NCBI GenBank assembly: GCA_028281665.1
Contig: JANQJK010000008.1
Coordinates: 1-64,000 of the forward strand
Source of the DNA: Hyphococcus sp.
Lineage (GTDB): Bacteria > Pseudomonadota > Alphaproteobacteria > Caulobacterales > Parvularculaceae
Direction: 5' to 3'
Length of the DNA: 64,000 bases
Part shown: positions 1 to 64,000 of the stretch, piece by piece
How the letters are laid out: every line of letters starts with the position of its first letter
Numbering within the stretch: position 1 is the stretch's first letter
Notes under the pieces: generated by a model
The model's input: only the letters and a program-made list of their open reading frames with translations
Told to the model about the DNA's origin: nothing
The model's database searches: none
Program-made: the position numbers and the translations under genes

Positions 1-854
1 TTGGGTGCTGTCACCGCAATGAGGCCCATGGCGCGCTGCACGGGCTCCTGCGCGTGCGCCAGATGACCCAGGACGATGCCCATATTTTCTGCCGGGAAGA
101 CCAGATCGGCGAAGAAACCATCCGCTTCCTCAATCTCTTCGCGCGCGTCTATGAAGACATGGGCATGACCGACATCGCCTATAAGCTGGCGACCCGGCCC
201 GAGGCCCGCGCCGGCGACGACGCCACATGGGACCGCGCCGAGAAGGCGCTCGCGGAGGCGTTGACCGCCGCCGGTCTCGACTTCGATATCGCCGAGGGCG
301 AAGGCGCGTTTTACGGACCCAAACTTGAGTTCCACCTGACCGACGCCATTGGCCGGACCTGGCAGGCGGGCACCTATCAGCTCGACTACGTCCTGCCAGA
401 GCGCCTTGACGCAAACTATATTGATGAAACCGGCGCCAAGCAGCGTCCGGTCATGCTGCATCGCGCCGTCTTCGGCACCTTTGAGCGTTTTATCGGCCTG
501 TTGATCGAGCATTACGCCGGAAAGCTGCCTTTCTGGCTGGCGCCGCGCCAGATTGTTATTGCGACCATTACCTCCGAAACCGATGCGTATGCGGAGGAAA
601 CGCTCAACGCGTTTCGCGAGGCCGGTCTTCGCGCGGAGCTTGATGTGCGAAACGAAAAGATAAACTACAAAGTGCGCGAGCATTCCCACGCCAAGGTTCC
701 GGTGATCGCTGTTGTGGGCGCGCGGGAAGCGGAAGAGGGCATGGTTTCCCTGCGCCGTCTCGGCGAGAAACAGCAACAGCTCGTCTCGCGCGACGAAGCG
801 GTCGCGACGCTTGCGGCCGAGGCATTGGCGCCGGATCTGCGCTCAAAAGCTTAA
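1..854 (+). CDS. thrS: Threonine--tRNA ligase, C-terminal part (5' end outside window)
   Basis: Charges tRNA-Thr with threonine in the cytoplasm. The reading frame is open from base 3, so the gene is cut by the window edge; about 283 residues remain of a protein usually near 640. The first residues carry class II motif 2 ([18 protein letters not shown]), followed by DDAHIF and later [14 protein letters not shown] (motif 3). The two His in these segments match two of the three zinc-binding residues known in E. coli ThrRS. The last ~100 residues, from about [11 protein letters not shown], are the anticodon-binding domain. It ends in TAA 9 bases before the next gene, with which it may share a transcript. 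Confidence 0.97.
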
Positions 855-863
855 GGCGACCGA

Positions 864-2129
864 ATGGCGAAAGTTGGTTTTCGGCGACGGCGGGATCAGG
901 CGAGTCTCCTGCTGCTCTTTGCGCTGTTTGCGCTGCTGCCGGTTACGGTCGTCTTTGGCCATCGCGGGTTGGCGCCGTGGCTCCTGTTCGCCAGCATTCC
1001 GGCGTTCCTGCGCGGCGACTACTGGCTGAAGGTTTTCGGCGCGATCTTCGACCACATGGACCCGCGAGTTCCGTTTTTCGCCGCCTGTCTTTCGATCATG
1101 GTGTTTTGCGGCTGGATATTCCTGTCCGGCTTCTGGTCGCCGCGGGGAATGCCGTCGCTCGGATTCTGGGTGCTGGGCCCGGTTTTGATCGGCGGCAGCG
1201 TTGTCTGGTTCGCCGCCAACGTGAACCGGGTCTGGGCTTGGCGCATCGCTGTCGCCTATGCGGCGGCCATTGTTTTCGGCATGGGCGTTTTATCCTTCGA
1301 AGGGGTGAGCGGGGGCGCCCTGCGCGCTGTTCTGCCGCCCGAAGATCCGACCCCGGATCGTTCGCGCGACATCATTGCGCTCGGGCGCGGCGTCACCGCG
1401 CTGGCGCCCGCGCTGTTTCCGGCGGGCATCATTGCCGCCGCCGTCTGGAACCGGTGGGCGGCGCTCGCCATGCTGGGTCTCGGTGTCGCCGCTGCGTTTT
1501 TCAATGACGTTTCCGCTAACGCCGTCGCGCTCTCCGCCGGTCTTGCGGCGGCGATTATCGCCTTCAAGGCGCCTCGTGCGACCGTGCGCGGCCTGTCGTT
1601 TCTTGCGCTCGCCGCGTTGTTTCTTGCGCCGCTTGCGGCCTTCGTGCCGGTTGAAGCGGTCTTTGCGATGGGCGAGGGCTGGGCGCCGGCGTCCGCATTG
1701 CACCGGGTCGCCGTCTGGCAGGCGGCGGCGGAACGCATACCGGACGGGCTGCCATTCGGTCTTGGGGCGGATTATGTTCGCATCTGGAAAGAAACGGCGC
1801 CGCTCATCAGCGTGCCCGGCGCGCAGCAATTGCTGTCCCTGGCGCCGACCCACCCTCATAATCTTTACTTGCAGATCTGGCTCGAACTCGGCCTTGTGGG
1901 CGTTCTGGCCTTTGGCGGCTTTCTTTACTGGGGCGGCCTTGCACTTGCCCGCGCCCGTCTGGAAAAAGCGGTGATCGCCGCGGCCGCCGGGGCTTTCGCT
2001 GCAATTCTTGCGTCGACCCTTGTGGAGACAAGCCTGTGGCAGGTCTGGCGTTTCGCCGCCATGGGCCTTGCGGCCATGGGCGTCGGGCTCGCTCATTCCC
2101 TGCATATGAACTGGTCGCGCGTTCAATGA
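864..2129 (+). CDS. O-antigen ligase-like (Wzy_C/RfaL family) membrane protein
   Basis: 421-residue polytopic inner-membrane protein with many hydrophobic segments. Near residues 330-345 it has PTHPHNLYLQIWLELGLVG, the His-Asn-x-Tyr-Leu / Glu-x-Gly pattern typical of the O-antigen ligase/polymerase fold, which moves or polymerises undecaprenyl-linked glycans at the periplasmic face. The start is the ATG 9 bases after thrS, preceded by AAGG. Its TGA overlaps the next glycosyltransferase start (ATGA), so the two are translationally coupled. The substrate cannot be read from sequence; ligase and polymerase are both possible. Confidence 0.8.
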   Translation: MAKVGFRRRRDQASLLLLFALFALLPVTVVFGHRGLAPWLLFASIPAFLRGDYWLKVFGAIFDHMDPRVPFFAACLSIMVFCGWIFLSGFWSPRGMPSLGFWVLGPVLIGGSVVWFAANVNRVWAWRIAVAYAAAIVFGMGVLSFEGVSGGALRAVLPPEDPTPDRSRDIIALGRGVTALAPALFPAGIIAAAVWNRWAALAMLGLGVAAAFFNDVSANAVALSAGLAAAIIAFKAPRATVRGLSFLALAALFLAPLAAFVPVEAVFAMGEGWAPASALHRVAVWQAAAERIPDGLPFGLGADYVRIWKETAPLISVPGAQQLLSLAPTHPHNLYLQIWLELGLVGVLAFGGFLYWGGLALARARLEKAVIAAAAGAFAAILASTLVETSLWQVWRFAAMGLAAMGVGLAHSLHMNWSRVQ

Positions 2130-2992
2130 CCGGCGATGGTCCGTCTGAAGACAGCGTCAGCGCCATTGTCGTCAGCTACAATACCGGACCTGTTCTCGCA
2201 GAATGCATTGCGGCGTTGAAACGGGACCGCACGGTTACGGAAATCGTTCTCGTGGACAACGGCAATCCCGCCGGCGCAATCGACCGCGCCGCAGGCGATG
2301 CAGACGTTCCCGTTCGGGTGCTGACCGGCCATGGCAATGTCGGGTTCGCCGCCGGCTGCAATCGCGGCGCTGCTGCGGCAACGGGATATTACCTCCTGAT
2401 CATCAATCCGGACGCCATTGTTGCGACGGGCGGCGTCGCGCGACTGCTTGCGGATGCGAGAGAGTTAGAGGCCCCCTGGCTGATGGGCGCGCTGCTGACC
2501 GGGCCGGATGGAACGGAGCAGCAGGGCTCACGCCGCGCCGATCTCACCCCCTGGCGCGCCATTTTCGAGGCGTCATATCTTGCGCGCCTGGCGCCGAACC
2601 TGTTTCCGCCTTTCAACCTTCACCGCACGCCGCGGCCGGCGAAGCTCGTCGAGATCCCGACGCTTTCAGGCGCATGCCTGTTTCTGAGGGCGTCGGACTA
2701 TCGCGCCATCGGTGGCATGGACGAGGGCTACTTTCTCCATGTGGAGGACATCGATTTCTGCAAGCGCTTCCGCGACGCGGGCGGGCGCGTCTGGTTCAGT
2801 CCGGACGTTGCCGTCACGCATCTGAAAAGCTCCAGCGATGCGCCGCGCAAAGAGGTGGAGGCGCACAAGACCCGCGGATTGATCCGTTACTTCGATACGC
2901 ATTTTGAGAAAACATGGCCGGCGCCCGCGCGCTGGGTTCTGGCGAAGTTGTTGTGGCTTTCTTACGGGTTGAAAACCATCGGGCGAAATTAG
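2126..2992 (+). CDS. Family 2 glycosyltransferase (rhamnosyltransferase-like)
   Basis: 288 residues. It starts at the ATG in the ATGA overlap with the preceding gene; the frame is open further upstream, but that part lies inside the neighbour. The N-terminal GT-A fold shows SAIVVSYN, the nucleotide-binding region with VDNGN, and LLIINPDAIV, where NPD replaces the DXD metal motif as in many rhamnosyltransferase-type GT2 enzymes. GGMDEGYFLHVEDIDFCKR matches the conserved ED acceptor/base region. Probably transfers a sugar, perhaps rhamnose, to a lipid-linked glycan on the cytoplasmic side. Its TAG overlaps the convergent gene's stop by 4 nt. Confidence 0.85.
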   Translation: MTGDGPSEDSVSAIVVSYNTGPVLAECIAALKRDRTVTEIVLVDNGNPAGAIDRAAGDADVPVRVLTGHGNVGFAAGCNRGAAAATGYYLLIINPDAIVATGGVARLLADARELEAPWLMGALLTGPDGTEQQGSRRADLTPWRAIFEASYLARLAPNLFPPFNLHRTPRPAKLVEIPTLSGACLFLRASDYRAIGGMDEGYFLHVEDIDFCKRFRDAGGRVWFSPDVAVTHLKSSSDAPRKEVEAHKTRGLIRYFDTHFEKTWPAPARWVLAKLLWLSYGLKTIGRN

Positions 2993-4500
2993 TCCGTGTA
3001 TTGAATGCCCAGCGGTCCGTAATAGCCTGATATGTCAAACAGGGCGAATGTACGCGCCTCGTCCGGTCCGACGGGGGCCGTGGCTTCCCCGACGCGCGCG
3101 ATGTTGCGGAAGCGATAATTCACATGGGCGTCGCTACCCAGAATAGAGACGAAGAGACTGCGCTCATGGTCCTCCGGCCGGAACGGCATGAACGCTTCAT
3201 AGTGGTGGTGCACGCCGTTATTGGGATCGAGGGCGGCAATCTCCAGGCGGCTGTCGCGCTGATAGTAGAGCATTTCCGCAATCATCGACCGGTCGTCGAA
3301 CAGGACCGCGTCGAAATCGCCCGCGCGCGCTGCGATCTGCGACGAAAGGTTTTTCCAGCCGCGCAGCTCGGCGACGGCGGGGCCGGCGCCGACGCGGTCG
3401 ATCAGGGAAAAATTCGTCATGGCGACAACGAAGACGGCGGCAACCGCGCCATGGAGCGCGAGACTGGCTTTTGCGAGCATCGCCCGCCTTTCCCGCAGCA
3501 CCGCGCTGACGAGCATGACGCCCGCCGGATAGGCGGCCGCGGCCCAGTTTGCATGGGCGCGGGAAATGAACGCCTGGGCGGCGACAATGAGAAGCGGCGT
3601 CAGCGCAAAGACCAGCAGAACAAACCTGTTGCTGCGCGTATCGCGCTTTCGGGCGATCGAATAGCCCGCCGCCAGCAGCGCGACGAAGAGAACGGGACCG
3701 AAAACGACAAACTGCCCGCCGAGGAAGAACGCAAACGCCCCCGGTTTGAACAGCGTGTCCGACCAGTTTGCATTGGCCGCCGTGTGCGCGATGGTCTGAA
3801 AATCGTTTGCCGCATTCCAGGCGACGTTGGGCGCAATGAATGTTGCGGCGACGAGAGCGGTAAGGCCAAGGTGCGGGCGCAGCATCGCCTTGCGAAAAGG
3901 CGCTGAGAAAATCGCGGCGACGGCGGCGGCGGCGATGAAGTAAAGCATCGCATATTTCGACAGAAGGCCGAGACCGATTGCTGCGCCGAGCAACGCGAAA
4001 TCGGCGCTGTTCGTTTCGCGGCGCCTCAGGATCCGGAACATCATGAACAGCGCGCCGGACCAGAACAGCAAGAGCGGTGCGTCGGTCGTGATCAGGAAGG
4101 ACGATACGCTGACCCCCGGCAATGTCAGCCAGCCGACGCCGGCGAAGAGCGCCGTCCGGCGATCGAATAACTGATCCGCAGTCAGATAAATAATTGCGGC
4201 GGTTCCCGCATGCAGGAACGGCGCGGCGAGGCGCACCGCCCATTCCCCGTCGCCGAACAGGCCGGTGGTTGCGGCAATGATCCAGGCGATCATCGGCGGC
4301 TTTGAAAAATATCCTAAGGCCGGCTCCTGCGCCCATGTCCAGTACTGGGCTTCGTCAGGGCCGAGATTGCCGTCGGCGAACGCCAGTCCGGCAATGCGGA
4401 TCAAAACGATGGCGCCGGCCCAGAACCAGAAGCGCCGCCAAAGGCCGGCGAATGGCGCCTTGGGCAATGCGTTCTCAGAACTCGCGGTCGGCGGGGACAT
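2989..4500 (-). CDS. GT-C glycosyltransferase, family 39 / ArnT-like
   Basis: 503-residue multi-pass membrane protein. GNLGPDEAQYWTWAQ (D49, E50) and GYFSKPPMIAW are the first-loop Asp-Glu and the following motif of PMT/ArnT-type transferases, which take a sugar from a polyprenyl-phosphate donor in the periplasm. The start is taken at the ATG at 4500, beginning MSPPTASSE, giving a 26-nt overlap with the upstream ArnT-like gene. An earlier in-frame start at 4557 would lie deep in that gene. The donor and acceptor are unknown; lipid A, glycan or protein are possible. Confidence 0.85.
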   Translation of the reverse strand: MSPPTASSENALPKAPFAGLWRRFWFWAGAIVLIRIAGLAFADGNLGPDEAQYWTWAQEPALGYFSKPPMIAWIIAATTGLFGDGEWAVRLAAPFLHAGTAAIIYLTADQLFDRRTALFAGVGWLTLPGVSVSSFLITTDAPLLLFWSGALFMMFRILRRRETNSADFALLGAAIGLGLLSKYAMLYFIAAAAVAAIFSAPFRKAMLRPHLGLTALVAATFIAPNVAWNAANDFQTIAHTAANANWSDTLFKPGAFAFFLGGQFVVFGPVLFVALLAAGYSIARKRDTRSNRFVLLVFALTPLLIVAAQAFISRAHANWAAAAYPAGVMLVSAVLRERRAMLAKASLALHGAVAAVFVVAMTNFSLIDRVGAGPAVAELRGWKNLSSQIAARAGDFDAVLFDDRSMIAEMLYYQRDSRLEIAALDPNNGVHHHYEAFMPFRPEDHERSLFVSILGSDAHVNYRFRNIARVGEATAPVGPDEARTFALFDISGYYGPLGIQYTD

Positions 4501-6133
4501 AGATGGTGATCTCAACGGATTTGCCGTTCGAGTAGTTGAGCCCGTCAATGACGGCAAGGGCGCGCGGCGTGTCGCCGGCGGCGGCGAAAAAAGCCTCGGC
4601 CTCGCGCGCCTCGACGGCGGCGGCGGCGATCTCTCCGGCGGCGAACAGGCGCCCCGCCCTGGCGCCGTTGGTGAGTATGGTGTCGGTTCCGATCAGAAAG
4701 ACGGCGGAGGGCTCTGAATACCCGGCGAGCGCGACGGTTTCGCCGCCGTCCCTGATGGGATGAAGACCGGCGTCATCGAGCGCCGCCGATATCTGCGGCG
4801 ACATCATGAGCGCATCCAGCCGGGGCAGCACCGCGCCCATCACCGCCCATGCATAAAGCGCCGCCAGCCCCGACGCGTAAACCGCGCCGCGGCCCGCCCG
4901 GCCGCGCCAGAACACGCGCGCGGTCCATAGTGTCGCCAGAGAAAAGGCCGCCGCAAGACCGTAGCAAAAGGCGGTCATCGGCGCGGCGCTCAAAATGTTC
5001 GGCAGCATCGCGAGCAGCCCCGCGAATACGAGCCCGACGCCGCCATACGTCACAGCGCCCAGTTTTCGGAGCGTTGTGCGCCGGTCGCCGTCCTTGAGAA
5101 CCGCGTGAGCGGCGACGATGGCGAGGGCCGGATAGAGCGGCATCACGTAATGCGGGAGCTTTGTCGCCGCGATTTCGAAGACGATCCACGAGGGAACGAT
5201 CCAGGCGAGAAGAAACCGGGCGCGCCAGCCTGCCCGGTCGCGCCAGATATGGACGAGGCCCGGTCCGATCAGCGCCGCTGCCGGCCAGAACAGAACCCAG
5301 ACGAGCAGCGTATGATATCCCGGCGGTCCCGAATGGCTTTCCTGCACCTCGCCCACCTTGCCCAGCATGTCCCCGCCGATGGCGTCGGCGAAAAACCGCC
5401 CGTCCGTTGCGTTGTGAATGGCGAGGGCCCAGGGGGCGACAATGGCGATCATGATAAGGACGCCGATAAAGGGGCGCATACGGATTATCCAGCGGAGCCG
5501 CCGTTCGGTTATCAGGAGACCGAGGCCGGTGAGCGCCGATATCATCAGCGCGATGGGCCCTTTGATGAGCGCCGCCGCGCCGTGCGCCGTCCAGAATGCG
5601 AGGGGCGCCCCCCAGCCGGTTTTCCGCCCTTCCGCATAGGCGGCGTAAATCTCGATGAAGGTCCATTGAGCGAGACAAACAAGCGCAAGGAGAACGCCGT
5701 CGGTCTTGGCGATGGTCGCTTCGGCGGCGACGACGGGCGCCGACGCGATCAGCAGCGCGGCTAAAAATCCCGTGCGTTCGTCATAAAGCCTGCGGCCGGC
5801 GAGAAACGTAAAAATCGCAGCGAAAATGACGCCGACAAGGGACGGAATGCGATAGGCCCAGATCTCGCGCGTTTCGACGCTGGAAAAAAGCGAGACGCTG
5901 CCCGCCTGCAACCAGTAGACGCCCGCCGGTTTCTTGTTGCGTTCGCGATCCTGAAACCGGATTGAAATGAAGTCGCCGGTTTCGAGCATCTGCGCCGTCG
6001 CCTGGGCAAAGCGGGACTCGTCGCGGTCGAGCGGCGGCATCGTCCAAAGTCCCGCCATCGCGACGAAAGCCGCGAATGCGGCGATCGCAACCAGCCGCCA
6101 GCGGGCGCGGTCTTGCGTTCGAGGCTCGCTCAT
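4475..6133 (-). CDS. ArnT-like glycosyltransferase (lipid A aminoarabinose transferase family)
   Basis: 552 residues with about a dozen hydrophobic segments. The N-terminus has PPLDRDESRFAQA (D36-E39) and FQDRERNKKPAGVYWLQ, the typical ArnT start, with the catalytic acidic residues in the first periplasmic loop. ArnT moves 4-amino-4-deoxy-L-arabinose from undecaprenyl phosphate to lipid A; this homologue may use another sugar, since no other arn gene is nearby. The ATG at 6133 is preceded by GAGGGGA. It leads a two-gene minus-strand operon and is divergent from the DPM-like gene at 6231. Confidence 0.85.
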   Translation of the reverse strand: MSEPRTQDRARWRLVAIAAFAAFVAMAGLWTMPPLDRDESRFAQATAQMLETGDFISIRFQDRERNKKPAGVYWLQAGSVSLFSSVETREIWAYRIPSLVGVIFAAIFTFLAGRRLYDERTGFLAALLIASAPVVAAEATIAKTDGVLLALVCLAQWTFIEIYAAYAEGRKTGWGAPLAFWTAHGAAALIKGPIALMISALTGLGLLITERRLRWIIRMRPFIGVLIMIAIVAPWALAIHNATDGRFFADAIGGDMLGKVGEVQESHSGPPGYHTLLVWVLFWPAAALIGPGLVHIWRDRAGWRARFLLAWIVPSWIVFEIAATKLPHYVMPLYPALAIVAAHAVLKDGDRRTTLRKLGAVTYGGVGLVFAGLLAMLPNILSAAPMTAFCYGLAAAFSLATLWTARVFWRGRAGRGAVYASGLAALYAWAVMGAVLPRLDALMMSPQISAALDDAGLHPIRDGGETVALAGYSEPSAVFLIGTDTILTNGARAGRLFAAGEIAAAAVEAREAEAFFAAAGDTPRALAVIDGLNYSNGKSVEITIYVPADREF

Positions 6134-6230
6134 ATGGATAGTCCCCTCATGGCGCGCACATTAGGCGTTTGCGGCCCCCGTGTCTCGCGAGGCGTGACGG
6201 GCCTTCGCAAACCCTTTAAGAGCGCCGGCC

Positions 6231-7025
6231 ATGAACGATGCCGCAAAACCCGCCATTGAGCAGCACGACCTGCCGGCGTTTTTCGCCTGGCCGGCGCCGC
6301 GTCCGGGCGCGCCGGCGGTCAGTATTGTCGCGCCGATGTATAACGAAGCCGGCGGCGCGGCGTCCCTTGTTTCGGAAATCGGGGACGCGCTTGAAGGCGT
6401 CGATTACGAGATCGTCGCCGTTGACGACGGTTCGACGGACGATACCGCCGCGGCCCTTTTGAATTCGCCCGCGCGTAATCTGAGAGTGTTGCGCCACCGG
6501 GAAAACGCCGGGCAGAGCCGCGCCCTTCGCACCGGCGTGCTTGCCGCGCGCAGCGATATCATCGTGACACTGGACGGAGACGGCCAGAACAATCCGGCCG
6601 ATATTCCTGCCTTGCTGAATGCACTGCTCGACGGCGCCCCGCCGCTCGCCATGGTCGCGGGAGAGCGCAAAAAGCGTCAGGATTCAGCAGCAAAGAAATG
6701 GGCCTCGCGCCTCGCCAACGGTCTGCGCAAACGCCTGCTTCGCGACGGCGCCGACGATACGGGGTGCGGGCTGAAGGCGTTTCACCGCGAGGCGTATCTG
6801 CGCCTTCCTTATTTCGACCACATGCACCGGTATCTGCCGGCTCTCATGCGCCGGGAGGGATTTGCGGTGCGGTTTGTTCCGGTCCGGCACCGGCCGCGGG
6901 CCCATGGCGCGTCGAAATACACCAATATCGGGCGTTTGATGGTGGCGATTCGCGATTTATCAGGCGTTTTCTGGCTTCTGGGGCGGTCCCGCTCCCCCGG
7001 CGGGGTGGAGGAATTGGAGCGCTAA
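6231..7025 (+). CDS. Polyprenyl-phosphate glycosyltransferase, DPM1-like GT2
   Basis: 264 residues. A short N-terminal extension is followed by a GT-A domain: SIVAPMYNEAGG, EIVAVDDGSTDDT and VTLDGDGQNNPADI (the DxD region), then an HGASKYTNIGR-like end that matches the DPM/GtrB family acceptor motif. It lacks the C-terminal transmembrane helices of GtrB/ArnC, ending in a charged tail, so it is probably a peripheral enzyme. It likely makes a polyprenyl-phosphate sugar that the adjacent, divergently transcribed GT-C enzymes could use as donor. That link is inferred from position only. Confidence 0.85.
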   Translation: MNDAAKPAIEQHDLPAFFAWPAPRPGAPAVSIVAPMYNEAGGAASLVSEIGDALEGVDYEIVAVDDGSTDDTAAALLNSPARNLRVLRHRENAGQSRALRTGVLAARSDIIVTLDGDGQNNPADIPALLNALLDGAPPLAMVAGERKKRQDSAAKKWASRLANGLRKRLLRDGADDTGCGLKAFHREAYLRLPYFDHMHRYLPALMRREGFAVRFVPVRHRPRAHGASKYTNIGRLMVAIRDLSGVFWLLGRSRSPGGVEELER

Positions 7026-7137
7026 GGGCTGCATTGGCCCCCGCCCCTGTGGTAACGTTAAGGACGTTCAAATCCGCATCGCCGGCTGGGTATGCAATCG
7101 GGGGGCGGCGGGAAAAGGAAAGTTCGGGGAACACAAC

Positions 7138-7560
7138 ATGTATCAAATGGTGCCGCTTCTGGGGATCAGCCTCATCGTTTACGCCGTCCTGACGCTCACG
7201 GGCGCGGTTGGCACGGCAGAACAGCCCTGGCATGAAATGCTGTTCGTAGATCTCAATCTCGTGTCCGGGGAAACCTGGAAGATCAGCTTCGGCGATGTCT
7301 TCCTGTTGTTCAGCATGGGGCTTTTGTTCGTCGAGCTGCTCCGCGCCACCAAGACCGGTTCCGCGTCGATCATGAATCACGCCTTCTCGGTGGTCGTGTT
7401 CGTGGCCGCCCTGTTGCTGTTCATCATCGTCAAGGGCTTCGGCAATTCCGTTTTCTTCCTCTTTATGGCGATGACGTTCCTCGATTTCATGGCAGGGTTC
7501 ATCGTCACCACGGTGACGGCGCGCCGCGACCTGTCGGTTGCCGGAGGACTCGGCGATTAA
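7138..7560 (+). CDS. Small four-helix membrane protein, unknown function
   Basis: 140 residues with about four hydrophobic helices: roughly 4-22, 55-72, 84-100 and 106-124. The loop between the first two holds an acidic stretch with conserved-looking Trp residues. No catalytic motif is visible. The ATG has GGGGA 7 bases upstream, so expression is likely. A strong terminator follows at 7587-7622, which makes it probably monocistronic. I do not recognise a characterised family. Confidence 0.75.
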   Translation: MYQMVPLLGISLIVYAVLTLTGAVGTAEQPWHEMLFVDLNLVSGETWKISFGDVFLLFSMGLLFVELLRATKTGSASIMNHAFSVVVFVAALLLFIIVKGFGNSVFFLFMAMTFLDFMAGFIVTTVTARRDLSVAGGLGD

Positions 7561-7586
7561 GTTTTAGTCGCTAGACGAGGATATTG

Positions 7587-7622
7587 ACGGCGCGTCCGGA
7601 TTCGCCGGGCGCGTCGTTTTTT
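7587..7622 (+). terminator. Rho-independent terminator after the small membrane protein
   Basis: The 13-nt arm ACGGCGCGTCCGG (7587-7599) pairs with CCGGGCGCGTCGT (7605-7617) with two G-U wobbles and a 5-nt loop, ending in a run of six T. It lies 27 bases after the stop at 7560. Confidence 0.85.
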
Positions 7623-7936
7623 ATGACTGCATAGGCTTGCGCGGCGTGACCCGTTGACGGTCGGACCCGCCTGTTGTCCCGTACTGGCACAAGCGGCGTT
7701 GAGATCGGCGCCGAAACAATAATCGTTGTGCGCCCCGTGCTTCCTTTCCGCACGCGCGCAGCGCTGCCTGAGCGGCGCAGTGGCGGCCTGATTTCGGTCG
7801 TTCGCGCCACAGCGGGAAGGTTAACAATTCCTTTCATAACAGCGTTTATCGCAAGACTTGCGCCGAAACGCGGTGCGCCACAATTTCAAATTTTATTTAC
7901 GGCTGCGTGGCTAAGGTCGTTTCGGACACAGCGTGA
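7623..7936. other. Intergenic region upstream of the GGDEF/EAL gene
   Basis: About 310 bases without a convincing gene; short open frames on both strands have no homology I recognise. It becomes AT-rich toward the 3' end (about 7815-7910), where a promoter for the downstream gene is likely. It contains GTTAAC at 7820, which resembles half of a CtrA box but lacks the partner half. Confidence 0.5.
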
Positions 7937-7945
7937 GTGGAGCGA

Positions 7946-9715
7946 ATGGTAGAGAACGCGAATGCGTTACCGGATGCCGCGGCGGAGGCCGCCATCGGCG
8001 ATCGGCGCAGCGATGCGCCGCCCGAACCCTTTGCGGCGTCGGGATCGCCTGTCTTCCAGCCCGCTGCCGACGGCGCGCTTCAGTCCATGTTCGAATTCGA
8101 TCCCGGCGAAGGGGTGCTGCGCTGGTCCGACGAAAGCGCTGCGGCGCGCATTATCGGCGCCGCCGATGTAAAGGCCATTGAAACGCTGGAAAGCTTCAAC
8201 AAGCGGATCGACGAAAAGTCGGCCGCGGAACGCGCCGAAGCCTTTGCCGGCCGCAAGCAGAGCTATTTCTGCGAATACCGGTTGCGGCGCGACGACGGCG
8301 AAACCCACTGGGTTGAAGAGCGCGGCGGCTGGATCGGGCAGAATGGGCAACGCCGGCTAATCAGCGTTATTCGTTCTATCGACAATCAGAAACAGCGCGA
8401 TGCGCGCCTTGCCTGGCTTGCCGCCAATGACGAACTGACGGGCCACCTCAACCGGGTCTGCCTGCGCCGCGAACTTGAAGCGGCAATCCAGAACGCAAAA
8501 GCCAATAACAGCGCCGGCGCCTATATCCTCGCGGGCATCGACGATCTCGGCGCCGTCAATGCGGATTTCGGTTTCGAAGCGGCCGATACGGTCATCATTG
8601 AAATTTCGAAGCGTCTTGCGGCCATCCTCGGTCCCGATGATGCAATCGGGCGCGTCGCCGGCACAAAATTCGGCATCGTTATTCGCGAGTGCGATGAAGA
8701 GGGCCTTCGCGGCGTCTGCGCGCGCCTGATGAACGCGGTGCGCGAGAGCGTCGTTGACACCAGACGCGGCGGCGTCGTTGCGTCGATCTGTGTGGGGGCC
8801 GTGAAGATTCCGGAAAACGCGGATGAGGCCAATATCGCCATGGCCCGCGCGGAGGCCGCGCTCGACGCTGCAAAGCGTCAGGGCAAGTCAAGCTGGTCGG
8901 CTTTTTCCGAGACGACCGACACGGTCTCCATGCGTCGGCGTAATACGCACATGTCGGACGTTATTCTGACAGCGCTCAACGAACGCCGCATTCGTCTCGC
9001 CTTTCAGCCCATCGTTGCGGACCTTGACGAGGAGCCGAAGAAATTCGAGTGCCTCATCCGGATGCGCGGGGAAGACGGTCAGGAAATTCCGGCGCCGGAA
9101 TTTATTCCCGCCGCGGAACGTCTCGGCCTCGTGCATCTTCTCGACAGGCGCGTTCTGGAACTCGCGACGAACACGCTTGAAGTCTGTCCGGATATCCACC
9201 TCAATGTGAATATCTCGATGGAGACGGTGAAGGACTTCGTCTGGGCCGAGGGCTATATCTCCCATCTTCGCGCCAACAGCCATCTCGGACGCCGCATCAC
9301 CGTCGAGCTGACGGAAACGCAGGTCATCGATGCGATCGATGCGACGATCGAGTTCGTTCAGGAAATCAAGAAAATCGGCTGTTCATTCGGGATCGACGAT
9401 TTCGGCGCGGGCTATACGTCGTTCCGGAACCTGAAGGCCATGGACATCGATATCCTGAAGATCGACGGCTCGTTCGTGACGGGCGTTTCGTCATCGCGCG
9501 AAAACCAGCTTTTCGTCCGTACACTGCTTGATTTGGCGCGCAATTTCGGCATGCAGAGCGTTGCCGAGTGGGTCGACAACGAGGCCGACGCCATGCTGCT
9601 TAAAGGCCTGGGCGTTGACTTTCTTCAGGGCTTCCTGATCGGCAAGCCGGAAACGGCGCCCGCATGGCTGCCGGAGGGCGCGCCAAACGATCCGCCGACG
9701 CGGGCCAGACCATAA
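7946..9715 (+). CDS. PAS-GGDEF-EAL protein, probable c-di-GMP phosphodiesterase with inactive GGDEF
   Basis: 589 residues from the ATG at 7946; a GTG at 7937 would add three residues. Order: a PAS/PAC-like sensor at ~45-150, a GGDEF fold at ~160-320, and an EAL domain at ~335-575. The GGDEF signature is replaced by AGTKF (about 238-242), so cyclase activity is unlikely. The EAL domain keeps the expected catalytic groups: FECLIRM (E-C-L variant of EAL), NVNIS, ELTET, IDDFGAGYTS, LKID, AEWVD and LQGFLIGKP. It probably degrades c-di-GMP, with the GGDEF part acting as a regulatory GTP or effector site. Soluble; no membrane helices. Confidence 0.9.
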   Translation: MVENANALPDAAAEAAIGDRRSDAPPEPFAASGSPVFQPAADGALQSMFEFDPGEGVLRWSDESAAARIIGAADVKAIETLESFNKRIDEKSAAERAEAFAGRKQSYFCEYRLRRDDGETHWVEERGGWIGQNGQRRLISVIRSIDNQKQRDARLAWLAANDELTGHLNRVCLRRELEAAIQNAKANNSAGAYILAGIDDLGAVNADFGFEAADTVIIEISKRLAAILGPDDAIGRVAGTKFGIVIRECDEEGLRGVCARLMNAVRESVVDTRRGGVVASICVGAVKIPENADEANIAMARAEAALDAAKRQGKSSWSAFSETTDTVSMRRRNTHMSDVILTALNERRIRLAFQPIVADLDEEPKKFECLIRMRGEDGQEIPAPEFIPAAERLGLVHLLDRRVLELATNTLEVCPDIHLNVNISMETVKDFVWAEGYISHLRANSHLGRRITVELTETQVIDAIDATIEFVQEIKKIGCSFGIDDFGAGYTSFRNLKAMDIDILKIDGSFVTGVSSSRENQLFVRTLLDLARNFGMQSVAEWVDNEADAMLLKGLGVDFLQGFLIGKPETAPAWLPEGAPNDPPTRARP

Positions 9716-9755
9716 GAAGACCCCAAGCGGGCCCTGGTCGGGTAATCCCCCTGTC

Positions 9756-10379
9756 TCAGCCGCCCTTCTTTTCAAGTTCGTCGAGCTTCTGGCGCATGGC
9801 GGCGAGCTGAGATTTCAGCTCGTCGATTTCGTCCGACTCTTCTCCGCGGCCCGCATGAGCCGGGTCCGATTGCGACGGCGCGTAGAGATTGGTCATGGGC
9901 GAGAACATTTTCATCGCCTGATTATAAAGCTCCATATTCTTGCGCACGCCTTCTTCGAACATGGAATAGCCGGGCGTCGACTCAAAAGCGTCGCGCATGC
10001 GATTGCGCAAATCGTCCTGATTTTGCGAAAAGGCGTTCATGCTCATTTCAAGATAGGACGGCACGAACCGTTGCAGACTGTCGCCGTAGAACTGGATCAG
10101 CTGCCGCAGGAACTGGATCGGCAACAGGTTCTGCCCTTTGCTTTCTTCCTCGAAGATAATTTGTGTCAGGACGGAATGGGTGATGTCGTCGCCGGACTTG
10201 GCGTCGTAAACGACGAAATCCTCTCCGTTTTTCACCATGTCCGCCAGAAAATCGAGGGTGACATAGGAACTGGTCGCTGTGTTGTAGAGCCGCCGGTTTG
10301 CATATTTTTTTATGACGACGGCGTCGGTTGAGCCATTGGCGCGCGGTTTTGCGCCCGGACTGGCTTCTTTTTCGGTCAT
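9756..10379 (-). CDS. phaR: PhaR, polyhydroxyalkanoate synthesis repressor
   Basis: 207 residues. The N-terminal PHB/PHA-accumulation DNA-binding domain reads VIKKYANRRLYNTATSSYVT, followed by DFLADMVKNGEDFVVYDAKSGDDITHSVLTQII, both typical of PhaR. Two PHB_acc repeats follow, with a predicted coiled coil at the C-terminus rich in K/E/L. PhaR binds DNA and PHB granules and represses phasin and pha genes until polymer forms. The ATG at 10379 has GGGAG 9 bases upstream; the ATG at 10388 would sit directly on it, so the inner start is preferred. Divergent from phaA. Confidence 0.95.
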   Translation of the reverse strand: MTEKEASPGAKPRANGSTDAVVIKKYANRRLYNTATSSYVTLDFLADMVKNGEDFVVYDAKSGDDITHSVLTQIIFEEESKGQNLLPIQFLRQLIQFYGDSLQRFVPSYLEMSMNAFSQNQDDLRNRMRDAFESTPGYSMFEEGVRKNMELYNQAMKMFSPMTNLYAPSQSDPAHAGRGEESDEIDELKSQLAAMRQKLDELEKKGG

Positions 10380-10471
10380 GTGATGCATCTCCCGTTCTCG
10401 CGCCCCATCCGGGCGTCCCGCATCCGGCGTTTCGTCCCCTGCCGCCGGGCGGCGCTTTTGCGCCGCGTTGC

Positions 10472-10521
10472 TTTTGTGCGTATGCTAATGCTGCTATAGC
10501 ACAAAAAACCGGTTTGCATAC
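10472..10521. promoter_or_regulatory. Nested inverted repeats between phaR and phaA (candidate operator)
   Basis: Three inverted repeats overlap here: TTTTGTGC (10472-10479) with GCACAAAA (10499-10506); GTATGC (10480-10485) with GCATAC (10516-10521); and the perfect palindrome TGCTATAGCA (10492-10501). PhaR in related bacteria recognises TGC...GCA-type dyads, so this could be the autoregulatory or phaA operator. The protein-site link is inference. Confidence 0.5.
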
Positions 10522-10646
10522 GCATCTCTCGGGAGATCGTAGAAAAAGCAAGGGCTTGTAGGGTTTTGGCGGCTGCGCGCGATGCGTCTTGCAGTGCGAA
10601 ACGACGCGCGATTTCGCCTCATTTTTCGTGAAACGGAGCAGATGAA

Positions 10647-11822
10647 ATGACGAAAGCAGTAATTGTTTCCGCCGCGCGCACGGGCGTCGGGTCCTTTGGG
10701 GGATCGCTGGCGAGCGTGCCGGCCGCGAAACTTGGGGAAACGGCGCTGTCTGCGGCGCTGTCGCGGGCCGGCGTTGAGGGCGCCGACGTGGGCGAGGTGG
10801 TCATGGGGCATGTGTTGCAGGCCGGACAGGGGCAGAACACCGCGCGTCAGGCGAGCATCGGCGCGGGCGTGCCGATTGAACGGCCGGCAAGCGTGATCAA
10901 TCAGGTCTGCGGATCGGGCCTCAGAGCCGTCGCCATGGCGGCGCAGACTGTGTCCCTGGGGGACGCGGAAATCGTTGCGGCGGGCGGCCATGAAAACATG
11001 TCCCTCGCGCCCCATGCGGGGCATCTGCGCAATGGCGTGAAGATGGGCCCGTCCACCTTCGCCGACACCATGATCGTCGACGGGTTGTGGGATGCGTTCA
11101 ACGACTACCATATGGGTCGGACGGCGGAGAACCTGGCCGAGAAGTACCAGATCTCCCGCGAAGAACAGGACGCCTTTGCGATCGCCAGTCAGAACAAGGC
11201 GGAAGCGGCGAAGAAAGCGGGCAAGTTCAAGGACGAAATCACGCCCGTCACCATCAGGACCCGCAAGGGCGAGATCGTCTTCGACCATGACGAATATATC
11301 CGCGAGGGCGCGACCGTCGACGGCGTCTCCGGCCTCAAGCCCGCCTTTGTGCGCGACGGCGGCACGGTGACGGCGGCGAACGCCTCCGGCCTTAACGACG
11401 GTGCGGCGGCGGTCGTCGTGATGTCCGAGAAAGAAGCGGAAAAGCGCGGCCTTGAGCCGCTCGCACGCATTGCGTCCTGGGCTCATTGCGGCGTCGATCC
11501 GTCGATCATGGGCATCGGGCCGGCGCCCGCCTCCCGGCGCGCTCTTGAAAAAGCCGGCTGGTCCCTCAACGATGTGGACCTGATTGAAGCGAACGAAGCG
11601 TTTGCGGCGCAGGCGCTGTCGGTGGGCAAGGAGCTTGGATGGGATCCGGAGCGGGTCAACGTCAATGGCGGCGCCATCGCCATCGGGCATCCGATCGGGG
11701 CCTCCGGGGCGCGCATTCTGATCACGCTCTTGCATGAGATGAAGCGGGCCGGGAAGGCAAAGGGGCTTGCGACCTTGTGCATTGGCGGCGGCATGGGCAT
11801 CGCCATGTGCGTGGAACGCTGA
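10647..11822 (+). CDS. phaA: Acetyl-CoA C-acetyltransferase (beta-ketothiolase)
   Basis: 391 residues, the full length of the biosynthetic thiolase family. It condenses two acetyl-CoA to acetoacetyl-CoA, the first step of PHB synthesis. Catalytic residues sit exactly as in the Zoogloea enzyme: C88 in [12 protein letters not shown]348 in [13 protein letters not shown] and C378 in [11 protein letters not shown]. The ATG has GGAGCAG upstream. phaB follows 67 bases later on the same strand, and the repressor gene phaR is divergent. Confidence 0.97.
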
Positions 11823-11889
11823 TGCAATGTGGTATGTGTACGGATAAAGCAGGCGAGCGCGGCGGCGCGAGCAGGATGGGAGAAGAACC

Positions 11890-12615
11890 ATGGCAAGGAA
11901 TGCAATTGTAACCGGCGGCACGCGCGGCATCGGCGCGGCGATCGCAAAGTGTTTGAAGGAAAAAGGCTGCACGGTCGCGGCGACGTACGCCGGCAATGAT
12001 GAGGCGGCCGCAAAGTTCAAGGACGAAACCGGCATCAATGTCTATAAATGGGATGTCGGCGACTATGAGGCGTGCAAGGCGGGCATTGCGGAAGTTGAAG
12101 CCGCGCAAGGACCGACGGATATTCTCGTCAACAACGCCGGCATTACCCGCGACGGCATGTTCCACAAAATCGGCCCGAAGGAATGGTCGGAAGTGATCCG
12201 CGCCGATCTCGATTCCGTTTTCAACATGACCCACAATGTTTTTTCGGGCATGCGCGAGCGCGGTTTTGGGCGCATCATCAACATCTCTTCAATCAACGGC
12301 CAGAAGGGGCAGATGGGGCAGGCGAATTACTCCGCCGCCAAGGCCGGCATGCTCGGCTTCACCCGCGCGCTCGCCCAGGAAGGCGCCTTCAAGGGCGTGA
12401 CCGTCAACGCCGTTGCGCCCGGCTACATCGCGACCGAAATGGTTTCGGCGATGCCCGAAGAGGCGCTGAAGAAAATCACCGCGCAAATTCCTGTCGGCCG
12501 CCTTGGCGAGGCGACGGAGATCGGCGATTGCGTCGCGTTCCTCGCCGACGACAATGCGGGCTTCATCACCGGCGCGGTCCTGTCGGCCAATGGCGGGCAG
12601 TACTTCGCCGCCTGA
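11890..12615 (+). CDS. phaB: Acetoacetyl-CoA reductase
   Basis: 241-residue short-chain dehydrogenase. It uses NADPH to reduce acetoacetyl-CoA to (R)-3-hydroxybutyryl-CoA for PHB synthase. It shows the Rossmann motif TGGTRGIG, NNAG at ~81-84, the active-site S134 with Y147 and K151 (NISS...ANYSAAK), and the QKGQMGQANYS segment typical of PhaB. GGGAG-rich sequence precedes the ATG. It follows phaA; the synthase phaC is not in this window. Confidence 0.96.
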   Translation: MARNAIVTGGTRGIGAAIAKCLKEKGCTVAATYAGNDEAAAKFKDETGINVYKWDVGDYEACKAGIAEVEAAQGPTDILVNNAGITRDGMFHKIGPKEWSEVIRADLDSVFNMTHNVFSGMRERGFGRIINISSINGQKGQMGQANYSAAKAGMLGFTRALAQEGAFKGVTVNAVAPGYIATEMVSAMPEEALKKITAQIPVGRLGEATEIGDCVAFLADDNAGFITGAVLSANGGQYFAA

Positions 12616-12732
12616 TCCGGTCCTGATCCCGCGCGGAGCCGGCGTAAATTGACGCAAAATCAGGGTTTTGCCGTCGAAAATGAGCGGCAGGGCCCTTTTT
12701 TTACCAAAATGGCCGGTTACATCGGGCGGGTG

Positions 12733-13602
12733 ATGAAAGCGGGATCGCGACTGAGGATGATTGCGGGCGGCGCGGCGGGCTTCGCCGCGGCGGCGTTTCT
12801 GTTTGGGCCGGGCGCCCTCGCGCAGGAGCGCGCCGTCGCCCTTATGCAGCAACCGGACTCCAATCCTTTTTCCGCCCTTGTGGGCGAACGCCGGGAACGC
12901 CGCGCGGATCGCCAGAACGGCAAGGTCGAGCGATATGTTCTGGCCGCGGACAATCGCGCGTTCCTGATCGAGGCGCGCACGCGCACTGCGCGGGTCAAGT
13001 TTTTGTGCGGGCCGGACGATCAGCGTCTTGACTGCACCGTCGACGCCGAGGCGCCGGCGCCGGAGATCTATCTTCTGTCAGTTACCCGCGGGCCCCGCGG
13101 CGATTCCATCTTCAAGAACGCCGATGGCGAAACGATGGTGCGCCTTGCCTCCTATGGCGGCGCCACCGTCCACTGGCCCGGCGACGGCGCCGGGTCGGCG
13201 GCGTCAAAATCTTTCGGTGACGATCAGCGGATCGAACTTCCGAAAGTCGGTTTCGATACGGCGCAGCGGCGCGCAAATGCGGCGACGGCGATCGTCAGCG
13301 CCGTCACCGGTTCGCCGATCACTTTTGAACTGGCGCCGCCGGCGCCGGGCGAAGCCGCCGACGCCGCGGTGCTGGCGGACGCCGTCATGCGCGCGGTCAT
13401 CGGCGTCAAGGCTGTGGCGGGCGACGCCACCGGCGCGCGCATCCTCGGCGAAAGGATCCGCCGCATCGTGTTCGAGATCGGGCCGGCGCCGACGGCTCGG
13501 TTCGAAGAAGACGCGCTGATCATCCAGTATGTCCCGGATCAGGACATTTCCGGGCGGCTGTCGTCCCGCGCCGTTGAGCGATTCCTTGAGGAATATCTCT
13601 GA
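12733..13602 (+). CDS. Secreted protein of unknown function (DUF4908-like)
   Basis: 289 residues from the ATG at 12733, chosen because it gives a clean signal peptide: positively charged start KAGSRLR, hydrophobic Ala/Gly/Phe core, then cleavage near ALAQ. Alternative starts are ATG 12709 and TTG 12649, the latter with a GGAG 10 bases upstream but an implausibly long n-region. The mature part has a basic RRERRADRQNGKVERYVL segment, a Cys pair near LCGPDDQRLDC and a beta-rich C-terminal half. It resembles the DUF4908 family known from Caulobacter relatives; I hold this assignment loosely. Periplasmic, role unknown. Confidence 0.7.
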   Translation: MKAGSRLRMIAGGAAGFAAAAFLFGPGALAQERAVALMQQPDSNPFSALVGERRERRADRQNGKVERYVLAADNRAFLIEARTRTARVKFLCGPDDQRLDCTVDAEAPAPEIYLLSVTRGPRGDSIFKNADGETMVRLASYGGATVHWPGDGAGSAASKSFGDDQRIELPKVGFDTAQRRANAATAIVSAVTGSPITFELAPPAPGEAADAAVLADAVMRAVIGVKAVAGDATGARILGERIRRIVFEIGPAPTARFEEDALIIQYVPDQDISGRLSSRAVERFLEEYL

Positions 13603-13652
13603 GCGGGCCCGATGGCCTCAAATCCGCCAAAAATCTGCGCGATGCTTCCGGC

Positions 13653-14066
13653 ATGACCCTGCGAGCCGGTTTCGGATCATTGCTTGTCGCGGCGATAGCG
13701 CTTGCCGGCGCCGCCGAGGCGCAGTCCCTGCGAGACGAGCGCGCGCGCGAGGACAACGCGGCCGCCCTCGCCGACGAGGCCTATTACACCCGCAAAGTCT
13801 GCGGCAACGAAATCCGCGCGGAAATCGACTGGGCGAGCGCCGGCGACTGGCAGGCGGGCCTTCTCATTGCCGAATGCGACAGGGCGCTCGGCGCCCTCGA
13901 AGCGGCGTGCCGCGCAGGCGACAAGCGCGCCCAGCGGGTCAACCGTTTTGTCTGCGCCGGCGACGGCGCCGGCGCGCGACTTTCAGGTCAGTCGCTCCGA
14001 TATGGCGCCGAGCGCGGCGCCAACGCGTTTGCAGAAACGCGCGAAGCCCTGAACCGGAAACAATGA
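13653..14066 (+). CDS. Small secreted cysteine-containing protein, unknown function
   Basis: 137 residues. The N-terminus is a typical signal peptide (MTLRAGFGSLLVAAIALAGA) with predicted cleavage after AEA before QSLRDER. The mature part has four Cys (in KVCGN, IAECD, AACRAG and FVCAG), which could form two disulfides in the periplasm. It contains an Ala-rich helical repeat-like segment. No clear ribosome-binding site; the ATG is chosen from the signal peptide. Just downstream of the DUF4908-like gene, possibly cotranscribed. I recognise no family. Confidence 0.65.
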   Translation: MTLRAGFGSLLVAAIALAGAAEAQSLRDERAREDNAAALADEAYYTRKVCGNEIRAEIDWASAGDWQAGLLIAECDRALGALEAACRAGDKRAQRVNRFVCAGDGAGARLSGQSLRYGAERGANAFAETREALNRKQ

Positions 14067-14079
14067 ACCGGAAGTAGCC

Positions 14080-14733
14080 TCACGCGCCGGTTGCGTGCGC
14101 GGCCTGTTCCAGAATGCCGACGCGCACCCCGTCGAAGACGAACTGCGTCGACAGAGCCATGAGCAGCATGCCGAGAATACGGGTGATCGCGTTCATGCCC
14201 GTGCGTCCGAGGGCATCGCCGATGCGGCTGGCGAACGACATCATTACGACGGCGATCGCCAGCACGATGACCATGGCCGTCAGGGCGGCGCCTTTTTCAA
14301 ACATGCTCGTGCCCGGACCCATCAAAAGCATGATGGTTGCGAGCGCGCCGGGGCCGGCGAGCATGGGGATGGAGAGCGGGAAGAAGGCAATGCTGTCGCG
14401 CGCTGAGGCTTTCGGTCCCGGCGTCTTCGCCTGGGTTTCGCTGTCCGGATCGAAGAACATGCGAAAGCCCATGATGAACAGGATGACGCCCATGGCCGCG
14501 CGGAACGCCGCCATTGAAACGCCGAGATGATGCAGCAGCGCGTTGCCGGCAAACCCGAAAAACAAAAGGATGGCGATCGAATACAGCGCGGCCATCACCG
14601 CAATCCGCAGGCGCGTGCGCTGTGTTTCGCCTTTGGTCAGCGAGGCGAAGATCGGGGTCACCAGGATCGGGTCGATCACGATAAAGAGCGTCGCGAAAGC
14701 GGTGACGAAAGCTGGCAGGAGTTCAGCGGTCAT
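14080..14733 (-). CDS. MarC family integral membrane protein
   Basis: 217 residues with six hydrophobic helices. FIVIDPILVTPIFASLT in the first third and FFPLSIPMLAGPGALATIM in the middle are the two related PxxxPIF / P-x-x-AGPGA motifs of MarC proteins. The family is not reliably tied to drug resistance despite the name; its transport function is unknown. The start MTAELLPAF is preferred over an in-frame start 24 residues earlier, which would add a non-membrane, Cys/Arg-rich tail. Convergent with the small secreted gene. Confidence 0.9.
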   Translation of the reverse strand: MTAELLPAFVTAFATLFIVIDPILVTPIFASLTKGETQRTRLRIAVMAALYSIAILLFFGFAGNALLHHLGVSMAAFRAAMGVILFIMGFRMFFDPDSETQAKTPGPKASARDSIAFFPLSIPMLAGPGALATIMLLMGPGTSMFEKGAALTAMVIVLAIAVVMMSFASRIGDALGRTGMNAITRILGMLLMALSTQFVFDGVRVGILEQAAHATGA

Positions 14734-14907
14734 GAGTTCAATCCGGGAATGGCGCGCATCTGCGCCTAACGCGCCCCATAGGCAAGATCGGGCGCCCTGC
14801 GACACTTTTGCGCCTGCCCCATGCGCCTGTCAAAACGACCTGTTGCCGGGATGGGGGCCCGCCGCTAGGGTCCGCCGCAACGCAACATCCAACCGGAGCA
14901 TACCCCC

Positions 14908-15342
14908 ATGGCCGTAGGCGCGCCCGCGCTCACCCCCCAGGAAGCGATCATCTATCTGATGGTCATGACATCGGCGTCTGACGGCGCCATCAACGATGCG
15001 GAGCTTAGAACCATCGGACGGGTGGTGCGTTCGTTTCCCGTCTTCTCAGAGTCCGACGAGCGAGCGCTCGTGCAAACCGCGGAAGCCTGCGGCGCGCTGA
15101 TGTCCTCTGACGGGGGCCTGCATAAAGTGCTCGAGTCTGCGGCGACGGCGTTGCCGGAGCATCTCGGCGAAACGGCTTATGCGGCCGTTGTGGACGTCGT
15201 GACGGCGGACGAGAAACTGGACGTTACCGAGATCCGCATTCTGGAACTTATCCGCAATGCCCTGAAAGTCCCCGATGACGGTGCGCAGGCGATCGAGCAT
15301 TCCGCCCGCGCCCGCCACATGACTGTGGACGGGGTTTCCTGA
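14908..15342 (+). CDS. TerB-family protein
   Basis: 144 residues, all-helical, cytoplasmic. MTSASDGAINDAELRTIGRVV and VVTADEKLDVTEIRILELIRNAL are the two related acidic helix-turn-helix repeats of the TerB/DjlA-type fold, with Asp/Glu groups that can bind metal. Family members are linked to tellurite resistance and to stress or membrane-associated complexes; no other ter gene is close. GGAG lies 8 bases before the ATG. Convergent with the small membrane protein gene at 15350. Confidence 0.85.
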   Translation: MAVGAPALTPQEAIIYLMVMTSASDGAINDAELRTIGRVVRSFPVFSESDERALVQTAEACGALMSSDGGLHKVLESAATALPEHLGETAYAAVVDVVTADEKLDVTEIRILELIRNALKVPDDGAQAIEHSARARHMTVDGVS

Positions 15343-15349
15343 CGTCGGG

Positions 15350-15745
15350 TCAGCCGGCGTGTCGTTGTCTCATCAGCGGAAAAAGTCCGAACAAGACCTG
15401 TCCGGCAAGACCAAGCGCGCCGGCGAGCGTTGCATATCGGGCGATCACGTCGGCCAGTGTTTGCCCGAAGCCGAATACTCCAAGCAATGTCTCCGCCCCC
15501 AACAGCAGGCCGAGGGCGGCGGCGCCCATAATCAGCCGGCTCGATGTATCGGGCGGTATGATGAAACGCCGGATAACGAAACCGCAGGCGAGCCAGCTCG
15601 CGCCGAGAATAAACGGTCCTTCGATCAGGACGGCGACGGTCTCGCCCGTCGCCGGCGCAAGTCCCAGCACGCGGATTGTCCCGAGCGCAAAGCCGACAGC
15701 GAAAACGATCGCGAAATACGCGGCCCCGGCGACAATGGATTTCAT
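15350..15745 (-). CDS. Small four-helix membrane protein coupled to the DASS transporter
   Basis: 131 residues from the ATG at 15745, which forms an ATGA overlap with the transporter stop. About four hydrophobic helices (roughly 5-30, 36-58, 70-92 and 98-122). Its frame stays open far upstream through the transporter gene on the same strand, which can hide the true start. Translational coupling suggests an accessory subunit or partner of the transporter, but no motif proves this and I do not recognise the family. Confidence 0.75.
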   Translation of the reverse strand: MKSIVAGAAYFAIVFAVGFALGTIRVLGLAPATGETVAVLIEGPFILGASWLACGFVIRRFIIPPDTSSRLIMGAAALGLLLGAETLLGVFGFGQTLADVIARYATLAGALGLAGQVLFGLFPLMRQRHAG

Positions 15746-17118
15746 TGCAACAGCGTCCAGCAGACGCTGGAAACAATCAGTGCAATGATGATGTTGAGCG
15801 CAATGCCTTCCCGCGCCATGCGCGCGATGGAAACGCGGCCCGTGCCGTAGACAATGGCGTTGGGCGCCGTCGCCACGGGCAGCATGAAGGCGCAGGAGGC
15901 GGAGATCACTGCGGGGATCATCAGGAGTTGCGGATCGACGCCGGTTCCGGCCGCGATGGCGGCGAGGATCGGCATCAACAGATTGGCCGTCGCCGTGTTT
16001 GACGTCATTTCGGTCAGGAACGTGACCGACAGGCACAAACCCAGCATCATGGCGAAGACCGGGAGACTGGCGAGGCCGGCGAGACTGTCGCCGATCAGTT
16101 GGTCGAGCCCGCTCGCCCGGAACGCGGCGGCGATGCAGATGCCGCCGGCGAAGAGAAGAAGCAGCCCCCACGGGATATCCGTCGCCGTTTCCCAGTCGAG
16201 CAATGCCCCGCCTTTGCCGTTCGGCACAAGGAACATCAGGATAACGGCGAAGACCGCAACGGTGGAATCCCCCGCGGCCTCCATGCCGAGCGCGCCGGCC
16301 CAGCCGCCGAAAGGCTCGCCCCGCGTTACCCAAAGCAGGATCGCGATACCGAAGACGATCATGGTGCGCGCCTCGTCTTTGCGCCACGGGCCCGGCTCGC
16401 GCAGCGCCGGCGCGGTGACGCCGCGCAAAGAGCGCGTCAGCCACAGCCACATCACCGGAATGCCGAGCGCCACGATGGGCAGTCCCGTGCCCATCCAGCG
16501 GGCGAAGGAGTATTCCTCGCCAGTCGCCAGCAGGAAGTTCTCGGCAAAGATCAGGTTGGGCGGCGTGCCGATCAGCGTCGCCGTGCCGCCGAGGGAGGCT
16601 GCGTATGCAATGCCAAGGAGCAGGGGCACGGCGAGTTTGGCGCCGTGTTCGGTGTTGTCCGTGCGGGAAAGAATGGCGAGGGCCATGGTCGCCAGCATCA
16701 GCGTTGTGGCCGTGTTCGATATCCACATGGAAAGGACGGCCGCCGCGACCATGAATCCGAGAACGAGACGCACCCCGGAAGCGCCGACAGTGCGGATCAT
16801 GTAAAGGGCGAGGCGTTCGTGCAGGCCCGATTTCGAGAGGGCCTTTGACAGCATGAAAGACGCCATCAGGAGAATGATCACATAAGAGCCGAGCGCGGCC
16901 GCCGCCTGGCGCTGGTCGAGGACGCCGGCAAGGGGAAAGAGCGCGAAGGGGACGAGCGATGTCGCCGGGATGGGCAGGGCCTCGGACACCCACCAGAACG
17001 CGGTCAGTGTTGTGATGGCGATGGTCCAGACAATTTTCTGATCGAGTCCGCCGATCTGGGCGGCGAGCCCGGCGGCGGTTGCGGCTGCAAGGCCGAGGAG
17101 AATGCGGACGGGCTTCAT
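15742..17118 (-). CDS. DASS/SLC13 family sodium-coupled anion transporter
   Basis: 458 residues with about 11-13 membrane segments. The two inverted-repeat signature motifs are present: SNTATTLMLATM in the first half and SNTATANLLMP in the second, which line the Na+/carboxylate site in VcINDY-type proteins. TLIGTPPNLIFAE and PNAIVYGTG also match. Likely imports dicarboxylates or sulfate by sodium symport. The ATG at 17118 (MKPVRILLG) is chosen; 17127 and a TTG at 17178 are possible. Its stop overlaps the start of the small membrane protein downstream. Confidence 0.9.
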   Translation of the reverse strand: MKPVRILLGLAAATAAGLAAQIGGLDQKIVWTIAITTLTAFWWVSEALPIPATSLVPFALFPLAGVLDQRQAAAALGSYVIILLMASFMLSKALSKSGLHERLALYMIRTVGASGVRLVLGFMVAAAVLSMWISNTATTLMLATMALAILSRTDNTEHGAKLAVPLLLGIAYAASLGGTATLIGTPPNLIFAENFLLATGEEYSFARWMGTGLPIVALGIPVMWLWLTRSLRGVTAPALREPGPWRKDEARTMIVFGIAILLWVTRGEPFGGWAGALGMEAAGDSTVAVFAVILMFLVPNGKGGALLDWETATDIPWGLLLLFAGGICIAAAFRASGLDQLIGDSLAGLASLPVFAMMLGLCLSVTFLTEMTSNTATANLLMPILAAIAAGTGVDPQLLMIPAVISASCAFMLPVATAPNAIVYGTGRVSIARMAREGIALNIIIALIVSSVCWTLLQ

Positions 17119-17199
17119 GGCGCGCATCTGACTGAGGTTGGCGGTCGATGTCCAGATTGTGAACGCGACAATCGGCAAAGGCGGGGTAGGATGGATCTC

Positions 17200-17955
17200 A
17201 TGGTTCGACTGACCGTCGCGACAGCCGCGTTTGTTTTATCCGCGATGTCCGCTTTCGCGGCGCCGGATGAAACGGCGCTTGACTTGTTCAATGACGGCGA
17301 GTTCGCAGCCGCCGCCGATCTCGCCGAAGCCGTTGGCGATGCGGAAAACCTCGCGCTCGCGGCGCGGGCGCTGAACGCGCTCGCCTATCTCGACGGTGAC
17401 GACAAACGCGCCAGGAAAACCGTCAAACGCGCGGCGAAGCTCGCCGACAGGGCAGCCGAACTCGATCCGACGCTGGTGGAAGCCTATCTTCAGGCCGCCA
17501 TCGCCATGGCCCAGCGGGGATCGCGCATGTCGGCCTTCAAGGCGTTCTTCATGGGGCTCGGTCCCGGCGCGCGCGACCGCCTTGACCAGGCGCTGGCGCT
17601 TGAGCCGGAGAACCCGTGGGCGCTTTCCACGTCGGCCGGCTGGCATCTGGGCGTTGCGGCCCGCGCCGGGAACGGCCGCTTCGGCGCCGATGCGCAGACC
17701 GGTTACGAACAGTTCCTGGCGGCGCGGGCGCGAGACCCGGATAATGTTTCCGTTTGCTATGAGATGGCCCTGCGAATTCTGGCCTATGGCGAGCCGGCGT
17801 GGCGAACGGATGCGCTGACCGCGCTGGCGGAGGCGCGAGCCGCGTCGGCGCAAACCGCATTTGACGCTGCGCTGAAGAGGCGCGCGGAAAATTTTGCGGC
17901 GGCGATTGCAGCGGGCCCCGATGCGGAGGCGGCGTTTATCGCGGCGCAACCGTGA
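17200..17955 (+). CDS. Periplasmic TPR-like helical repeat protein
   Basis: 251 residues from the ATG at 17200, which has AGGA 8 bases upstream; the ATG at 17191 overlaps that site. A signal peptide (MVRLTVATAAFVLSAMSAFA) is followed by helical repeats rich in Ala, Leu and Arg, such as ARALNALAYLDGDDKRARKTV and AAELDPTLVEAYLQAA, resembling degenerate TPRs. Probably a periplasmic scaffold. Divergent from the transporter gene. No specific partner can be named. Confidence 0.75.
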   Translation: MVRLTVATAAFVLSAMSAFAAPDETALDLFNDGEFAAAADLAEAVGDAENLALAARALNALAYLDGDDKRARKTVKRAAKLADRAAELDPTLVEAYLQAAIAMAQRGSRMSAFKAFFMGLGPGARDRLDQALALEPENPWALSTSAGWHLGVAARAGNGRFGADAQTGYEQFLAARARDPDNVSVCYEMALRILAYGEPAWRTDALTALAEARAASAQTAFDAALKRRAENFAAAIAAGPDAEAAFIAAQP

Positions 17956-17994
17956 ACTGGACGCGGCGCGCGGCGACCGCTACGCCGTTGCGCG

Positions 17995-18348
17995 ATGAAC
18001 GAGCACCACGCATTCGTCTATCGGCTGGCGACCAGGGCCGAGTGGGCTGCAACCCGGGAAACCGGCGTTGCGCCCACCCGCGAAATCGATGAGCGCGACG
18101 GGTATATTCACCTGTCGACCCGCGAACAGGTCATTGAGACCGCGAACCTGCATTTTGCCGGCGTTGCGGATCTCCTCGCCCTTGAAGCGCCGCTGCAACC
18201 CATCGCCGACAAAGTGAAATTCGAACTGGCGCCGAAACGCGGGCAGCATTTCCCCCATCTCTATGGCGAATTGCGCCGCGAATATGTGGCCCGCGCCCTC
18301 CCTCTTATTGATACGGGCGCCGGATTTCGGTTCGGAGACGAAGCGTGA
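17995..18348 (+). CDS. DUF952 family protein
   Basis: 117 residues, cytoplasmic. It shows the family pattern: YRLATRAEW near the start, DERDGYIHLSTREQVIETA in the middle, then FPHLYGEL near residue 90. The conserved His/Asp set suggests an ADP-ribosyl or nucleotide-binding fold, but the function is unproven. Its TGA overlaps the GTG start of pyrD (GTGA), so it is coupled to pyrimidine synthesis at least in expression; this neighbour pair recurs in alphaproteobacteria as far as I recall. Confidence 0.9.
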   Translation: MNEHHAFVYRLATRAEWAATRETGVAPTREIDERDGYIHLSTREQVIETANLHFAGVADLLALEAPLQPIADKVKFELAPKRGQHFPHLYGELRREYVARALPLIDTGAGFRFGDEA

Positions 18349-19403
18349 GGGCGCCGTTATTCGCTGCGGATTTCGCCGCGCGCGCCGCCACAACGCTCGA
18401 CCCGGAAACGGCGCACCGTCTGACCATCCGCATGCTGAAAACCGGCATCGGCCCCAGGGCGTGTATACGCGAGGAAGGTCTGGCCATTTCCGTCGCCGGT
18501 ATCGATTTTCCGAACCCGATTGGACTTGCGGCGGGCTTTGACAAGGACGCGGAAGTTCCGAACGCCATGCTCGATCTTGGGTTCGGGTTCGTTGAAGTCG
18601 GCGCGGTGACGCCGCGTCCGCAATTCGGAAACCCTCGTCCGCGTGTTTTTCGCCTGTGGAAAGACGACGCGGTGATCAATCGCTACGGGTTCAATAATGA
18701 CGGGCTGGACGCCATGGCCCGGCGGCTGAAACGCCGTCGCCGCAAGGGCGTTCTTGGGGTCAATCTCGGCGCCAACAAGGACAGCGACGATCGCGTCGCG
18801 GACTATGAAGCGGGCGTCTGCCGTCTCGCCGGTCTTGTTGATTTCTATACGGTCAATATCTCCTCGCCCAATACGCCGGGCCTGCGCGCGCTTCAGGGCA
18901 AAGACGCTCTTGCCGATTTGATGAAGCGCGTCCTCGCGGCGCGCGACGATGCGGCGGCCGGGACGCCGGTGTTTTTAAAGATCGCGCCGGACCTGACCGA
19001 CGAGGACAAGGCCGATATCGCAGACGTCGCCAAAGAGCTGGCGCTTGACGGGCTCATCGTTTCGAACACCACAATCGCGCGGCTGGAGACGCTTCGGAGC
19101 GCGCGCGTCAAGGAAGCGGGCGGTCTTTCGGGCAGGCCGTTATTTGCGCCGTCTACGGAATTATTGCGCGAATTCTATCGCGCGGTCGGAACGGAGACGC
19201 CGCTCATCGGCGTCGGCGGCGTGTCTTCGCCCCGCGACGCCTATGAGAAAATTCTCGCGGGCGCGTCCCTGGTGCAGCTTTATACGGCCATGGTCTATGA
19301 GGGGCCTGGACTGCCGGCGCGGATCGTCCGTGCGCTTCCCGCGCTCCTGAAAGCTGATGGGTATGATGCCGTCGCCGAGGCCGTGGGCGCCAAGCATCGC
19401 TAA
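18345..19403 (+). CDS. pyrD: Dihydroorotate dehydrogenase, class 2 (quinone)
   Basis: 352 residues. Oxidises dihydroorotate to orotate at the inner membrane, passing electrons to ubiquinone; step 4 of UMP synthesis. Class 2 features: an amphipathic N-terminal helix region, then NPIGLAAGFDKDAE (FMN/quinone site), INRYGFNNDG, and catalytic Ser in NISSPNTPGLRALQ, plus SNTT near residue 240 and GVGGVSSP. It starts at GTG in a GTGA overlap with DUF952. Its TAA overlaps the convergent MATE stop by 4 nt. Confidence 0.97.
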   Translation: MRAPLFAADFAARAATTLDPETAHRLTIRMLKTGIGPRACIREEGLAISVAGIDFPNPIGLAAGFDKDAEVPNAMLDLGFGFVEVGAVTPRPQFGNPRPRVFRLWKDDAVINRYGFNNDGLDAMARRLKRRRRKGVLGVNLGANKDSDDRVADYEAGVCRLAGLVDFYTVNISSPNTPGLRALQGKDALADLMKRVLAARDDAAAGTPVFLKIAPDLTDEDKADIADVAKELALDGLIVSNTTIARLETLRSARVKEAGGLSGRPLFAPSTELLREFYRAVGTETPLIGVGGVSSPRDAYEKILAGASLVQLYTAMVYEGPGLPARIVRALPALLKADGYDAVAEAVGAKHR

Positions 19404-20761
19404 TGGGAGAATGACGCTTTCAGGCGCGGCATGTAAATGAGCAGCGTTGCCGCCCGGAGCACGAAATACAACGAAAACGCTGCCCAAAGCCCGTGATTGC
19501 CGAATTGCGCCCCGGCCCACAGGGATGCGGGCAGGAAAATTGCCGTGGAGACAATCATGGAATCGCGCATCTCGCGCGCCCGCGTGGCGCCGATGAATAT
19601 GCCGTCAAGCTGAAAGCCGACGACAACGATCAGGGGGCTGATTATGATCCAGGGCATATAAATTTTTGCAGCCTCGCGAAGGGCGCCTTCCGGCGTCAGC
19701 AGCGCCAGGAGTGCGTCGCCCGCAAGCCAGTACACCAGCGTGAAGCAGATCGCGGCCCCCAGGGCGAGTTCGAAGGTGCGCCGGACGGCGCTGGCGTAAC
19801 GTGCGCGCCCGTTCGCCCTGTCCCGGGCGCCCATGGCCTGGCCCACCAGCGTTTCCGCGGCGATGGCCGTGCCGTCGAGCGCGAGCCCGGTGAACAGAAA
19901 CAGTTGCAGAAGCGTCTGATTCGCGGCGAGCGCCACGTCCCCATAGGCGCTCGACCGCTGCACGAACCAGGCGAAACAAAAGGCCAGCAGCAATGTCCGA
20001 ATGAAGATGTCGCGATTGACGGAGACGGTGCGGCGGATTTTGTCGGCGCTCCAGAAATCAGCAACCCGCCAGTGAGCCTTGAGCCCGCCATGACGGTTGA
20101 GGATCAGCGCGACGAAAAAGAGGCAGGCGAAGAAGCCGAAAACCTCCGCGATCAGCGTGCCCGTGGCGACGCCGGCGGCGCCCCAGTTGAAATGAACGAC
20201 GAAGAGATAATCGAGAACGATATTGATCAGCGTCATGGCGACGCTGACGATCATCAGATAGTCGGTGCGTTCGCGCGCGGAGAACCAGCCGAACGCCGCA
20301 TAGGTCGCGAGCGCGAACGGCGCGCCCCAGATGCGGATGGCGAAATAGGTTTCCGCCGCCGCGAATGTGTTGGCGGAGGCGTCCGAACCGATCTGCAACG
20401 CTTGAAACGAAAAATATCCGATGGGAAACTGAAAGAGGACGAGGCTTGCGCCGATGGCGCCGCCGATGGCCGCGCCGCGAACGAGGGCGGCGCGCGCCTC
20501 CGCTTCGTCCTCGGCGCCGGCGGCCTGGGCGGTGAGCCCGGCGACGCTCATGCGGATGAAGCCGAAGCTCCAGTAGGCGAGCGAAAAGATCACCGAGCCG
20601 AGGCCGATCGCGGCCACATCGAGGGGGCGCGCGGAATGGGCCAGCGCCCAGACGTCAACGGCGCCGAGCAGCGGGGTCACCGAGGAGGCGACCGACGCCG
20701 GCCAGGCGAGCGCAAAGATGCGTCGATAGCTGATCGGCGCGCCGGCGCCTCGGATGGCCAT
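19400..20761 (-). CDS. MATE family efflux transporter (DinF-like)
   Basis: 453 residues with 12 hydrophobic segments in two related halves (MatE domains at ~15-175 and ~235-395). Early VDVWALAHSA and FIRMSVAGLTAQAAGA match DinF-type MATE proteins, which export cationic drugs or metabolites using Na+ or H+. The start ATG at 20761 gives a short N-terminal tail. It overlaps the end of pyrD by 4 nt. Substrate unknown. Confidence 0.92.
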   Translation of the reverse strand: MAIRGAGAPISYRRIFALAWPASVASSVTPLLGAVDVWALAHSARPLDVAAIGLGSVIFSLAYWSFGFIRMSVAGLTAQAAGAEDEAEARAALVRGAAIGGAIGASLVLFQFPIGYFSFQALQIGSDASANTFAAAETYFAIRIWGAPFALATYAAFGWFSARERTDYLMIVSVAMTLINIVLDYLFVVHFNWGAAGVATGTLIAEVFGFFACLFFVALILNRHGGLKAHWRVADFWSADKIRRTVSVNRDIFIRTLLLAFCFAWFVQRSSAYGDVALAANQTLLQLFLFTGLALDGTAIAAETLVGQAMGARDRANGRARYASAVRRTFELALGAAICFTLVYWLAGDALLALLTPEGALREAAKIYMPWIIISPLIVVVGFQLDGIFIGATRAREMRDSMIVSTAIFLPASLWAGAQFGNHGLWAAFSLYFVLRAATLLIYMPRLKASFSH

Positions 20762-20859
20762 AAACTTCTCTCGCAGCGGGGTCTTAACGCCTTAGCGGCG
20801 CCGATTGTTTCTGTCACGCGCCTTGCGATCGGCGGCGAGTGAGGCGATGTTCGGGGTCG

Positions 20860-21558
20860 ATGACCGACGACTGGAAGAACTGGGAAACGCCGCCCGGCGG
20901 CACCGGCAATAAATTTGACGGGCCGGCAATCGGCGCCCTTGCCCATCTCTATCGCGGCGAGGTCTATCGCTCGACAATCTGGCGCACCCGCCTCGACACG
21001 ACGACAAACTGGTCCGTCGTGACGCTCGGCATCGCCTTGTCAATTGCTTATGCGAGCCCGACAGCGTCGCCCCTGCCGCTCCTTCTGGTGGGCATCCTGA
21101 TTGCGATGTTCCTGATTCTGGAAGCGCGCCGCTATCGTTACTTCAATGTGTGGCGCGCGCGGGCCCGGTGGATCGAGACGAAGTTTTATGCGCCCATGCT
21201 CTTGCGGTCCTCATGTCCGGAGCCCGGCGAATGGCAGGACATTCTGGCCAATGATTATCTGGCGCCGGAATATCATATCGGTTTCTGGCGGGCCATGGGC
21301 CGGCGCATCCGCCGCAACTATATGTGGATCTTTGCGTTTCAGGCGGTTGCCTATTACGGCAAGATCATCATTCACCCGACGCCGCTTTCGTCGCTCAGCG
21401 AGTTTTTTGAGCGCATGGCGCTGGGTCCGTTTTCCGGCGTCGTCGTTTTTCTGATCGGCATCGTTCTTCACGGCGCCTGGATTTCGCTGGCGCTCGTCAC
21501 CCGCGTGCGCGACAAAGCCAAACATGCCGGCCGCGAAGGCGTCGGCGGCATGGGCTGA
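20860..21558 (+). CDS. DUF2270 predicted integral membrane protein
   Basis: 232 residues. The segment LAHLYRGEVYRSTIWRTRLD followed by TTTNWSVV is the DUF2270 hallmark. Two adjacent helices lie at ~50-88, then a large cytoplasmic loop with ARARWIETKFYAP, and two helices in the last third. The function is unknown. The ATG at 20860 (MTDDWKN) is chosen over an in-frame ATG seven residues upstream. Divergent from the MATE gene; convergent with hisI, 21 bases away. Confidence 0.85.
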   Translation: MTDDWKNWETPPGGTGNKFDGPAIGALAHLYRGEVYRSTIWRTRLDTTTNWSVVTLGIALSIAYASPTASPLPLLLVGILIAMFLILEARRYRYFNVWRARARWIETKFYAPMLLRSSCPEPGEWQDILANDYLAPEYHIGFWRAMGRRIRRNYMWIFAFQAVAYYGKIIIHPTPLSSLSEFFERMALGPFSGVVVFLIGIVLHGAWISLALVTRVRDKAKHAGREGVGGMG

Positions 21559-21579
21559 GATTGTCTGCGGGCGCCCGCG

Positions 21580-21954
21580 CTACTCTTTGAAAATGAGCTT
21601 GAGGCCGTCTGGGGTTTCCACGATGCGATAAAAGCAGGAGCGCCGGTCTGTGTGACAGGCGGGCCCGGTCTGCTCGACCACGAGCTGGATCGCGTCCTGA
21701 TCGCAGTCGGTGCGGATCTCCACGACGCGCTGAACATGGCCGCTCGTCGCGCCCTTGCGCCAGAGTTCGCCCCGCGAGCGGGACCAGTAATGGGCCTCGC
21801 CGGTTTCAATCGTTTTCCTGAGCGCCGCCTCGTTCATATAGGCCAGCATCAGCAGCCGCCCGTCGGCGGCGTCCGTCGCCACCGCCGGGATCAGCCCGTC
21901 AGCGCCGAATGCGGGCGCGAAGCGCGTCGTTTCTTCTATGGGTACATCGCTCAT
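21580..21954 (-). CDS. hisI: Phosphoribosyl-AMP cyclohydrolase
   Basis: 124 residues, a stand-alone HisI without the HisE domain, as usual in alphaproteobacteria. It opens the adenine ring of PR-AMP in histidine synthesis. D83-C84-D85-x-D87 is the Mg2+ motif and, with C100 and C107 ([14 protein letters not shown]), gives the zinc-binding cysteines. [13 protein letters not shown] is the conserved substrate segment. Divergent from cysS. Confidence 0.97.
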
Positions 21955-22036
21955 GGGCGCCGATCATAGCAGCGCCGGGCCGCTTGCCTAGCGTTCGTTA
22001 TTGCGCGTTGACCCGAGCCCCGCTAGCAAACACCCG

Positions 22037-23410
22037 ATGAGCTTGCAGTTTTACGACACCATGGCGCGGGAAAAGCGCCCCTTCGAGCCCGGCGATCCGA
22101 AACGGGTGACGATGTATGTCTGCGGGCCGACCGTTTACAACTACACCCATATCGGCAACGCCCGCTCTGCAATTGTTTTCGATCTTCTTTTTCGCGTTCT
22201 GCGTCACGAATACGGCGCCGACCATGTGGTCTATGCGCGGAACTTTACCGACATCGACGACAAGATCATCAAGGCCTCGCGCGAGACCGGCGCGCCGATT
22301 GACGAAATCACGAAGAAGTTCGCGCAGGTCTATCTCGATGAGCTCGGCCATCTGAACGCGCTGGCCCCCTCAGGCACGCCGCGGGCGACGGAGCATATTC
22401 CGGAAATGATTGCGCTGGTGGAACGGCTTGTGGAAACTGGGAGCGCCTATGCGGCGGAAGGTCATGTCCTCTTTTCGGTTGAGGCGTTTGACGACTATGG
22501 TCGCCTCTCCGGCGTTGACCGTGACGAGATGATCGCCGGCGCCCGGGTCGAGGTGGCGCCCTACAAGAAGAACCCGGCGGATTTCGTGTTGTGGAAGCCC
22601 GCGGCGGACGACGAACCGGGCTGGGAAAGCCCGTGGGGCCGGGGGCGGCCGGGCTGGCATCTTGAATGCTCGGTGATGATCGAGAAGGGACTGGGTGAGA
22701 CCATCGACATTCATTGCGGCGGTCAGGATCTAAAATTCCCCCATCATGAAAACGAAATCGCCCAGAGCGCCTGCGCCCATGCGGGGGCGCCGCTCGCGCG
22801 CTACTGGATGCATAACGGTTTCCTCCGTATGGGAACGGACAAGATGTCGAAGTCAATCGGCAATGTGGTGCTGACCCATGAGTTGCTGAAAGACTGGCCG
22901 GGCGAGGTCATTCGCTGGGCGCTCCTCTCCGCCCATTATCGCCAGCCCCTTGAGTGGACCGAAGAATTGTTGCGTCAGTCGAAGCGCCAGCTCGACCGCT
23001 TTTACCGGTTGCTGGAGGAAGTCGCCGAGGAGACCGAGGAAGCTGCGCCGCCGGAAAGCGTCGTGCTCGCTCTCAAAGACGATCTCAATACGCCGGAAGC
23101 CTATGCGGGGCTTCATGAATTGCGCGACATCGCCACGCAGATGGAAGGCGACGCGCGCCGCAAGGCGCTTTTGCGTCTGCGCGCGGCCGGTCGCCTGATG
23201 GGATTCTTTCACGCCGACCCTGCCGCCTGGTTCAAGGGGGAAGGCGGCGATGGTCCGACAGCGGAGGAAATCGACGCGCTGCTCGCCAAACGCGCCGAGG
23301 CGCGCAAGGCGAAGGATTTTGCGACGTCGGACAAGATCCGCGACGATCTCGCCGCGCAGGGGATTGTCATCGAAGACGGTCCCGACGGCGCCACATGGCG
23401 GCGTGAGTGA
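22037..23410 (+). CDS. cysS: Cysteine--tRNA ligase
   Basis: 457 residues, class I synthetase. CGPTVYNYTHIGN (C29; HIGH-type motif at 38-41) opens the catalytic domain. GWHLECSVMIEKGLG and CGGQDLKFPHHENE hold the remaining zinc and substrate ligands, and DKMSKSIGN is the KMSKS loop. A helical C-terminal domain follows. The ATG at 22037 (MSLQFYDT) is the family start; the frame extends 12 residues upstream without support. DUF389 gene follows 6 bases later. Confidence 0.98.
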   Translation: MSLQFYDTMAREKRPFEPGDPKRVTMYVCGPTVYNYTHIGNARSAIVFDLLFRVLRHEYGADHVVYARNFTDIDDKIIKASRETGAPIDEITKKFAQVYLDELGHLNALAPSGTPRATEHIPEMIALVERLVETGSAYAAEGHVLFSVEAFDDYGRLSGVDRDEMIAGARVEVAPYKKNPADFVLWKPAADDEPGWESPWGRGRPGWHLECSVMIEKGLGETIDIHCGGQDLKFPHHENEIAQSACAHAGAPLARYWMHNGFLRMGTDKMSKSIGNVVLTHELLKDWPGEVIRWALLSAHYRQPLEWTEELLRQSKRQLDRFYRLLEEVAEETEEAAPPESVVLALKDDLNTPEAYAGLHELRDIATQMEGDARRKALLRLRAAGRLMGFFHADPAAWFKGEGGDGPTAEEIDALLAKRAEARKAKDFATSDKIRDDLAAQGIVIEDGPDGATWRRE

Positions 23411-23416
23411 CCGATC

Positions 23417-24451
23417 ATGCGCCTGATTGAAGCAATCGTTCCGTCGGGCAAGATTGATGCGGTCAAAAGGGCGGTTGAAAAATCCGAGCCGACCCATTGG
23501 CGTTTCACCACGAACGGGGAGGACGATCGCTGCGTGTTGCGCGCGTTCTTTGCGGGCGACACGGCGCAGGGGCTCGTTGATGCGTTGCAGGCGATCTGCG
23601 CCGGCGATGACGACTGGCGCATCATCGTCCTGCCGGTCGAGGCGACGGCGCCGCAGCCGGAGATTGACGCAGGCAAGAAAGAAGAACGCGCCCGCAAGAA
23701 AAAACTGGCGTTGCGCGAGGAAATCTACGGCGATGTGGCGGCGGGCGCTGCCCTGTCGCCGGACTTTTACCTCCTGACGCTGGCGTCCACCATCGTTGCG
23801 GCCATCGGCCTCAACGCCGACAATGTTGCGGTGGTGATCGGCGCCATGGTGATTGCGCCGCTCCTCGGACCGATCCTGGCGGTTTCCTTCGCCTCTACGC
23901 TGGGCGATTTCACACTGCTGGCGAAGGCCGCGCGCAACGCGGTGCTCGGGCTTTTGCTCGGCGTTTTCGTCGCGGCGCTGATCGGCGCGGCGATCCCCGT
24001 GAACTACGAGAGCAACGAGCTGATGAGCCGCACCGTGGTCGGGCTCGACTCCATGGTGCTGGCGCTGGCGGCCGGCGCCGCGGCGGCGCTCTCGATTGTC
24101 GCCGGCGTCTCCGCGGCGCTCGTCGGCGTCATGGTGGCGGTGGCGCTTTTGCCGCCGGCCGCGGCGGTCGGGCTCTTTCTCGGCGCCGGCGAAGTCGTTT
24201 TCGCATCGCGCTCGCTGCTCCTGTTGACGGTGAACGTGGTCTGCGTCCTCCTCGCCGCGCAAGGGGTCTATTTCTACAAGGGCGTCGTGCCGCGCACATG
24301 GCTCGAACGAAAAAAGGCGGGCAAGGCCACAAAAATCAAATTCGCGATCCTGACGGCGCTGCTGGTCATTCTTGCGGCGATCATCGTGTTCGCGCCGACG
24401 GAAATCATGCCGGATATTCCCGGTAAGGCCGCCGTCACTCAGAATGAGTAG
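23417..24451 (+). CDS. DUF389 / TIGR00341 family membrane protein
   Basis: 344 residues. A soluble N-terminal ~100 residues (MRLIEAIVPSGKIDAVK) is followed by about six helices. ADNVAVVIGAMVIAPLLGPI and ALVGVMVAVALLPPAAAVG are the two characteristic repeats of this family of unknown function. A charged KKEERARKKK stretch precedes the first helix. The last 8 nt overlap the phytanoyl-CoA dioxygenase-like gene, so the two are probably cotranscribed with cysS. Confidence 0.9.
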   Translation: MRLIEAIVPSGKIDAVKRAVEKSEPTHWRFTTNGEDDRCVLRAFFAGDTAQGLVDALQAICAGDDDWRIIVLPVEATAPQPEIDAGKKEERARKKKLALREEIYGDVAAGAALSPDFYLLTLASTIVAAIGLNADNVAVVIGAMVIAPLLGPILAVSFASTLGDFTLLAKAARNAVLGLLLGVFVAALIGAAIPVNYESNELMSRTVVGLDSMVLALAAGAAAALSIVAGVSAALVGVMVAVALLPPAAAVGLFLGAGEVVFASRSLLLLTVNVVCVLLAAQGVYFYKGVVPRTWLERKKAGKATKIKFAILTALLVILAAIIVFAPTEIMPDIPGKAAVTQNE

Positions 24452-25301
24452 GCTCCCCGCATTCGCTGCGCCCGCGGACGGGCGTCTGACGCCGGAGATG
24501 CTGGCCGCCTATGAGGCCGCCGGCGTTGTTGTTCTGAAAGGCTTTGCCGACCCGAAAGCCTGCAAGACGCTCCGCGATCATACGCTGGCGCTGGTCGAGC
24601 GCGACGCTCCCGCCGCCCCGGCAAGCGTCTTCTCCACCACATCGAATGTTCAGCTAACGGACGATTACTTTGAGCGATCGGCGGCGAATATCTCCTTTTT
24701 CTTCGAAGAGGAGGCGACGGAAACCGGCCCGAAAGCGGCGCGGCTCAACAAGATGGGCCACGCCATGCATGATCTCGATCCCGTCTTCGACGCGTTTTCG
24801 CGAAACGAAAAGCTGGCGACCGCCGCGGCGTCGCTGGGCTTTGCGGACCCGAGAATCGTTCAGTCCATGTATATCTTCAAACCGCCGGGCATTGGCGGCG
24901 AAGTCGTCTGCCATCAGGATTCGACCTATCTCTATACGGAACCCGGGAGCTGCGTCGGTTTCTGGTTCGCAATCGACGACGCCGACGAAGAAAACGGCGC
25001 CATGGCGTTCATTCCCGGCGCGCACAAAGGCCCGCTTAGGCAGTTGAATGCGCGCGGCGCTGACGGAAAGCTTGCAACGCGCGTGATCGATGAAACCCCG
25101 TTCGATAGCGTGCCGGTTCTTGCGCCGGCGCAGCGCGGCGATCTCGTCATCTTTCACGGCCGCGCGCCGCATATGAGCGCTGCAAACCGATCAGCACGAC
25201 CGCGCCACGCTTATACGCTGCATATGGTTGACGGCGCTGCGCGCTGGCCCGCGGAAAACTGGTTGCAGCGCCCCGATGATTTGCCGTTCCGGGGGTTCTG
25301 A
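24444..25301 (+). CDS. Phytanoyl-CoA dioxygenase family protein (Fe(II)/2-oxoglutarate oxygenase)
   Basis: 285 residues. The iron-binding triad is visible: H157-x-D159 in VVCHQDSTYLY and H243 in HGRAPHMSAANRS, with a downstream Arg able to bind 2-oxoglutarate. MYIFKPPGIGGE and GFWFAIDDADEENGAMAFIPGAHKG are typical of the PhyH family, including eukaryote-like PHYHD1. It hydroxylates an unknown small molecule or acyl-CoA. The start at 24444 overlaps the previous gene by 8 nt; an upstream in-frame start would lie within that gene. Confidence 0.88.
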   Translation: MSRLPAFAAPADGRLTPEMLAAYEAAGVVVLKGFADPKACKTLRDHTLALVERDAPAAPASVFSTTSNVQLTDDYFERSAANISFFFEEEATETGPKAARLNKMGHAMHDLDPVFDAFSRNEKLATAAASLGFADPRIVQSMYIFKPPGIGGEVVCHQDSTYLYTEPGSCVGFWFAIDDADEENGAMAFIPGAHKGPLRQLNARGADGKLATRVIDETPFDSVPVLAPAQRGDLVIFHGRAPHMSAANRSARPRHAYTLHMVDGAARWPAENWLQRPDDLPFRGF

Positions 25302-25394
25302 GGATGCTCGCGTGGTCGTGAAGGGCGGACGCCTTTAAATCGGCGACGCCGCGCCTATCTCATCATCAACTTCCCTGACAATCAGGAGACAATG

Positions 25395-26093
25395 ATGATC
25401 ACCATCCGCAAGGGCGTTGATCGGGGCCATGCCAATCACGGCTGGCTCGATGCGCGCCATACGTTTTCTTTCGCCAACTATCATCACCCGGACCATATGA
25501 GTTTTCGGTCGCTGCGGGTCATGAACGAAGACCGTATCAATCCGGGCGCCGGCTTTCCGCCCCATCCCCATCAGGACATGGAGATCATCACCTATGTGCT
25601 GGAGGGCGCGCTGGCCCACAAGGATTCTACCGGCGGCGAAGGCGTGATCCGTCCCGGTACGGTGCAATATATGAGCGCGGGGTCGGGCGTCACGCACTCG
25701 GAGTTCAACACCTCGGAGTCAGATCCTGTGCATCTTTATCAGATTTGGATCATGCCGAACCGGCGCGGCGTTGAACCTCGTTATGAGGAGCGCAAGATTG
25801 GGGAAGCGTGTGACGGCGCGCTTGCGCTTGTTGCGTCAGGCGACGGGCGCGATGGATCGTTCAAAATCCATCAGGACGCCGATCTTTATGCATCGGTTGT
25901 GAAGGAAGGCGCTGAATTGTCCCATCGTTTCAAGGCCGGCCGCTTCGGCTGGCTGCAAGTCGCAAAAGGCGGGATCGAATTGTCGGAAGGCTCGATCATG
26001 CAGGCGGGCGACGGCGCGAAGATCAACGATGTGGAAGCGTTGAACTTCAAGGCCCTTGCCGACAGCGAGATCCTGCTGTTTGACCTTGCGTAA
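25395..26093 (+). CDS. Pirin family protein (YhhW/quercetinase type)
   Basis: 232 residues, two cupin domains. H57, H59 (PPHPHQDMEI), H101 and E103 (VTHSEFN) form the metal site of bacterial pirins with quercetin 2,3-dioxygenase activity. The physiological substrate is unknown. AGGAG sits 6 bases before the ATG at 25395; a second ATG at 25392 is only 3 bases from it, so the inner start is preferred. A GC-rich hairpin follows the gene. Confidence 0.93.
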   Translation: MITIRKGVDRGHANHGWLDARHTFSFANYHHPDHMSFRSLRVMNEDRINPGAGFPPHPHQDMEIITYVLEGALAHKDSTGGEGVIRPGTVQYMSAGSGVTHSEFNTSESDPVHLYQIWIMPNRRGVEPRYEERKIGEACDGALALVASGDGRDGSFKIHQDADLYASVVKEGAELSHRFKAGRFGWLQVAKGGIELSEGSIMQAGDGAKINDVEALNFKALADSEILLFDLA

Positions 26094-26100
26094 CGCCTAC

Positions 26101-26128
26101 TCGCCGCGGCGCGCCATCGCCGCGGCGA
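26101..26128 (+). terminator. Strong GC hairpin after the pirin gene
   Basis: CGCCGCGGCG (26102-26111) is repeated exactly at 26118-26127 and is itself palindromic, giving a 10-bp stem with a 6-nt loop, plus a flanking T-A pair. The T tract is poor (ATTTCC), so it may slow or end transcription only partly. Confidence 0.4.
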
Positions 26129-26187
26129 TTTCCGGCCGCGCCGGCGGCGAATTGAAGTGCGGCGGCAAAGGGGCCAAATAGACGGCG

Positions 26188-26631
26188 ATGATCAGCGACC
26201 TTTATTCCGGACCCATTCTCGACGCCGCCGCCGGCATCCCGCCCGCGCGCCGGCTTGAGGCGCCGGACGCCAGCGCCAAAAAGGTCAGCCGGGTATGCGG
26301 CTCCGAAGTTGAGGTCGACGTTAGAATGGAAGACGGCGTTGTGGTCGATTTCGGGATGACCGCGCGGGCCTGCGCCCTCGGCCAGGCGGCCGCTTCGCTG
26401 GTGGCGCAGAACGTCATCGGCGTCACGGCGGAAGAGTTGCTTGTCTTGCGCGATGAGATGCGTGCGATGTTGAAAGGGAATGGCCCCCCGCCGTCAGGCG
26501 AACGCTGGCGGGGTCTTGCGGCGCTGGAGGCCATACGCGACTACCCCCAGCGTCACGCTTCGACGATGCTCGTTTTCGAGGCCGTCGCCGACTGCCTGAC
26601 GCAGCTGGGGTTTCAGCGTGAAAACGCCTAG
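26188..26631 (+). CDS. IscU/NifU-N-like iron-sulfur scaffold homologue lacking one Cys ligand
   Basis: 147 residues. VCGSEVEVDVRMEDGVVVD (C37) and ARACALGQAAASLV (C62) align with the first two cysteines of IscU-type Fe-S scaffolds. Where the third Cys is expected, around residues 121-125, there is QRHAST instead; the only other Cys is C136. This subgroup is common in alphaproteobacteria and may bind metal differently or act as a carrier. No isc or suf genes are adjacent. Ribosome-binding site weak. Confidence 0.8.
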   Translation: MISDLYSGPILDAAAGIPPARRLEAPDASAKKVSRVCGSEVEVDVRMEDGVVVDFGMTARACALGQAAASLVAQNVIGVTAEELLVLRDEMRAMLKGNGPPPSGERWRGLAALEAIRDYPQRHASTMLVFEAVADCLTQLGFQRENA

Positions 26632-26719
26632 CCGGCGGGCCGGAACGCATTGTTGCATATGACAGAAATATAACCGTTGGTGGGTTGCAGACCTTGCGCA
26701 AAATCATATGTCTATCGCT

Positions 26720-26802
26720 GAAACGGTCGTCACTCTCTCCCCCCGACTGACCGCTTCCGAGCGCCCGCATTTCGAACTCCCCCACGAAATGCGGGCGTTT
26801 TT
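26720..26802 (+). ncRNA. Candidate small RNA with two C-rich hairpin loops
   Basis: The sequence between the scaffold gene and the LysR gene folds into two hairpins. Hairpin 1: CGGTC (26724-26728) plus GTC pairs with GAC and GACCG (26749-26753), exposing the loop ACTCTCTCCCCCC. Hairpin 2: the perfect 13-bp stem CGCCCGCATTTCG / CGAAATGCGGGCG (26762-26774 with 26785-26797), exposing AACTCCCCCA, then TTTTT. The 5' end is estimated; TTGCAG (26685) and TATGTC (26707) could be -35/-10. C-rich loops able to pair with Shine-Dalgarno sequences are known in alphaproteobacterial trans-acting sRNAs. No ORF fits. Confidence 0.55.
26762..26802 (+). terminator. Perfect 13-bp rho-independent terminator
   Basis: Arms CGCCCGCATTTCG and CGAAATGCGGGCG match without mismatch around a 10-nt loop, followed by five T. 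It lies 130 bases after the scaffold gene stop, too far for a simple gene end, and probably terminates the sRNA; read-through from the scaffold gene could also end here. Confidence 0.9.
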
Positions 26803-26877
26803 CATTTGAACCGCATAAAGACGGATCGTCTTCGGATGGTTGCGTCGGCGCGCGCTCGTTTACACCGCGATGGGCCG

Positions 26878-27813
26878 TTACGCAGCAGCCTCCTGCGCGT
26901 CCGCGGCGTCGACGCTTGCCGCCGCCTCTGCCTTCAGCCACGCCGCGAAGGCCTTCACTGACGCCGAGCCGGACTTGGACGGCGGGTGCACGATGTAATA
27001 GGCAAAGTCGGTGGGCGTCGTCAGGTCGAAGGGGATCACAAGCCGGCCGGCTTCGAGATCGGCGAGGGCGAGCGCGGATTTTGCGAGCGCCACGCCCTTG
27101 CCGGCGACGGCCGCTTCGATCACGAGGCTCGACTGATTGAATTTGAGGCCCCGCGTTCCCTCCTTGTGGCAGACGCCTGCGGCTTTCAGCCACATGGGCC
27201 AGTTCGGAATCTTCTCGTCCTTGTCCGGCGATGAATCATGCAGCAGCGTGTGGTGCACGAGATCGTCCGGCGCCTTCAGCGGATTGTCGCCGGTCAGCAG
27301 GGACGGCGCGCAGACGGGTACGATCTTTTCGGCCATCAAATGGTCGACCACCAGGCCGGGATACCGCCCGCCCCCATAGCGGACGGCGAGGTCGACGTCT
27401 TCCACGGCGAAATCGACCACATCCATGTCGGCGGACACCCAGACGTCGATTTCGGGGTTGGCCTCCTGGAAGCTGTCGAGACGCGGCACCAGCCATTTCG
27501 ACGCGAAGGACGGAGCCACGGAAACCGCGAGGCGGCGCGAATCCGCCTTGGCCGCCAGAATTTCCGCCGCCTCGGTGAGCTTGTCGAACCCTTCGCGCAG
27601 GACCGGCAGGCTTGCCTGGGCCTCGTCGGTCAGCAGGAGAGCCCGTTTCTCGCGGCGGAAAACGGGAGTTTGCAGAAAATCTTCAAGCGCCTTGATTTGC
27701 TGGCTCACGGCGCCCGGGGTTACGTGCAGCTCCTCCGCCGCTTTAGTAAAACTTAAATGCCGAGCGGCGGCCTCAAAGACTTTCAGTGAATTTAGGGGTG
27801 GCAGACGCTTCAT
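26878..27813 (-). CDS. LysR family regulator, GcvA type
   Basis: 311 residues. The N-terminal winged HTH (residues ~1-65: LPPLNSLKVFEAAARHLSFT, VTPGAVSQQIKALED) is followed by a two-lobe substrate-binding domain. RYGGGRYPGL and the KWLVPRLDSF segment are typical of GcvA-like regulators. The start at 27813 (MKRLPPLNSL) is chosen; upstream codons are not in the family. It is divergent from the cysG operon, which it might regulate in addition to itself, but GcvA-type proteins control varied pathways, so that is inference. Confidence 0.92.
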   Translation of the reverse strand: MKRLPPLNSLKVFEAAARHLSFTKAAEELHVTPGAVSQQIKALEDFLQTPVFRREKRALLLTDEAQASLPVLREGFDKLTEAAEILAAKADSRRLAVSVAPSFASKWLVPRLDSFQEANPEIDVWVSADMDVVDFAVEDVDLAVRYGGGRYPGLVVDHLMAEKIVPVCAPSLLTGDNPLKAPDDLVHHTLLHDSSPDKDEKIPNWPMWLKAAGVCHKEGTRGLKFNQSSLVIEAAVAGKGVALAKSALALADLEAGRLVIPFDLTTPTDFAYYIVHPPSKSGSASVKAFAAWLKAEAAASVDAADAQEAAA

Positions 27814-27954
27814 ATTACGCCTCTCTCTCCAGCTTTCCTTCGCTTTACGACTATTAGAAATGCTGATCAATAGTGGAATCGCAGATTGTCACAGAAAAGT
27901 GACGCCTCAGTTAGGGCTACTGATTTACCCAAAAAAGAGGTTGGTTAGCCGTTA

Positions 27955-27970
27955 GATAAGTATACCTATC
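27955..27970. promoter_or_regulatory. Palindrome between the LysR gene and cysG
   Basis: GATAAGTATACCTATC is a 16-bp dyad with a single non-matching pair. It lies ~140 bases upstream of the LysR start and ~100 bases upstream of cysG. LysR proteins bind such T-N11-A dyads. A second small dyad, TTCTTA-TGGT-TAAGAA (28044-28059), sits right before cysG, which lacks a clear Shine-Dalgarno. Function inferred from position. Confidence 0.45.
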
Positions 27971-28067
27971 CAATTCGGCAAAAATACTCGTTTGAGGCTT
28001 GGGTTTTGCTCCCCTAGCTTCCCGCTGTTCTGATTGGCTGCGGTTCTTATGGTTAAGAATATCTAAT

Positions 28068-29471
28068 ATGAAACAGTTTCCCGCCTTCATCGACCTGGCC
28101 AACCGCCGGACCGTCATTCTCGGCGGCGGCGAGGCCGCGCTTGCCAAGGCCCGGCTGGTCGTCGCCGCGGGCGGCGCGCCTGTGCTGATCTGGCCGGAAA
28201 TCGCCTCTGCACTGCGCGCCGAACTCGCCGGCCGCGCGGAACTTGTTGAGGCGTCCCCGGCGCGGGCCGATCTCGCCGGCGCGGCGCTGGTTTTTGTGGC
28301 CGTGGACGACGCTGAGACGGCTGCCCGCTGGGCGCGGACTGCGAAATCGGAAGGCGCCCTCGTCAATGTGGTGGACCGGGCGGAACTCTGTGATTTTCTG
28401 ACGCCGGCGATTGTCGACCGCGGCGCGCTGACCGTGGCGATTTCCACCGGCGGCGCCGGCCCGGTTTTCGCGCGGTCCATCCGCGAGAAGATCGAGGCGC
28501 TGATCCCGGCGCGGACGGATGCGCTGCTCGAACTCGCCGCGCGCTGCCGAGATACGGTCAAGGCTAAGATCGCGGCGCCGGCCCGCCGACGCTTCTGGGA
28601 GGAGTTTTTCCGCGGCGCCGTCGCCGAACGCGCGCTCGCCGGCGACGATGACGGCGCGCGCGCGCTTGCCCTCGGCGCCGTCGATAGTTTTGATACGGAT
28701 CAAAAAGAGGGCGTCGTTCATATCATCGGCGCCGGACCCGGCGATCCGGATCTCCTCACCTTGCGCGCTTTCCGGTTGATCCAGTCGGCGGACGTCATTC
28801 TCCATGACCGTCTCGTCAGCGACGAAATACTGAACCTCGCCCGCCGGGATGCGGAACGGGTGTTCGTCGGCAAGGCGAAAGCCAATCACGCCGTGCCCCA
28901 GGACGAGATCGAAGCGCGCATGATCGCCTATGCCCGCGACGGAAAAACCGTTGCGCGCCTCAAGGGCGGCGATCCTTTTGTTTTCGGACGCGGCGGCGAA
29001 GAGCTTGACGCCCTTCGTGCTGCCGGGGTTGAGGCGGTTGTGACGCCCGGTATTACTGCTGCAACCGGATGCGCCGCAGCCGCCCGCCTGCCGCTTACCC
29101 ATCGCGATGACGCGCAGGCCGTCACCTTCGTGACCGGTCACGCAAAAGGCGACGAAGACCCGGATCTTGACTGGTCTGCGCTGGCGTCGCTGAAAAATAC
29201 GCTTGTTGTTTACATGGGCGTCGGCAAGGCGAGCACGATCGCCGCGCGCCTTATCTATCACGGCCGCAAATCGTCGACGCCGGCGGCGATTATCGAAAAC
29301 GGCACGCGTTACAACCAGCTGATCGTCAAGGGAACGCTGGGCGATCTTGGCGTGCTTGTGGAGCGCGCCGGCGTCAAAGGCCCCGCGCTCCTCGTGATCG
29401 GCGAGGTCGCCGCCCGCGCCGACGGCGCCGGTCTGGTGGACATTGCAACGAATGTGAGGAGAGCGGCATGA
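28068..29471 (+). CDS. cysG: Siroheme synthase (multifunctional CysG)
   Basis: 467 residues. The N-terminal ~210 residues form precorrin-2 dehydrogenase/ferrochelatase: TVILGGGEAALAKA is the NAD site, and VDRAELCDFLTPAIVDRG with ISTGGAGPVFAR match CysG. The C-terminal ~240 residues are uroporphyrinogen-III methyltransferase: VHIIGAGPGDPDLLT, LKGGDPFVFGRGGEE and PGITAATG. Makes siroheme for CysI. The ATG at 28068 has no good ribosome-binding site. Its TGA overlaps the DUF2849 start (ATGA). First gene of the sulfate-reduction operon. Confidence 0.96.
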   Translation: MKQFPAFIDLANRRTVILGGGEAALAKARLVVAAGGAPVLIWPEIASALRAELAGRAELVEASPARADLAGAALVFVAVDDAETAARWARTAKSEGALVNVVDRAELCDFLTPAIVDRGALTVAISTGGAGPVFARSIREKIEALIPARTDALLELAARCRDTVKAKIAAPARRRFWEEFFRGAVAERALAGDDDGARALALGAVDSFDTDQKEGVVHIIGAGPGDPDLLTLRAFRLIQSADVILHDRLVSDEILNLARRDAERVFVGKAKANHAVPQDEIEARMIAYARDGKTVARLKGGDPFVFGRGGEELDALRAAGVEAVVTPGITAATGCAAAARLPLTHRDDAQAVTFVTGHAKGDEDPDLDWSALASLKNTLVVYMGVGKASTIAARLIYHGRKSSTPAAIIENGTRYNQLIVKGTLGDLGVLVERAGVKGPALLVIGEVAARADGAGLVDIATNVRRAA

Positions 29472-29752
29472 AGGCAGTTACCGCGAACCGGCTTGGCGAC
29501 GGCGCTGTCGTTTACCTGACGGATAAAGATCAGTGGGCAGAGAATTTCGCCGAGGCGGCGCGCTTCCCCGACGAAGACGGCGCAGACGTTCTCGCCGCCG
29601 CGCAGACGCGCGCCGGGGAGATCGCCGATGTTTATCTGATCGACGTTGACGAAGACGGCGCCCTTGCCGGGCGCACAATTATCCGCGAGACCATTCGCAC
29701 CCTTGGCCCGACCGTGCGCACAGACCTTGGCTATCAGGCGGCCCGTCCATGA
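29468..29752 (+). CDS. DUF2849 protein of the sulfite reductase operon
   Basis: 94 residues, small and acidic. MKAVTANRLGDGAVVYLTD and the GRTIIRETIRTLGPTVRTDL end are typical of DUF2849, which in alphaproteobacteria sits between cysG and cysI. The role is unknown; a redox or assembly helper for CysI is possible. It overlaps cysG and the GST gene, each by 4 nt (ATGA), so translation of all three is coupled. Confidence 0.88.
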   Translation: MKAVTANRLGDGAVVYLTDKDQWAENFAEAARFPDEDGADVLAAAQTRAGEIADVYLIDVDEDGALAGRTIIRETIRTLGPTVRTDLGYQAARP

Positions 29753-30375
29753 GCAGCAAGCTGCAAATCTATGGCGACAGCCGCAGCGGCAACTGTCTGA
29801 AAGTGCGCTGGACGGCGGAGCATCTCGGCTTCGATTATGACTGGATTGAAACAGATGTCCTTTCCGGAACAACGCACACGGAAGAATTTCTGAAGCTCAA
29901 TCCTTCCGGTCAGGTCCCTGCGGTCATTCTCCCGGACGGGCGGACGCTCTCCCAGTCGAACGCCATTATCGTTTATCTCGCCGGCCTGTCGGACTCAGCG
30001 CTTCTGCCCGTTGATCTTTATGAGTGCGCGAAAGTCAATGAGTGGCTGTTCTGGGAGCAATACACTCATGAGCCGATGATCGCCGTGCGCCGTTTTCAGA
30101 AAGCGTTTCTGAAAAGGCCCGATGAGGAAATCGATCCGCAATTGATGGCGAAGGGCCGCCGCGCCCTCGGCCAGATGGAGCTGGCGCTGCACGGACGCGA
30201 TTACTTCGTCGGGGACGCCATTACGGTCGCTGACATCGCGCTCGTTGCTTACACCCGCGTCGCCCATGAGGGCGGTTTCGATCTTGATGAGTTTCCTAAT
30301 ATTCGCGCCTGGATCGCCCGGGTCGAGCGCGACCTTGCCATAGAATCGGCCGTGCCGGCCGGAGAGGCCGCCTGA
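29749..30375 (+). CDS. Glutathione S-transferase family protein within the cys operon
   Basis: 208 residues. The thioredoxin-like N-terminal domain shows IYGDSRSGNCLKVRW, LKLNPSGQVPAVI with cis-Pro, and LSQSNAIIVYLA (glutathione gamma-glutamyl site). The helical C-terminal domain has ALHGRDYFVGDAITVADIAL, the N-capping box. The SGN(C) segment suggests Ser or Cys near the sulfur. Placed with 4-nt and 1-nt overlaps between DUF2849 and cysI, it could use glutathione to handle sulfite, sulfane sulfur or organosulfur, which is inference. Confidence 0.92.
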   Translation: MSSKLQIYGDSRSGNCLKVRWTAEHLGFDYDWIETDVLSGTTHTEEFLKLNPSGQVPAVILPDGRTLSQSNAIIVYLAGLSDSALLPVDLYECAKVNEWLFWEQYTHEPMIAVRRFQKAFLKRPDEEIDPQLMAKGRRALGQMELALHGRDYFVGDAITVADIALVAYTRVAHEGGFDLDEFPNIRAWIARVERDLAIESAVPAGEAA

Positions 30376-32030
30376 TGTATCGCTACGACGAATTCGATGC
30401 GACCCTTGTCGCTGAGCGGGTCGAGCAGTTTCGCGGTCAGGTGGCGCGCCGCCTTTCCGGCGATCTCACCGAGGACCAGTTCAAGCCGCTGCGGCTGATG
30501 AACGGGCTCTACCTGCAACTCCACGCCTATATGCTGCGTGTTGCAATTCCTTACGGAACGCTGTCGTCGAGGCAGATGCGCGCCCTCGCGGAAGCGGCGC
30601 GCAAATACGACAAGGGCTACGCCCATTTCACCACCCGTCAGAACCTTCAATATAACTGGCCGGCGCTTGTGGATGTGCCGGACCTCCTTGACGATCTGGC
30701 GAAAGTCGAGATGCACGCGATCCAGACCTCCGGCAACTGCATCCGCAATGTCACCTCCGACCAGTATGCGGGCGCCGCGCCCGGCGAAGCGGAAGACCCG
30801 CGCATCTGGTGCGAGGTTATTCGTCAGTGGTCGACCTTTCATCCGGAATTTTCGTTCCTGCCGCGCAAGTTCAAAATCGCCGTTACGGCCTCGGACCATG
30901 ACCGGGCCGCGGTGAAGGTCCACGACATCGGATTGCGTCTTTACAGGAACGATGCTGGCGAAAGCGGGTTCGAGGTGCTGGTCGGCGGCGGTCTCGGACG
31001 CACGCCCTATGTGGGGCAGGTCATTCGCAAGTTCCTGCCCAGGGAGCACCTGCTGTCCTATCTCGAAGCGATCCTGCGCGTTTACAATCTCCAGGGCCGC
31101 CGGGACAACATGTACAAGGCGCGGATCAAGATCCTCCTCAACGCCAAGGGCGCGGAGGACTTTGCGGCGCTGGTCGAAAAAGAATGGGCGGCGATGGACC
31201 GTAAGGAGATCGATCTTCCTGCGGACGAGGTTGCCCGCATTCGCGAATATTTTGCGCCGCCGGCCTTTGAGGCGCTGCCGGCGACAAGCGCCGAGCTGGA
31301 GAAGCACCGCAAGGCGGACAAGGCGTTCGACCGCTGGGTGCGTTTGAATACGCATGCCCATGCCGCTGCGGGATATGCGATTGTCAATATTTCCCTGAAG
31401 CCGATCGGCGGCATTCCGGGCGACGCAAGCGACGCGCAGATGGACGCCGTTGCCGACATTGCCGAGCGCTACTCCTTCGACGAAGCGCGCGTCACGCACG
31501 AACAGAATCTCGTCCTGCCCCATGTCCGGAAAGACGATCTTTATACGGTTTATCAGGCGCTCGAAGCGGCCGATCTTGCAACGGCGAATATCGGTCTTGT
31601 CAGCGACATCATTGCGTGTCCGGGGCTCGATTATTGCTCCCTCGCCAACACGCGGTCGATCCCCATTGCGCAGCGCATCTCTGAGCGCTTCGCCGATCTC
31701 GGGGCGCAGGAAGAAATCGGCGAGTTAAAGATCAAGATTTCCGGATGCATCAACGCCTGCGGCCATCATCATGTGGGCCATATCGGCATTCTCGGCGTCG
31801 ATAAGAAGGGCGAGGAATTCTACCAGATCACCCTTGGCGGGTCTGGCGCCGAAGATGCGTCAATCGGCGAAATCGCCGGGCGCGGCCTGTCGTCCGACGA
31901 GGTCGTGGACGCCATTGAGACGCTTGTCGGATTTTACCGGGAAAATCGTCAGGACAATGAACGATTTCTGGATACCTATCGCCGCCTCGGGGCGGAAAAA
32001 TTCAAGGAGGCCCTCTATGCCGCTGCTTAA
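30375..32030 (+). CDS. cysI: Sulfite reductase, siroheme/4Fe-4S hemoprotein
   Basis: 551 residues, ferredoxin-type nitrite/sulfite reductase fold. Ferredoxin-like halves appear with HFTTRQNLQYNW and TSGNCIRNVT (anion and siroheme arginines). The cluster/siroheme cysteines are C415 and C421 (ACPGLDYCSLA), C458 and C462 (SGCINACGHHH). It reduces sulfite to sulfide with siroheme from CysG. It starts 1 nt inside the GST stop. The DUF934 gene overlaps its end by 14 nt. Nitrite reduction cannot be ruled out from sequence, but cysH in the same operon argues for sulfite. Confidence 0.95.
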   Translation: MYRYDEFDATLVAERVEQFRGQVARRLSGDLTEDQFKPLRLMNGLYLQLHAYMLRVAIPYGTLSSRQMRALAEAARKYDKGYAHFTTRQNLQYNWPALVDVPDLLDDLAKVEMHAIQTSGNCIRNVTSDQYAGAAPGEAEDPRIWCEVIRQWSTFHPEFSFLPRKFKIAVTASDHDRAAVKVHDIGLRLYRNDAGESGFEVLVGGGLGRTPYVGQVIRKFLPREHLLSYLEAILRVYNLQGRRDNMYKARIKILLNAKGAEDFAALVEKEWAAMDRKEIDLPADEVARIREYFAPPAFEALPATSAELEKHRKADKAFDRWVRLNTHAHAAAGYAIVNISLKPIGGIPGDASDAQMDAVADIAERYSFDEARVTHEQNLVLPHVRKDDLYTVYQALEAADLATANIGLVSDIIACPGLDYCSLANTRSIPIAQRISERFADLGAQEEIGELKIKISGCINACGHHHVGHIGILGVDKKGEEFYQITLGGSGAEDASIGEIAGRGLSSDEVVDAIETLVGFYRENRQDNERFLDTYRRLGAEKFKEALYAAA

Positions 32031-32481
32031 ACTTGCCGGGGATCGTCTGCTGCCGGCGATTGAAGAAGCCAAAAACGAAGTGTCGCTTGAGGACTGGCGC
32101 GCCAACCGCTTTGCTCACGCAGACGCGACGGCGCTGGTCATTCCCAATGACGCGGATATTACGGATCTCGGTTGCGACGTTTCCGGTTTCAGCGTGATCA
32201 TTCTTGAGTTTCCGGCCTTTAAGGACGGGCGCGCCTACAGCCAGGCGCGGCTCCTGCGCGACCGCATCGGCTATACGGGCGAGATTCGCGCCCGCGGCGA
32301 CGTTCTGCGCGACCAGCTGCTTTTCATGGCGCGCTGCGGCGTCAACGCTTTCGAATTCGCGGCGTCGGATACGGCCTCGGCGGAGACGGCGCTCGGCGAG
32401 TTCTCCTATGTTTATCAGACGTCCGCCGACGGCGCGGCGCCTGTCTGGAAGCGGCGGCTTGGCCGCGCTGCGGCCGCATAA
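32017..32481 (+). CDS. DUF934 protein of the sulfite reductase operon
   Basis: 154 residues. VSLEDWRANRFAHADATALV, FKDGRAYSQARLLRDRIGYTGEIRA (split for length: FKDGRAYSQARLL and RDRIGYTGEIRA) and GDVLRDQLLFMARCG are hallmark DUF934 segments. The family always accompanies cysI and cysH and may help supply electrons or assemble the reductase. The start at 32017 has a perfect AGGAGG 6 bases upstream within cysI, the strongest ribosome-binding site of this operon. Confidence 0.9.
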   Translation: MPLLKLAGDRLLPAIEEAKNEVSLEDWRANRFAHADATALVIPNDADITDLGCDVSGFSVIILEFPAFKDGRAYSQARLLRDRIGYTGEIRARGDVLRDQLLFMARCGVNAFEFAASDTASAETALGEFSYVYQTSADGAAPVWKRRLGRAAAA

Positions 32482-32493
32482 GGAATCCGGGCG

Positions 32494-33234
32494 ATGTCGA
32501 TTTCCGCAACAGCACGCGACGCTGCGACGGTCGGCGACGCCACGGCGCTTGAGGCCCGTGCGCGCCGTCTCGCCATGCAGTTCTCGGCATCGGGCGCCCG
32601 GGACATCCTGACGACCGCTATCAGGCAGGAGTTTCCCGGCAAGATAGCGCTCGTTTCTTCCTTCGGGGCGGAATCGGCGGCGCTTCTGCATCTGGTGGCG
32701 GAGATCGATCCGGCGACGCCGGTGATTTTTCTCGATACGGAGAAGCATTTCGCGCAGACGCTCAGCTATCGAAAGAAACTGGCCAGGCAACTCGGCCTGA
32801 CCAACATTCAAGACATTCATCCCGACACGGAGGAGATCGCGGCGCGCGACCCGGACGGCGATTTGTGGAAGCGCGACGCGGACGCCTGCTGCACGCTTCG
32901 AAAAGTCGTTCCCTTGAAAGGCGCGCTCAACGGTTTCGACGCATGGATCACCGGGCGCAAACAGTTTCATGGCGGCGGCCGGGTTAATCTGCCCGCGTTC
33001 GAAGCGTCGGGCGAACATATCAAGGTCAATCCGCTGATCCGCTGGGCGCCGAGCGATGTGGAAGACTATGTGGCCGCGCACGATCTGCCGCCCCATCCCC
33101 TCGTGGAACAGGGCTATCCGTCAATCGGCTGCTGGCCGTGCACCCATCCGGCGGCGGCGGACGACGATGTTCGCGCCGGGCGTTGGCGCGGCGCCGCCAA
33201 AACCGAATGCGGCATTCACACATCCGCGATCTAG
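32494..33234 (+). CDS. cysH: Adenylyl-sulfate (APS) reductase, thioredoxin type
   Basis: 246 residues. SSFGAESAALLHL is the P-loop-like nucleotide site, and C239 in KTECGIH is the catalytic cysteine that carries the thiosulfonate. Two pairs, C132-C133 (ACCTLRK) and C213-x-x-C216 (GCWPC), form the 4Fe-4S cluster that marks plant-type APS reductases instead of PAPS reductases. Converts APS to sulfite with thioredoxin; CysI then makes sulfide. AAGGA precedes the ATG. Last gene of the operon. Confidence 0.95.
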   Translation: MSISATARDAATVGDATALEARARRLAMQFSASGARDILTTAIRQEFPGKIALVSSFGAESAALLHLVAEIDPATPVIFLDTEKHFAQTLSYRKKLARQLGLTNIQDIHPDTEEIAARDPDGDLWKRDADACCTLRKVVPLKGALNGFDAWITGRKQFHGGGRVNLPAFEASGEHIKVNPLIRWAPSDVEDYVAAHDLPPHPLVEQGYPSIGCWPCTHPAAADDDVRAGRWRGAAKTECGIHTSAI

Positions 33235-33266
33235 GGGCGATTCAGTAGGGACGCTTTGGGCCCGGC

Positions 33267-34118
33267 TCAGTCCAGCTTCGCGAGAAACTTTACGATGGCT
33301 TCCGACGCCGCCGGTTCCGTCAGCATCGGCGCGTGGCCGACGCGCGGGATGCGGGCATATTCGAAATTGGGGTGCGCGGCGCGCATTTTCTCGATGATCG
33401 GATCGGTCATCAGATCGCTGAGTTCCCCATGGACAAGCAATGTGGGCGTTTGCGCAAGGCTCTCCCAAGCGGGCCAAAGGTTCGGCGCCGGTCCCGCCTC
33501 GGCAAGCGCCTGTCCGATGGCGGGATCGTAATCGAGCACCCATCCTTCCGGCGTTTCGCGAAACGTGCGGCGCGCAAAGTCGACCCAGTATTCATCGCCG
33601 GTCTCGTCCGGGAAAGCGACGCCGTTGATATCCCGAATGCGGGCGGCGGCTTCGTGAATGTCGAGGGCCGCGCCTTCGGTCTTGCCGGCGTAGGAGCCGA
33701 TGCGCGCGAGCCCTTCCGGCGCCAGTTCCGGTCCGACATCATTGATGATTGCGGCGCGAACGCGCTCAGGCGCCGCTTCGTTGACGAGCATCGTCGTGAT
33801 GCCGCCGAGGGACGTGCCGATGAAGACAGGTCGCTCCCAGCCAAGGGCGTCGAGCGTTTTAATGACGTCGTCCCGATAGGTTGTCGGAAAATAGTTTTTC
33901 AGTTCCGGGTCGTAGTCCGATCGTCCGCGCCCGCGGAACGATATGGCGACCGCGTCCCGCCCGGTCGCCGCGACGGTCCTCGCGACATCATCGAAATCGG
34001 CGGCGTTGCGGGTGAGGCCATGAAGACAAATGACTGGCGTCCCGGCGCCGCCCGTCCAGTAGCGCGCTTCCAGCGACAAACCGGGCGCGACCTCGATCCG
34101 TCGATTGTCATAGCTCAT
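33267..34118 (-). CDS. Alpha/beta hydrolase
   Basis: 283 residues. HGLTRNAADFDDVA is the oxyanion-hole loop, GTSLGG is the nucleophile elbow (Ser), and GHAPMLTEP holds the catalytic His near the C-terminus. Resembles haloalkane dehalogenase/lactonase-type hydrolases without a clear specificity. It lies 31 bases downstream of ahpD on the same strand and may be read with ahpC-ahpD, perhaps handling oxidised lipids or lactones (inference). Confidence 0.9.
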   Translation of the reverse strand: MSYDNRRIEVAPGLSLEARYWTGGAGTPVICLHGLTRNAADFDDVARTVAATGRDAVAISFRGRGRSDYDPELKNYFPTTYRDDVIKTLDALGWERPVFIGTSLGGITTMLVNEAAPERVRAAIINDVGPELAPEGLARIGSYAGKTEGAALDIHEAAARIRDINGVAFPDETGDEYWVDFARRTFRETPEGWVLDYDPAIGQALAEAGPAPNLWPAWESLAQTPTLLVHGELSDLMTDPIIEKMRAAHPNFEYARIPRVGHAPMLTEPAASEAIVKFLAKLD

Positions 34119-34149
34119 GGGTGAGACGCTCCGTAACCAGTGTCGGGCG

Positions 34150-34680
34150 TCAGCTTAGCGCAGCCTCTCCATCGAGAACAGCGGCGGCGGCCTTCACAAC
34201 GGCGCCGATACGGATCGCTGCCTGCACCTGCTCGGTCGTGAGGCCTGCCTTGCGCACGACCTTCTCATGGGAATCGAGACACATGCCGCAGCCGTTGATG
34301 GCCGATACTGCGACCGACCACAGCTCGAAGTCGACTTTCTCGACGCCGGGATTTCCAAGCACATTCATGCGGAGCTTCGCCGGCAGCGTCGCGTAAGTCC
34401 CTTCGCTCATGAGATGCAGGCTGCGGTAATAAACGTTGTTCATCGCCATGATCGCCGCGGCCGACTTTGCGGCGGCGGCGGCCTCCGATGAGAGCTTGCC
34501 TTCCGCCTCGGCGGCGACGGCCTTAATCACATCGGCGTTGCCGCTTGCGAGCGCCGAAGCCAGGAAACAGCCCCATTTCTGCTGATCGCTGAGGATGGTT
34601 TCGTTAGACAGGGATCCGAGATTGAGGCGGATGTCCTTGGCGTAATCGGGGATCTGATCGCGCAGGGCGTCGATGCTCAT
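34150..34680 (-). CDS. ahpD: AhpD-like alkyl hydroperoxide reductase / carboxymuconolactone decarboxylase family
   Basis: 176 residues, all-helical. The active site is C131-G-M-C134 with H138 ([12 protein letters not shown]), the AhpD CxxCxxxH motif that relays electrons and reduces Ahp[18 protein letters not shown] is the conserved core helix. The ATG at 34680 ([10 protein letters not shown]) has AAGGA 8 bases upstream; an open frame further up lies across the gap and is not supported. Forms an operon with ahpC (82 bases upstream), as in mycobacteria. Confidence 0.95.
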
Positions 34681-34762
34681 TGTTATTGTCCTTTTCTTTA
34701 AAACGCGCGGACGGGAAAAAGGGGGAACAATCGCCCGCCCGCGCGCCCACTGACTGATCGGC

Positions 34763-35308
34763 TTAGAGCGTGTCGCCGCCGACCGGCCTGTTGCATGGGC
34801 ACAGTTCATCCGTTTGCAGAGCGTCGAGCACGCGCAGCGTATCCTGCGGGTTGCGGCCGACATTCAGATTATTCACGTATACGTGCTGGATGACATTGTG
34901 CGGATCGACAACATAGGTCGCGCGCAGGGCGACGCCTTCGGGCGAGCGAATGCCGAGCCCGTCGATAAGCGATCCTGTCGTATCGGCGAACTGCCAGGCC
35001 TGATGCTTGTCGAGATCCGGGTGGTCGCGGCGCCAGGCGAGTTTGCAGAACTCGTTGTCGGAGCTGCCGCCGAGCACCACCGCGTCGCGGTCCTCGAACT
35101 CTTTTGCGAGCCGCCCGAATTCGGCGATTTCCGTCGGGCACACGAAGGTGAAATCCTTCGGATAGAAATAGATGACTTTCCACTTACCGGAAAAACTGTC
35201 CTGCGTGACTTCCTCGAATGCGGACTGGCCGTCTTCTTCGTGGGCGTTAAAGCCGGGCTTGACGCCGGTCACGGCAAAGTCGGGAAGTTTGTCGCCGACA
35301 CCTAACAT
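34763..35308 (-). CDS. ahpC: Peroxiredoxin AhpC (AhpD-dependent type)
   Basis: 181 residues. The peroxidatic C57 lies in FTFVCPTE and the resolving cysteines are C170 and C172 in DELCPCN near the C-terminus, which is the mycobacterial-type AhpC served by Ahp[14 protein letters not shown] opens the thioredoxin fold. Reduces H2O2 and organic peroxides. GAGGAGA precedes the ATG by 6. Divergent from oxyR, so it is a likely OxyR target. Confidence 0.96.
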
Positions 35309-35425
35309 GTTGGTCTCCTCGTTCGGATGAATGATGAATTTCTACACTGCGCGTCTTATTTCGCCGCGCCAGCGTGATATACGCCCTTTAAACAATTTAT
35401 CAAATAGATTATATCGTGAACATAT

Positions 35426-35440
35426 ATCGAATTATTCGAT
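35426..35440. promoter_or_regulatory. Palindrome in the oxyR-ahpC promoter region
   Basis: ATCGAA-TTA-TTCGAT is a perfect inverted repeat (6-bp arms) in an AT-rich region between the divergent oxyR and ahpC genes. An ATAG at 35404 lies nearby, but the spacing does not match the E. coli OxyR consensus exactly. OxyR binding is inferred. Confidence 0.4.
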
Positions 35441-35453
35441 CAAAGGTTCTCGA

Positions 35454-36347
35454 ATGAAAGCCCTCCCGACCCTCCGCCAATTGCAGTTTTTCGTCACCCT
35501 GGCGCGCCGCGAATCCTTCTCCAAGGCCGCCGATGAGTGCCTGGTTTCCCAGTCAACGCTCTCCTCAGCCGTCAAGGAGCTGGAAGGGCTGGTCGGGCGC
35601 CAGCTCGTCGACCGGTCCACGCGCTCCTTCGCCCTGACCCCGGCGGGGGAGGAGGTGGCGATGCGGGCGCCGGCGCTGCTCGCCGGGGCGGAAGATCTCG
35701 TGGATGCGGCGAGCGGGCGCCGGCCGCTGGAAGGCGCCTTTACCCTCGGCGTGATCCCGACCATTGCGCCCTTCGTGTTGCCGAAGGCGGCGAAAGTCCT
35801 GCGCAAGAAATATCCGAAACTTGAACTGTTTCTGCGGGAGGATCTGACGGCGTCTCTCGCCGAGCGATTGTCAGCGGGCCTCATCGATGCGGCGCTTCTT
35901 GCGTTTCCCTATGACATTCCGGGCGTCGAGGTGATCGATGTGGGCGCCGACCCGTTCTGGTTCGCCTGCAACAGCGATCACGACTATGCTCAGCGAAAAA
36001 GCCTGTCGACGGAAGATTTGCACGCCTGCAAACTTTTGCTGCTTGAGGACGGGCACTGTCTGCGCGAACACGCTATCGACGCCTGCGCCATCGCCGATCG
36101 GGGCGCCGCCGCCTCGTTCGATGGAACGAGCCTTTTCACCCTGACCCAGATGGCCCGGTCCGGTCTCGGCGCCACCCTCTTGCCGGATATGGCGGTGAAA
36201 AACGGTCTTGCGAAAACCGCGGGGCTCGTCGCGGTGCCTTTCAAGAAGCCGCAGCCCGAACGGCGCATCGGCGTTGCCTGGCGAAAAGGCTCCGGCCGCG
36301 GGGAGGAAGCCCAGGCGATTGCCGAGGTGGTTCGGGACTTGTTTTAG
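35454..36347 (+). CDS. oxyR: OxyR, hydrogen peroxide-sensing LysR regulator
   Basis: 297 residues. LysR winged HTH at ~5-65 (LRQLQFFVTLARRESFSKAA). The redox centre shows C202 in LEDGHCLREH and C211 nine residues later, matching C199-C208 of E. coli OxyR, with further C192. It forms a disulfide upon peroxide and activates peroxide defence. The ATG at 35454 (MKALPTLRQL) is preferred over an in-frame ATG 41 residues upstream. Divergent from ahpC; its stop overlaps the convergent permease stop by 4 nt. Confidence 0.95.
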   Translation: MKALPTLRQLQFFVTLARRESFSKAADECLVSQSTLSSAVKELEGLVGRQLVDRSTRSFALTPAGEEVAMRAPALLAGAEDLVDAASGRRPLEGAFTLGVIPTIAPFVLPKAAKVLRKKYPKLELFLREDLTASLAERLSAGLIDAALLAFPYDIPGVEVIDVGADPFWFACNSDHDYAQRKSLSTEDLHACKLLLLEDGHCLREHAIDACAIADRGAAASFDGTSLFTLTQMARSGLGATLLPDMAVKNGLAKTAGLVAVPFKKPQPERRIGVAWRKGSGRGEEAQAIAEVVRDLF

Positions 36348-37495
36348 GGCGAACGGTGCGCTGCAACTTGCGCCGTTTCTTCCGGCGGGTGCTTCAAATC
36401 CGCGATCCGGCCGTCGTCGGAAAGCATGATGGCGATGGGGCGGGTGGATTTGAACTGCGTCAGGATGAGCATGATCGTTACCGTAATCGGCACGCTGAGC
36501 AGCAACCCCGCAAAGCCCCATAACGACCCCCAGACGCTCAACGAAAACAACACGACGAGCGGGCTGAGATTCAGCGTGCGCCCCACAAGGCGCGGCTCAA
36601 TGCCGTTCGCCATGATCTGCTCCGCGCCGATCAGCAGGACAAGAGCGGTCAGCGCCATTTGCAGCCCGCCGCCCGGCTGAACGAGCGCCAGCATGACAGG
36701 CAGCGTAATGGCGGAGGCGGCGCCGAAAATCGGGATGTAGTTCAGGATGAAAATAAGGAGCGCCCAGAAGCCCGCGAACTGAATGCCGATCAGCTTCATG
36801 ATGATGAAACTGATGGTTGCGGTGATGAGATTGCTGACGGTTTTTACGGTGATGTACTGGCGCACCAGGGCGCCGATATCGCCGATCGTTTCGTTGATCA
36901 CGCTGCGCTCGCGTTCATCGGCGCCGAGCAGGTTGATCTTGCGGAAGATTCGTCCCCGTTCGATCAGCATAAAGACGAGATAGAGAAAAACCGTGACAAA
37001 GGTCAGCAGGTTGGATGTGATGGCGGTGAGGCTCGATGCGGCGCGCGACAGGACAACGCGAACGACGTCGATGGCCGCCTGCTGGATCTGGTCGACGCTG
37101 CCTAGAATTTCCGCGGGAATGAGGTTTGACGTGCGCACCCAGTCAATTGCGTTCTGGGTCAGCGCGCGCAACCGGTCTTCATAGGACGGCCACGTCGTCA
37201 GAAGCGTTTCCACATTCGACCGGACGATTTCAACGAAAAGATAGACGCCGGCGCCAATCAGAATGAAGGCGATCATGAATCCCATCCAGTTCGGGATACG
37301 CCGGCCCACAAACGGCGTCTTCCTCACGTTTTCTTTAAGCGTGTAGATCAGAAAACAAAGGAAGCTCGCGATTACGAGGGGCATCAGGACGCCGCGCCCG
37401 ATATAGGCGACGAAGCCGATCAACACGGCGATGGCGAGACCGTAAAAGGTCCGTGCGATGCTGGGCGCGACTGTCGTTTCCGTCAATTCGGTCAC
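36344..37495 (-). CDS. AI-2E family transporter (PF01594)
   Basis: 383 residues with about eight helices. LQMALTALVLLIGAEQIMANGIEPRLVGRTLNLSPLVVLFSL (quoted in part: EQIMANGIEPRLVG and LSPLVVLFSL) is the family signature in the C-terminal half. Members export AI-2 or act as Na+/H+ antiporters. The start is a GTG at 37495 with no clear ribosome-binding site. Neighbour of oxyR with overlapping convergent stops. Specific substrate unknown. Confidence 0.92.
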   Translation of the reverse strand: MTELTETTVAPSIARTFYGLAIAVLIGFVAYIGRGVLMPLVIASFLCFLIYTLKENVRKTPFVGRRIPNWMGFMIAFILIGAGVYLFVEIVRSNVETLLTTWPSYEDRLRALTQNAIDWVRTSNLIPAEILGSVDQIQQAAIDVVRVVLSRAASSLTAITSNLLTFVTVFLYLVFMLIERGRIFRKINLLGADERERSVINETIGDIGALVRQYITVKTVSNLITATISFIIMKLIGIQFAGFWALLIFILNYIPIFGAASAITLPVMLALVQPGGGLQMALTALVLLIGAEQIMANGIEPRLVGRTLNLSPLVVLFSLSVWGSLWGFAGLLLSVPITVTIMLILTQFKSTRPIAIMLSDDGRIADLKHPPEETAQVAAHRSP

Positions 37496-37606
37496 CAGGT
37501 GTTTAGTCTTGGAGGGAGCGTTAAGGCGCTTCGCGGCGCGGCGCCAGCTTGGGGCGCGCGGAGACGGCCGCTTTTCAATGCGCCCTCAGCGCTCTACCAA
37601 GCGATC

Positions 37607-38935
37607 ATGATTGTTCGGGACATTTCCTGGCGGGCGCCTTACGCGGCCTTCGCGCCGCTCGACGGCGAGGCGCATGCGCACCTCCTCCACGGGGGCGACC
37701 GCCGCGAAGGCGGATGGTCGCTGATTGTCGCCGCGCCGGCCCGCGTCTTCCGGCTCGATGCGCCGGAACGGTTCGAGGGCTGGTTTGCCGATATCGGCCG
37801 CGAACTGAATGAGCGACGTATCGATGAAGGGGCGCACGCGCCCTTTCGCAGCGGCCTTGTCGGCTACATCGGATATGAGGCGCTTGTCGCGAACGAGCCG
37901 TCGCTCAGCTTGCCCGAGAGCCCATACCCATTGCCCCTGGCGCAATTCGGCGCCTATGACGCCGCGGCGATTTTCGATCGGCGGGCGCAGCGGGCGTTCA
38001 TCACGGCTCGAAACGCCGAGGCTGCGGATAGTCTGGAAGAGAGACTTGGCGCCGGCGCCGCGCCGCCGATTACGCTGCCGGAGATTGCGGCGCTTCGGTC
38101 GAACTTTTCTCGCGACCGCTACATCGCCGCCGTCTCTGACGTCATCGAGCGTATTGGAAGCGGCGATTTCTTTCAGGCAAACATCGCGCAGGTTCTGACG
38201 GCTGAGGCGCGTTCGCCTTTATCTCCCTTCGCCTTTTTTCGAAAAGTCGCCGCGACAAGCGACGCGTTTTTCGCCGCGCTCTTTCAATGTGAAGAGGGCG
38301 CCATTGTTTCCAACTCGCCGGAACGGTTTTTCCGGCTGGATCCGGATGGCGTCATCGTCGCCGAGCCGATCAAAGGCACGCGGCCGCGGGGGCGAGGCGA
38401 GCGGCAGGACCGCGCTCTCGCCGACGAACTTCTCGCTGACCCGAAAGATCGCGCAGAAAACATTATGATCGCGGATTTAATGCGCAACGATCTTTCGCGC
38501 ATCTGCCGCGACCATACGGTAAGGGAAGACGTGATTTGCGAACTGATGACGCTGTCGCGGGTGCATCACCTCGTCTCGCGCATCAGCGGCGAACTGCGTC
38601 CGGGGCTTGGCGTCGCCGACGTCTTTCGCGCATTGTTTCCATGCGGATCGATTACCGGTGCGCCAAAAATCGAAGCGATGAAGACGATCGCGGAAATCGA
38701 GGGCGTTGGGCGCGGACCCTATTGCGGCGCGGTCGGCTATATTGACGATAGCGGTCGCGCCGATTTTGCCGTGGCTATCCGAACGATGATGATTGACGAA
38801 AGCCGGCGGCGCATTTCGATCCCCGTTGGGGGTGGCGTAACCCTGCGTTCCGATCCGGCCTCGGAATATGAAGAAACGCTGGTAAAAGCGGCGGCCGCGC
38901 TTTCGGCGCTCGGTCTCTCGGCGGACGATCTATGA
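37607..38935 (+). CDS. pabB: Aminodeoxychorismate synthase component I
   Basis: 442 residues of the chorismate-binding family. It adds ammonia to chorismate to make 4-amino-4-deoxychorismate. Signature segments: SGDFFQANIAQ, PIKGTRPRGRGERQD, ENIMIADLMRNDL and GSITGAPKIEAMKTIAEIE (the chorismate-binding block). The ATG at 37607 (MIVRDISWR) is chosen; the upstream open frame is not conserved. Its TGA overlaps pabA (ATGA). The PIKGT motif favours pabB over trpE. Confidence 0.94.
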   Translation: MIVRDISWRAPYAAFAPLDGEAHAHLLHGGDRREGGWSLIVAAPARVFRLDAPERFEGWFADIGRELNERRIDEGAHAPFRSGLVGYIGYEALVANEPSLSLPESPYPLPLAQFGAYDAAAIFDRRAQRAFITARNAEAADSLEERLGAGAAPPITLPEIAALRSNFSRDRYIAAVSDVIERIGSGDFFQANIAQVLTAEARSPLSPFAFFRKVAATSDAFFAALFQCEEGAIVSNSPERFFRLDPDGVIVAEPIKGTRPRGRGERQDRALADELLADPKDRAENIMIADLMRNDLSRICRDHTVREDVICELMTLSRVHHLVSRISGELRPGLGVADVFRALFPCGSITGAPKIEAMKTIAEIEGVGRGPYCGAVGYIDDSGRADFAVAIRTMMIDESRRRISIPVGGGVTLRSDPASEYEETLVKAAAALSALGLSADDL

Positions 38936-39513
38936 TTCTCATCGTCGACAATTATGATTCCTTCGTACACAACCTCGCCCGTTACGTGCGCGAAGCCGGC
39001 GGGGAGACGCGCGTCGTGCGTAATGACGCTGCGACGGTCGATGAATGTCTTGCCGCGTCGCCGGCGGGCGTGATTGTTTCGCCGGGACCGAAGACGCCGA
39101 CGGAAGCGGGTCTTTGCCTTGATCTGATCGCGGCGTTGCCGGCTGAGACGCCGCTGCTTGGGGTCTGTCTTGGTCATCAATGTCTCGTTGAGGCGCTCGG
39201 CGGTGCAACGATACGCGCGCGCGCGCCGTTGCACGGGGAGGCCAGTGCGATTTTTCATAATGGCGAGGGCCTCTTTGCCGGCGTTTCATCGCCCACTTCC
39301 GCCGGGCGCTATCATTCGTTGATTGCAGAGCCTGCGCCGGGGGCGCCGCTGGTCAAAACTGCATGGACGGCGGACGGCGCATTGATGGGCGTATCTCATG
39401 TCGAACGCCCATGGCATGGCGTGCAGTTTCACCCCGAATCGGTGCTGACGCCGGATGGGCGCAAGATGATTTCCAACTTTCTGGCTCTGTGTAAGGGGAG
39501 AGGCCGCCGGTGA
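38932..39513 (+). CDS. pabA: Aminodeoxychorismate synthase component II (glutamine amidotransferase)
   Basis: 193 residues. The class I amidotransferase triad is visible: C79 in GVCLGHQC, His and Glu in GVQFHPES. It supplies ammonia to PabB. MILIVDNYDSFVHNLARY is the typical start. Coupled to pabB (ATGA) and to the lyase gene (GTGA). In many bacteria TrpG shares this role; here the gene order supports PabA. Confidence 0.95.
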   Translation: MILIVDNYDSFVHNLARYVREAGGETRVVRNDAATVDECLAASPAGVIVSPGPKTPTEAGLCLDLIAALPAETPLLGVCLGHQCLVEALGGATIRARAPLHGEASAIFHNGEGLFAGVSSPTSAGRYHSLIAEPAPGAPLVKTAWTADGALMGVSHVERPWHGVQFHPESVLTPDGRKMISNFLALCKGRGRR

Positions 39514-40367
39514 CTTTCTGGCTTAACGGCGAATGGCGCGACGATCCCGTCGCAATCCGCATTGACGATCGCGGATTGCTGCTTGGCGACGGCGTCTTCG
39601 AAACCATGCTTGTCCGCAACGGCGTTCCCGCGTTTCTGGACCGTCACCTCGAACGGCTGGCGGGTGGATTAACCCGGTTCTCACTCGACGCGCCGATTCC
39701 CGATAATCTGCGCGATATCATCCGCGAGCTTGCGGCGAAAAACGCTGCCGCGGATGTGGACGCGACATTGCGCCTGACAGTCACGAGGGGGCCCGGCGAA
39801 CGAGGTCTGGCGTATCCGCCGGGCGCCGCGTCGCGGCCGACCATGCTTATGACGCTCGCCCGCCCGGGTGCGAAAGACCAAGCGGAGAGGACGCTCATCG
39901 TCAGCAAATGTGCGCAGGCCGTTCCCGGTGCGGCGGCGGCTTTCAAAACGCCTGCCTATCTTGAAAACATTGTCGCCCACAATGAGGCGCTTTCCGCCGG
40001 CTGCGATGACGCGGTGATGCTGAACCCCGCCGGCCATGTGGCGTGCGCCACGACGTCGAATATCTTTGTCATCGGCGACGATGGCTCGGTGGCGACCCCG
40101 CCGGTTGCGGACGGCGCCTTGCCGGGAATCGTGCGCGGCGTCTTGCTGGACAATGCCGGCGCCGCCGGGATCGCCATCGAGGTCCGCTCGATTACGCCGG
40201 ATGACTTGCGACGGGGCGCAGTTTTTCAGACCAACAGCGTGATCGGCCTGGCGCCGGCGCGCCTCGACGGGGCGCGCAATGCGGCGTCAAATGAAATGTT
40301 CAGCCGTCTTGATGCGTGCTATCAAGACGCTTTGGCGGAAGACTTGCGACGGGCCGGCGCGGCGTGA
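39510..40367 (+). CDS. pabC: Aminodeoxychorismate lyase (class IV PLP enzyme)
   Basis: 285 residues, fold-type IV (BCAT/PabC). DRGLLLGDGVFETMLVRNG is the family start motif; FKTPAYLENIVAHNEA holds the PLP-binding Lys, and AGHVACATTSNIF the phosphate loop. Releases pyruvate to make p-aminobenzoate. It starts with GTG in a GTGA overlap with pabA. Branched-chain aminotransferase cannot be fully excluded, but the pab operon context favours PabC. Confidence 0.9.
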   Translation: MTFWLNGEWRDDPVAIRIDDRGLLLGDGVFETMLVRNGVPAFLDRHLERLAGGLTRFSLDAPIPDNLRDIIRELAAKNAAADVDATLRLTVTRGPGERGLAYPPGAASRPTMLMTLARPGAKDQAERTLIVSKCAQAVPGAAAAFKTPAYLENIVAHNEALSAGCDDAVMLNPAGHVACATTSNIFVIGDDGSVATPPVADGALPGIVRGVLLDNAGAAGIAIEVRSITPDDLRRGAVFQTNSVIGLAPARLDGARNAASNEMFSRLDACYQDALAEDLRRAGAA

Positions 40368-41527
40368 ATTCATTCATCATCACAGACGAACAGATCGCGC
40401 GGGTTATCGGCGCCGTGCTCGCCGACGAATTGTCGCGGCGGTTTAATCGACACTTCGATTTTCTGACCATTGCCACGTGGAGCGGCGAAACGAAGTTCGG
40501 CCATGAGGGGCTCGGCCTTGACGACGACGAACGCCGGGTTTGCCTGCGCCGCGCCGCATCGTTTTTCGGTCTCGACCCGGCGTATTTCGACGCTCATTCC
40601 GTGAACACCATCAGCGAAACGGCGCAGGCGATCAGCGGCAAAGTCCGGGACCGTCTTGAGTATTTTTCGTTCAAGTCCGCGGCCCGCGGCGACGAGAAAG
40701 CCGAATGCCGTCATCGCGCCGACGAAATCTTTCAGGACGCTGCGGCGGCCGCGAACATCTTCTACGGCCGGCGCCGGCTTCTGTCCTTTGTCGCGCCTCA
40801 CAGTCTTCTCGGGTTTGAACTGACCATCCTGACGCCAAACCTTCAGGGCATTGAATCCATCGACGCCCGCGGCATGACGCCGGATCAGCTTTCCGCAACG
40901 CTTGCCTATGGGGACGTGCTGGTGGCGACGCCGACCCTGTGGCGATACATGATGCGTGAAAATCTGGCGTCGCCGGACAACACGATGGCTGTGTCGTTTG
41001 GCGAGGCGATGGCGCCGGATCTCGGCGTTGACATGCGCAAGGCGGGCTTTGGCGTTTTGCGGGAGCTATACGGCTCCACCGAAGCGGGGCTGACGGGCTG
41101 GCGCGATGCGCCGACAGAACCGTTCATACTGTTCGATCACTGGCGCCGTGAGGGCGATCGGGTCGTTCGCGCGGCGCCGAACGGCGAAGAACGACCGGCG
41201 CCGGCCATGGATTTCTTTGAATGGTCCGGCGAGCGCTCCTTCGTACTTTCGGGTCGGCGCGACGGCGCCGTGCAGATCGGTGCGGTTAATGTGCAGCCCG
41301 ACGATGTCGCACGCCAGTTGTTGCAACACCCGGCAATTAACGAATGCGCCGTAAAAGCCAGCCGCAGCGGCGACGGCGTGATGCGCCTGATGGCCCATAT
41401 CGTGCTGAAAAAAGACCGCAAGCCGGACGACCAAACGGCCCGCGATATCGACGCCTGGTGTCGCACGGGGCTGCGGCAGCAGGAGCGTCCGCGCATCTAC
41501 CAATTCCACGAAAAGCTGCCCAAATAA
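40364..41527 (+). CDS. ANL superfamily (acyl/aryl-CoA ligase-like) protein with missing catalytic motifs
   Basis: 387 residues from a GTG at 40364 in a GTGA overlap with pabC. It aligns with AMP-forming aryl ligases: region FEL after HSLLGFEL, LYGSTEAGLTGW (A5 motif) and LSGRRDGAVQIGAVNV (A7-A8). Two key elements are altered. The P-loop A3 motif, TSGTTGxPK in active enzymes, reads FKSAARGDEK (103-112). The protein ends at LPK, before the A10 lysine region. It may bind an aryl substrate without adenylating it. Related ligases activate hydroxybenzoates. Function unknown; the pab operon hints at a p-aminobenzoate-related role. Confidence 0.75.
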   Translation: MNSFIITDEQIARVIGAVLADELSRRFNRHFDFLTIATWSGETKFGHEGLGLDDDERRVCLRRAASFFGLDPAYFDAHSVNTISETAQAISGKVRDRLEYFSFKSAARGDEKAECRHRADEIFQDAAAAANIFYGRRRLLSFVAPHSLLGFELTILTPNLQGIESIDARGMTPDQLSATLAYGDVLVATPTLWRYMMRENLASPDNTMAVSFGEAMAPDLGVDMRKAGFGVLRELYGSTEAGLTGWRDAPTEPFILFDHWRREGDRVVRAAPNGEERPAPAMDFFEWSGERSFVLSGRRDGAVQIGAVNVQPDDVARQLLQHPAINECAVKASRSGDGVMRLMAHIVLKKDRKPDDQTARDIDAWCRTGLRQQERPRIYQFHEKLPK

Positions 41528-41553
41528 AAACACCGCCCGCAGGCGGTGTTTTT
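41526..41553. terminator. Bidirectional terminator between pab operon and secretin-N gene
   Basis: AAAAACACCGCC (41526-41537) pairs with the complement at 41542-41553 (GGCGGTGTTTTT), loop CGCA. The A and T tails serve both strands, ending the ligase gene on the plus strand and the convergent gene at 41579. Confidence 0.85.
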
Positions 41554-41578
41554 TAGCGCTTACCTGTGCGGCCGCGCG

Positions 41579-42037
41579 TTATTCTCCGCCTTCGCCCTCT
41601 TTGGCGGCGGTTTGCGCCTGGCCGAATTTCTGGGCGACCTGCGTTGAAACTTCGTTGAACGTGTTCTGATCGTCGCCGACCGTTACTGTTCGTTCGCAGT
41701 TTGTCGTGCAGTTATAAGTCGATCGCGCCACTCCCTTGTGGAGCGTCAGCATGTCCGTGGCATTCGTTCGCACACGCACGATCATATTCTCGATAACGCC
41801 GCCTTCCGCGTCCATAACATAAATATTGGTCATGCCGGGCGCCTTGCCGTAAAGCAGCAGGTTCGAGGAATCCTGAACCGACACGTCGGCGATCGCCGGA
41901 TTGCCGACAATGATGTTCTGCGCGGGCCGCTCCAGCTTGTAGGGGCGGACGTAATCCATGGTCAGCCAGACCTGGCCGGCCTGCGCGGCCGATGTCATGG
42001 CGGCGATTGCGGCGGCGGCGAATACAAACTTACGCAT
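41579..42037 (-). CDS. Stand-alone pilus secretin N-domain protein (CpaC N-terminal-like), exported
   Basis: 152 residues with a signal peptide (MRKFVFAAAAIAAMTSAAQA). VRPYKLERPAQNIIVGNPAIADV then LLLYGKAPGMTNIYVMD matches the T2SS/T3SS secretin N0-like (PF13629) domain, the same fold as the N-terminal part of CpaC in this locus. It ends with TYNCTTNCERTV, a CxxxC pair that could form a disulfide, and a short acidic tail. It probably acts in the periplasm with the CpaC channel, perhaps as a pilotin or plug; inference. Transcribed opposite to the tad genes. Confidence 0.8.
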   Translation of the reverse strand: MRKFVFAAAAIAAMTSAAQAGQVWLTMDYVRPYKLERPAQNIIVGNPAIADVSVQDSSNLLLYGKAPGMTNIYVMDAEGGVIENMIVRVRTNATDMLTLHKGVARSTYNCTTNCERTVTVGDDQNTFNEVSTQVAQKFGQAQTAAKEGEGGE

Positions 42038-42206
42038 TAGACAAACCCTTTAATCCATTCGCCGCAAATCTAGCCCTTATGAGTCAATGCATGGTTAAAA
42101 GCCGCGGTCGCTTTGAACCCGTCGTTTCATCAATTGAAGCAAGAAGTTTACCCGCTCTTAAAGAGGCGTTGTTATTGACGCATGCCGAAAGACGTGAAAG
42201 CTGCCC

Positions 42207-42980
42207 ATGTCCGCCACGCCGATCATTCTGCCTGCGACAACGGATAAGGACGAAGCGATCGACGTCGATGTGTCGCCGGTCGCGGCGGACAGTACCGATA
42301 TCGTTTCCGCCATCGCCGCCGCCAGGCCGTTTTCCGGCCTGTCCGACAAAATCGTCGACGCCGTTGCGCAAAGCGCGGTGGCGCGGAGCTATTCGGCGGG
42401 CCAGACCGTGTTTTCCATGGGCCAGTATGACGGCGCGGACGCTATTGTCGTCGCACGAGGGGTGATGCGGGTTTCCATCATCGACGCAGAAACCGGCTCG
42501 GTCGTCGTTGACGATCTCGGCCCGAATTCGGCTTTCGCCATAGACCTCACATTCTGCGGCGCTGAGAACAGCGTATTCTCGCGCCTCTCCGTCACTGCGG
42601 AGGAAGAGCTGACCCTTGTCTTTATCGAGGCTGAGGCGTTGCGCGGGCTTGCCGGTCAGCGGCCGTCGTTGATGCGAAACATCGCCCGCTACTTTGCGGA
42701 GGAGCTTGGCGCGCGACGGTTTAATGCGACGACCGCGCAGGCCGCGCCCCAGCAGCGCGTTTTCGCGCAATTGCTGAAGTTTATCGAGCGCGACAACGTT
42801 CAGGGCCTGTGGCGCGTGCCGCAAATGCCCAAGCACCGCGAGTTGGCCGACCTTGCAGACGTCGAAGAAGGCATCGCCGCCGGCGCCGTCGCGACGCTGA
42901 TCCAGGAAGGGATCGCCCAGCGTGACTATCCCGGCCTCATCGTCAACGATATGGCGCGCCTTAACGAGCTTGTCGGTTAG
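42207..42980 (+). CDS. Crp/Fnr-family regulator next to the tad locus
   Basis: 257 residues. A cyclic-nucleotide-binding beta-roll at ~40-160 (FSGLSDKIVDAVAQ, AVARSYSAGQTVFSMGQYDGA, VVVDDLGPNSAFAIDLTF) is followed by a long helix and a C-terminal winged HTH (HRELADLADVEEGIAAGAVATLIQEG) that looks divergent from canonical Crp. No Cys cluster, so it is not an FNR. It may control the pilin gene just downstream; two inverted repeats lie between them. The start ATG at 42207 follows no strong ribosome-binding site. Confidence 0.85.
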   Translation: MSATPIILPATTDKDEAIDVDVSPVAADSTDIVSAIAAARPFSGLSDKIVDAVAQSAVARSYSAGQTVFSMGQYDGADAIVVARGVMRVSIIDAETGSVVVDDLGPNSAFAIDLTFCGAENSVFSRLSVTAEEELTLVFIEAEALRGLAGQRPSLMRNIARYFAEELGARRFNATTAQAAPQQRVFAQLLKFIERDNVQGLWRVPQMPKHRELADLADVEEGIAAGAVATLIQEGIAQRDYPGLIVNDMARLNELVG

Positions 42981-43016
42981 GTAAACATAAGTTTACCTTA
43001 AAATCTGTATACAGAT
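42979..43016. promoter_or_regulatory. Two inverted repeats ahead of the flp pilin gene
   Basis: AGGTAAAC-ATAA-GTTTACCT (42979-42998, 8-bp arms) begins inside the stop of the Crp-like gene. ATCTGTATACAGAT (43003-43016) is a perfect 14-bp palindrome just after it. Further dyads follow, including ACATGCATGT (43049-43058). They lie 70-150 bases before the pilin start and could be operators for the Crp-like regulator or another factor. Confidence 0.5.
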
Positions 43017-43129
43017 AGAAAAACGTAGTTTTCTTTCACTGTTTGTTTACATGCATGTCTGATTATGCGCTAACCTGAAGGGGAAAACTCTTTCAGCGGT
43101 GCAAGTGAAGAGTAAGCAGGAGTCGACAA

Positions 43130-43300
43130 ATGAAAGCTCTTATCCAGCGCTTTAAATCAGACGAAGACGGCGCCACGGCGATCGAATACGGCCTGATTGC
43201 AGCCCTGATCGCTGTTGCGATTATTGCTGCCGTGCGTACGCTCGGCACGACGCTGTCCGGTACGTTTGATAGCGTTTCGACCGAAATCAGCAACGGCTAA
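43130..43300 (+). CDS. flp: Flp/Fap-type major pilin
   Basis: 56 residues, small and easily missed. The leader MKALIQRFKSDEDG is followed by ATAIEYGLIAALIAVAIIAA, giving the prepilin site Gly14-Ala15 with Glu at position +5 and Tyr at +6, as in Flp pilins. A hydrophobic core and a short Thr/Ser-rich C-terminus follow. CpaA is the likely processing peptidase. AGGAG lies 7 bases before the ATG. A strong terminator ends the transcript, as expected for a highly expressed pilin gene. Confidence 0.95.
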   Translation: MKALIQRFKSDEDGATAIEYGLIAALIAVAIIAAVRTLGTTLSGTFDSVSTEISNG

Positions 43301-43333
43301 GAATTCCGGCGAAAGCCGGTATTCCAAAGACGG

Positions 43334-43363
43334 AAAAAGGAGGCCGAATGGCCTCCTTTTTTT
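43334..43363 (+). terminator. Strong rho-independent terminator after flp
   Basis: AAAAAGGAGGCC (43334-43345) pairs with GGCCTCCTTTTT (43350-43361) around a GAAT loop, with seven T from 43357. It lies 34 bases after the pilin stop and separates the pilin transcript from cpaA. Confidence 0.92.
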
Positions 43364-43371
43364 GTTTATGT

Positions 43372-43387
43372 CTAACGGACAATTAAC
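43372..43387 (+). promoter_or_regulatory. CtrA-like box upstream of cpaA
   Basis: CTAA-N7-TTAAC matches the alphaproteobacterial CtrA consensus TTAA-N7-TTAAC with one mismatch, 47 bases ahead of the cpaA start. CtrA controls pilus genes in Caulobacter; the site itself is unproven. Confidence 0.4.
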
Positions 43388-43433
43388 GGGCGGCCGATAG
43401 CTTCGCAGAAAGCCCAGCAGGAGAATTGGCTTC

Positions 43434-43940
43434 GTGTTCGCCTATTTGATGATTTCCGTCTTTCCCGCCGCGCTTTTGGTCGCCGCTGCGAACGACATTT
43501 ACGAATTCAAGATTCCAAACTGGATCTCGATAACGCTGATATGCGCATTTCCGGCGGCCGGCATGGCGGTCGGCGCGGCGCCGAGCGTTATTCTGGAAGG
43601 GCTGCTGATCGGCGCCGGGGCGCTGGCTGTAGGGTTTGCGCTCTTTGCCGGGCGCATTGTCGGCGGCGGCGACGCCAAGCTGTTCGCCGCGATCACGCCG
43701 TGGATCGGCGTCGGCGCGCTGGGCTCCTTCCTTCTGTACACAGCCATTGCCGGGCTTGTGCTGGCGATCGTTATGGGCGCGTTTCGCACGCTGCCCGTAT
43801 TGCCGATTTACGCCCGCGCGCCGTGGTTGATGGAGTTGCACGCACGATCGAAAGATCTCCCATATGCTGTGGCGCTCGGCGCCGGCGGACTTCTTAGTTT
43901 TTCGCAAACGCCGTTCTTTCAATTGGTGTTCGGCGGTTAA
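43434..43940 (+). CDS. cpaA: Prepilin peptidase CpaA (A24 family)
   Basis: 168 residues, membrane-bound with about five helices. Two catalytic aspartates are visible: D21 in AANDIYEFKIPN and D80 in VGGGDAKLF. It cleaves the Flp leader after Gly. It starts at a GTG at 43434 with AGGAGA some 10 bases upstream. No N-methylase domain, as usual for the short CpaA/TadV type. It opens the main tad operon. Confidence 0.93.
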   Translation: MFAYLMISVFPAALLVAAANDIYEFKIPNWISITLICAFPAAGMAVGAAPSVILEGLLIGAGALAVGFALFAGRIVGGGDAKLFAAITPWIGVGALGSFLLYTAIAGLVLAIVMGAFRTLPVLPIYARAPWLMELHARSKDLPYAVALGAGGLLSFSQTPFFQLVFGG

Positions 43941-44032
43941 CAAGATCAGTTAACGTAGTTTTGAGGAGTTTCGTGGAGCATTAGGGCTGGATTTGAGCGG
44001 CTTCGCGAAAAGTAAAGTAAGGCAGGGCCAAC

Positions 44033-44761
44033 ATGAACGTTTCACGAATTGCTATTCTCGGCGTGGCGCTTGTAGCTGGCGTCGGGGCATTCTTCCTGAT
44101 GATGAGTAACCGCCCTGACGATACGCCCGTTCAGGTCGTGAAGCAGGTCAAGGAAGAATCGGTCCGTGTCCTGATTGCGACGCGGGACATTCAGCGCGGC
44201 GAAAAGCTGACGATCGAGGATACGAGCTGGCTCGCATGGCCGAAAAAAGGCATTCAGCCGACCTTTATGACCGACGCGACGCCGGATGCGCGCGAAAATC
44301 TGGAAAGCGCGGTTGCGCGGTCCCTGATTGTGGCAGGCGAGCCGATCGTTAACGCAAAGGTCGTTCGCGCGGGCAATTCAGGCCTGATGGCGGCCATTCT
44401 GGCGCCGGGCATGCGCGCGGTGACGCTTCGCGTTTCGCCGGAAACGGCATCGGGCGGGTTTATTCTGCCAGGCGATCGCGTTGATCTCCTGCACACGACA
44501 GGCGGCTCCACGCGCATGATCTTCGAAGACGTGCGCGTTCTCGCCGTGAATTCGTTCTACTCGGAGAATTCCGAAACGCCGCATATCGAGGGTTCCAACA
44601 TGACGCTCGAACTCGCGCCGGAAGACGCCGAGTTGTTCATGTCCAAGCGATCCGCCGGCGCGTTCAGCGTCGTCTTGCGCTCGATCTTCAAGCCGGAAGG
44701 CAACGTCGCCGGCGTTCGGCGCAAGACCAACGTCAACATCATTCGCTACGGGCGATCATGA
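44033..44761 (+). CDS. cpaB: Flp pilus assembly protein CpaB (RcpC)
   Basis: 242 residues. One N-terminal helix (RIAILGVALVAGVGAFFLMM) anchors a periplasmic part with an SAF/AFP-like domain (VLIATRDIQRGEKLTIEDTSW). VTLRVSPETASGGFILPGDRVDLL is the RcpC core. It probably helps secretin assembly and may bind peptidoglycan or glycans. A 92-base gap separates it from cpaA. Its TGA overlaps an ATG of the cpaC frame (ATGA). Confidence 0.92.
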   Translation: MNVSRIAILGVALVAGVGAFFLMMSNRPDDTPVQVVKQVKEESVRVLIATRDIQRGEKLTIEDTSWLAWPKKGIQPTFMTDATPDARENLESAVARSLIVAGEPIVNAKVVRAGNSGLMAAILAPGMRAVTLRVSPETASGGFILPGDRVDLLHTTGGSTRMIFEDVRVLAVNSFYSENSETPHIEGSNMTLELAPEDAELFMSKRSAGAFSVVLRSIFKPEGNVAGVRRKTNVNIIRYGRS

Positions 44762-44787
44762 GAGCTATCGGCAGTCAGGGGTTCGAG

Positions 44788-46278
44788 ATGAAAATCGCAG
44801 CCAATACATTTATGAAGAAAGGCGCCGAGGCGCTGACCGCCGTTGGCGCCGCGCTGGCGCTGACGTTTGCCGCCGCCGTCGCGCCCGCCGCGGCGCAGTA
44901 TGGCAACAAGGAAGTGCGCATCGACACCGGCGGACAGAGCGCCGTCTCCAAGTCGATCGTGCTGCCGCTGGACAAGGCGGCGATTGTTGACCTGCCACTG
45001 CCGGCGGCCGACGTGCTTGTCTCGCAGCCGACCGTCGTTGACGCGGTCATCCGCTCGCCGAAGCGCGTCTATCTGCTCGGGCTTGAAACCGGGCAAACCA
45101 ATGCATTCTTTTTTGATGCGCGCGGCAGGCAGATTCTGAATCTGGAGATCCTCGTTGAGCGCGATATGGACGCGTTGTCGGATCTTCTCGCGCGGATCAT
45201 GCCGAATGCGCGCATTGAGATCGAAGCGATCAGCGACACGGTTGTATTGCGCGGGTCTGCGCAAAACGCGTCGGAAGTCGCCAACGCGTCATTGCTTGCG
45301 GGACGGTTCGTTGAGGACCCTGAAAAGGTCGTCAATCTGATCGCCGTACGCGAGCCCGATCAGGTCATGCTGAAAGTCCGCATTGTTGAAATGCAGCGCC
45401 AGATGCTGCGCCAGCTCGGCGTCTCTACGTCGGGCACCGTCCAACTCAACGATCTCGCCTTTGCGCTTTCTACCGGCGGATTTGCCAATGGCGGTTTTTT
45501 CGGCGACTCAGCAAACGTAACCGAGCCGATCGCCGGGAACCGCAATCCGCTGGGTGATCTGGTTGAGCTGGACGCTGAACTACAGGCGCTGGAAACCAAC
45601 GGCCTGATCCGCGTCCTCGCCGAACCGAACCTGACGTCGCTTTCCGGCGAGTCTGCACGGTTCCTTGCGGGCGGCGAATTCCCGGTTCCGGTCGGTCAGG
45701 ATGACGGCGTCATCTCAATTGAATTCAAGGAATTCGGCGTCGGCCTCGGCTTCTCGCCGGTGGTGTTGAGCAAGGGCCGGATCAATCTCGAAGTGCAGAC
45801 GGAAGTCAGCGAAGTGACGACCGAAAACGCGTTCTTCGTGCCCGGCGCCACGACCGTCGATGAAAACGGCAACCTTATCACGACGACCGGTCTCGCGATT
45901 CCGGGTCTGTCGGTGCGCCGCGCCAATACAACCGTCGAACTGCCGAGCGGCGGCAGCCTCGTCATGGCCGGCATGCTGCAGGAAGACATGCGCCAAAGCA
46001 TCGAAGGCGTTCCGGGCGTCAAGGACGTGCCTGTGCTCGGCGCCCTGTTCCGCAGCCGCGAATATCAAAACAGCGAAACGGAACTCGTCATCATCGTGAC
46101 GCCGTATCTCGTTGAGCCGACCCACGAGTCGGAACTCGTCGGCCCCGATAAGGGCTTTGCGCCTGCAAGTGAAACGGAAAGCCTTGTCATGGGCCGGATG
46201 ATGGCGCGGTACGGGCTGGCCGGCGCCGGCGTCCAGGAGGCCTCGTTGCAGGGCCCCATGGGTTTCATTCTTGATTGA
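44788..46278 (+). CDS. cpaC: Outer-membrane secretin CpaC (RcpA)
   Basis: 496 residues from the ATG at 44788 with AGGGG upstream. An ATG at 44758 overlapping cpaB would add ten residues. A signal peptide ends near APAAAQ. It has an N0 domain (LPLPAADVLVSQPTVVDAVI), a BON-like region, and the C-terminal secretin domain with VLAEPNLTSLSGESARFLAG, VGLGFSPVVL and ELVIIVTPYLVEP. It forms the pilus exit pore. cpaD follows directly. Confidence 0.95.
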   Translation: MKIAANTFMKKGAEALTAVGAALALTFAAAVAPAAAQYGNKEVRIDTGGQSAVSKSIVLPLDKAAIVDLPLPAADVLVSQPTVVDAVIRSPKRVYLLGLETGQTNAFFFDARGRQILNLEILVERDMDALSDLLARIMPNARIEIEAISDTVVLRGSAQNASEVANASLLAGRFVEDPEKVVNLIAVREPDQVMLKVRIVEMQRQMLRQLGVSTSGTVQLNDLAFALSTGGFANGGFFGDSANVTEPIAGNRNPLGDLVELDAELQALETNGLIRVLAEPNLTSLSGESARFLAGGEFPVPVGQDDGVISIEFKEFGVGLGFSPVVLSKGRINLEVQTEVSEVTTENAFFVPGATTVDENGNLITTTGLAIPGLSVRRANTTVELPSGGSLVMAGMLQEDMRQSIEGVPGVKDVPVLGALFRSREYQNSETELVIIVTPYLVEPTHESELVGPDKGFAPASETESLVMGRMMARYGLAGAGVQEASLQGPMGFILD

Positions 46279-46292
46279 GAGGATCGGATAAA

Positions 46293-46964
46293 ATGAGCAA
46301 ACGCTTTTCACATATGGCGGTCGTCTCTGTGCTGGCGCTCGGTGTCGCCGGATGCGCCACCGGCTTCAACGGACCGGAACAGGCGCTGACGGTTGCGGAA
46401 GCCCATCCGATTTCCGTCGACAGTCAGGTCGTTACGCTGACGATCGATGCGGACGCGACCACGACGGATCTTTCCGATCGCGACAAGGCGCGCCTTCGCG
46501 CTTTCGCCAACGCCTATCTCGTCAACGGCCACGGCCCTTTGACGATTACGGCGCCGTCCGGATATGCGGATGCGGACGGTCATGAAGCGGCCGCCGACAT
46601 TCGTCAGGCGCTGAACGATGCGGGCGTTTCCTGGCAGACGCTTTCCGGCGCGACCTATCGCACCGGGGGCGACGCCGGCGATCGGCTTATCGTATCGTAT
46701 ACGCGCTATGTGGCGACCGCGAGCGAGTGCGGCGTCTGGACCGGCGTTCGCGCGCGCGACTATCGCAATGTCCGCACGCCGAATTATGGCTGCGCGACGC
46801 AGAACAATATCGCCGCGATGCTGTCGGACCCGCACGATTTGATCGCGCCGGCGGCGGTTTCGCCGCGTGATGCAATGTCGACGACCCGAGCCATCGACGC
46901 GTACCGCGCCGGCGAAACGACGTCGTCGGATACCGAAAACATCGAAGCTGAAATTGCTGACTAA
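46293..46964 (+). CDS. cpaD: Pilus assembly lipoprotein CpaD
   Basis: 223 residues from the ATG at 46293, with GAGAGGA upstream. The signal sequence ends in the lipobox VAGC (C21), so it is an outer-membrane lipoprotein. The middle resembles a periplasmic OmpA-like/BON segment (VTLTIDADATTTDLSDRDKARLR). SECGVWTGVRARDYRN and NYGCATQNNIAAMLSDPHDLI are conserved in CpaD. It stabilises the CpaC secretin. Confidence 0.92.
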   Translation: MSKRFSHMAVVSVLALGVAGCATGFNGPEQALTVAEAHPISVDSQVVTLTIDADATTTDLSDRDKARLRAFANAYLVNGHGPLTITAPSGYADADGHEAAADIRQALNDAGVSWQTLSGATYRTGGDAGDRLIVSYTRYVATASECGVWTGVRARDYRNVRTPNYGCATQNNIAAMLSDPHDLIAPAAVSPRDAMSTTRAIDAYRAGETTSSDTENIEAEIAD

Positions 46965-47003
46965 CAGCAGAACTGCGCCGAATTAGGGGGCGAGGAGACT
47001 AGA

Positions 47004-48737
47004 ATGACAAACGCTGCGGAAAAGACGCTTCATCACGAAGACGATGAAGAAGGCGTCGCGGAAGGCGCGGCGAGCCTTGGGGCGGACGGGGGACCGGTCG
47101 GCGGAGGCGCGCAGGAACTGACGCCTGTCGAGGACGCGCTCGAAGAAGACGACGCCTGGCTCGACGAAGAACTCACCGATGAAGAGCTGGCGGCGCTCGG
47201 CGAAGAAGACTTCGACGACGAGGACTTTCTCGACGTTGACGGCGAGTTCGAAGACGATATCGACGCGTCGTTCTCAGATGACGAACTGACCGGCGACCAC
47301 TTTTCCGACGAAGCACTGGCGGCGCTTGATGACGATGCCGACAATTTCGAGATGGACGAGTTTGCGGCCGAGGCCGTTGAGCCGGTCGCGGCCGATGAGG
47401 AAGAGGTTGAAGAAGCGTTGACCGCATCGCCGGCGCCGGACGCCGACACGGTTGGCGCGCTTGTCGCCGCCGGCGGCGGCGCCCTTGAAACCGGCGATTA
47501 TGGCGGCGACATCACGGATCTTGGCGATACGAAAGTTGACCATCGGCCGGTGCCGAGGATTTCAATCCATGCATTCTGCGAGTCGCCGGCGACGACGGCG
47601 CTGATCGAAAAAGCGTCCGTTGACCGGCGCATTTCCAAAGCGCACCTAACCATGCATATGGGCGGCATCGCCAAAGCGGTCGATCAGTTCCAGACCGTCG
47701 CGACGCCGAACCTGATTATCCTTGAGACGCTGGCGGACGGCGCGGAGATTTTCGCGCAGCTTGGCGAGCTGGCGGAGGTTTGCGATCCCTCCACCAAGGT
47801 CGTGATCATCGGCCAGGTCAATGACATCATTCTTTATCGCGAACTGATCCGTCAGGGCATCAGCGAATACATCGTGCGCCCGCAATCGCCGTTGCAGATC
47901 ATCAAGGCGATCGCCGATCTCTATGTGGATCCGGCGGCGCCGCCGATCGGCCGCACGCTTGCCTTTGTCGGCGCGCGCGGCGGCGTCGGTTCGTCGACGC
48001 TCGCCCATAACGTCGCCTGGTGCGCGGCCGAGGACTATCAGTCCGACACCGTGCTCTTGGATCTCGACCTGCCCTTCGGCACGGCGTCCCTCGACTTCGA
48101 TCAGGAAGCCTCCGCGGGTCTCTATGAAGCGCTGAGCTCTCCGGAGCGTCTTGACGATGTTCTGCTGGACCGCCTGCTTCAGAAGCATACGGAGCATCTC
48201 AGCCTCTTTACGGCGCCGAGCGTCCTCGATCGCGATTACGAAGTTGACGATCAGGCATATGAAACCGTCATCGATGTCGTGCGCGGGTCCGCGCCGACCG
48301 TGGTCGTTGACGTGCCGCATATCTGGAACAGCTGGTCCAAACGCCTGCTCACGACGGCGGACGAAATCGTCATTACGGCAACGCCGGACCTTGCGGCGTT
48401 CCGTAATACCAAACAGCTCGTCGACATTCTGAGCGCCGCACGGCCCAACGATGCGCCGCCGACGCTGATCATCAACCAGTTTGATTCCAAGCTGTCGGCA
48501 GTTCGCCCGGAGCAGTTCGCCGAGCATGTCGGCCTTGAACCGAAACAGGTTTTTGCCTGGGAGCCGCAGATTTTCGGCGCGGCCGCGACCAACGCGGCGC
48601 CGATTGTCGAAATCAGCCCGAAATCCAAAACGGCGGTCGGGTTCCGCGATCTCGCCGCACAGTTGATCGGACGTAACGACGCCAACATCGCCCGACCCAA
48701 ATTCAGCCTTTCAGGGCTGTTCAAAAAGAAACGGTAG
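47004..48737 (+). CDS. cpaE: CpaE/TadZ ATPase-like pilus localisation protein with a long acidic tail
   Basis: 577 residues. Residues 1-140 are very acidic (56 Asp/Glu against one Lys) and likely disordered. A receiver-like domain spans ~185-305, then a ParA/MinD-like domain. The deviant Walker A is GARGGVGSST (323-332), lacking the usual lysines, as seen in TadZ proteins. LLDLDLPFGTASLDFD follows. It places the pilus machine at the pole. GAGGAG lies 8 bases before the ATG. cpaF is 9 bases downstream. Confidence 0.94.
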   Translation: MTNAAEKTLHHEDDEEGVAEGAASLGADGGPVGGGAQELTPVEDALEEDDAWLDEELTDEELAALGEEDFDDEDFLDVDGEFEDDIDASFSDDELTGDHFSDEALAALDDDADNFEMDEFAAEAVEPVAADEEEVEEALTASPAPDADTVGALVAAGGGALETGDYGGDITDLGDTKVDHRPVPRISIHAFCESPATTALIEKASVDRRISKAHLTMHMGGIAKAVDQFQTVATPNLIILETLADGAEIFAQLGELAEVCDPSTKVVIIGQVNDIILYRELIRQGISEYIVRPQSPLQIIKAIADLYVDPAAPPIGRTLAFVGARGGVGSSTLAHNVAWCAAEDYQSDTVLLDLDLPFGTASLDFDQEASAGLYEALSSPERLDDVLLDRLLQKHTEHLSLFTAPSVLDRDYEVDDQAYETVIDVVRGSAPTVVVDVPHIWNSWSKRLLTTADEIVITATPDLAAFRNTKQLVDILSAARPNDAPPTLIINQFDSKLSAVRPEQFAEHVGLEPKQVFAWEPQIFGAAATNAAPIVEISPKSKTAVGFRDLAAQLIGRNDANIARPKFSLSGLFKKKR

Positions 48738-48746
48738 GCGGCGCTT

Positions 48747-50249
48747 ATGTTCGGACGCAGAACTGCTCCCGTCGACGCTTCTGCACCGCCGGCCGCAGCG
48801 CCGGCGAAGAAGCCTGTCGCCGCTCCAAAGCCGGCGGCCAAGAAGCCCGCAGCGCCAAAGAAATCGGCGCCGAAGCCGGCGCCGGCGGAAAAGGCGCCCG
48901 CGCCTGCGCCGCCTCGGGTCGCCTCGCCGGCCAATGACGGTCAAAAAGCGCAGCCGGTGGAAATCGGCGGACGCTCCGATGAGTATTTCCAGACAAAGAC
49001 AACGATCTTCAACGCGCTGATCGACACCATCGATCTGTCGCAGCTTGCGCAGCTGGACACGGAGTCTGCGGCGGAAGAGATCCGCGACATTGTCAACGAG
49101 ATCATCTCGATCAAGAACGTTCAGATGTCGATTGCCGAGCAGGAAGCGCTGCTTCAGGACATCTGCAACGACGTTCTCGGTTATGGTCCGCTGGAGCCGC
49201 TGCTTGCGCGCGACGATATTGCGGACATCATGGTCAATGGTTCAAGCCGCGTCTTCATCGAAGTCGGGGGCAAGATTCAGCTGACCAATGTGCGCTTCCG
49301 CGACAACGCGCAGTTGATGAATATCTGTCAGCGGATCGTGAGCCAGGTCGGCCGCCGCGTCGACGAAGCAAGCCCCATCTGCGACGCGCGCTTGCCGGAC
49401 GGTTCGCGGGTCAACGTTATTGCGCCGCCGCTTTCGATTGACGGTGCGGCCCTCACCATTCGTAAGTTTAAAAAAGACAAGCTTACGATGGCCGACCTTC
49501 AGAACTTCGGCTCGATCTCGCCAGAAGGCGCGAAAGTGCTGGAGATTGTCGGCGCCTGCCGGATCAATACGCTGATCTCCGGCGGTACCGGTTCCGGTAA
49601 AACGACGCTGCTTAACTGTATGACCGGCTTCATCGAACACGATGAACGGGTCATCACATGCGAGGACGCCGCCGAGCTTCAATTGCAGCAGCCTCACGTT
49701 GTGCGCCTCGAAACGCGCCCGCCCAACCTTGAGGGGCAGGGCGAAGTGACCATGCGCGATCTCGTCAAGAACTGTCTGCGGATGCGTCCGGAACGGATCA
49801 TCGTCGGTGAGGTTCGCGGCCCGGAGGCGTTTGACCTTCTCCAGGCCATGAACACCGGTCACGACGGCTCCATGGGCACGCTGCACGCCAACAGTCCACG
49901 TGAAGCGCTGCAACGGGTTGAATCGATGATCACCATGGGCGGCTACAATCTGCCGTCACGAACCATCCGCGAAATGATCGTCGGCTCGATTGACGTGATC
50001 ATTCAGGCCGCGCGTCTGCGTGACGGCTCGCGCCGCATCACGCACGTGACCGAAGTGCTCGGCACCGAAGGCGACACGATCATCACGCAGGATCTGTTCA
50101 TCTACGACATGGACGGCGAAGACGAAAATGGCGGCATTGTCGGGCGGCACAAATCCACCGGCATCGCGCGTCCGGCCTTCTGGGATCGCGCGCGCTATTA
50201 CGGTCGCGACTCAGAACTCGCCACCGCACTGGACGCCGCTGCGGATTAG
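48747..50249 (+). CDS. cpaF: Pilus ATPase CpaF (TadA)
   Basis: 500 residues, secretion ATPase of the GspE/PulE superfamily. The N-terminal ~60 residues are Ala/Pro/Lys-rich and basic (12 Lys/Arg against 2 acidic), unlike the rest. Walker A is GGTGSGKTT (279-287); [36 protein letters not shown] and the His/Asp boxes complete the motor. It powers Flp pilus extension and probably retraction. Overlap in order with cpaE supports a direct partnership. Confidence 0.96.
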
Positions 50250-50255
50250 GAACTC

Positions 50256-51254
50256 ATGGACCAGCAAATTCTCATTATTGCCGGCCTCGGCCTGATCTGT
50301 TTCGGCGCGCTGGCCATTGTGCTGCTTGCGCCGACGGAAAAGGACAAGACCAAAAAGCGCATGGACGCGCTGAATGCGGGTCGCGGCCTTGCGCGCGCAT
50401 CGGGCGCGGCGGCGGCGGCGAATGAGGCGCAGAACAAGGAACGCCGCAAAAAGCTCACGGAGTCCCTTGAGCATCTCGACAATCAGACGAAGAATCTGAA
50501 AAAGAAAAAACGCGTTTCCCTTTCGCAACAGCTGGAGCAGGCCGGGCTCTCCGCGACGCCGAAGCACTTCTACATCGGCTCAGTGATCGCTGCGATTATA
50601 TTCGGTCTGATCGGTCTTATCTCCGGGCAGCAATTATGGGTTACGGGGCTTCTTTTTGTTGTCGGCGGCTTTGGTTTTCCGCGCTGGATTGTCAACTTTC
50701 TGATCAAGCGCCGGAAAAAGAAATTCCTTAACGAATTTTCCAACGCGATCGATGTCATTGTGCGCGGCGTCAAGTCCGGCCTGCCTGTCAATGAATGTCT
50801 GAAAATTATCGCCCGCGAATCCCCGAAGCCTGTTTGCGACGAGTTCCATCAGCTCACTGAAGGCATTCGCATCGGCATGACGTTGGAGCAGGCCCTGGCG
50901 CGCATGTATGAACGCATGCCGCTACAGGAAGTGAACTTCTTCGGCATCGTTCTCATGATCCAGCAGAAAACCGGCGGTAACCTCGCCGAAGCGCTCGGCA
51001 ACCTCGCCAATGTGTTGCGTTCGCGCAAGCTGATGGAAGGGAAGATCAAGGCGCTGTCTGCTGAGGCCAAAGCGTCCGCCATGATTATCGGCGCCCTGCC
51101 GTTCCTCGTGATGGGCGCGGTGAAACTGGCCTCGCCCGATTATCTGACGCCGCTCTTCGCCACGAAGACGGGCAACTTCATTCTGATCGGCGCCGGGGTC
51201 TGGATGCTGACCGGCGTCCTCGTCATGAAGAAAATGGTCCAGATCAAGGTCTAG
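50256..51254 (+). CDS. tadB: Tad inner-membrane platform protein TadB
   Basis: 332 residues with a T2SSF domain. One helix lies at the N-terminus, a pair near residues 105-145, and one or two near the C-terminus. RRKKKFLNEFSNAIDVIVRG and SGLPVNECLKIIARESP, then FFGIVLMIQQKTGGNLAEAL, are the F-domain signatures. It forms the platform with TadC that couples CpaF to the pilus. Starts 7 bases after cpaF. Confidence 0.94.
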   Translation: MDQQILIIAGLGLICFGALAIVLLAPTEKDKTKKRMDALNAGRGLARASGAAAAANEAQNKERRKKLTESLEHLDNQTKNLKKKKRVSLSQQLEQAGLSATPKHFYIGSVIAAIIFGLIGLISGQQLWVTGLLFVVGGFGFPRWIVNFLIKRRKKKFLNEFSNAIDVIVRGVKSGLPVNECLKIIARESPKPVCDEFHQLTEGIRIGMTLEQALARMYERMPLQEVNFFGIVLMIQQKTGGNLAEALGNLANVLRSRKLMEGKIKALSAEAKASAMIIGALPFLVMGAVKLASPDYLTPLFATKTGNFILIGAGVWMLTGVLVMKKMVQIKV

Positions 51255-51264
51255 GAACGCATCA

Positions 51265-52239
51265 ATGGACGCTCTCATCAACGCCGTTACGGATCGCACG
51301 TTTCAGATCGCCGTGCTTGTATCGCTTGCCGCGATCGGGACGATCTACACGGTGCTGGAGCCGTTCCTCGTAAAGGACAAACTCGCCGAGCGCATGAAAG
51401 CGGTGACGACGCACCGCGAGGCGCTGCGCCAGAAGCAGCGCGACGCAATCGCCCGCAAGGCGAGCGGCCGGCTTCGCACAACGGCGAACGAAGGCGTTGT
51501 CAAGGAGCTGGTTGAGAACCTGAAACTGCTCGAACTCTTCGACGCGGAGTCGGCGCGCAAAAAACTGATGATGGCCGGATTTCGCGGACAGGGCCCCGTT
51601 TTCGTTTTCATGACGGCGCGTATCGGCATGCCGTTCGTCGCAGCGCTCGTTGTCGGCGTCTATGTTTACGCCCTTGAGGGCGTTCAGCTCGACAGCTTCG
51701 GCAAGCTGCTTGTCACGCTCGCCGGTTTCTTCACAGGGTTTTATCTGCCGAACATTTACATCTCCAACGCCGTCAAAAAACGGCAGGGCAAGATCACGCT
51801 GGCCTGGCCGGATGCATTGGACCTGCTCCTCATCTGTGTCGAATCCGGCATGTCGATCGAGGCGGCGTTCCAGAAAGTCGCCGAGGAAATCGGCCCGAAC
51901 TGCGCCGAACTTGCCGAGGAACTTGGCCTCACGACGGCCGAACTCTCTTACCTGCAGGAACGCAAGCAGGCTTACGTCAACCTCACCGAGCGTACCGGCC
52001 TCGATCAGGTCAAGGGCGTGACAACAGCGCTGATCCAGTCCGAGAAGTACGGCACGCCCCTGGGCCAGTCCCTGCGCGTCATGGCCGACGAAAGCCGCGA
52101 AATGCGCATGCAGGAGGCTGAGCGCAAGGCGGCCGCCCTGCCGCCGAAACTCACCGTACCGATGATCGGCTTCTTCCTGCCGGTTCTCTTCGCGGTCATT
52201 CTCGGCCCCGCCATCATGGGCGTCATGGCGCTGGAGTAG
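51265..52239 (+). CDS. tadC: Tad inner-membrane platform protein TadC
   Basis: 324 residues with a T2SSF domain. Helices lie near 10-30, 105-155 and the C-terminus. WPDALDLLLICVESGMSIEA and KYGTPLGQSLRVMADESREM with RKAAALPPKLTVPM are typical of TadC. Partner of TadB. Last gene of the tad operon here; no tadD, tadE, tadF or tadG follows, so those must lie elsewhere or be absent. Confidence 0.94.
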   Translation: MDALINAVTDRTFQIAVLVSLAAIGTIYTVLEPFLVKDKLAERMKAVTTHREALRQKQRDAIARKASGRLRTTANEGVVKELVENLKLLELFDAESARKKLMMAGFRGQGPVFVFMTARIGMPFVAALVVGVYVYALEGVQLDSFGKLLVTLAGFFTGFYLPNIYISNAVKKRQGKITLAWPDALDLLLICVESGMSIEAAFQKVAEEIGPNCAELAEELGLTTAELSYLQERKQAYVNLTERTGLDQVKGVTTALIQSEKYGTPLGQSLRVMADESREMRMQEAERKAAALPPKLTVPMIGFFLPVLFAVILGPAIMGVMALE

Positions 52240-52256
52240 TTGCGGGTGTTTCCGCG

Positions 52257-52700
52257 CTACAGCGGTTTAAGCATTTCGATCATCATGTGACCGTCTCGTT
52301 CGTGCGGGTAGGATTTTGTTTCTCGCCATCCGCGCGATGCATAAAACCTGAACGCCCGATCATTTGATGCGACGACGCGCAGCCGCGCGTCAGCGTGTCC
52401 GTCGCGGCGAATCTGGTCCTCAAGGGCGTCAAGCAGGTCAGCGCCGGCGCCAGCGCCGCGATGGTTTTTCACGACCCACAAGTCCGAGACAAAATTGTGC
52501 GATGCCAGGCCGACGCCGACAATGGCGCCGTCTGCGACGGCGACGAGGGCGTTGCGCCACCGTTCCGACGGGCCGGCGGGCGGCGGTCCGTTCTTTTCCA
52601 GGAGTTCCCGGTAAGTTTCATGTACGACGGCACGGACCGTGGCAACGATATCGGGAACGTCGCTGGTCCTTGCCCGTCTGATTTCCAGCTGCTTTTTCAT
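52257..52700 (-). CDS. GNAT family N-acetyltransferase
   Basis: 147 residues. LWVVKNHRGAGAGADLLDALE is the acetyl-CoA-binding V/Q-x-x-R-x-x-G-x-A motif region, and VVASNDRAFRFYASRGWRE is motif B with the conserved FYxxxGW end. Substrate unknown. The start ATG at 52700 (MKKQLEIRRA) is chosen over a TTG one codon earlier. Convergent with tadC. Confidence 0.9.
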   Translation of the reverse strand: MKKQLEIRRARTSDVPDIVATVRAVVHETYRELLEKNGPPPAGPSERWRNALVAVADGAIVGVGLASHNFVSDLWVVKNHRGAGAGADLLDALEDQIRRDGHADARLRVVASNDRAFRFYASRGWRETKSYPHERDGHMMIEMLKPL

Positions 52701-52754
52701 CAAGCGACTGTGCGAGCTTCGCGCGACTGACGCACGATCACTGCAGAGCTGCGA

Positions 52755-54467
<1,713 letters not shown>

Positions 54468-54595
54468 AACCCAACACATCGCTTTCATCTTGCACATACG
54501 GTGCGCGTCGCCGCCTGTGTTGGCGGCGCAAGTCCATCAAAATTCGGCAGTCCTATCTTCACCAGGGAAGGTGAATAAGAGTGTATTAAATAAGG

Positions 54596-54611
54596 TTAAC
54601 CTTCCCTTAAC
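54596..54611 (-). promoter_or_regulatory. CtrA box TTAA-N7-TTAA upstream of the lytic transglycosylase gene
   Basis: TTAA (54596-54599) and TTAA (54607-54610) are separated by exactly 7 bases and followed by C, a full match to the CtrA consensus. It overlaps the stop of the glycosylase gene and lies ~130 bases upstream of the transglycosylase start. Binding is inferred. Confidence 0.5.
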
Positions 54612-55438
54612 CGCCCCTCCAACGCCTGCAAATCCGCCCATGCGAGCCTTTTGTTCGCCGGCTGGCGCAATAGAAACGCCGGGTGGAACATGGGCAGCGC
54701 TGCAAAGCGCGCGCCTGAGGCCGTCTCGATATCGCGCCAGCGCCCCCGCGCCCGCATGATGCCGGTGACGCCGAGCATCGCCTGCAACGGCGCGCCGCCA
54801 GCGAGGGCAATCGCCCTGGGTTCGGTCAGCTCGATCAGCCGGTCCACGAAAGGCCGGCAGGTCGCCGTTTCCATGGGGCTCGGCGTCCGGTTGCCGGGCG
54901 GGCGCCAGTAGATGACGTTCGAAATCAGGACATTCGTTTCCCGTGACCGGCCGATGGCCGCGAGCATGCGGTCGAGGAGCTGACCGGCGCGGCCGACAAA
55001 GGGCTTGCCGATCCGGTCTTCGTTGCGGCCGGGCGCCTCGCCGATGACGAGGAGGTCCGCGCCGGGAACGCCGTCGGCGAAGACGGTCTTGGTTGCGCCG
55101 GCCTTTAAGGGGCAGCCTTCGAAGGCGGCGACGGCGGCTTCCAGTTCCTCAAAACTGTTGCACGCGCGTGCGGCTTTTTCCGCGGCGCCGATCGCCTCGT
55201 CGGCGGAAATCGCCGCGGCGTCGGGATCGGGCCGGAAGACCTTTGGCGCCGGCTCGGCGCGCTGTGGGCGCGCTTCCGGTCGCGCTTGGGGGTGGGGCGC
55301 CGGCGCCGCCGGCCGAGCCGACCAGGCGTAGTAATCGGCCGGGTCCGTCGCCGTCGCCTCGTCGACGCCCATATCGGCGTACCAGCGAAGCAACGCCCTT
55401 GCGGCATCCTGCTCGGAAATCTCCATGAGGCTCAGCAT
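54596..55438 (-). CDS. Uracil-DNA glycosylase, family 4 (4Fe-4S)
   Basis: 280 residues. The N-terminal ~85 residues are Ala/Pro-rich and linker-like. The UDG fold shows motif GEAPGRNEDRIGKPFVGRAGQLLD (in parts GEAPGRNED and GKPFVGRAGQLLD), WRPPGNRTPSP and the late HPAFLLRQP motif. C109-like Cys in FEGCPLKAG and later Cys fit the family-4 iron-sulfur cluster. It removes uracil from DNA. The start at 55438 has no clear ribosome-binding site; M at 55426 is possible. Confidence 0.92.
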   Translation of the reverse strand: MLSLMEISEQDAARALLRWYADMGVDEATATDPADYYAWSARPAAPAPHPQARPEARPQRAEPAPKVFRPDPDAAAISADEAIGAAEKAARACNSFEELEAAVAAFEGCPLKAGATKTVFADGVPGADLLVIGEAPGRNEDRIGKPFVGRAGQLLDRMLAAIGRSRETNVLISNVIYWRPPGNRTPSPMETATCRPFVDRLIELTEPRAIALAGGAPLQAMLGVTGIMRARGRWRDIETASGARFAALPMFHPAFLLRQPANKRLAWADLQALEGRLREG

Positions 55439-55453
55439 AACAGCATGGGGCGA

Positions 55454-56089
55454 TCAAACAGAAGCGGCCAGCGTCAGTTGCGATGCGTAATAAAGCGGCA
55501 GGCCCCAGAGCCTGTTGATAAACGCGCGGGCGATAAACTGGTCGCGGGCGACGGCGATATCGGACGCCGCGAAGCCGACGGCGCCGGCGATGAGTTGCCA
55601 GCGATAAAGGCCGTCCCCTTCGCCTGCCGCGACGCTGGCGACGACCATGATGGAGATGATCGTCACGTAAATAGCGACCGGGGCGCCCATGGGGCCAAGT
55701 TTTCCCCACAGGGTTCGCATGACCGCCGCCCCGACCGCGACCATGCCGATGACCGTCACGAAGACCAGCGGTTTCGGCTCCGGGGACTGGGTCAGGAAGG
55801 CGGCGATATAGGCCCCGTGGCCAAGGGCGAAAGCGCCCATGCCGGCGAGAAACCATCGCTCGCCGCGCGAGATCAGCAAAACGTCCCCGGCGGCGCAGGC
55901 GATCAGACCGGCCAGCATGAGGGCGCCGAAAACGCCGCCCTGAAGCGCGCCTTCGCTGACGGCGAGGGCGACGAAGGCCGCCGACGCCGCGGGCTTGGCG
56001 AGCCATTTGAGCGCCCGCCGGTCCTGATGTTCGGCCACGAGCAGCGCGGCGACCGCGCCAAGGCAAAAGACAGCCAGCAATACGGACAT
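55454..56089 (-). CDS. YhhN family protein (lysoplasmalogenase-like)
   Basis: 211 residues, about eight helices. LALAVSEGALQGGVF, GLIACAAGDVLLIS and FGALGHGAYIAAF-like segments (FALGHGAYIAAF), plus FAASDIAVARDQF, are the YhhN/TMEM86 pattern. Members hydrolyse lysoplasmalogens in animals; bacterial role unclear. The ATG at 56089 has a strong GGAGGGAG. The open frame runs on upstream but is not conserved. Divergent from ETF-QO. Confidence 0.9.
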   Translation of the reverse strand: MSVLLAVFCLGAVAALLVAEHQDRRALKWLAKPAASAAFVALAVSEGALQGGVFGALMLAGLIACAAGDVLLISRGERWFLAGMGAFALGHGAYIAAFLTQSPEPKPLVFVTVIGMVAVGAAVMRTLWGKLGPMGAPVAIYVTIISIMVVASVAAGEGDGLYRWQLIAGAVGFAASDIAVARDQFIARAFINRLWGLPLYYASQLTLAASV

Positions 56090-56199
56090 GTTCTCCCTCC
56101 GCGGTCGGCATTCCTGCGGCGCCAAACTCATGGCCTTTTTCAGCGATATTTGCCACAACCGGCCGGATTTGGATTGACCGAACAAGAAAGAAAAGACTG

Positions 56200-57879
56200 A
56201 TGGACGACAGCGCGCCCGAACGCGAAGCCATGGAGTTTGACGTTGTTATTGTCGGCGCGGGACCTGCGGGGCTGGCGGCGGCGATCCGGTTAAAGCAGCG
56301 CGCGGAGGAAACGGGCGGCGATATCAATGTCGTCGTCGTTGAAAAGGGGTCCGAAGTCGGCGCTCATATTCTCTCCGGCGCGGTGCTCGACCCCGCCGGC
56401 CTCGACCGGCTTTTGCCCGACTGGCGCGAACGCCCGGGCGCCCCGGTCGACACGCCGGTGACGTCCGAAAGCTTCAAGATCATGGGCGCCTCCGGCTCCG
56501 TTCCCCTGCCGGTGTTCGCCATGCCGCCCATGGTGCAGAATCACGGGTGCTACATCGTCTCCATGGGCAATGTCTGCCGATGGCTTGCAGAAATCGCCGA
56601 AGGCATGGGCGTTGAGATCTATCCGGGCATGGCCGCCTCGCAATATCTGACGCGCGGCGACGGATCGGTGTGCGGCGTCGTCGTGGGCGAGATGGGCTAC
56701 GGCAAGGACGGCGAGAAAAAGGCGTCCTATGAGCCCGGCATGGAGCTTCAGGGCAAATATGTTCTGTTTGCGGAGGGCGTGCGCGGATCGCTTTCGAAGC
56801 AGTTGATCGACGCGTTCAATCTCGACGCGGATTCAGAGCCGCAGAAATACGGCATCGGCCTCAAAGAACTTTGGGAAGTTGCGCCGGAAAAGTCCCGTCC
56901 GGGTCACGTGCAGCACACATTCGCATGGCCTTTGAAAAACGACACCGGCGGCGGCTCCTTCTGTTATCACTATGCGGACGGCACGGTCGCCCTCGGTTTC
57001 GTTGTTCACCTGAACTACAAGAACCCCTATCTTTATCCGTATGGGGAGTTTCAGAAATTCAAGACCCATCCGGAAATTGCGGAGCTTCTGGAGGGCGGCA
57101 AGCGGATCGCCTATGGCAGCCGCGCCATCACCGAAGGCGGGTTTCAGTCTGTGCCGAAACTCGTCTTTCCGGGCGGCGCGCTGATCGGGTGCTCCGCGGG
57201 CTTCGTGAACGTGCCGCGCATCAAGGGCAATCACAACGCGATGCTGACGGGCATGATGGCCGCTGAGGCCGCCTTTGATGCGATTGCGGCTGGGCGCGCC
57301 GGCGATGCGCTCGACGCCTATCAGGCCGCTTACGACGCTTCCGAGGTGCGGGCGGAGCTTAAAAAAGCGCGCAACGTCAAACCCTTATGGACCCGTTTCG
57401 GGACGCTCCTGGGGGGCGTTGCGCTCTCCGGCGTCGATCTGTGGACCAACACGATTGCCGGGCTTTCGTTCTTCGGTACGCTCGGGCACGGCAAGACCGA
57501 CGCCGAGGCGACAGAGCCCGCGTCGAAACACAAAGAGATCGATTATCCGAAACCGGACGGCGTCATTACGTTCGACCGTCTTACAAATGTCGCTTTTTCC
57601 GCCACCAATCACGAGGAAGATCAGCCGGCGCATTTGAAACTTAATGATCCGTCAATCCCGATTGGTGTTAATCTGCCCGTCTACGCCGAACCGGCCCAGC
57701 GCTACTGTCCGGCCGGCGTTTATGAAGTCGTTACGGAGGAGGGCGGCGGAAACCCTCAGTTTCAGATCAACGCCCAGAATTGCGTCCATTGCAAAACCTG
57801 CGACATCAAAGATCCGTCTCAGAATATTCTCTGGACGACGCCGGAAGGCGGCGGGGGGCCGAACTATCCGAACATGTAA
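56200..57879 (+). CDS. Electron transfer flavoprotein-ubiquinone oxidoreductase
   Basis: 559 residues. VVIVGAGPAGLAAAIRL is the FAD Rossmann motif. The C-terminal ferredoxin-like part has YCPAGVYEV and NCVHCKTCDIKDPSQN, the four cysteines of the 4Fe-4S cluster. It passes electrons from ETF, reduced in fatty-acid and amino-acid oxidation, to ubiquinone at the inner membrane. The start ATG at 56200 follows a weak purine-rich site; M at 56230 is an alternative. The lipoprotein gene follows 13 bases later. Confidence 0.96.
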   Translation: MDDSAPEREAMEFDVVIVGAGPAGLAAAIRLKQRAEETGGDINVVVVEKGSEVGAHILSGAVLDPAGLDRLLPDWRERPGAPVDTPVTSESFKIMGASGSVPLPVFAMPPMVQNHGCYIVSMGNVCRWLAEIAEGMGVEIYPGMAASQYLTRGDGSVCGVVVGEMGYGKDGEKKASYEPGMELQGKYVLFAEGVRGSLSKQLIDAFNLDADSEPQKYGIGLKELWEVAPEKSRPGHVQHTFAWPLKNDTGGGSFCYHYADGTVALGFVVHLNYKNPYLYPYGEFQKFKTHPEIAELLEGGKRIAYGSRAITEGGFQSVPKLVFPGGALIGCSAGFVNVPRIKGNHNAMLTGMMAAEAAFDAIAAGRAGDALDAYQAAYDASEVRAELKKARNVKPLWTRFGTLLGGVALSGVDLWTNTIAGLSFFGTLGHGKTDAEATEPASKHKEIDYPKPDGVITFDRLTNVAFSATNHEEDQPAHLKLNDPSIPIGVNLPVYAEPAQRYCPAGVYEVVTEEGGGNPQFQINAQNCVHCKTCDIKDPSQNILWTTPEGGGGPNYPNM

Positions 57880-57892
57880 GGAAGCATTCGTT

Positions 57893-59626
57893 TTGCGTAT
57901 CCGCGTTTTAATTTCCGTTGCGGCCATGAGCGCCGGGCTGACCGCTTGCGTGACGCCGGCGCCGCCCGACAGTGTCGTCGGCGATTATCTCTCCGCCCGG
58001 CTCGCGGCGAAAAATAACGATGTCGCGGCGGCGGCCGGCGCGTTTTCCGAGGCGCAGCAAAAAGCGCCGGGCTCGCCGGAAATCCGCCGCAACGCTTTTT
58101 ACTTCCGCCTTGCCGAGGGCGATTACGCCGAAGCGTTACGGCTCGCCGAAACGCTGGCGAAAGACGAAAACGCCGGCAATGGCGGTCTTGCAAAAGCGGT
58201 GCTCGGCGCCCGCGCGATAAAATACGCCCGCTACGGGGAAGCCAAACGTTACATCGCCGCCGCGCGGGAGGCCGGTTTCCCGACGCCCGCGGCGAACATC
58301 ATGGAAGTCTGGGCGGTCGCCGGGGCACAGGGGGAGGAGGCCGCGCTTGAAAAGCTCCGCCTGATACCGGGCGACGAATATCGCGGGTTTTATCCGCTCC
58401 ACGCCGCGCTTCTGTCTGAAAATATGGGGCATACGGACGATGCGCGCAGCGCCTACCAGCTTGCGGTGATGGCGTTTTCCGGCTCGGCGGAGATGGCGGC
58501 TTACGGCGCCTTTCTCGAACAGCAGGGCGACGACGCGGCGACCCGCGAGTATTATGAGCTTCTCGCCAGCCAGGACGGCTATGCGCATTTTGCCGGACTT
58601 GCCGGTCTCGAACGGCTCGACCAGGGCCGGCGCCCGGAAGGCCCGCGCACCATATCGCCGTCACGGGGCGCCGCGATTGCGCTATATTCTCTGGCAAGCG
58701 GGGTGTTGCAGGACACCTATCGCAGACGCGAGGCGGCGGAAGAGGCTGGGTACCGCGTTGGCGAGGCCGACTACAACATCTCTCTCGCCATGGCCCGGCT
58801 TGCGCTTTATCTCGATCCCGGTTTCGACGATGCGCGCCGCTTTGCCGGATCAATCCTGAATCTCTATGGCGAGCATGAAGAGGCCATCGCCGCCCTCGCG
58901 ATGGTGCCGCGATCCTCGCCCTATTTCGAACAGGCGCGCATCGGAATCGCCGGCGCCTATGAGGCGATGGACGACACCGACGCCGCCATCGATACGCTCC
59001 TCGCGACCATCCGGTCGCGGCCGAACGCCGTCGACGCGCGCCTTTCCCTTGCGGGACTTTTTGCGTCGAAGGAGCGCCACAAAGAAGCGGCGGCGGTGAT
59101 GGACAAGGTGATTGCCGGCCTGCCTGAGGAGCCCCGGTCGACCGCCTGGCGCTACTACGTCACGCGCGCCGCGTCCCTGATCGAAATCGACGAGTGGCCG
59201 CGCGCCGAGGCGGATCTGAAACGCGCCGTCGAGCTGGCGCCGGAAGAGGCAACGGCGCTCAACTATCTCGGCTACTCCTGGGCTGAGCGCGGCGAGAATC
59301 TTGATGAAGCCTTTGAGCTGATCGAACGCGCCGTCGCTTTGCAGCCGAGCTCCGGCGCCATCATCGACAGTCTCGGCTGGGCCCATTTCCAGCTTGGCGA
59401 TTACGAGCAGGCGGTCGGGCATCTGGAGCAGGCCGCTTCGCTGGAGCCCAGCGATCCGACGATTACGGATCATCTGGGCGATGTCTACTGGCGTCTCGGC
59501 CGGCGGCTTGAAGCGCGCTACCAGTGGCGGCGCGTGCTGGAGCTGGAGCCCGACGAAGACCTTGAGAAGATCGTCGGCGAAAAAATCATCCGCGGCCTTC
59601 CGGCGTCCGGCGAAACGAAATCGTGA
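57893..59626 (+). CDS. TPR-repeat outer-membrane lipoprotein
   Basis: 577 residues from a TTG at 57893, preceded by AAGGAAG. This start gives a lipoprotein signal peptide RIRVLISVAAMSAGLTAC with Cys19 as the lipidated residue; ATG at 57926 is too late. About ten TPR-like helices follow: KAPGSPEIRRNAFYFRLAEG, ARIGIAGAYEAMDDTDAAID, ATALNYLGYSWAERGENL and LEQAASLEPSDPTITDHL among them. It likely scaffolds a periplasmic or outer-membrane complex. Its TGA overlaps ispE (GTGA). A TadD-like role is possible but unproven. Confidence 0.88.
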   Translation: MRIRVLISVAAMSAGLTACVTPAPPDSVVGDYLSARLAAKNNDVAAAAGAFSEAQQKAPGSPEIRRNAFYFRLAEGDYAEALRLAETLAKDENAGNGGLAKAVLGARAIKYARYGEAKRYIAAAREAGFPTPAANIMEVWAVAGAQGEEAALEKLRLIPGDEYRGFYPLHAALLSENMGHTDDARSAYQLAVMAFSGSAEMAAYGAFLEQQGDDAATREYYELLASQDGYAHFAGLAGLERLDQGRRPEGPRTISPSRGAAIALYSLASGVLQDTYRRREAAEEAGYRVGEADYNISLAMARLALYLDPGFDDARRFAGSILNLYGEHEEAIAALAMVPRSSPYFEQARIGIAGAYEAMDDTDAAIDTLLATIRSRPNAVDARLSLAGLFASKERHKEAAAVMDKVIAGLPEEPRSTAWRYYVTRAASLIEIDEWPRAEADLKRAVELAPEEATALNYLGYSWAERGENLDEAFELIERAVALQPSSGAIIDSLGWAHFQLGDYEQAVGHLEQAASLEPSDPTITDHLGDVYWRLGRRLEARYQWRRVLELEPDEDLEKIVGEKIIRGLPASGETKS

Positions 59627-60495
59627 CGGCGATACGCGAAAACGCGCCGGCGAAAATCAATCTTTATCTTCATGTCGGCCCGCTCCGCGATGACGGTCTG
59701 CACGATCTCGCCAGTCTTTTTGTCTTTACGGAAAAGGGCGACGACATCGTCGCCGAGGCCCATGACGCTCTGTCGCTCCACATTGAGGGGCCGTTCGCCG
59801 GCGCGCTTGCCGGTCATGGCGCAGCGGACAACCTTGTGTTCCGCGCCGGCGAAAGCCTTCGCGCACGGTTCGGCGTCGCCGCCGGCACCAGGCTCCGCCT
59901 TGTGAAAAACCTCCCCGTCGCCGCCGGCATTGGCGGCGGTTCCGCGGACGCCGCGGCGGCCCTGCGCGCGCTTGCAAAACTGTGGGGCCTCTCACTGCCG
60001 GCGCAGGAATTGCGCGCTCTCGCTTTTAATCTTGGTGCGGACGTTCCAGCCTGTCTTGACGGCGCGCCTGTATTTGTCGACGGCGCCGGAGAAAAACTGT
60101 CGCCGGCGCCCGCCTTGCCGCCCGTCTGGCTGTTGCTCGTTAATCCGGGCATCGAGGTTCCGACCGGCCCCGTGTTCCAGCGTTTCGACGCTGACAATCC
60201 GGCGCCTCCGCCGGCCGCGCATCCCGCGGGCGTCGAAGGGCGGATCGACGATGTCTTGCAACTCATGAACGCGTCCCGCAACGATCTTGAACCGGCGGCG
60301 ATAAGGATCGCCCCGGAGATCGGAGACCTCCTCCAATCCATGCGCGCGCAGCCCGGCTGTCTCGCCGCGCGCATGTCCGGCAGCGGCGCCACCTGTTTTG
60401 CGGTGTTCACCGATGAGGCGGCGGCCCATGCGGCAGGCGAGTACTACAAAAAGATGAATCGCTGGGCGATGGTCTCGCCGATCGCATCAGGTTAA
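59623..60495 (+). CDS. ispE: 4-diphosphocytidyl-2-C-methyl-D-erythritol kinase
   Basis: 290 residues, GHMP kinase. APAKINLYL has Lys11; PVAAGIGGGSADAAAALRAL is the ATP-binding Gly/Ser loop; LGADVPACLDG holds the catalytic Asp; MSGSGATCFAVF is the third motif. It phosphorylates CDP-ME in the non-mevalonate isoprenoid route. It starts at a GTG in a GTGA overlap with the lipoprotein gene. Isoprenoid products feed the polyprenyl synthase nearby. Confidence 0.96.
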   Translation: MTAIRENAPAKINLYLHVGPLRDDGLHDLASLFVFTEKGDDIVAEAHDALSLHIEGPFAGALAGHGAADNLVFRAGESLRARFGVAAGTRLRLVKNLPVAAGIGGGSADAAAALRALAKLWGLSLPAQELRALAFNLGADVPACLDGAPVFVDGAGEKLSPAPALPPVWLLLVNPGIEVPTGPVFQRFDADNPAPPPAAHPAGVEGRIDDVLQLMNASRNDLEPAAIRIAPEIGDLLQSMRAQPGCLAARMSGSGATCFAVFTDEAAAHAAGEYYKKMNRWAMVSPIASG

Positions 60496-60538
60496 GGCTT
60501 CGGGAAACCGGCAACGCGAAAGACGACCCGCTCCGACA

Positions 60539-61618
60539 ATGCCCGACCTTGCCCTTGATCGTCCCCTTACGATTTTCGTTGCAGCGACCCTCGCCGTCGC
60601 GGCGTCCTATGCCGGGTCGTTTCTCGCCATGCACTCCGATGCGTTGCTGGACAATCCCAACCACCGGTCGAGCCACGATCACGCCGTTTCGCGCGCCGGC
60701 GGTCTCGCCATGCTCGCTGCGGCCGTTGCAGGCCTCTTCGTTATCGCCGTTTTTGCCGGCGGCGACGGGGCGCGCGGTCCGGCGCTGAAATTCCTGGTTC
60801 TCGGCGTCCTTGCCGGCGGCGTCGGTTTCGCTGACGACCGCTTCAATCTTTCCGCGCCGGTGAAGTTCGGCGGCCAGCTTCTCGTCGCCATCGCTTTCGT
60901 CTGGCAGGTCGGGCCGCTGGAGGCGGCTTCACTGCCCTTCGTCGGCGTCGCCGAGCTTGGGTTTTTTGGGGCCGCAATTACCGTCTTCTGGATCGTCGGG
61001 TTCATGAATGTGTTCAACTTCATGGACGGGGTTAACGGCATTGCGGGCGTCGCCGCTGTTATTGGTCTCCTGTTGTTTGGCCTCGTCGCGGGCTCGTCCG
61101 GCGCCGGCGCAGCGGCGGGGATTGCCGTCGTCACGGCCGCCGCCGCCGCCGGCTTTCTGCCGGCGAACCTCCTGCGCGGCCGGCTGTTCATGGGTGATTG
61201 CGGCAGTCATTTCCTGGCCTTCATGATTGCCGGGCTCGCCATATTCGCCGCTAACGCCAGCGGGGGGCTCGCAAACCCGTTCCTGCTGCCGACGATGTTC
61301 CTGCCGTTTATCGTCGATGTCGCCTTCACGCTGACGCACCGGATTGCGCGCGGACAGAACGTTTTTGTCGCCCATCGCGAGCATATTTATCAGCTGGTGC
61401 TGCGCCGGGGCGCATCCCACGGAACGGTCGCCGTCCTTTACGCCGGCGCGATTGCATTCAGCGCCGCCGGCGCGATCCTGATGCTGATGATGCCGCCGGC
61501 CTGGATGTGGACAGCGCCGGCGGCAATCGCGATTGTTTTACTGTCGATTGCAATAGCGGTCTATTCGAACGCAAAAGCGGCCGGCATGATCGACGCCGTG
61601 TCAGGCGATTCGCGATAG
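60539..61618 (+). CDS. MraY/WecA-family glycosyl-phosphate transferase
   Basis: 359 residues, about ten helices. NPNHRSSHDHAVSRAGGLAM, VFNFMDGVNGIAG, MGDCGSHFLAF and VDVAFTLTHRIARGQNVFVAHREHIYQ (in parts: DVAFTLTHRIARG and FVAHREHIYQ) are WecA/WbpL-type motifs with the metal-binding Asp. It transfers a sugar-1-phosphate to undecaprenyl phosphate, starting a surface glycan; it is not MraY because the peptidoglycan-specific motifs differ. It shares an 18-nt overlap with the convergent prenyl synthase. Confidence 0.92.
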   Translation: MPDLALDRPLTIFVAATLAVAASYAGSFLAMHSDALLDNPNHRSSHDHAVSRAGGLAMLAAAVAGLFVIAVFAGGDGARGPALKFLVLGVLAGGVGFADDRFNLSAPVKFGGQLLVAIAFVWQVGPLEAASLPFVGVAELGFFGAAITVFWIVGFMNVFNFMDGVNGIAGVAAVIGLLLFGLVAGSSGAGAAAGIAVVTAAAAAGFLPANLLRGRLFMGDCGSHFLAFMIAGLAIFAANASGGLANPFLLPTMFLPFIVDVAFTLTHRIARGQNVFVAHREHIYQLVLRRGASHGTVAVLYAGAIAFSAAGAILMLMMPPAWMWTAPAAIAIVLLSIAIAVYSNAKAAGMIDAVSGDSR

Positions 61619-62638
61619 CGAGGTTTTTACGAGGTCCCGAAGGGCGTCGGCGTAACGGCCGTCGGGCGCCTTCCCAAGCGCGTTAAGCGCGCGTTCGGTG
61701 TATTGTCGCGCGCAAACGACCGTATCGACAATGGCGTCGTCGCGTTTCATCAGGGAGACGGCCTCTTCGAAGTCCGCTTCCGTCTGCCGGCCTTCGGCAA
61801 TGACGCGCCGCCAGAATGGCTTTTCTTCCGCGCGCGCCCTGGCGACGGCGTAGACCACCGGCAATGTCATTTTGCCCTCGCGGAAATCGTCGCCCACATT
61901 CTTGCCGAGGTCGCCGTCGAAACCGGCATAGTCGAGCGCGTCGTCGATGAGCTGATAGGCGACGCCGAAATACCGGCCATAGTCGCGCAAGGCTTCCTCG
62001 GCGTCGCCGTCGGCGCCGGCGATGATCGCGCCGGCATGGGCGGCGCCGGCGAACAGCGCCGCCGTTTTCGCCTCGACGACGTCGATATAGGTGTCGAATT
62101 TCGTGGCGACGTTTTTCTGCGTCGTCAGCTGCAACACTTCGCCTTCGGCGATCACGCCCGATGCGCGCGAGAGGACTTGCAGCACGCGCAGATCGCCCGC
62201 GGCGACCATAAGTTCGAACGCGCGGGAGAAAACATAATCGCCCACGAGAACGCTTTCCTTGTTGCCCCAGATCACATTCGCCGTGCGCGCGCCGCGGCGC
62301 AGGGCGGACCCGTCCACCACGTCGTCATGGAGCAGCGTGGCGCCGTGAATCAGTTCAACGGCGGCGGCGAGTTTGACGTGGTCGTCGCCGTCATAATCGA
62401 GGGTGCGGGCGGTCGCGAGGGTCAGCATGGGCCGGATGCGCTTGCCCCCGGCATTGACGAGATGGCCGGCGAGGTCCGGGATCAGCTGCACCGGCGACTC
62501 CATCCGGGCGAGGATCTGCCCGTTCACCGCGTCGAGGTCGTCGGCCAGCAGCGTCCGCAGCCGGAGCACGGCGTCCGAAAACTCCGGCGCCCGCGGCGGC
62601 GCGGCCGTTTCGAGTGACGTCGCCAGACGAGCGGGCAA
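61601..62638 (-). CDS. Trans-polyprenyl diphosphate synthase (octaprenyl-type)
   Basis: 345 residues, isoprenoid synthase fold. GGKRIRPML opens the core; LLHDDVVDGSALRRG (D105, D106, D109) is the first Asp-rich motif; YQLIDDALDYAGF is the second. It makes the long side chain of ubiquinone or a related quinone. The start is a TTG at 62638 with GAGAGG 5 bases upstream; no good ATG exists nearby. Linked in pathway to ispE. Confidence 0.94.
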   Translation of the reverse strand: MPARLATSLETAAPPRAPEFSDAVLRLRTLLADDLDAVNGQILARMESPVQLIPDLAGHLVNAGGKRIRPMLTLATARTLDYDGDDHVKLAAAVELIHGATLLHDDVVDGSALRRGARTANVIWGNKESVLVGDYVFSRAFELMVAAGDLRVLQVLSRASGVIAEGEVLQLTTQKNVATKFDTYIDVVEAKTAALFAGAAHAGAIIAGADGDAEEALRDYGRYFGVAYQLIDDALDYAGFDGDLGKNVGDDFREGKMTLPVVYAVARARAEEKPFWRRVIAEGRQTEADFEEAVSLMKRDDAIVDTVVCARQYTERALNALGKAPDGRYADALRDLVKTSLSRIA

Positions 62639-62794
62639 AGGAACCTCTCAATGCTGTTCGGTAAGTAACCGGGGGAGATTGGAGTTTCGGGCATGCCCGG
62701 TCAAGCGTCGCCCGTCGCATTCCGCAGCGGCCATTTGGCGCTTTCTTGAGGGCCCGAGATTGCGCATTCGCGGTTTCGCCCCTATCTGCGGCCG

Positions 62795-63661
62795 ATGACC
62801 GAAAAGACATCGATATTTTCCAAACTCGCAAGGGCGACGCCCTTTGTAGGGCCGTCCGACCCTCTCGTAACCGTGATCGAGCTGAACGGCGTCATCGGAG
62901 GCGGGGAGCCGGGGCGCAAGGGCCTGTCCCTGCGGCGGCTGGAAAAAACCATCGAGGCCGCGTTCAAACCGGGAAAACTGGCGGCGGTCGCGCTCGCCAT
63001 CAATTCGCCCGGCGGCTCGCCGGTGCAGTCGCGGCTGATCCTGAACGACATTCGCCGTCGCGCGAGCGAAAAGAACGTTCCCGTCCTTTCCTTCGTCGAA
63101 GATGTGGGCGCATCTGGCGGTTATATTCTGGCGCTTGCGGGGGATGAAATCTACGCCGACGAAAGCTCCATCGTCGGCTCCATCGGCGTTATCGCCGGCG
63201 GATTTGGCTTTGTTGAGGCGATCGCCAAGCTGGGGGTCGAACGGCGCGTACAAACTGCGGGGAAGAACAAGTCGACCCTCGATCCGTTCAAGCCTGAAGA
63301 CCCGGAAGAGGTCGCCCGTTTGCAGGTCATCCTTGACGATCTGCACGATCAGTTCATTGCGCTCGTGCGCGTGCGCCGGCCGGGCAAGCTCGCGGACGAT
63401 CCGAACATTTTCTCCGGCGAGTTCTGGACCGCGCCCCGGGCGAAGGAACTGGGTCTTATCGACGGAACGGCTCAGCTCGGCGATTTTCTCCGCGCCCGGT
63501 ATGGCAAAGACGTTAAGGTTAAGCGTATGACGCCGGACGGCGGGTCGCTTTTGCGCAAGCTGCTTTCCGGCGGCGATGCGGCGGCCGGCGGCCTTGTGGA
63601 CGCCGACGCCCTGATCGACGCGGCGGAGCGGCGCGCGCTCTGGGCCCGTTACGGCTTGTAA
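62795..63661 (+). CDS. S49 family serine peptidase (SppA/SohB-like)
   Basis: 288 residues. A central peptidase core shows AINSPGGSPVQ, nucleophile Ser107 in VGASGGYI, and Lys159 in GKNKSTLDPF as the Ser-Lys dyad of SppA. There is one core domain only and no clear N-terminal membrane anchor; the start may be membrane-associated. It degrades signal-peptide remnants or membrane proteins. A small gene follows on the same strand. Confidence 0.93.
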   Translation: MTEKTSIFSKLARATPFVGPSDPLVTVIELNGVIGGGEPGRKGLSLRRLEKTIEAAFKPGKLAAVALAINSPGGSPVQSRLILNDIRRRASEKNVPVLSFVEDVGASGGYILALAGDEIYADESSIVGSIGVIAGGFGFVEAIAKLGVERRVQTAGKNKSTLDPFKPEDPEEVARLQVILDDLHDQFIALVRVRRPGKLADDPNIFSGEFWTAPRAKELGLIDGTAQLGDFLRARYGKDVKVKRMTPDGGSLLRKLLSGGDAAAGGLVDADALIDAAERRALWARYGL

Positions 63662-63723
63662 AGCGGGCGGTTTGGCGATGCGGTCCGCACGGGGTATGCT
63701 GCGGCAACTCAGGAGCATCGATT

Positions 63724-63915
63724 ATGAGTGGTGTTTTGACCCTTGCAGCAACGGTGGCGGCGGCGGCCGGCGCGGTGGCCGCCTATCGGTTTATCGACCG
63801 TCGTCAGCGACAGTTTGGCGACATGCTCCAGCGCGCCGGCGGCGGCAAGAAGCCGTCCAGGATCATCGACTGCGAGCGCGACCCGGAGACCGGCGTTTAT
63901 CGTCCGCGGCGCTGA
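63724..63915 (+). CDS. Small membrane-anchored protein, unknown function
   Basis: 63 residues. One N-terminal helix (LTLAATVAAAAGAVAAY) is followed by a basic segment RFIDRRQRQ and a soluble tail with CERDPETGVYRPR. AGGAG lies 9 bases before the ATG. No family recognised; the position after the S49 peptidase may be chance. Confidence 0.55.
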   Translation: MSGVLTLAATVAAAAGAVAAYRFIDRRQRQFGDMLQRAGGGKKPSRIIDCERDPETGVYRPRR

Positions 63916-63927
63916 TCCGTACCCTAA

Positions 63928-64000
63928 TCATTCCGTTTTGAGATAGGTCATCACGACCCGTCGCCGATGCGGCCGGTCGCGGTGTTCCAAGAGATAAACC
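63928..64000 (-). CDS. C-terminal end of a cut-off gene, possibly a LysR regulator
   Basis: A minus-strand frame is open from the window edge and ends with TGA at 63928. The last 23 residues (VYLLEHRDRPHRRR, then VVMTYLKTE) fit the end of LysR proteins, where a Leu-Leu-x-His-x-Asp run precedes an Arg-Val segment. Too short to be sure. Confidence 0.35.
   Translation of the reverse strand, partial: VYLLEHRDRPHRRRVVMTYLKTE

Follow-up and report, generated by a model that had tools for sequence, protein, structure and literature searches.

A short intergenic stretch of Hyphococcus sp. DNA probably holds a stand-alone small RNA (sRNA) gene with its own regulated promoter and its own terminator, whose C-rich hairpin loops would block the ribosome-binding sites of trans-encoded mRNAs. 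The sRNA, of ~85-88 nt, lies at positions 26718..26805 on the + strand of the window (the whole stretch of 64,000 nucleotides that was analysed) and is delimited by its fold, by covariation, and by a covariance model. Its predicted structure with compensatory support, its strand, its conserved synteny, and its conserved promoter-like elements are what the sequences show.

The RNA consists of two hairpins. Hairpin 1 (26720..26757, + strand) has arms at 26720-26731 and 26745-26757, enclosing the loop ACUCUCUCCCCCC at 26732-26744. Hairpin 2 (26759..26802, + strand), the terminator stem, has arms at 26759-26774 and 26785-26800 and the loop AACUCCCCCA at 26775-26784, and the sequence at its end is a U tract, UUUUU (26798-26802, + strand). 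No mismatch interrupts the 13-bp stem of hairpin 2 (CGCCCGCATTTCG/CGAAATGCGGGCG). The predicted minimum free energy of 26719-26805 is -38.2 kcal/mol, compared with -18.45 kcal/mol (sd 2.84) in 200 dinucleotide-preserving shuffles, none of which is as stable (z -6.95). An earlier note on this DNA had described the two hairpins with C-rich loops, the perfect 13-bp stem, and the T tract, and all of these were confirmed. Structurally, hairpin 2 plus the U tract looks like a terminator whose loop is long, and the 5' end would lie near 26718-26720. A simple promoter scan and a simple terminator scan gave no match at the sRNA locus: the terminator scan missed hairpin 2 because its 10-nt loop exceeds the length that the scan allows, and the promoter scan missed the putative promoter because its -10 region is poor. 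The earlier statement that no open reading frame (ORF) explains the element holds for the + strand, where no ORF of at least 60 aa spans the sRNA; a minus-strand ORF of at least 60 aa (26423-27193), overlapping the neighbouring LysR gene, does span it. A small coding gene was rejected, as the length steps among homologues are not multiples of three.

Homologues were collected in successive searches. With a query of 141 bases, BLASTN gave matches at E <= 1.4e-9 in 6 of the 60 relatives searched (own genome included), the remaining matches being short and weak. A covariance model built from those six sequences (R1) scores the window sRNA at 102.9 bits, with the window sequence being part of its training set, and matches 43 of 149 relatives at E <= 0.1, most strongly within the own genus. 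We aligned 34 homologues, namely the window and 33 other loci, with MAFFT and without structural information (alignment A8). Left out were L096 (E 0.51), L106, L131, and L099 (E 0.57-0.97), L118 (2500 nt away, on the other side of LysR), and a reverse partial match in L058; L074, which has hairpin 2 only, was likewise left out of A8 and kept in the loop tally.

The RNAalifold consensus of A8 contains 15 pairs, of which 14 show compensatory changes (4 of 4 modelled pairs in hairpin 1 and 10 of 11 in hairpin 2). Pair cells are paired in 95.6% of 505 cases (82.2% in shuffles), 81 cells have changed on both sides (21.2, sd 5.0, in shuffles), and none of 500 shuffles reaches any of five covariation measures, a significance that the shuffles overstate since the A8 sequences are related. 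Sliding the structure along A8 lowers the paired share to 30-49%. Among the homologue folds, the stems CGGUC, GGCCC, and AAUCC substitute for one another. The alignment holds 35 G-U/U-G cells versus 8 A-C/C-A cells, and the RNA therefore corresponds to the + strand. Both hairpin loops carry CCCC in 33 of the 35 homologues folded; only L080 and the truncated L074 deviate. In A8, the loop cores have the highest mean majority identity, 0.84 and 0.86; stem 1 has 0.72 and stem 2, the inner part of which is conserved as well, 0.80. The loops are thus somewhat better kept than the stems, by a modest margin in a plain column count. The earlier note had proposed to look in relatives for conserved loops and compensatory changes; the 14 of 15 pairs across 34 homologues and the C runs in 33 of 35 folds show both and support the interpretation as an sRNA with anti-Shine-Dalgarno (anti-SD) loops.

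The gene neighbourhood is conserved, too. Upstream lies a gene for a NifU_N-domain protein (26188..26631, + strand; PF01592, 32.2 bits), and downstream the convergent gene of a LysR-type regulator (26878..27813, - strand; PF03466 and PF00126), both being syntenic neighbours. The NifU-like stop codon is 86 nt away from the sRNA, and another 72 nt separate the sRNA from the end of the LysR gene; the NifU-like/sRNA/LysR block is preceded by a pirin gene and followed by a siroheme synthase gene. In 28 of 80 LysR loci (the best 80 of 159 from a LysR alignment search), an R1 match occurs on the opposite strand, at most 200 nt downstream of LysR, 4 of the 28 (L058, L059, L060, and L064) being copies of R1 training sequences. 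The 28 include the loci of two isolates, Marinicaulis flavus (L073) and Amphiplicatus metriothermophilus (L079). Three further matches sit 544-1347 nt from LysR (L091, L086, and L090), and R1 gave no match at L069, L081, and L088, although the first two of these still show the last part of the NifU-like gene beside LysR. From L092 on, the LysR protein is a more distant relative, and no such RNA adjoins LysR in the 13 of these 46 loci that were inspected. At the 14 loci first retrieved with a second model, R2 (see below), the NifU-like gene adjoins in all 14 and LysR in 13.

This close linkage bears on a different reading, in which the element forms the 3' terminus of the NifU-like transcript (a terminator plus a stabilising hairpin) or an sRNA cut from its 3' untranslated region. 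The element starts 86 nt after the NifU-like gene and hairpin 2 would halt read-through; three genomes from a different family of the order have a similar two-hairpin RNA closely behind the stop codon of a flavodoxin-like gene; and, according to the excerpted part of the source, the Rhodobacter RNAs CcsR1-4 are processed out of a precursor that encodes a protein (PMC10253847). We nevertheless regard such an origin as quite unlikely. C-rich loops that are kept in both hairpins while the stems change are unexpected for a plain terminator, and elements resembling a promoter stand at near-fixed distances before the RNA, as set out in what follows.

Counted from the first base of the covariance model, a TTG is found at -42 to -28 in all 34 homologues and at -33 to -38 in 33 of them, with at most 10 TTGs in each other 5-nt bin outside -42 to -28 (a descriptive count). 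TTGA or TTGC occurs at -40 to -30 in 31 of 34. In the window this position is occupied by the putative -35 element TTGCAG (26685..26690, + strand). The putative -10 region, CATATGTC (26705..26712, + strand), was read from the sequence and the upstream regions; it is weakly conserved, and a consensus scan was negative. Further upstream, TGACAGAAATATAA (26660..26673, + strand) is a candidate activator site, with one mismatch to the dyad TRAC-N6-GTMA. Allowing one mismatch at most, this dyad is present in 21 of 34 upstream regions (13 perfect), always at -58 to -63. In 300 mononucleotide shuffles there were on average 0.16 perfect dyads (at most 2) and 3.3 with up to one mismatch (at most 9), figures that describe rather than test, as the motif was picked after viewing the same sequences. 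The constant distance of the dyad is a stronger argument than its counts. Apparently, then, the sRNA has its own, regulated promoter. The sigma-EcfG promoter consensus, GGAAC-N15-18-CGTT, occurs in none of the 34 upstream regions.

As for the regulator, the neighbouring LysR protein was considered. A TTAG-N5-CTA box precedes the LysR gene in 15 of 33 LysR leaders (L058-L091) and is perhaps an autoregulatory site of that gene. Control of the sRNA by this protein through the same box is not supported because the box is absent from all 34 sRNA upstream regions.

That the gene is expressed, that its RNA pairs with mRNAs and represses them, and which targets and regulator take part, we infer. In the reading that we prefer, a promoter with the -35 TTG and the upstream regulator-binding dyad would give rise to an RNA of ~85 nt, ending at its own terminator hairpin. 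Each hairpin would expose a single-stranded pyrimidine loop (UCUCUCCCCCC and CUCCCCC, respectively) resembling the anti-SD end of 16S rRNA. These loops could pair with G-rich ribosome-binding sites (GGGGGAGAGA and GGGGGAG) of trans-encoded mRNAs, whereby binding of the 30S subunit would be blocked, and one sRNA might regulate several mRNAs in this manner.

Sites complementary to loop 1 do occur where such a mechanism would place them. In the own genome, GGGGAGAG is found 12 times at 3-12 nt before an ATG (once for the reversed pattern) and GGGAGAGA 18 times at 2-12 nt before an ATG (once reversed), two of the 18 sharing one site; these counts fit a Shine-Dalgarno (SD) role. The 10-mer GGGGGAGAGA does not occur before an ATG in the own genome. 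It does so at 27 places in 13 of the 28 genomes of the genus (none for the reversed pattern); two of these entries are one site, several are repeats of one another, and most open only short ORFs. Within the window, GGGAGAG is found 5 times versus a shuffle mean of 6.4, i.e., it is not enriched. Our confidence in a stand-alone anti-SD sRNA is slightly reduced because the 10-nt complement is absent from the own genome and the difference between loops and stems is modest.

The same counts speak to the question of what the loops act upon. Instead of ribosome-binding sites, their partner could be an RNA-binding protein or a G-rich sRNA, the latter comparable to CrfA with SisA-D in Caulobacter. Partner RNAs other than mRNAs do exist for C-rich sRNAs, as the G/A-rich loop of CrfA pairs with the C-rich core of SisA-D according to an excerpt of its description (PMC12559287), and no conserved mRNA target was found among the candidates examined. 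We consider such a partner very unlikely, given that the two 8-nt complements of loop 1 precede ATG 12 and 18 times in the own genome versus once each when reversed.

Turning back to ribosome-binding sites as the preferred partners, the ORFs behind the SD-complement places encode, among others, a tryptophan-halogenase family protein, a flavin adenine dinucleotide (FAD)–dependent oxidoreductase, a DUF1439 protein, a virginiamycin-B-lyase-family protein, and a DNA methylase that we take to be CcrM-like (Pfam: N6_N4_Mtase and RAMA); many of the places open only short ORFs. The methylase was followed across the genus, where it has 25 loci in 24 of 28 genomes; 23 were taken for reading the leaders, of which 17 were readable. 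It was rejected as a conserved target, GGGAGAGA being kept in just 2 of the 17 leaders (own genome and G023). In the window and at 7 of 45 loci, a complement of loop 1, GGAGAGAG, is present in the LysR leader. On average, LysR leaders pair with the loops 2.6 kcal/mol better than shuffled leaders (32 loci; the LysR query began 2 residues late), pirin leaders 2.9 kcal/mol better (24 loci), and NifU-like leaders 2.0 kcal/mol worse (32 loci), with 3 cysG rows left out of the comparison. Because the pirin leader beats its shuffles by more and the NifU-like leader does worse than its own, the complementarity of the LysR leader is probably generic, and the LysR mRNA was dismissed as a special target. 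Taken together, the sequences support a kind of target site, with no single target established.

Known sRNA families offer close analogies. Neither in the window nor at 16 homologue-bearing loci does any family reach its Rfam cut-off, in line with the earlier suggestion that the family is not identified and may be new. The best Rfam score at the sRNA locus is that of ar14 (RF02344), with 20.1 bits (E 0.13) over the full model length and a cut-off of 58.8; nowhere in 100 relatives is this cut-off reached, and 43 of the 100 have a weaker match at E <= 0.1. With scores below the cut-offs, membership in an Rfam family, including ar14, was rejected. In Sinorhizobium meliloti, NfeR1/ar14, of the "cuckoo" group, silences ntrBC with redundant anti-SD loops (PMC10746234; this source and the others cited here are represented by excerpts). 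Its hairpins each carry a C-rich anti-SD loop on stems of variable sequence, and it has a sigma-70-like promoter with a conserved upstream motif (PMC10746234, PMC3927594). The window sRNA shares the trait of anti-SD motifs in unpaired loops on variable stems. As excerpted, however, ar14 has three hairpins instead of two, and its loops are identical CCUCCUCCC whereas those of the window sRNA are UCUCUCCCCC and CUCCCCC; CCUCCUCCC occurs in 1 of 34 homologues and never twice. The box of the LysR-type protein LsrB, TGCA-N6-GCAT, as upstream of NfeR1, is found in none of the 34 upstream regions of 96 nt.

Similarly, sX13 of Xanthomonas has stable stems with apical C-rich loops and represses mRNAs with G-rich motifs near the start (PMC3771888, excerpt). 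It differs in its three hairpins and in belonging to another class of bacteria, and the sX13 model (RF02232) gives the window sRNA 18.8 bits with a cut-off of 50. GsrN of Caulobacter resembles the sRNA in having a C-rich loop in its 5' part and a 3' hairpin; its excerpted description differs in the sigma-EcfG promoter, the usual linkage to general stress genes, and the activation of katG (PMC5869019). The alphaproteobacterial aR8, MmgR, and SisA-D also share the anti-SD signature, but there the 10-mer UUUCCUCCCU sits in a single-stranded stretch and not in loops (PMC12559287, excerpt), and its core is present in none of the 34 homologues. Finally, the Rhodobacter CcsR1 (RF02791) owes its Rfam name to a conserved CCUCCUCCC motif and scores 25.5 bits (cut-off 65.3) at one RNA of another family of the order (L046, see below). 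On the other hand, it is cut from the ccaF1 precursor (PMC10253847, excerpt) and its model has no match at the window locus up to E 10.

By its conserved C-rich loops, its compensatory stems, and its predicted terminator, the window sRNA would be of the functional anti-SD-loop kind. By analogy, it probably silences mRNAs at their ribosome-binding sites through its C-rich loops, and it most likely works like ar14/NfeR1 or sX13 and forms a separate family. It would thus represent a new family of a known kind, with the cuckoo group being known here through excerpts of citing papers. Literature searches returned no paper on Parvularcula sRNA or Marinicaulis small RNA, and none of the titles and abstract beginnings of related literature names this sRNA. 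This well-supported family, with its promoter element and phylogenetic range, is an addition to a bacterial group for which no sRNA papers were found (Parvularcula and Marinicaulis), and the group includes cultured strains (M. flavus and A. metriothermophilus). It is also another case of C-rich loops that persist as the stems around them vary, and it offers complements at ribosome-binding sites that can be tested.

The phylogenetic range was assessed with a covariance model built from all 34 homologues (R2), many of whose training sequences come from the searched genomes. At E <= 0.1 it has matches in 46 of the family's 62 genomes. The stricter limit of E <= 1e-6 leaves 34 of these 62, among them 24 of the genus's 28 genomes (four having no strong match). 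Further matches were obtained in 60 of 299 genomes of the order at E <= 1e-3 and in 5 of 385 genomes of the class at E <= 1e-4, own genome included. All inspected matches outside the family are at other genomic places.

Several RNAs of related appearance, which may be homologous or convergent, were noted besides. Three genomes from a different family of the order (L045, L046, and L048) have, a short way 3' of a flavodoxin-like (WrbA-type) gene, presumably wrbA (Pfam: FMN_red and Flavodoxin_1), that adjoins a pirin gene, an RNA of two hairpins with CCUCCCCC loops. The 6C model gives the L046 RNA 38.8 bits (cut-off 47). The link to pirin in two families is suggestive only. Four genomes from a different family of the order (L165-L168) carry a two-hairpin RNA that has a UCUCUCCCCCC loop and overlaps a stop codon, which in L165 belongs to a chemotaxis-receptor-like gene; L166-L168 were assigned by DNA likeness. 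RNAs built in the same way, but with CCUCCUCCC loops, are present in two genomes (L236 and L237) from yet another family of the class. The own genome holds a second two-hairpin candidate with C-rich loops (L238; G000:C10:138374-138462, - strand), which the ar14 model scores at 26.5 bits (E 0.007).

Such RNAs invite a wider reading: the sRNA may belong to a large, as yet unregistered class of two-hairpin RNAs that extends across the order and whose loops are the part preserved by selection. It would then act not as a regulator of one or two mRNAs but as a broad competitor of 16S rRNA at many GGGGGAGAGA-type sites, switched on by a regulator at the TRAC-N6-GTMA dyad. We think this unlikely; if true, L238, L165-L168, L045/L046/L048, and L236/L237 would be siblings of the window sRNA.

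At L158, L232, L239, L241, and L244, in several genomes of the genus, what is apparently one same gene has 3' of it a further candidate RNA whose hairpin loops are C-rich. At L158 this gene encodes a DM13-domain protein, and the other four were assigned by DNA likeness by eye; the RNA 3' of the DM13-type gene is likely a sibling family. Two R2 matches in the own genome, C22:362948 and C3:180423, were set aside as terminators with a C-rich loop that lack the first C-rich hairpin. Three genomes (L152, L154, and L156) share a conserved terminator whose long stem is perfect and whose loop is CCCCC; in L152 it lies 3' of the gene for ribosomal protein S9.
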